Of a stretch of DNA of 15,833 nucleotides, positions 1-15,833 are shown one piece after another. The DNA is from a bacterium. GTDB lineage: Bacteria; UBP6; JAFGXH01. The first letter of the stretch is position 1; each line of letters opens with the position of its first letter. The stretch lies in the NCBI GenBank assembly GCA_027064085.1, contig JAMOQH010000053.1, positions 1 through 15,833 on the forward strand. Direction: 5' to 3'. The translations under genes were made by a program, and so were the position numbers. A model generated the notes under the pieces. That model did no database searches and was not told the origin of the DNA. It saw only the letters and a list, made by a program, of their open reading frames with translations.

Positions 1-1164
1 CTTGTCTTTATTATTCACAGGATGAGTCAACGACTCCTCCTTACTGTGCATAGTAGCTAGTTTTTGATTTACATTACTATTTTTATTGAGGGTAAAAACG
101 AATAAAATAATATTAAAAACTAGAAGTACACCTATTCCATAAAGGAAATGGCTTCTTTTACTAAAAAGCCCCTTCTTCTTTTCTTTTCTTTCTATCATTC
201 TATAATCAGAACGACTATGAACATCAGGAAGAATACTTTGAATATAATTTACATATCCAGGTTGTAACATTTCAGTTGCATATCTACTAAAAACTAATTG
301 TGTACTTATTTTCTCTTTTAAATTTAATAAATCTTTTTTTACTAATCCTGCAGATAAATATCTTTTATCTCTATCAACTTTTAATAATTTATATACTATT
401 TTTTCTACTTCAGAAGATAAATCATCACGGAAATCTGAGATAGGAGCATATTGTTCATTCATAATATTTTGTTGTGTTTGATAAACATTCCCCTCTCTAA
501 AAGGATGTTTATTAGTTAATAATTCATAAAACATTACGCCTAATGAAAATAAATCAACCCTATTATCTAAATTTGGTAATAGTTTAATTTGTTCAGGACT
601 CATATATGAAGGTTTTCCTTTTACTTCTCCAAAAGTAGTTAAATCCTTCTTGTCTTCAAATTTAGCAATACCAAAATCACTAATTTTCACTTCTCCATAT
701 ATTGAGAGCAAAACATTTTTAGGTGTCAAATCTCTATGTATTATGCCTAAATGTTTACCCGTAACATCTCTTTTATTATGATAAAAATCCATTCCGGTTA
801 AAAGATTATTAATTATAAAAAGCACATGTTCAATAGGTATAAATAAATCACCCTCTTTATTTACTGTCATTAAATCTCTTAGTGTACCACCGTTAACAAA
901 TTCCATCAATATATGCAACTCATTATTTTCTTCAAAAAAATCAAATACTTGTACCACATTAGAATGATTTAACTTAGCAGAAATAGAAGCTTCATCAACA
1001 AACATATCAAGATATCTGTTATTATCAAAATGTTCTTTAAGGATTTTTTTAACAACTACTTCTTTTTTAAAACCATAATTGCCATGCAAGTAGCCTCTAT
1101 AGACAATCGCCATTCCACCTTGACCTATTTTTTCAACAACTTCTATTCTTTCTAACATTGCCAT
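1..1164 (-). CDS. Membrane-anchored Hanks-type Ser/Thr protein kinase, C-terminus beyond window
   Basis: The frame is open for 388 codons from ATG 1164 to the window edge, so the C-terminal end is missing. The motifs of an active eukaryotic-like kinase are visible: glycine loop GQGGMA (residues 14-19), the VVVKK lysine (K39), a helix-C glutamate (E58), catalytic loop HRDLTPKN (143-150), DFG (163-165), and SPE in the APE position (189-191). A hydrophobic stretch at about 341-358 follows a basic segment and should be a transmembrane helix, putting the kinase in the cytoplasm and the lost tail outside the membrane. By family knowledge it phosphorylates Ser/Thr on partner proteins, often ones read by FHA domains, and two FHA proteins lie about 5 kb away. 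It is the last visible gene of a run with the barrel-like gene and amidase. The ribosome binding site is weak (GGAT before ATG 1164); ATG 1158 is an alternative start. Its substrates cannot be read from sequence. Confidence 0.95.
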   Translation of the reverse strand, partial: MAMLERIEVVEKIGQGGMAIVYRGYLHGNYGFKKEVVVKKILKEHFDNNRYLDMFVDEASISAKLNHSNVVQVFDFFEENNELHILMEFVNGGTLRDLMTVNKEGDLFIPIEHVLFIINNLLTGMDFYHNKRDVTGKHLGIIHRDLTPKNVLLSIYGEVKISDFGIAKFEDKKDLTTFGEVKGKPSYMSPEQIKLLPNLDNRVDLFSLGVMFYELLTNKHPFREGNVYQTQQNIMNEQYAPISDFRDDLSSEVEKIVYKLLKVDRDKRYLSAGLVKKDLLNLKEKISTQLVFSRYATEMLQPGYVNYIQSILPDVHSRSDYRMIERKEKKKGLFSKRSHFLYGIGVLLVFNIILFVFTLNKNSNVNQKLATMHSKEESLTHPVNNKDK

Positions 1165-1174
1165 ATTGTATCCG

Positions 1175-1190
1175 TGTTAAAAATTTAACA
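1175..1190. repeat. 16-nt perfect inverted repeat just upstream of the kinase start
   Basis: TGTTAAA, a central AA, then TTTAACA form a perfect 7+7 inverted repeat in the 46-bp gap between the barrel-like gene and the kinase, ending 10 nt before the kinase ATG. It could be an operator or a weak RNA hairpin over the kinase ribosome binding site. In such AT-rich DNA a chance palindrome is also possible. Confidence 0.4.
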
Positions 1191-1210
1191 TGTCATATCT
1201 TAAACATTAT

Positions 1211-1699
1211 CTAAAATAAAAAATTAATTCCAAATAATGTTTTTATTTCAGTTAACATCCTTCCATTTAAACCACTACCAAATAATAGTGGCTCTATATC
1301 AAGCTGAAAAATAAAACCTAGATATTCTAATAACATATAATTGCCTCCAAATCCAATTCTAAATCCAAATATTGTTTCAGGGGTTACCATATAAGTAACT
1401 CCCGCTACTCCAAAAATTAAAAATTTATTTTTTAAATCTTTTTCAAATTTTAAAAAAATACCTGGAGTAAAAGACATCTTAGTCTCTAAATCTAAATCTA
1501 AACTAAAACCATATTGAAAACTTCTGTCCTCATCAATTATAAAATTATTATCTATCATAATATTAGTATAACTTCTTCTAAAACCAACTTCTTGATTCCA
1601 AGACATCGCGGTAAGCCCAGTCCCAATTTTTACTTGTGTATCAATATCAAGATATTGAGAAAAGATATTAATTGTTATCAAAAAAAATATTATTTTCAT
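1211..1699 (-). CDS. Small exported protein, probably an outer-membrane beta-barrel
   Basis: This 162-residue protein starts with a short lysine-plus-hydrophobic signal peptide (about residues 1-15). The remainder shows alternating hydrophobic and polar residues typical of amphipathic beta strands, with several glycine-rich turns (for example FGFRIGFGGNY). It ends GINFLF, and a C-terminal phenylalanine is the usual recognition signal of outer-membrane barrel proteins. Its length would fit an 8-strand barrel. I recognise no specific family, so function is unknown. It lies 51 bp after the amidase gene and 46 bp before the kinase on the same strand, which suggests co-transcription. The ribosome binding site is weak. 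A soluble periplasmic beta-protein is the main alternative. Confidence 0.7.
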   Translation of the reverse strand: MKIIFFLITINIFSQYLDIDTQVKIGTGLTAMSWNQEVGFRRSYTNIMIDNNFIIDEDRSFQYGFSLDLDLETKMSFTPGIFLKFEKDLKNKFLIFGVAGVTYMVTPETIFGFRIGFGGNYMLLEYLGFIFQLDIEPLLFGSGLNGRMLTEIKTLFGINFLF

Positions 1700-1750
1700 A
1701 TTAAAACTCTAAAAACATGTCTATTTATTCATCGTCCAAAAACATAAATT

Positions 1751-3439
1751 CTACTTTCTTTTTTTATACTTTTTGAAAAACTTATCAACACCTTTTACAA
1801 TAGATGTAGCAAGATGATTTTGATATTTATCATTTTTTAATTTTTTTAATTCTTCTTTGTTTGAAATAAAACCCAATTCAACTAGTACTGACGGCATTTT
1901 AGTGTCAAGTAACACATAAAACATTGCATTTTTTACACCTAAGCTCTTTATTTTTTTGTATTTTCTTCTTAAATTAAATGTCAAAGAAGCTTGTATAAAA
2001 CTTGCCAAATCAATCGATTCTTTTGTATTTGCTTTTTTTAATAAATCAGCTAGTATAAATTGTAAATCCGTAATTTTCTTTTGATTTTCAGCATTCTCTA
2101 CTGACTCTAATCGTTTGGAATAATTATCAGCAGCAATATTCAAGTAAAATGTTTCAATTCCATAAAATTTTTTATTGGGCAATGCATTAATGTGTAATGA
2201 TATAAAGATATCTCCTTTATTATCATTAGCAACATCAGTCCTTTGATCAAGAGTTAAAAACTTGTCTGTTTCTCGGGTTAATATAACTTTATATTTTTTA
2301 TTTTTTTTTAATTTTTTTGCTAACTTTAAAGCAACTTTAAGGGTAATATCCTTTTCATAAGTTTTTTTATCCTTAGATTGAGCGCCTGGATCTTTTCCTC
2401 CATGTCCTGCATCTATAATTATTATGTATTTTTTTTCCTTTTCTCCTGTTTTAAAAGGATAAACCATCTGCTTATCCTTACCATTAGTTTTATCAGAAGA
2501 TTTATTTATCTCTTTTTTATTTGTGATATTTGGAACTAATACAATTTTGTTTCTATCAGCATTAGAAGTAATGATTTCTTTTGGAGTTATTTCATCTTTA
2601 TGTTTTACATCATTTTTAAAAGAAATAACAACAGTCTTTCCTCTATCTAAAACTTCATATTTAACATTTCTTTTTAAATCAACAACAATTCTTGCAACAT
2701 CTTTTTTATACTGGCCAAATCTAATTTTATCTATTATAAAGTTAACTTTTATAGGCTTTAAACGAAAAACAGATTCGTTTTTTAAATCAATAAAGACCTT
2801 TACAAGCTCTCCATCAACTTTTACTTCTCCAAGTTTTGCAGTTTCATTGTGTTTGGATTTAGATTTTATGATAATTCTGCTTTTATAAAATTCTATATCC
2901 ACAATTCTATTTGATTTTCTTCTTAGCATTTTATCTTTTTTATTTTTTATCAAAATACTAGGAAAATTTTTCCTAATAAATCTCATAGTTTTTTTATAGT
3001 TGTCACAATTTTTATAATTTTCAATCAGAAACTTCGAATAATATTTTGATTTTTCATAATTTTTAGCTTTTCTAAAATAAAATTTATAAAGAAATACACA
3101 AGAATCATCTGCTAAAGAACTGTTTCTGTAATTTCTGCAAAGTTTCTCATAATTTTTCAGAGCTTTGTTTAAGTCGCTCTGTCGGTGAGAAACTTTATAT
3201 ATTTTATAGGACAGAGTTGCAACATTATAAAATGATTTCGCAGAGATATTATTTTTTCTGTAAGTATTTCCATGTTTTTCAAATTTTTTTATTAATTTTA
3301 ACCAACTATCTCTTGTTCTTTCTTTTTCAAAAAAAACATGATACTCTTTAGATAGTTCATTATATTTTTTTACACCATCAGAAGCAGAAAAAGATGTAAA
3401 ACTGAAGAGAACTAAGATAACAATATACAGTATTTTCAA
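1751..3439 (-). CDS. N-acetylmuramoyl-L-alanine amidase, AmiC-like (TPR-like + AMIN + Amidase_3), TTG start
   Basis: This exported zinc amidase should cut the bond between MurNAc and the stem peptide of peptidoglycan, the AmiA/B/C role in cell separation. From the TTG start it is 562 residues: a signal peptide (about 1-20), a helical TPR-like region (about 50-150), an AMIN domain (about 177-279) that in this family targets the enzyme to the septal wall or an envelope complex, a Lys-rich linker, and an Amidase_3 domain (about 336-557). Zinc ligands are visible as H346 in DAGHGG, E362 in YEKDITL and H416 in SLHIN, with catalytic E521 in VELGFISN. The 60 to 70 residues between SLHIN and the final catalytic motif hold the helical insert seen in regulated AmiC-type enzymes. 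The frame extends upstream to an ATG at 3472, but that start puts extra residues before the signal peptide and has no good ribosome binding site; GGAGG sits 4 nt before TTG 3439. It is first in a probable operon with the barrel-like and kinase genes. Confidence 0.95.
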   Translation of the reverse strand: MKILYIVILVLFSFTSFSASDGVKKYNELSKEYHVFFEKERTRDSWLKLIKKFEKHGNTYRKNNISAKSFYNVATLSYKIYKVSHRQSDLNKALKNYEKLCRNYRNSSLADDSCVFLYKFYFRKAKNYEKSKYYSKFLIENYKNCDNYKKTMRFIRKNFPSILIKNKKDKMLRRKSNRIVDIEFYKSRIIIKSKSKHNETAKLGEVKVDGELVKVFIDLKNESVFRLKPIKVNFIIDKIRFGQYKKDVARIVVDLKRNVKYEVLDRGKTVVISFKNDVKHKDEITPKEIITSNADRNKIVLVPNITNKKEINKSSDKTNGKDKQMVYPFKTGEKEKKYIIIIDAGHGGKDPGAQSKDKKTYEKDITLKVALKLAKKLKKNKKYKVILTRETDKFLTLDQRTDVANDNKGDIFISLHINALPNKKFYGIETFYLNIAADNYSKRLESVENAENQKKITDLQFILADLLKKANTKESIDLASFIQASLTFNLRRKYKKIKSLGVKNAMFYVLLDTKMPSVLVELGFISNKEELKKLKNDKYQNHLATSIVKGVDKFFKKYKKRK

Positions 3440-3443
3440 AAAG

Positions 3444-3448
3444 CCTCC
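3444..3448 (-). promoter_or_regulatory. Ribosome binding site GGAGG that selects the TTG start of the amidase
   Basis: GGAGG lies 4 nt upstream of TTG 3439 on the minus strand. It falls inside the longer frame begun at ATG 3472, which has nothing comparable. The resulting N-terminus begins directly with a clean signal peptide. Confidence 0.75.
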
Positions 3449-3462
3449 ATAAACAATAGATA

Positions 3463-3492
3463 ATATTAACATATTACTAAAGAATTATTCAA
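3463..3492 (-). promoter_or_regulatory. Possible sigma70-type promoter of the amidase operon
   Basis: On the minus strand TTGAAT (3487-3492) and TAATAT (3463-3468) are separated by 18 nt and lie 23 nt upstream of the TTG start. The -35 is good and the -10 matches consensus at 4 of 6 positions. The region is so AT-rich that other -10-like hexamers exist. Confidence 0.4.
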
Positions 3493-3516
3493 TTTATTGT
3501 TTTTTTTATAAAATTA

Positions 3517-3545
3517 TTGACTTTATCACTTTATTTTTTTATTAT
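3517..3545 (+). promoter_or_regulatory. Sigma70-type promoter of the Tad/FHA operon
   Basis: TTGACT (3517-3522), a 17-nt spacer and TATTAT (3540-3545) stand 29 nt before the cpaB start. This is the best promoter match in the 135-bp gap between the divergent amidase and cpaB genes. Its -35 box is only 24 bp from that of the opposing promoter, so a shared regulator could act on both. Confidence 0.65.
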
Positions 3546-3574
3546 TAAGGTTGTTAACTTGTTTGAGGGATTAA

Positions 3575-4387
3575 ATGGTAAAAGGTAAGCTTCCACTTGT
3601 AATAGGCGTAGTTCTTGGTATTATTGCAGCATCTATTGCTTATATTAGTGTAAAAAAAGAAAGAGAAAGAATTAAAAAGGGCTGGGAAATGGGTCAAATC
3701 CTTGTTGCAAGAACAGAAATCAAAGCAGGAACCAAATTATCTAGTGATATGCTTGGAGTAGGAGTCATGCCTCTTAGATATATTAGAGATGGTATGTTAA
3801 AGCCAACAAATAGAGGCTATATTATTGGACAACCTGTAACCACAGATATTCATGCAAATGATCCTATTTTTGATTATGACATAGAAGTTGTTAATGTTAC
3901 TGAAGGCTTATCTAAAATGATTCAAAAAGGAGGACGAGCCGTTTCTTTAAGTATTGGTGGAGCAGCCGCTGTGGCTAACTGGGTAAGACCAAATGACCAT
4001 GTTGATATAATAGGAGTATTTAAAGATCCTAATACTCGTCAACAAATGGCAATGACTTTATTAGAAGATGTTATTGTTATTGCTACAGGTGAATATACGG
4101 GCGAAAACTTTAAATCAGCGACTAAAGATAAAACAGGACAGGTTGATTATAATAATATAACCTTATATGTTTTACCCCAAGAAGCTGAAATTTTAATTTT
4201 AGCTCAAACATTAGGAACCTTGTATCTTTCTCTTAGGAATCCTGAGGATTTATCATCTTTGACACAAAAAGGAAGAGTTACTCTTGATACAATTTTTACT
4301 GGTGACAGAACGATGAAGTTAAAAGCACTTAGACGAAAAGTACTACAAACAAGACCTGAAATCATAAAAGGTGGTACTGGCCGTTAA
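3575..4387 (+). CDS. cpaB: Flp/Tad pilus assembly protein CpaB (RcpC)
   Basis: CpaB/RcpC is the periplasmic, inner-membrane-anchored component of the Tad (Flp) pilus machine and is thought to work with the secretin. This 270-residue protein has an N-terminal membrane anchor (about residues 7-26), a SAF domain (about 41-105, beginning ILVARTEIKAG, the typical start of this domain) and the RcpC/CpaB domain (about 110-220, including AVSLSIGG, WVRPNDHVDIIG, LLEDVIVIA and ITLYVLPQEAEILILA). Length and domain order are normal for the family. The start is set by GAGGG 5 nt before the ATG. It opens a plus-strand run with tadB 15 bp downstream. Normally the secretin and TadZ/TadA genes follow cpaB, but here tadB does. 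Confidence 0.93.
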   Translation: MVKGKLPLVIGVVLGIIAASIAYISVKKERERIKKGWEMGQILVARTEIKAGTKLSSDMLGVGVMPLRYIRDGMLKPTNRGYIIGQPVTTDIHANDPIFDYDIEVVNVTEGLSKMIQKGGRAVSLSIGGAAAVANWVRPNDHVDIIGVFKDPNTRQQMAMTLLEDVIVIATGEYTGENFKSATKDKTGQVDYNNITLYVLPQEAEILILAQTLGTLYLSLRNPEDLSSLTQKGRVTLDTIFTGDRTMKLKALRRKVLQTRPEIIKGGTGR

Positions 4388-4402
4388 TATAAGGATTTAA
4401 TT

Positions 4403-5254
4403 ATGATATTCTATATAATCTTAATTTTTGCTACTTTTTTCGCAGTTATTCTGTTAACAAAGTCAGTATTTGATATTTTGGATAAAAGTTCTGAAGAATA
4501 TAAGAAAAAATATGTATCTCAAGCTGTTGATGATTTTGAGAGTATGTTCATATATATTACTCCTAACCAATTATTCTTTTTAAATATTGCAATAACTGCA
4601 ATTATACTTTTGCTTGCAATAATGACTTTTGACACTTGGACATTTAGAATAATTACAGCTACAATTGGTTTTTTCATACCAGGGCAAATTATAAAAATCA
4701 TAAAAAAGAAGAGGCTTGAAAAGTTTAATAAACAACTAGTTGACGCCTTAATACAAATGGCAAATGCCTTTAAAGCAGGACTTAGTTTTTCACAAGCAAT
4801 GCAAAATATTTCCGAAGAGGGTATTCCACCTCTTTCTTTAGAATTTGAATTAGCATTAAAAGAAATAAAACTTGGGGTTCCAATAGAGGAAGCTCTCGTA
4901 AATATGGCTAAAAGAGTTCATAGTGAAGATTTAGACTTAGTTGTAATTTCAACTAATATTGCGAGGCAAATGGGTGGTAACATGTCTGAAATGTATGACA
5001 CTATTTCTGTAACAATTAGAGAGCGTTTTAGACTACAAGGCAAAATAGCATCTTTAGTTTCCCAAGGTAAACTTCAAGGGTTTGTAGTAGGGGCAATGCC
5101 ATTATTACTTGGAATGGTTTTAAATAAAATGCGCCCTGACTTAATGGAACCAATGATGGAAAGTTGGTTTGGAGTTATTCTTGTTGTTCTTATTGTGATA
5201 CTAGAATTTTTTGGGGCTTTAATGATCAAAAAGATCATCAGTATTGATGTTTAA
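4403..5254 (+). CDS. tadB: Tad pilus inner-membrane platform protein TadB
   Basis: This 283-residue protein has the layout of TadB: hydrophobic helices at the N-terminus and around residues 55-100, a central GspF/T2SSF cytoplasmic domain (about 105-240) and two C-terminal membrane helices. The T2SSF signature is clear in FKAGLSFSQAMQNIS and in the ARQMGGNMSEMYDTIS stretch, the latter typical of TadB. TadB and TadC form the inner-membrane platform that, with the TadA ATPase, drives pilin extrusion. A ribosome binding site (AAGGA) precedes the ATG. It lies 15 bp after cpaB and 11 bp before tadC. The assignment as TadB rather than TadC rests on its position and on the MGG motif. Confidence 0.93.
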   Translation: MIFYIILIFATFFAVILLTKSVFDILDKSSEEYKKKYVSQAVDDFESMFIYITPNQLFFLNIAITAIILLLAIMTFDTWTFRIITATIGFFIPGQIIKIIKKKRLEKFNKQLVDALIQMANAFKAGLSFSQAMQNISEEGIPPLSLEFELALKEIKLGVPIEEALVNMAKRVHSEDLDLVVISTNIARQMGGNMSEMYDTISVTIRERFRLQGKIASLVSQGKLQGFVVGAMPLLLGMVLNKMRPDLMEPMMESWFGVILVVLIVILEFFGALMIKKIISIDV

Positions 5255-5265
5255 AGGATAAATAT

Positions 5266-6126
5266 ATGGATAACTTACTACCGCTTTTATCTACTGCATT
5301 TGCTTTTTTAGCAGGATATTTTATATTTATGGGAATTTTTCCATCTCGTTTTTTAGAAGAAGCATCTTCTATGAAAGGTGAAAAAGATACCATGGTGAGC
5401 TTGATTAAAGAGCTTTTAATCAAGAAAATGAGTGTTAAGCTAAAAAAATACATGTCTGAGAAATTTGAATTATCTGTTAGAAAACAATTAATCATGGCAG
5501 GAGAACCTGAGGGACTAAAACCTGAAGATATTTTATCAATGATGGTGTTATCTGCTCTTTTAGGAATAGCCTTTCTCACTCTTATATTATTAATGTTAGG
5601 AAAATCCCTAACAATTGCTCCTTTCGGAGCAGTTGCATTTTTTCTAACTAGATTATGGTTAAGAGATCAGGTAAAAAAAAGACACTTTGAAATAACAAGA
5701 GCATTACCTTATGCAATTGATTTACTCACTTTATCAGTAGAAGCAGGTTTAGATTTTTCTGCAGCTGTTGGAATGGTTGTTGAAAAAGGACAACCAGGAG
5801 CACTTAGAGAAGAATTCTCTATCCTTTTAAGTGAAATGAAAATGGGAAAGACAAGATCTGTTGCATTAAGAAATTTAATGGAAAGAGTTGACCTATTAGC
5901 TTTATCATCTTTTATTAGATCTCTAATTCAGGCCGATAAAATGGGAACTAGTTTAGGTAAAATATTAAGGATTCAATCAACTCAAATGAGGATAGAAAGA
6001 ACCCAAAGAGCGGAAAAGTTAGCAAATGAGGCTCCTGTAAAAATGCTCGGACCTCTTATTATGTGTATATTTCCTACAATTTTCATGGTTCTTTTTGGAC
6101 CAATTGTTTATAAGTTTATTTCTTAA
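5266..6126 (+). CDS. tadC: Tad pilus inner-membrane platform protein TadC
   Basis: This second T2SSF-family protein (286 residues) pairs with TadB. It has an N-terminal membrane helix (about 4-24), a central hydrophobic pair (about 88-125), a T2SSF domain (about 145-255, with LPYAIDLLTLSVEAGLDFS and the LIQADKMGTSLGKILR stretch characteristic of TadC) and a C-terminal membrane helix ending IVYKFIS. Length is close to the family norm. An AAAGGA ribosome binding site precedes the ATG and the gene is 11 bp after tadB, so translation is probably coupled. The TadA (CpaF) ATPase that should energise this platform is not in the window. Confidence 0.93.
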   Translation: MDNLLPLLSTAFAFLAGYFIFMGIFPSRFLEEASSMKGEKDTMVSLIKELLIKKMSVKLKKYMSEKFELSVRKQLIMAGEPEGLKPEDILSMMVLSALLGIAFLTLILLMLGKSLTIAPFGAVAFFLTRLWLRDQVKKRHFEITRALPYAIDLLTLSVEAGLDFSAAVGMVVEKGQPGALREEFSILLSEMKMGKTRSVALRNLMERVDLLALSSFIRSLIQADKMGTSLGKILRIQSTQMRIERTQRAEKLANEAPVKMLGPLIMCIFPTIFMVLFGPIVYKFIS

Positions 6127-6146
6127 TTAAGGAAAAGGAAAAATCT

Positions 6147-7496
6147 ATGGGAAAACAAATAACTTTAAAGTTTCTAACCGGACCTATAAAGGGGCAAACA
6201 TTTACATTTGATGAAGACCCCGAAATAATAATAGGTCGCATAGATGATTGTGATATTACATTAAAAGACCCTAAAATATCCTCTGAGCATTGTGGTATAT
6301 TTTTTGAAGACGATGAATATTTTTTAGAAGATTTTGAAAGCACAAATGGAACATATGTAAATACTACTAAAGTTGACGAAGATGAATATGTTCTTGAGGG
6401 TGGAGAAACTCTTTTTTTAGGTTCTTCAAAAGTTTCTGTTAAAATCTCAGAATCTTCTGCTAAAATAGTTCCTGTTGTTGAAGATGATTTTAAAGAAAAT
6501 AATGATGAATTTGATTTTGAGGAAGATACAAATATAAAAAAAATAAACCCTCATAAAGGATTTAAGAAGTTTTTTGATATTGATTATTATCTGGATTTAA
6601 AAGAAAAATTCCTCTCACTTGATAATACTAAAAAAGCCATAATTATCGTAATAATTTTATTTTCTATAATATTAATAGGAACAATGTTTTCTAAATTAAC
6701 AAATAAAGACGGAAAAGGATTCTTCAAACGCTCTTGGAGTGACAATTCCGAAAAGGTGATGGAACTTAATGACGGCGTAATTAAAAAACTTATGGGATAT
6801 ATATCAATTAGAAATGGACGAACAGAAGATTTTTCTCACCCTAAAAAAATTAGATTTAAATTCAAAGTTTCTAATCAAGAAAAAATTATTGTTCATTATA
6901 AAGTAACAAAAATTGAATATTTAGATGAAGTGGTTATAAAATTAAATGGAGTAAAAATCGCTAATGCACCCTTAACAAGTACTGAAGTAATGACAGTTAA
7001 ACTAAATTTTCCTTTTGAAAATCTTAACTTTGATAAAGAAAATCTTTTAGAATTTATAAATACTAAAAATCTTGGTTCTCGAAAATATAAAAATTGGGGA
7101 ATAATGATTTATCGAGTAGATAAAAGATTATTGCCCAAACCAGACTTTGATAAAGCAAAAGAAAATTACTTAAAAGCCGATAAGTTTTATGAACAAAAGA
7201 AAATTTCTCGAGGTAATAGATATAAAGCACTTACATATTATCAAGCAGCAATAGATTTCATGGAACTAATGAAAGAAAAACCTGATTTTTATTATGATGC
7301 TAGAGAAAAAATTAAAACAATTCAAAAGGATTTTAAAAAGATATATCAAGATAATAGATATGCTGCAATTAGAGCTTTTAAGTTTCGTAAATATAAAGAG
7401 GCGAAAGTTTATATAAATAATATCATTGAAGAAATTCCTGATGAAGATGACAGTAGGTATACAACAGCATTAAAAATGTTAAATGCAATACCATAA
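6147..7496 (+). CDS. FHA-domain transmembrane protein with extracytoplasmic beta-rich and TPR-like regions
   Basis: This 449-residue protein has an N-terminal FHA domain (about 1-100) with the phosphothreonine-binding residues in place: G30-R31, S45..H48 (SSEH) and N67-G68 (TNGT). An acidic linker (about 111-128) leads to a transmembrane helix (about 164-182), so the FHA domain should be cytoplasmic. Outside lies a beta-rich region (about 230-325, with VVIKLNGVKIANAP and NWGIMIYRV) that resembles a jelly-roll binding domain, followed by helical TPR-like segments (about 335-445). It begins 20 bp after tadC behind a purine-rich ribosome binding site, and so belongs to the pilus run. By family knowledge, FHA domains dock onto phosphothreonine made by Hanks-type kinases, so it could tie the Tad platform to phosphorylation. 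The role and the extracytoplasmic ligand are unknown. Confidence 0.85.
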   Translation: MGKQITLKFLTGPIKGQTFTFDEDPEIIIGRIDDCDITLKDPKISSEHCGIFFEDDEYFLEDFESTNGTYVNTTKVDEDEYVLEGGETLFLGSSKVSVKISESSAKIVPVVEDDFKENNDEFDFEEDTNIKKINPHKGFKKFFDIDYYLDLKEKFLSLDNTKKAIIIVIILFSIILIGTMFSKLTNKDGKGFFKRSWSDNSEKVMELNDGVIKKLMGYISIRNGRTEDFSHPKKIRFKFKVSNQEKIIVHYKVTKIEYLDEVVIKLNGVKIANAPLTSTEVMTVKLNFPFENLNFDKENLLEFINTKNLGSRKYKNWGIMIYRVDKRLLPKPDFDKAKENYLKADKFYEQKKISRGNRYKALTYYQAAIDFMELMKEKPDFYYDAREKIKTIQKDFKKIYQDNRYAAIRAFKFRKYKEAKVYINNIIEEIPDEDDSRYTTALKMLNAIP

Positions 7497-7510
7497 TTTT
7501 TAAAAATTTT

Positions 7511-7516
7511 GAGGAG
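7511..7516 (+). promoter_or_regulatory. Ribosome binding site GAGGAG that fixes the start of the second FHA protein
   Basis: GAGGAG sits 4 nt before ATG 7521. The longest frame opens at TTG 7509, but that codon lies ahead of this site and has no Shine-Dalgarno of its own, so ATG 7521 is preferred. Confidence 0.8.
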
Positions 7517-7520
7517 AGAT

Positions 7521-9635
7521 ATGTCACCATTTGATGATTCAGATAAGACTGTTGCTGATTTTGATTTAGATGCTTTTAACAAAGAAATGGAAGAAAAGCA
7601 AAAATCCAAAGATGGGAAGAAAAATTCTTCAACCCAAGATGTTAAAGAACTAGAAGAGTTTGAAGAACTAGAAGATTTTGAAGAACTAGAAGATTTTGAG
7701 GAGCTGGAAGATTTTGACAAAATAAATAATGATAATGATAATGATAAACTAGATTCTGGTTTTAATGATTATTCTCCTGATTTTACTGATGATTTAGATG
7801 ATATTGATGATGATTTATTTAATGAAGACTCCATTATTTCTAGAGGTTTAGAAGATTTATCAGAAGATAACTCTAAAAAGAAATCTAAAAAAAGAAAACG
7901 AAGGGGAAAATCTAGTAATCCTGATAAAACTATGATAGCCTCAGTAGAAGAAATTGAAGAAGAAATTGAAGAAGAAGTTGAAGAAGAAGCTAGTTCCTCA
8001 GAGAAAACAGAAATTTTTTCATTAAGTGATTTTGAAGAAGAATCTAGTAGCATTATTGTAGAATTAGCTAGAATAAAAATTATTGAAGGAGCAGATCTAG
8101 AAGAATATTCAATAAAGCAAGAAAAGGTTGTCATTGGACGAACTGAAAATAATGACATAATAATTCCAAATAAAACGATTTCAAGAAATCATTGCGAGAT
8201 ATCTAAAACAGAAAATGGTTTTAAAATCAAAGATTTAAACAGTGGTAATGGCATAAAAGTAAATAATAAAAAACTTAGCTCTAAGATATTAAAATCAGGT
8301 GATATTATACTAATAGGTAAGGTAAAACTTCAATTTATTGACCTATCAGTTGAACATGGAGGAGCATCAGAATCAACTGGTTCTGTTATTTTAAAGAAAA
8401 GAAAACCTCCTAAAAAGAAAGTAATTATTATCGCATCTGTAGCTGTAGTTTTTATATTAATACTATTGATTGTTTTTGCTCAAATTAGTAAGAAAAAAAG
8501 ATTAAAACAAGAAAAAATAGCTAAAATTCAAGCTGAAAATCAAAAAAGAAAAGCATTAAAAAAGAAAATATCGTTATTTTACTCAAGAGGTATTGAAGCT
8601 TATAAAAATAAAGAATGGAATTCTGCAATCACATATTTTGATAGAGTCTTAAAAATAAGGCCAGATTACAGTAAGGCAAAAAGTTATAAGAAATTCGCAA
8701 TATCAGAAAAAACTAATAAAAAACTACTTAAAGATTCTGAAGACTTATTATTAAAAGATGATTATCAAGGTGCATTATTTAAGTTAAAAAAAGTTCAAAA
8801 TACTTCTTCATATTATGCAGAAGCACAAGATAGATTTAAAATTGCAGCTAAAAAATATAAGAAATACAGATATGGATTAGCAAAAAAAGCAGCTGATGAT
8901 GAAGATTATGAAAAATCATTAGATTTTTTAACATCTCTTCTTGAAAGATATCCAGAGTACGACGATGCACTAAAGCTAAAAGAAATTGTTGACGAAAAGC
9001 TACTTTTAGCAAAGAAAAAGGATGAACCCAAAAAGGTTAAAATCAATTTAAAGTTTGATGAAAGTAAATATGTAAAAAAGAAGAAGAAACCTAATAAATA
9101 TGCTAAGGGATTAGTTTTATATGGTAACAAACAATTTGATGCAGCAATTAAATATTATCAAAAATTATCAGCAAAAAATGCTGCTAAATATGCAAAAAAT
9201 GTTCAAAATTTTAAATTAGTATACTCTAAAGGTATAAAATATTTAAAACTAAAAAATCCATCAAAAGGGATTAAACTTTTTAATAAAGCAATCTCTATAG
9301 ATGGTAAGCTAGGTAAAAAACTTGCAAAAGATATAAAAGCTAAATTATCTATTTTATATGCAATAAAAGCTAAAATTTATTTTGGAAGTAAAGATTACAG
9401 AAAAGCCTATAAATCAGCGAAAAAAGCAACTATTTTAGGACACTCCTCTGAAGCCAATAAAGTACTTGCTAAATTAGAAAAGAGAGCAAGAGACTTATAC
9501 CTTTCCGCATATCAACAAGAGAGAAGAAGCCCCGAATCAGCTAAAAGAGATTATAAATTAATAATGTCTATTCTTTCGCCAGGTAGTAAAATATATCAGA
9601 AAGCCAAAAAAAGATTTGGTAAACTAAAGAATTAA
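7521..9635 (+). CDS. FHA-domain transmembrane protein with acidic repeat N-terminus and TPR tail
   Basis: This 704-residue protein begins with a long acidic, low-complexity region (about 1-180) that contains four ELE(D/E)F(D/E) repeats (43-66), a basic patch (119-130) and a Glu/Ile run (143-156). An FHA domain follows (about 183-272) with G206-R207, S221-R222..H224 and N243-G244, the expected phosphothreonine pocket. A lysine-rich stretch precedes a transmembrane helix (about 300-320). The C-terminal half is helical with about five TPR-like repeats, for example near 354-387, ending close to the C-terminus. Three acidic-KT-hydrophobic motifs (threonines 10, 137 and 163) precede the FHA domain. 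It is the last gene of the cpaB-tadB-tadC-FHA run, 24 bp after its neighbour. It probably scaffolds a membrane complex; a direct link to the pilus is inference. Confidence 0.87.
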   Translation: MSPFDDSDKTVADFDLDAFNKEMEEKQKSKDGKKNSSTQDVKELEEFEELEDFEELEDFEELEDFDKINNDNDNDKLDSGFNDYSPDFTDDLDDIDDDLFNEDSIISRGLEDLSEDNSKKKSKKRKRRGKSSNPDKTMIASVEEIEEEIEEEVEEEASSSEKTEIFSLSDFEEESSSIIVELARIKIIEGADLEEYSIKQEKVVIGRTENNDIIIPNKTISRNHCEISKTENGFKIKDLNSGNGIKVNNKKLSSKILKSGDIILIGKVKLQFIDLSVEHGGASESTGSVILKKRKPPKKKVIIIASVAVVFILILLIVFAQISKKKRLKQEKIAKIQAENQKRKALKKKISLFYSRGIEAYKNKEWNSAITYFDRVLKIRPDYSKAKSYKKFAISEKTNKKLLKDSEDLLLKDDYQGALFKLKKVQNTSSYYAEAQDRFKIAAKKYKKYRYGLAKKAADDEDYEKSLDFLTSLLERYPEYDDALKLKEIVDEKLLLAKKKDEPKKVKINLKFDESKYVKKKKKPNKYAKGLVLYGNKQFDAAIKYYQKLSAKNAAKYAKNVQNFKLVYSKGIKYLKLKNPSKGIKLFNKAISIDGKLGKKLAKDIKAKLSILYAIKAKIYFGSKDYRKAYKSAKKATILGHSSEANKVLAKLEKRARDLYLSAYQQERRSPESAKRDYKLIMSILSPGSKIYQKAKKRFGKLKN
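7647..7718 (+). repeat. Four tandem 18-bp in-frame repeats encoding ELE(D/E)F(D/E)
   Basis: Four consecutive 18-bp units encode a six-residue acidic hexad with Leu and Phe at fixed positions. Units two and three are identical as protein, and the DNA copies differ by only a few synonymous changes, which suggests recent expansion. The hexads lie in the disordered acidic N-terminus of the larger FHA protein, and copy number may vary between strains. Confidence 0.85.
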
Positions 9636-9638
9636 TAT

Positions 9639-11390
9639 TTAATTTTTATTATAACTTTTATATCTTTCTGAATTAAATCTCATTAAAAACAAATGCTTAT
9701 TTACCTCTCCATACTTATTAAATTTAATTTCACCACTAATTGACTTAAAGTTTTTAATTAACAACTCATCTATTAATTTATTTCTTAGATTATCTCCTTC
9801 TAGTTTTTGGCTACTAATTAATTTGTTTAATATGTCAAACAATTCATAACCATATAATGAGTGCATAGAAGGCTTTCTGTTATAATTTCTAATATATAAT
9901 GATGTAAACTTAGAAATATTTTTATTATCGATTCTTGTATTATAAGTTGTAGGAAAGATAGCTCCTTGAATATATTTACCAGCACCTTCTGCAATAGAAT
10001 CATTAGCCCATGTTTGAGTTCCTAATAATTGTACAAATTTTAATTTATATTTTTTATCCTTAGATTTTTGAGTAGCTAAAAATTTTTGCCAATGATTATT
10101 CGTTTTAAAGTTTAAATCATATAGTGCTAAATATGGAAGTAATATTGTCGTTGATTCGGAACCATCAGGAATAAAAATAGCATCAAAATCAATTTTAGGT
10201 TCTAAATCTTTTTTTAATGTTTCCAATGCTTTTTTTAGTGAATATCCACTTTTAATCTTTTTTAATTTTCTTTTTTTATTTATATAATCAGATCTTGCAC
10301 TCAAATAGTAACGACCAACTAATTTTTTAGCAGGAGCAATATAATCCGCTTCTTTTACAGGAGAATAAGACCTCACTGCAGTAATCTTTCCTCCATTTTC
10401 TTCAATTGATTTCCAGAAAGCTATCATATTTTGGTTTCCATATTTTGAATCTGGATAAAATATAGCAAATTTTTTCAATTTTAGAACATCAATAGCATAT
10501 TTTGCCATAAATGATGCGGAAAAATCAATGTTTACAAAGTAACTAAAACTATATCTGTTATTTTTTACTAACTCATCATTTTTAGAGATTGATATAAAAG
10601 GAACTCGGTATTTTTCTGAAATCATGGAAACTAATTTAGAGTTTGATGATTTTATTGTTCCAATAACTATAAATACATTATCATCAAAAATTAATTCTTC
10701 AGCTGCTTTTTTTGTTGATTCTAAACTAAGGTCTGTTTCTTTTATTATTATTTTTAAGTTACTTTTGTATCTCTTTTGTGCAAGTTTAATACCATTCTCT
10801 ATATCCATTGCGAGTTTTTTATATCTGCTATTTTTAGGAACAATAAGACCTATTTTTGTCACATCATATGGAGTATTATATCTTTTATTTATTTCTTTAA
10901 TATTTTCTGGAATATTATTTAAATTTTTTAACAATGGTAAAATAGCTTTTAATTCATCATACTTGTTTATATGGTCTAAAATTTCTATTGTTTTATAAAA
11001 CTTATCTGTTAAATCCTCTGTAATAGACTCTATCTTAGTAAAAGTATTTGCAAAAAAAAGAACATTTTGATAAGTTAATTCTTGAGACAAATCAAAATCC
11101 TCATCAATATTTTTTGTTTCTGTTGTATTATTATCAGAATCAATTGGTTTTATATCATGATTATCTTTATTATTTTTATTATTTTCTCCATTTGTATGGG
11201 CATAATTTTTTTGCCCATTACCATTATTTTCATCAGGAGTTTTATTAACTTCTTTTTTTAAGTTATTTTTATCATCTTTATTCTCAACTAGGTCTTTATG
11301 CTCTTTGTTATCTTTTTTTGTCGTTTTGTCTACACAAGATGATAACATAAAAAACATAATACTAAATATTATAATTATAAATAGTCTCAT
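9639..11390 (-). CDS. Lipoprotein with type-1 periplasmic-binding fold (LpoA-like or LivJ-like)
   Basis: The 583-residue protein has a lipoprotein signal peptide with lipobox LSSC (lipidated C19) and a long Asn/Asp/Lys-rich linker (about 22-100), then a short helical part (about 105-170). A periplasmic-binding type-1 (Peripla_BP_6) domain follows from about 178: KIGLIVPKNSRYKKLAMDIE, VFIVIGTIKSSNSKLV, VPFISIS, KKFAIFYPDSKYGNQN and FDAIFIPDG are the usual strand-turn elements. This fold is shared by branched-chain amino-acid binding proteins and by LpoA-type activators of penicillin-binding proteins. No ABC permease or ATPase genes are adjacent, and a helical N-terminal part before the fold fits LpoA-like proteins, so I lean to that reading without certainty. 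Its ATG overlaps the preceding pseudouridine synthase stop by 4 bp (ATGA), with GGAGA 4 nt upstream. It converges on the FHA gene with a 3-bp gap. Confidence 0.85.
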   Translation of the reverse strand: MRLFIIIIFSIMFFMLSSCVDKTTKKDNKEHKDLVENKDDKNNLKKEVNKTPDENNGNGQKNYAHTNGENNKNNKDNHDIKPIDSDNNTTETKNIDEDFDLSQELTYQNVLFFANTFTKIESITEDLTDKFYKTIEILDHINKYDELKAILPLLKNLNNIPENIKEINKRYNTPYDVTKIGLIVPKNSRYKKLAMDIENGIKLAQKRYKSNLKIIIKETDLSLESTKKAAEELIFDDNVFIVIGTIKSSNSKLVSMISEKYRVPFISISKNDELVKNNRYSFSYFVNIDFSASFMAKYAIDVLKLKKFAIFYPDSKYGNQNMIAFWKSIEENGGKITAVRSYSPVKEADYIAPAKKLVGRYYLSARSDYINKKRKLKKIKSGYSLKKALETLKKDLEPKIDFDAIFIPDGSESTTILLPYLALYDLNFKTNNHWQKFLATQKSKDKKYKLKFVQLLGTQTWANDSIAEGAGKYIQGAIFPTTYNTRIDNKNISKFTSLYIRNYNRKPSMHSLYGYELFDILNKLISSQKLEGDNLRNKLIDELLIKNFKSISGEIKFNKYGEVNKHLFLMRFNSERYKSYNKN

Positions 11391-12094
11391 TTTATCTCCA
11401 TTAATTTATTATACTCTAATTTACTCAATACTTTATATTCACCTTCTTTTAAATTTCCAAGTTTTATACCTGCAATTTCTACTCTTTTAAGCTTTATAAC
11501 ATTAGCACCAAAAAATTTAAACATTTTTTTTATCTGCCTATTCATTCCCTCATGAATAGTAACTTTATAAGTAAATAATTTACCATATTTCTTTAAAAAC
11601 ACAATATCAGAGTTAGAAGTTCTTTTATTTTCTATCTTTATTCCCTTTTTAAATAGTGTTATCTCTCTAGAAACTAAAGATTTATCAATTGTTGCAATAT
11701 AAACTTTATTTTTATTTTTTGATGGATGCATCAATTTATTTGAAAATTCTCCATCATTTGTTATAAACAACAATCCTGTTGTATCATAATCAAGTCTTCC
11801 AACCGGAAATAATCTAGTATTTTCATTTTTAAAAAAATCTATTACAGTTTTTCTATTTTGAGGGTCTTTTACTGTAGTTACAACATTTAATGGCTTATTA
11901 AATATAAAATATTTATACCTTTGTAACTCAAGCACTTTATTTTTATAAACAACAATATCTTTATTTGTATCAATTTTTATTCCAGGATTTTTTACAACTA
12001 AATTATTAACAATAATCTTTCCATTAAATATTAACTCATCAGCTTTTCTTCTAGAACTAACTCCTGATTTGGCAATATATAAATTTAACCTCAT
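11387..12094 (-). CDS. RsuA/RluB-family rRNA pseudouridine synthase
   Basis: This 235-residue enzyme has an N-terminal S4 RNA-binding domain (residues 1 to about 50, beginning MRLNLYIAKSGVSSRRKADE) and the RsuA/RluB/RluE catalytic domain. The signature GRLDYDTTGLLF (99-110) holds the catalytic aspartate D102, and the motif HEGMNRQIKKMF near 185-196 is also conserved. It isomerises uridine to pseudouridine in rRNA. RluB-type (23S rRNA) seems most likely from the S4 domain and sequence, but RsuA or RluE cannot be excluded. The frame extends to a GTG at 12103, but AAGGAAG at 12103-12109 is spaced 8 nt from ATG 12094, and the family normally starts with this MRLN-type S4 sequence. It follows the ClpX-like gene by 5 bp and overlaps the lipoprotein gene by 4 bp, so all three are probably translated in a coupled way. 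Confidence 0.93.
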   Translation of the reverse strand: MRLNLYIAKSGVSSRRKADELIFNGKIIVNNLVVKNPGIKIDTNKDIVVYKNKVLELQRYKYFIFNKPLNVVTTVKDPQNRKTVIDFFKNENTRLFPVGRLDYDTTGLLFITNDGEFSNKLMHPSKNKNKVYIATIDKSLVSREITLFKKGIKIENKRTSNSDIVFLKKYGKLFTYKVTIHEGMNRQIKKMFKFFGANVIKLKRVEIAGIKLGNLKEGEYKVLSKLEYNKLMEIK

Positions 12095-12099
12095 TGATA

Positions 12100-13290
12100 T
12101 CACTTCCTTATAAAACTTTTTGTAACTCTGATTTTCTTTTCTCCACTATTAACTATTTCAAATTTTAACTTTTGTGTTATTCTATCAATAATTCCTTTTA
12201 TTCCTCTTGCTCCTAATTCTAACTTATAAGCTAAAGACGCAATCTCATCTAAAGCCCCATCAGTAAAACTTATTTCAGAACTATGATATTCAAAAAACTT
12301 ATTTAAAGAATTTATATATGGATTATCTGTATTTTTTAAAATATTAAATAAGTCGTTTTTAGTTAATTTATCTAAAACAGCTATAGACTGTATTCGCCCT
12401 ACTAATTCGGGAATAATTCCATACTCTATAATATCAGAATGTAAAACAACATTATTTTTATTATTAGTAATTTTGTTATTTTTAAAACCCATTCCTTGTT
12501 TTTTATTTCTTCTTTTTATTACATCACTTATTTTAACAAAAGCACCTGAAAAAATAAATAGAATATTATCGGTTTTAATTTCAATTCTAGAAGCATCTCT
12601 ATCTAAACCTGCTTTACAAATATGCTTTCCACCCTCAATTAACTTTAAAAATTCCTGTTGTAATTCTGCTCCACCAACAGAACTATGGCTATCATTATCA
12701 ACCATTTTATCAAATTCATCTATTAATATTACTCCATTTTGGGCTTTTTCAAGATTTCTCTCTGCATTTATATATAACCTCGTCAAAATATCATCAAGCC
12801 TAGTACCCACATATCCAGCACTAACCATGTTCGCCGCATTTGCTGTAATAAAGGGTTTATCTATATATTTTGCAAGTAAAGATGCCATATATGTTTTACC
12901 ACTTCCTGTTGGGCCAATTAAAAGAGCATTAGGTTTTAAATAATTATCATCTTCCTTTTTTAAGATAATATGCTCGTAGTATGCCAAAATTAATTTCTCT
13001 TTAGCATCTTCTTGGCCTACAACCTTTGAATCAAGATATTCCTTTAAAGCGTTAAGGCTGTATTTATCAGCAGGTTTTTGTGTGTTTAAATCAATTTTAT
13101 TTTTTATTTTGCTGTATTTTTTAAGGTCTTCAAATAAATCATCAAACTGCCATTGCTTCATTGATGGAACATTTTCAAGTATTTTTAATTTTTGAGTATG
13201 GGAAAATCTGTCAGTTATCTCTAAAAGACTTAAAAAGCTTGCCTCATCTATTTTAAGATTATTTTTAGGCATTTTATATTTTTGTTCCAT
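12100..13290 (-). CDS. ClpX-like AAA+ unfoldase lacking the zinc-binding domain
   Basis: The 396-residue protein matches the ClpX AAA+ module from about residue 72: VVGQEDAKEKL, Walker A GPTGSGKT (126-133), pore loop GYVG (159-162), Walker B ILIDE (188-192), sensor-1 region LFIFSGAF, arginine finger R299 in PELVGRI, and sensor 2 GARGIK (R362). It has no four-cysteine zinc-binding domain. Residues 1-70 are a different, helical, unassigned region. MGF (267-269) stands where ClpX has its ClpP-docking IGF tripeptide, so peptidase contact remains possible, but clpP is not adjacent. The RKH-loop sequence of housekeeping ClpX is not recognisable. It is therefore more likely a specialised paralog than the cell's only ClpX. 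It is first in an operon with the pseudouridine synthase and lipoprotein genes. The start has a weak ribosome binding site (GGAT); ATG 13272 is a poorer alternative. Confidence 0.88.
   Translation of the reverse strand: MEQKYKMPKNNLKIDEASFLSLLEITDRFSHTQKLKILENVPSMKQWQFDDLFEDLKKYSKIKNKIDLNTQKPADKYSLNALKEYLDSKVVGQEDAKEKLILAYYEHIILKKEDDNYLKPNALLIGPTGSGKTYMASLLAKYIDKPFITANAANMVSAGYVGTRLDDILTRLYINAERNLEKAQNGVILIDEFDKMVDNDSHSSVGGAELQQEFLKLIEGGKHICKAGLDRDASRIEIKTDNILFIFSGAFVKISDVIKRRNKKQGMGFKNNKITNNKNNVVLHSDIIEYGIIPELVGRIQSIAVLDKLTKNDLFNILKNTDNPYINSLNKFFEYHSSEISFTDGALDEIASLAYKLELGARGIKGIIDRITQKLKFEIVNSGEKKIRVTKSFIRK
12103..12109 (-). promoter_or_regulatory. Ribosome binding site AAGGAAG for the pseudouridine synthase
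   Basis: AAGGAAG lies 8 nt upstream of ATG 12094, adjacent to the ClpX-like stop codon (12100-12102). It abuts the upstream GTG of the longer frame and could not serve it, so it decides the start. Confidence 0.7.
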
Positions 13291-13317
13291 TTACAATCCA
13301 TATTACTAAACTGTAGT

Positions 13318-13345
13318 ATTATAACAAACTATCATTGATTTTAAA
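13318..13345 (-). promoter_or_regulatory. Sigma70-type promoter of the clpX-like / pseudouridine synthase / lipoprotein operon
   Basis: A perfect TATAAT (13318-13323) with TTTAAA (13340-13345) 16 nt upstream lies 27 nt before the ClpX-like ATG on the minus strand. The -10 is consensus, the -35 matches TTGACA at 4 of 6 positions. The rest of the 168-bp gap (13291-13458) holds no gene. Confidence 0.6.
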
Positions 13346-13425
13346 AGATTTTTTTTAATTGAAAATTATTAATGTGTTTTATTGGTAAATAAGTTTCAAT
13401 GATATTTTTTGACAGAAAAGAATTA

Positions 13426-13441
13426 TCAAATGGAGATTTGA
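13426..13441 (-). terminator. Weak hairpin downstream of the cysteine-rich lipoprotein gene
   Basis: TCAAAT, a GGAG/CTCC tetraloop and ATTTGA can pair in a 6-bp stem, 17 nt after the stop of the cysteine-rich lipoprotein gene. On the minus strand it is followed by a broken T-rich stretch rather than a clean T-run. It is short and AT-rich, so it is at best a weak terminator. Confidence 0.25.
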
Positions 13442-13458
13442 AAAATGAAAGTTTAAAA

Positions 13459-15075
13459 TTAAGGAGTAGGAATATCTCCTCCTCCTGTTCCTACACATTG
13501 GCCGTTAATACAAAACTGACCAGGAATACAATCATCATTTGATTCGCATGTATTTCCGCCATTATTGGCAATACACATTCCTGCCATACAAGTTTGTCCC
13601 ATGTAACACTGATTGTCATCTTCACATCCCTGACATGCAGAGCGTCCAAAAAATGATTGACATTCCATTCCGTCTTTACAGTCGTCAGCATTATCACAGT
13701 GTCCATCTGTGTAGTAGCATTCACCACTCATAAAATCACATGATTTACCTTCTGCACACTGGTCATTTGAAAAACATCTTCCGCCATTATTATTACCATC
13801 AGTAGAACAATATTTTAAAAAGCCCATTAAGTCTTGACATGTTTGACCTTCGGGGCAATCTCTATCTGTTTCACAACCAGTACAATATCCCATCTGACAA
13901 GTTAATCCTGCACCACAGTCAGCATCATTAGTACAGCCACTTCCTCCATATTCACATTTATTTGTATCTGGATTACAATGTTGCCCCACTCCACAATCTG
14001 CATCACTATAACAAATATTTTCTTGAGGAACACATTTATGTGAATTTAAATCACAAATCAATCCAAAATCACATTCACCGTCATTATTACATTCAAATTG
14101 TTCTGGAATACATTTATGAATACTTGTATCGCAAATCATACCATAATCACAATCCCTATTATCATGGCATCCTTCTTGTCTTGGAACACATTTGTTAATT
14201 TCAGTATTACAGATAAATCCATCTTGACAATCTTCATTACTTCTACAACCTTCTGGTTTACGAACACATTTATGATATTGTAAATTACAAATAAAACCTT
14301 CTTCACAGTCGTTATCATTATTGCAATCTGTTGGTTTAGGTACACAAACATGTTTATTTAGATTACATATAAATCCTTCTGCACACTCATCGTTATTTCT
14401 ACATTCAACAATTTCCTTACATTGATGAGTATAAATATCACAGTATTCATTTTCTTTACAATCTTGTTTTGAATTACAAGCTTCTTGCTTTTCTTTACAG
14501 TAGCCATCTTCAGCACAATATTGTCCATTAAGACATTCTGCATCTTTTTCACATTCTCTGTAATCTTTACATTCGCCTAAATTTCTGTCACAATATTGAT
14601 TTTCTTCACATTTAATTGTGTCACATGGATTTGGTTGTACACATTTATTATCAGTTGGAAAACATTGAGTTAACCCTGTGTTATTACCATTGTTATCTTT
14701 TATTTCTTTACATTCAAAACCATTAGGACAGTTATGATTTTCATCACAAAATGAAGAACAAAACTTACCATTTTCTAATGTCATACATAAATCTATTCCA
14801 CAATCACCATGATTTTCACATGTTTCACATAAGTGAGCTGTATATTTAATACACTTTTTATTAATTGGCTCACATATTTCGTCAGTTTCACAATTACAAA
14901 CTTCTAATTTCTCACATTTATGAGTATTAGGATTACAAAATTCATCAATTTTACAATCATTCTGAGTTGTACACTCATTAGATACATTATTTTTTTCTTC
15001 TGTTTTTTGAGCTCTATCTAAACAACCTGTTGTAAAAAAAAGCATACTTAAAACAATTAAAATTAAATATTTCAT
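13459..15075 (-). CDS. Large lipoprotein made of tandem four-cysteine modules
   Basis: This 538-residue protein has a lipoprotein signal peptide (lipobox TTGC, lipidated C18), a short polar segment and then about 17 small cysteine modules to the C-terminus, which ends in a Gly/Pro-rich tail. The best-conserved block (225-380) is six consecutive 26-residue units with cysteines at unit positions 1, 7, 13 and 20 and the pattern C-x5-C-x2-G-x2-C-x6-C. Modules like these (Dickkopf-N-like 'DADC..G..C') recur in surface proteins of Myxococcota and relatives, where the cysteines presumably pair as disulfides outside the cytoplasm. No enzymatic motif is visible. A role in adhesion, as a spacer or in the cell coat is inference. 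The start is set by GGAGG 7 nt before the ATG, and it has its own strong promoter. Base composition is richer in TGT/TGC codons than its neighbours. Confidence 0.9.
   Translation of the reverse strand: MKYLILIVLSMLFFTTGCLDRAQKTEEKNNVSNECTTQNDCKIDEFCNPNTHKCEKLEVCNCETDEICEPINKKCIKYTAHLCETCENHGDCGIDLCMTLENGKFCSSFCDENHNCPNGFECKEIKDNNGNNTGLTQCFPTDNKCVQPNPCDTIKCEENQYCDRNLGECKDYRECEKDAECLNGQYCAEDGYCKEKQEACNSKQDCKENEYCDIYTHQCKEIVECRNNDECAEGFICNLNKHVCVPKPTDCNNDNDCEEGFICNLQYHKCVRKPEGCRSNEDCQDGFICNTEINKCVPRQEGCHDNRDCDYGMICDTSIHKCIPEQFECNNDGECDFGLICDLNSHKCVPQENICYSDADCGVGQHCNPDTNKCEYGGSGCTNDADCGAGLTCQMGYCTGCETDRDCPEGQTCQDLMGFLKYCSTDGNNNGGRCFSNDQCAEGKSCDFMSGECYYTDGHCDNADDCKDGMECQSFFGRSACQGCEDDNQCYMGQTCMAGMCIANNGGNTCESNDDCIPGQFCINGQCVGTGGGDIPTP
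13936..14403 (-). repeat. Six tandem 78-bp units encoding 26-residue four-cysteine modules
   Basis: Residues 225-380 of the cysteine-rich lipoprotein consist of six units of exactly 26 residues, with cysteine 1 of each unit at 225, 251, 277, 303, 329 and 355. The units share the core GFIC/GLIC and HKCV-type endings. Flanking modules of 20-25 residues are more diverged. The exact periodicity points to expansion by in-frame duplication. Confidence 0.88.
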
Positions 15076-15100
15076 ACCATAACCTCCAAAACCCTTATAG

Positions 15101-15129
15101 ATTATAGTTTCTAATTAAAAAAAAGTCAA
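15101..15129 (-). promoter_or_regulatory. Strong sigma70-type promoter of the cysteine-rich lipoprotein gene
   Basis: On the minus strand TTGACT (15124-15129), a 17-nt spacer and a perfect TATAAT (15101-15106) lie 25 nt before the ATG. Together with the GGAGG ribosome binding site this suggests high expression. Confidence 0.75.
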
Positions 15130-15143
15130 AGAAAGTTTAAGAA

Positions 15144-15172
15144 TTGACAAATATATAAAATAATAATAGAAT
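15144..15172 (+). promoter_or_regulatory. Strong sigma70-type promoter of the TPR lipoprotein gene
   Basis: A perfect TTGACA (15144-15149), a 17-nt spacer and TAGAAT (15167-15172, 5 of 6 matches) lie 22 nt before ATG 15195. Its -35 box is 14 bp from the -35 box of the opposing promoter, so the two may compete or share regulation. Confidence 0.75.
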
Positions 15173-15194
15173 ATTATGTACTTTAGGAGGAAAT

Positions 15195-15779
15195 ATGAGA
15201 TTAATTATCCTAGTTTCATTATCAATATTTACAATAATCTCTTGTGACAGTGGTCCTGTTGAACCCAATATTAGAATTGACTCTCAAGAGGATGCCTTTA
15301 AGCAAGAACAAAGATTAAAAAAAAGATTTGAAAGAATACATGCTCAAAGAAGAGAAATAACTAAGAAATCAGTTGAAGTTCAGGCAAAAAGAAGAAAATT
15401 TTTAATAGATACAAGTGACCTTGAAAATACAAAAGAACAAAAAATAGATTATTATCTTGGAAAAGCAAAAGCTGCACAGAAAGTTTTAAAAATGAATACT
15501 GCAATTGAATATGCGAATAAAGTTTTGGATTTAGACCCTAAAAATGTAGAAGCTAAAAAAATTCTTCAGTATTATAGAAAAATGATATCTATTAGCAACA
15601 GATATACCCCTTCTGCAAGTATGGATAGAAGAAATAAAAAAATGGCTAAAGAAGCTAAGGCCAATATACAAACTCAAAAAGGTAAAAATTTATATGAAAA
15701 CTTTAAAAAAGATGTAAATAAAAAAGCACCTAAAGGCTTTAGATTTGAAGATGCCTTTAAAAAAAATACGAGAAAATAG
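15195..15779 (+). CDS. Small lipoprotein with a TPR motif
   Basis: This 194-residue protein has a lipoprotein signal peptide with lipobox IISC (lipidated C17). Asp follows the cysteine, which in Enterobacteria is an inner-membrane retention signal; whether that rule holds here is unknown. A basic, probably coiled-coil helix follows (about 38-72), then one TPR unit (about 89-122, ending AIEYANKVLDLDPKNVEAKKI) and a Lys-rich C-terminal helix. No enzymatic motif is visible. A TPR lipoprotein could be a pilus- or envelope-assembly scaffold, as TadD or PilF are, but a single TPR is too little to assign it. The start has an excellent ribosome binding site (AGGAGG 4 nt before the ATG). No terminator is visible in the 54 bp that remain before the window end. 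Confidence 0.85.
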   Translation: MRLIILVSLSIFTIISCDSGPVEPNIRIDSQEDAFKQEQRLKKRFERIHAQRREITKKSVEVQAKRRKFLIDTSDLENTKEQKIDYYLGKAKAAQKVLKMNTAIEYANKVLDLDPKNVEAKKILQYYRKMISISNRYTPSASMDRRNKKMAKEAKANIQTQKGKNLYENFKKDVNKKAPKGFRFEDAFKKNTRK

Positions 15780-15833
15780 TAATTCTGTAATTATAAAATC
15801 ATACTTATTCTTTCTATAAATTCAATGAAATTA

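Follow-up and report, generated by a model that had tools for sequence, protein, structure and literature searches.

A probable Kil-type Tad platform operon with two membrane-bound FHA proteins in a genome placed outside the Myxococcota

FHA proteins are over-represented in the Kil system of M. xanthus, where one FHA domain is fused to KilF, and a phosphorylation cascade has been suggested for this system, as in the P. aeruginosa T6SS (Seef et al. 2021, PMC8460266). The Kil pilus and its tips were demonstrated in later work (PMC12075869). In Bdellovibrio, a tadC operon encodes Bd0474, in which two FHA domains are combined with a transmembrane helix and TPRs. Bd0474 binds Bd0075 and is needed after attachment; the mutant attaches but does not kill (PMC6561027, PMC12034629). 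Invasion by Bdellovibrio also requires the diguanylate cyclase DgcB, whose FHA domain binds its own phosphorylated tail LEKpTSIVAS (PMC6733907). The association of FHA proteins with Tad systems and the idea that phosphorylation acts on Kil are already published.

The window analysed here is a whole contig of 15,833 bp (about 27% GC) from a genome of 3.65 Mb in 195 contigs. Five genes are arranged head to tail on its plus strand with successive gaps of 15, 11, 20, and 24 bp (Table 1), flanked by a divergent amidase gene upstream and a convergent gene for a periplasmic binding protein downstream. The cpaB product matched the profiles RcpC/CpaB (Pfam, 2e-23) and pilus_cpaB (NCBIfam, 8e-44). FHA domains were matched by Pfam in FHA1 (1.7e-17) and in FHA2 (1.8e-19), the latter also matching TPR, and each of these proteins has one hydrophobic helix (residues ~164–182 in FHA1, ~301–319 in FHA2). 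The preliminary description had stated that cpaB, tadB, and tadC are followed without a break by two single-pass FHA proteins, and both the genes and their domains were confirmed, with gaps of 11–24 bp. Its starting point for the run, position 3517, could not be retained, as coding begins at 3575 and position 3517 is a promoter-like hexamer, which alone is no evidence. FHA2 probably starts at the ATG at 7521, which has a GGAG upstream, rather than at the TTG at 7509, the mechanical start of the open reading frame.

Table 1. Features of the operon and of the kinase gene in the window (positions in the 15,833 bp contig)
Feature	Position	Strand	Basis
Ser/Thr protein kinase, C-terminal TM, 3' end off contig	1..1164	-	intact HRD and DFG motifs
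cpaB/kilB homologue (RcpC/SAF domains, one N-terminal TM)	3575..4387	+	domain matches; 40% identity to M. xanthus
tadB/kilG-like inner-membrane platform protein	4403..5254	+	T2SSF 8.1e-16; 53% identity to M. xanthus
tadC/kilH-like inner-membrane platform protein	5266..6126	+	T2SSF 2.4e-16; 52% identity to M. xanthus
FHA1: FHA, disordered linker, TM, periplasmic beta-sandwich, TPR-like helices	6147..7496	+	domain match, model
FHA1 FHA domain (residues 3-99), pocket R31, S45, H48, N67, G68; S46 for usual Arg	6153..6443	+	alignment, structure
FHA1 linker Thr motif EEDTNI (T128), DTN[IV]/STNI across family	6519..6536	+	sequence
FHA1 transmembrane helix	6636..6692	+	sequence, model
FHA1 periplasmic beta-sandwich, CBM-like	6756..7130	+	model, structure comparison
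FHA1 TPR-like C-terminal helices	7146..7487	+	model, structure comparison
FHA2: acidic disordered tail, FHA, TM, TPR array	7521..9635	+	domain matches
FHA2 tail motif PDKTMIASV (T137), family-conserved	7920..7946	+	alignment
FHA2 tail motif SEKTEIFSL (T163), close to DgcB LEKpTSIVAS	7998..8024	+	alignment
FHA2 FHA domain, GR / SR.H / NG pocket	8061..8339	+	Pfam, alignment
FHA2 transmembrane helix	8421..8477	+	sequence
FHA2 periplasmic TPR-rich region	8568..9620	+	domain match

The order cpaB-tadB-tadC-FHA-FHA is that of the Kil system of M. xanthus (MXAN_3102-3108, MXAN_4648-4661). As in Kil, there is an excess of FHA proteins and a second cluster, which is located on another contig of the genome (C149) and codes for a secretin, for a CpaF ATPase bearing FHA at its N-terminus, and for a double-FHA protein with a transmembrane helix and TPRs. 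The ATPase combines FHA and T2SSE in one open reading frame of 580 aa and is 61.5% identical to M. xanthus KilF over the full length; the gene order kilC-kilF-double-FHA equals the kilC-kilF-kilD order of M. xanthus AM003 (kilA-kilC-kilF-kilD). An N-terminal FHA domain on the Tad ATPase is likewise found in class III CpaF (PMC12019362), to which the window adds separate membrane FHA proteins. The double-FHA protein matched KilD partially (24–33%) and is a paralogue collinear with FHA2 (25% over ~570 residues); unlike KilD, for which a cytoplasmic location is described, it carries a transmembrane helix. Two Flp pilins (C188, C75), a CpaA-like prepilin peptidase (C179), and a TadE-like protein (C126) are encoded on separate contigs, and the window genes may make joint use of them. 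The peptidase gene does not adjoin kilC here, in contrast to Kil. The Flp-like major pilins are very similar to each other (GQGMTEYIIIVALIAVAAIGVVTLFG; L184 7663–7938 and L185 8127–8411), their genes lying on different contigs apart from the other tad genes.

In a CpaB-TadB-TadC tree the window was placed on its own long branch inside a Kil-type clade of 63 rows (SH-aLRT 100). The gene order, the clade support, the FHA-KilF gene in kilC-kilF-kilD order, and the presence of pilins, peptidase, and TadE-like protein argue for a Kil-type assignment. Judged from sequence, the run is very probably the inner-membrane platform half, that is the core of kil cluster II, of a Kil-type Tad (type IVc pilus) machine. 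The phylum placement of the host is a further difference from Kil: as placed, the genome lies outside the Myxococcota, based on kinship grading in which Citreicoccus inhibens shares just its domain. Horizontal transfer from the Myxococcota was considered and not adopted: the tree puts the family, inside the Kil-type clade, on a long branch whose position there has no clear support. A role in anti-phage defence was rejected, as neither cpaB nor the FHA proteins had a match in PADLOC.

At its end the window carries a TPR lipoprotein gene (15195–15779, plus strand), of which an 84% identical copy is found at the end of C149 (L172 16706–17290, minus strand), and the final 123 bp of the window recur identically in C149. 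The assembly may have broken here at a duplicated gene, in which case kil clusters I and II may lie close together, about 22 kb from each other. The window also codes for a Cys-rich lipoprotein (13459–15075, minus strand) with Dickkopf/DUF7107-like repeats, which has look-alikes elsewhere in the genome (L178, L185).

Two further genomes of the family (G001, G002) have the identical five-gene order, TadC being 74% identical. The flanks differ: G001 has TrkH and a CHASE2-cyclase there, G002 a gene for an alcohol dehydrogenase and one like poly(A) polymerase. As the block recurs with different flanks in these genomes and also in distant Myxococcota, it is not a chance arrangement. TadC was present in 3 of the 28 genomes of the host's phylum that were examined, namely the window genome, G001, and G002. 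When named genomes were scanned with TadC, the matches came mostly from Myxococcota, and M. xanthus AM003 has the same order of all five genes. An FHA-domain gene follows tadC directly or closely in 60 of the 61 best named loci (L073–L133; the exception is L131); usually there are two such genes, in the Archangium-like group often one. One of these loci, the MAG DYRY01 (L073), is labelled Anaeromyxobacter dehalogenans; with ~29% GC it groups with the window's family and is probably misnamed.

The preliminary description had proposed to compare the gene neighbourhoods of FHA homologues. In 77 of the 89 Myxococcota genomes among the matches listed, the periplasmic part of FHA1 has a homologue at most 6 kb downstream of a Kil-type tadC and on its strand (median distance to tadC 842 bp). 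The outcome which that description had named as refuting, homologues mostly remote from tad genes, did not occur. The other 12 genomes mostly have split contigs or just a second paralogue among the matches listed. FHA1-like genes also follow tadC in loci of Kiritimatiellota/Verrucomicrobiota; five Pseudomonadota loci with weaker TadC matches had no FHA1-like gene directly after tadC. The link therefore characterises the Kil-like branch and is no general property of Tad systems. The FHA–Tad association is neither new nor local and is not a novel fusion of systems. One of the second paralogues mentioned above, that of Citreicoccus (L058 ~7840–9414, minus strand), is located away from tad genes among phospholipase-D-like, aconitase, and WYL-regulator genes, and the linker of this orphan contains STRI/STRM motifs.

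The operon of Bdellovibrio bacteriovorus Bd0470-Bd0475 resembles the window in having an FHA protein (Bd0473) and an FHA-TM-TPR protein (Bd0474) encoded together with tadC (Bd0470), a likeness judged from the papers, by description only. Bd0474 differs in having two FHA domains.

The intact phosphothreonine pocket that had been ascribed to both proteins of the window was verified by alignment, the canonical residues being present in both domains. The pocket R/S/H/N/G was found in 44 of 44 FHA1 and 38 of 38 FHA2 domains aligned. The Arg following the pocket Ser is kept in 40 of the 44 FHA1 domains; it is lost in the window's family, which has Ser (S46 in the window) or Gly instead, and its DgcB equivalent, R76, contacts the phosphate. 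The FHA scaffold of SctD type in the T3SS has an FHA-like head that lacks a phosphothreonine pocket. An assignment of the window proteins to this type was rejected because the Yop-YscD_cpl match is poorer than the FHA match and the pocket is intact.

The model of FHA1 (pLDDT 86) comprises the FHA head (1–102), a disordered linker (105–138), the transmembrane helix, a sandwich (204–328), and C-terminal helices (334–447). By structure the head is nearest to OdhI, GarA, DgcB, and FhaA, with Z 17–19 for the first three. The best structural matches of the sandwich are the crown domains of BcsB (Z 8.8, 106 residues, rmsd 2.8), followed by CBM35/36 with Z ~7, and the helices are BamD-like (Z 8.1); a sequence search of the periplasmic region against the PDB gave nothing useful. 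The TPR-like repeats previously proposed outside the membrane in both proteins hold for FHA2, whereas in FHA1 the outer part begins with a beta-sandwich and TPR-like helices come only after it. The modelled likeness to carbohydrate-binding sandwiches combined with TPRs is weak, near the level of a common arrangement, and no function is claimed from it.

In the tail preceding the FHA domain of FHA2, sequence is conserved only in short stretches that contain Thr motifs, such as PDKTMIASV and SEKTEIFSL. With the FHA fold of FHA1 and the acidic-x-Thr-x-hydrophobic motif ahead of the FHA domain of FHA2, the window proteins share features with DgcB and GarA/OdhI (PMC6733907); these are soluble, whereas FHA2 belongs to a pilus machine, sits in the membrane and carries TPRs, and its peptide binding is putative. 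Of 18 long FHA2 tails, which represent about five clades, 15 contain the pattern [DE]xTx[ILV], chosen after inspection of the tails; the shuffled expectation is 2.5, a statistic that ignores kinship. In 2000 shuffles at most 8–9 tails had the motif and none reached 15. Control patterns with T->A, T->G, or reversed order stayed at chance level, and the Ser version was mildly high. The motif was found in 0 of 19 short tails, nearly all of them Myxococcaceae-like; the tails of the Myxococcaceae are short and basic, and the long, acidic tail of the window with its DgcB-like Thr motifs differs in this respect from that of M. xanthus. A limited literature search retrieved no paper on Thr motifs of FHA2 tails. 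Beside the kilC-kilF cluster, a protein of 305 aa with FHA and GGDEF domains is encoded (L053 9228–10145, plus strand), which resembles DgcB in domain layout and whose tail reads EERTAIIDS.

A kinase for these motifs might be sought in the window itself, where the kinase gene at 1–1164, absent from the default list of open reading frames, is situated 2.4 kb from cpaB and codes for a protein with intact catalytic motifs and a C-terminal transmembrane helix. That it is the dedicated kinase of the operon is nevertheless very improbable, given two unrelated genes in between and 25 kinase places, besides 5 PP2C places, in the genome. This kinase flank is not kept in the sister genomes, and a kinase motif near the operon was found in 1 of 66 other loci, the remaining 65 having none; an operon-dedicated kinase was rejected on this linkage.

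Taken together, the explanation we favour, and hold to be likely with some reserve, is a Kil-type machine in which FHA1 and FHA2 are conserved structural parts that cluster through phosphorylated tails. FHA1 and FHA2 would each span the membrane once. The FHA head would face the cytoplasm, close to the ATPase and TadBC; the periplasmic body, made of TPRs and in FHA1 also of the CBM-like sandwich, would lie close to CpaB, the secretin, and the cell wall. A Ser/Thr kinase would phosphorylate Thr motifs in two disordered segments, the FHA2 tail and the FHA1 linker. Once phosphorylated, these segments would be bound by the FHA heads of the two window proteins, of KilF, and of the double-FHA protein, and this binding would gather the components into an active machine at a contact site. 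The Bdellovibrio mutant in Bd0474, which attaches without killing, supports this explanation. Gating of the machine by phosphorylation, as the preliminary description had proposed, is plausible, with the chances about even: the pockets and bait-like tails suggest a kinase switch without proving it. In its favour are the intact pockets, the tail motifs, the DgcB precedent, and the kinases and PP2Cs of the genome. The case is weakened by the absence of the tail motif from the Myxococcaceae, the family where Kil function was demonstrated, by the missing Arg in FHA1 of the window's family, and by the lack of a linked kinase at the operon elsewhere (1 of 66 loci). In a more specific version FHA2 would be a multi-site phospho-switch in the platform, one or more kinases marking the DgcB-like tail motifs for docking by FHA heads, and the same kind of tag would activate not only the pilus but also the neighbouring FHA-GGDEF protein, which would then make c-di-GMP locally; we regard this version as speculative and rather unlikely.

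Two other explanations were weighed against phospho-tail clustering. The machine could be an ordinary adhesive Tad pilus, Kil-like by sequence, in a host that is no predator and in which the FHA proteins tune attachment. This is possible but the less probable reading: a Kil-type system in just 3 of 28 genomes of the phylum, the lack of any record of predation by the host, the mostly betaproteobacterial occurrence of FHA-bearing class III CpaF (PMC12019362), and the FHA protein after tadC in Kiritimatiellota-type loci would fit it, whereas it leaves aside that both kil clusters are kept in the M. xanthus order with FHA-KilF and that a protein with the layout of the predation enzyme DgcB adjoins cluster I. 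Alternatively, FHA1 and FHA2 could form a constitutive scaffold like PilN/O/P of T4aP or the GspL/M alignment complex of the T2SS, phosphothreonine binding being incidental or constitutive and gating nothing; in this case they would tie the platform and the ATPase to CpaB and the secretin. A scaffold in this sense, and likewise such a tie, appears unlikely to us. It would need no phosphothreonine pocket, yet the pocket is invariant in 82 domains, and the long tails retain their Thr motifs while the remainder diverges. The position of the FHA genes directly after tadC beside the platform genes and the FHA-TM-periplasmic layout speak for it, as do the Myxococcaceae, which keep the FHA proteins without the tail motif, and FHA1 of the window's own family, which lacks one phosphate-contacting Arg.

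To what is published, the present analysis may add the occurrence of Kil beyond the Myxococcota, as the host genome is placed, the statistics of the pockets, the conserved motifs of the FHA2 tails, and a CBM-like sandwich with TPR helices outside the membrane. Membrane FHA proteins with intact phosphothreonine pockets count among the constant parts of the Kil-type prey-contact pilus, and T137 and T163 of FHA2, together with the DgcB precedent, may serve as exact handles on how the assembly of Kil is triggered.
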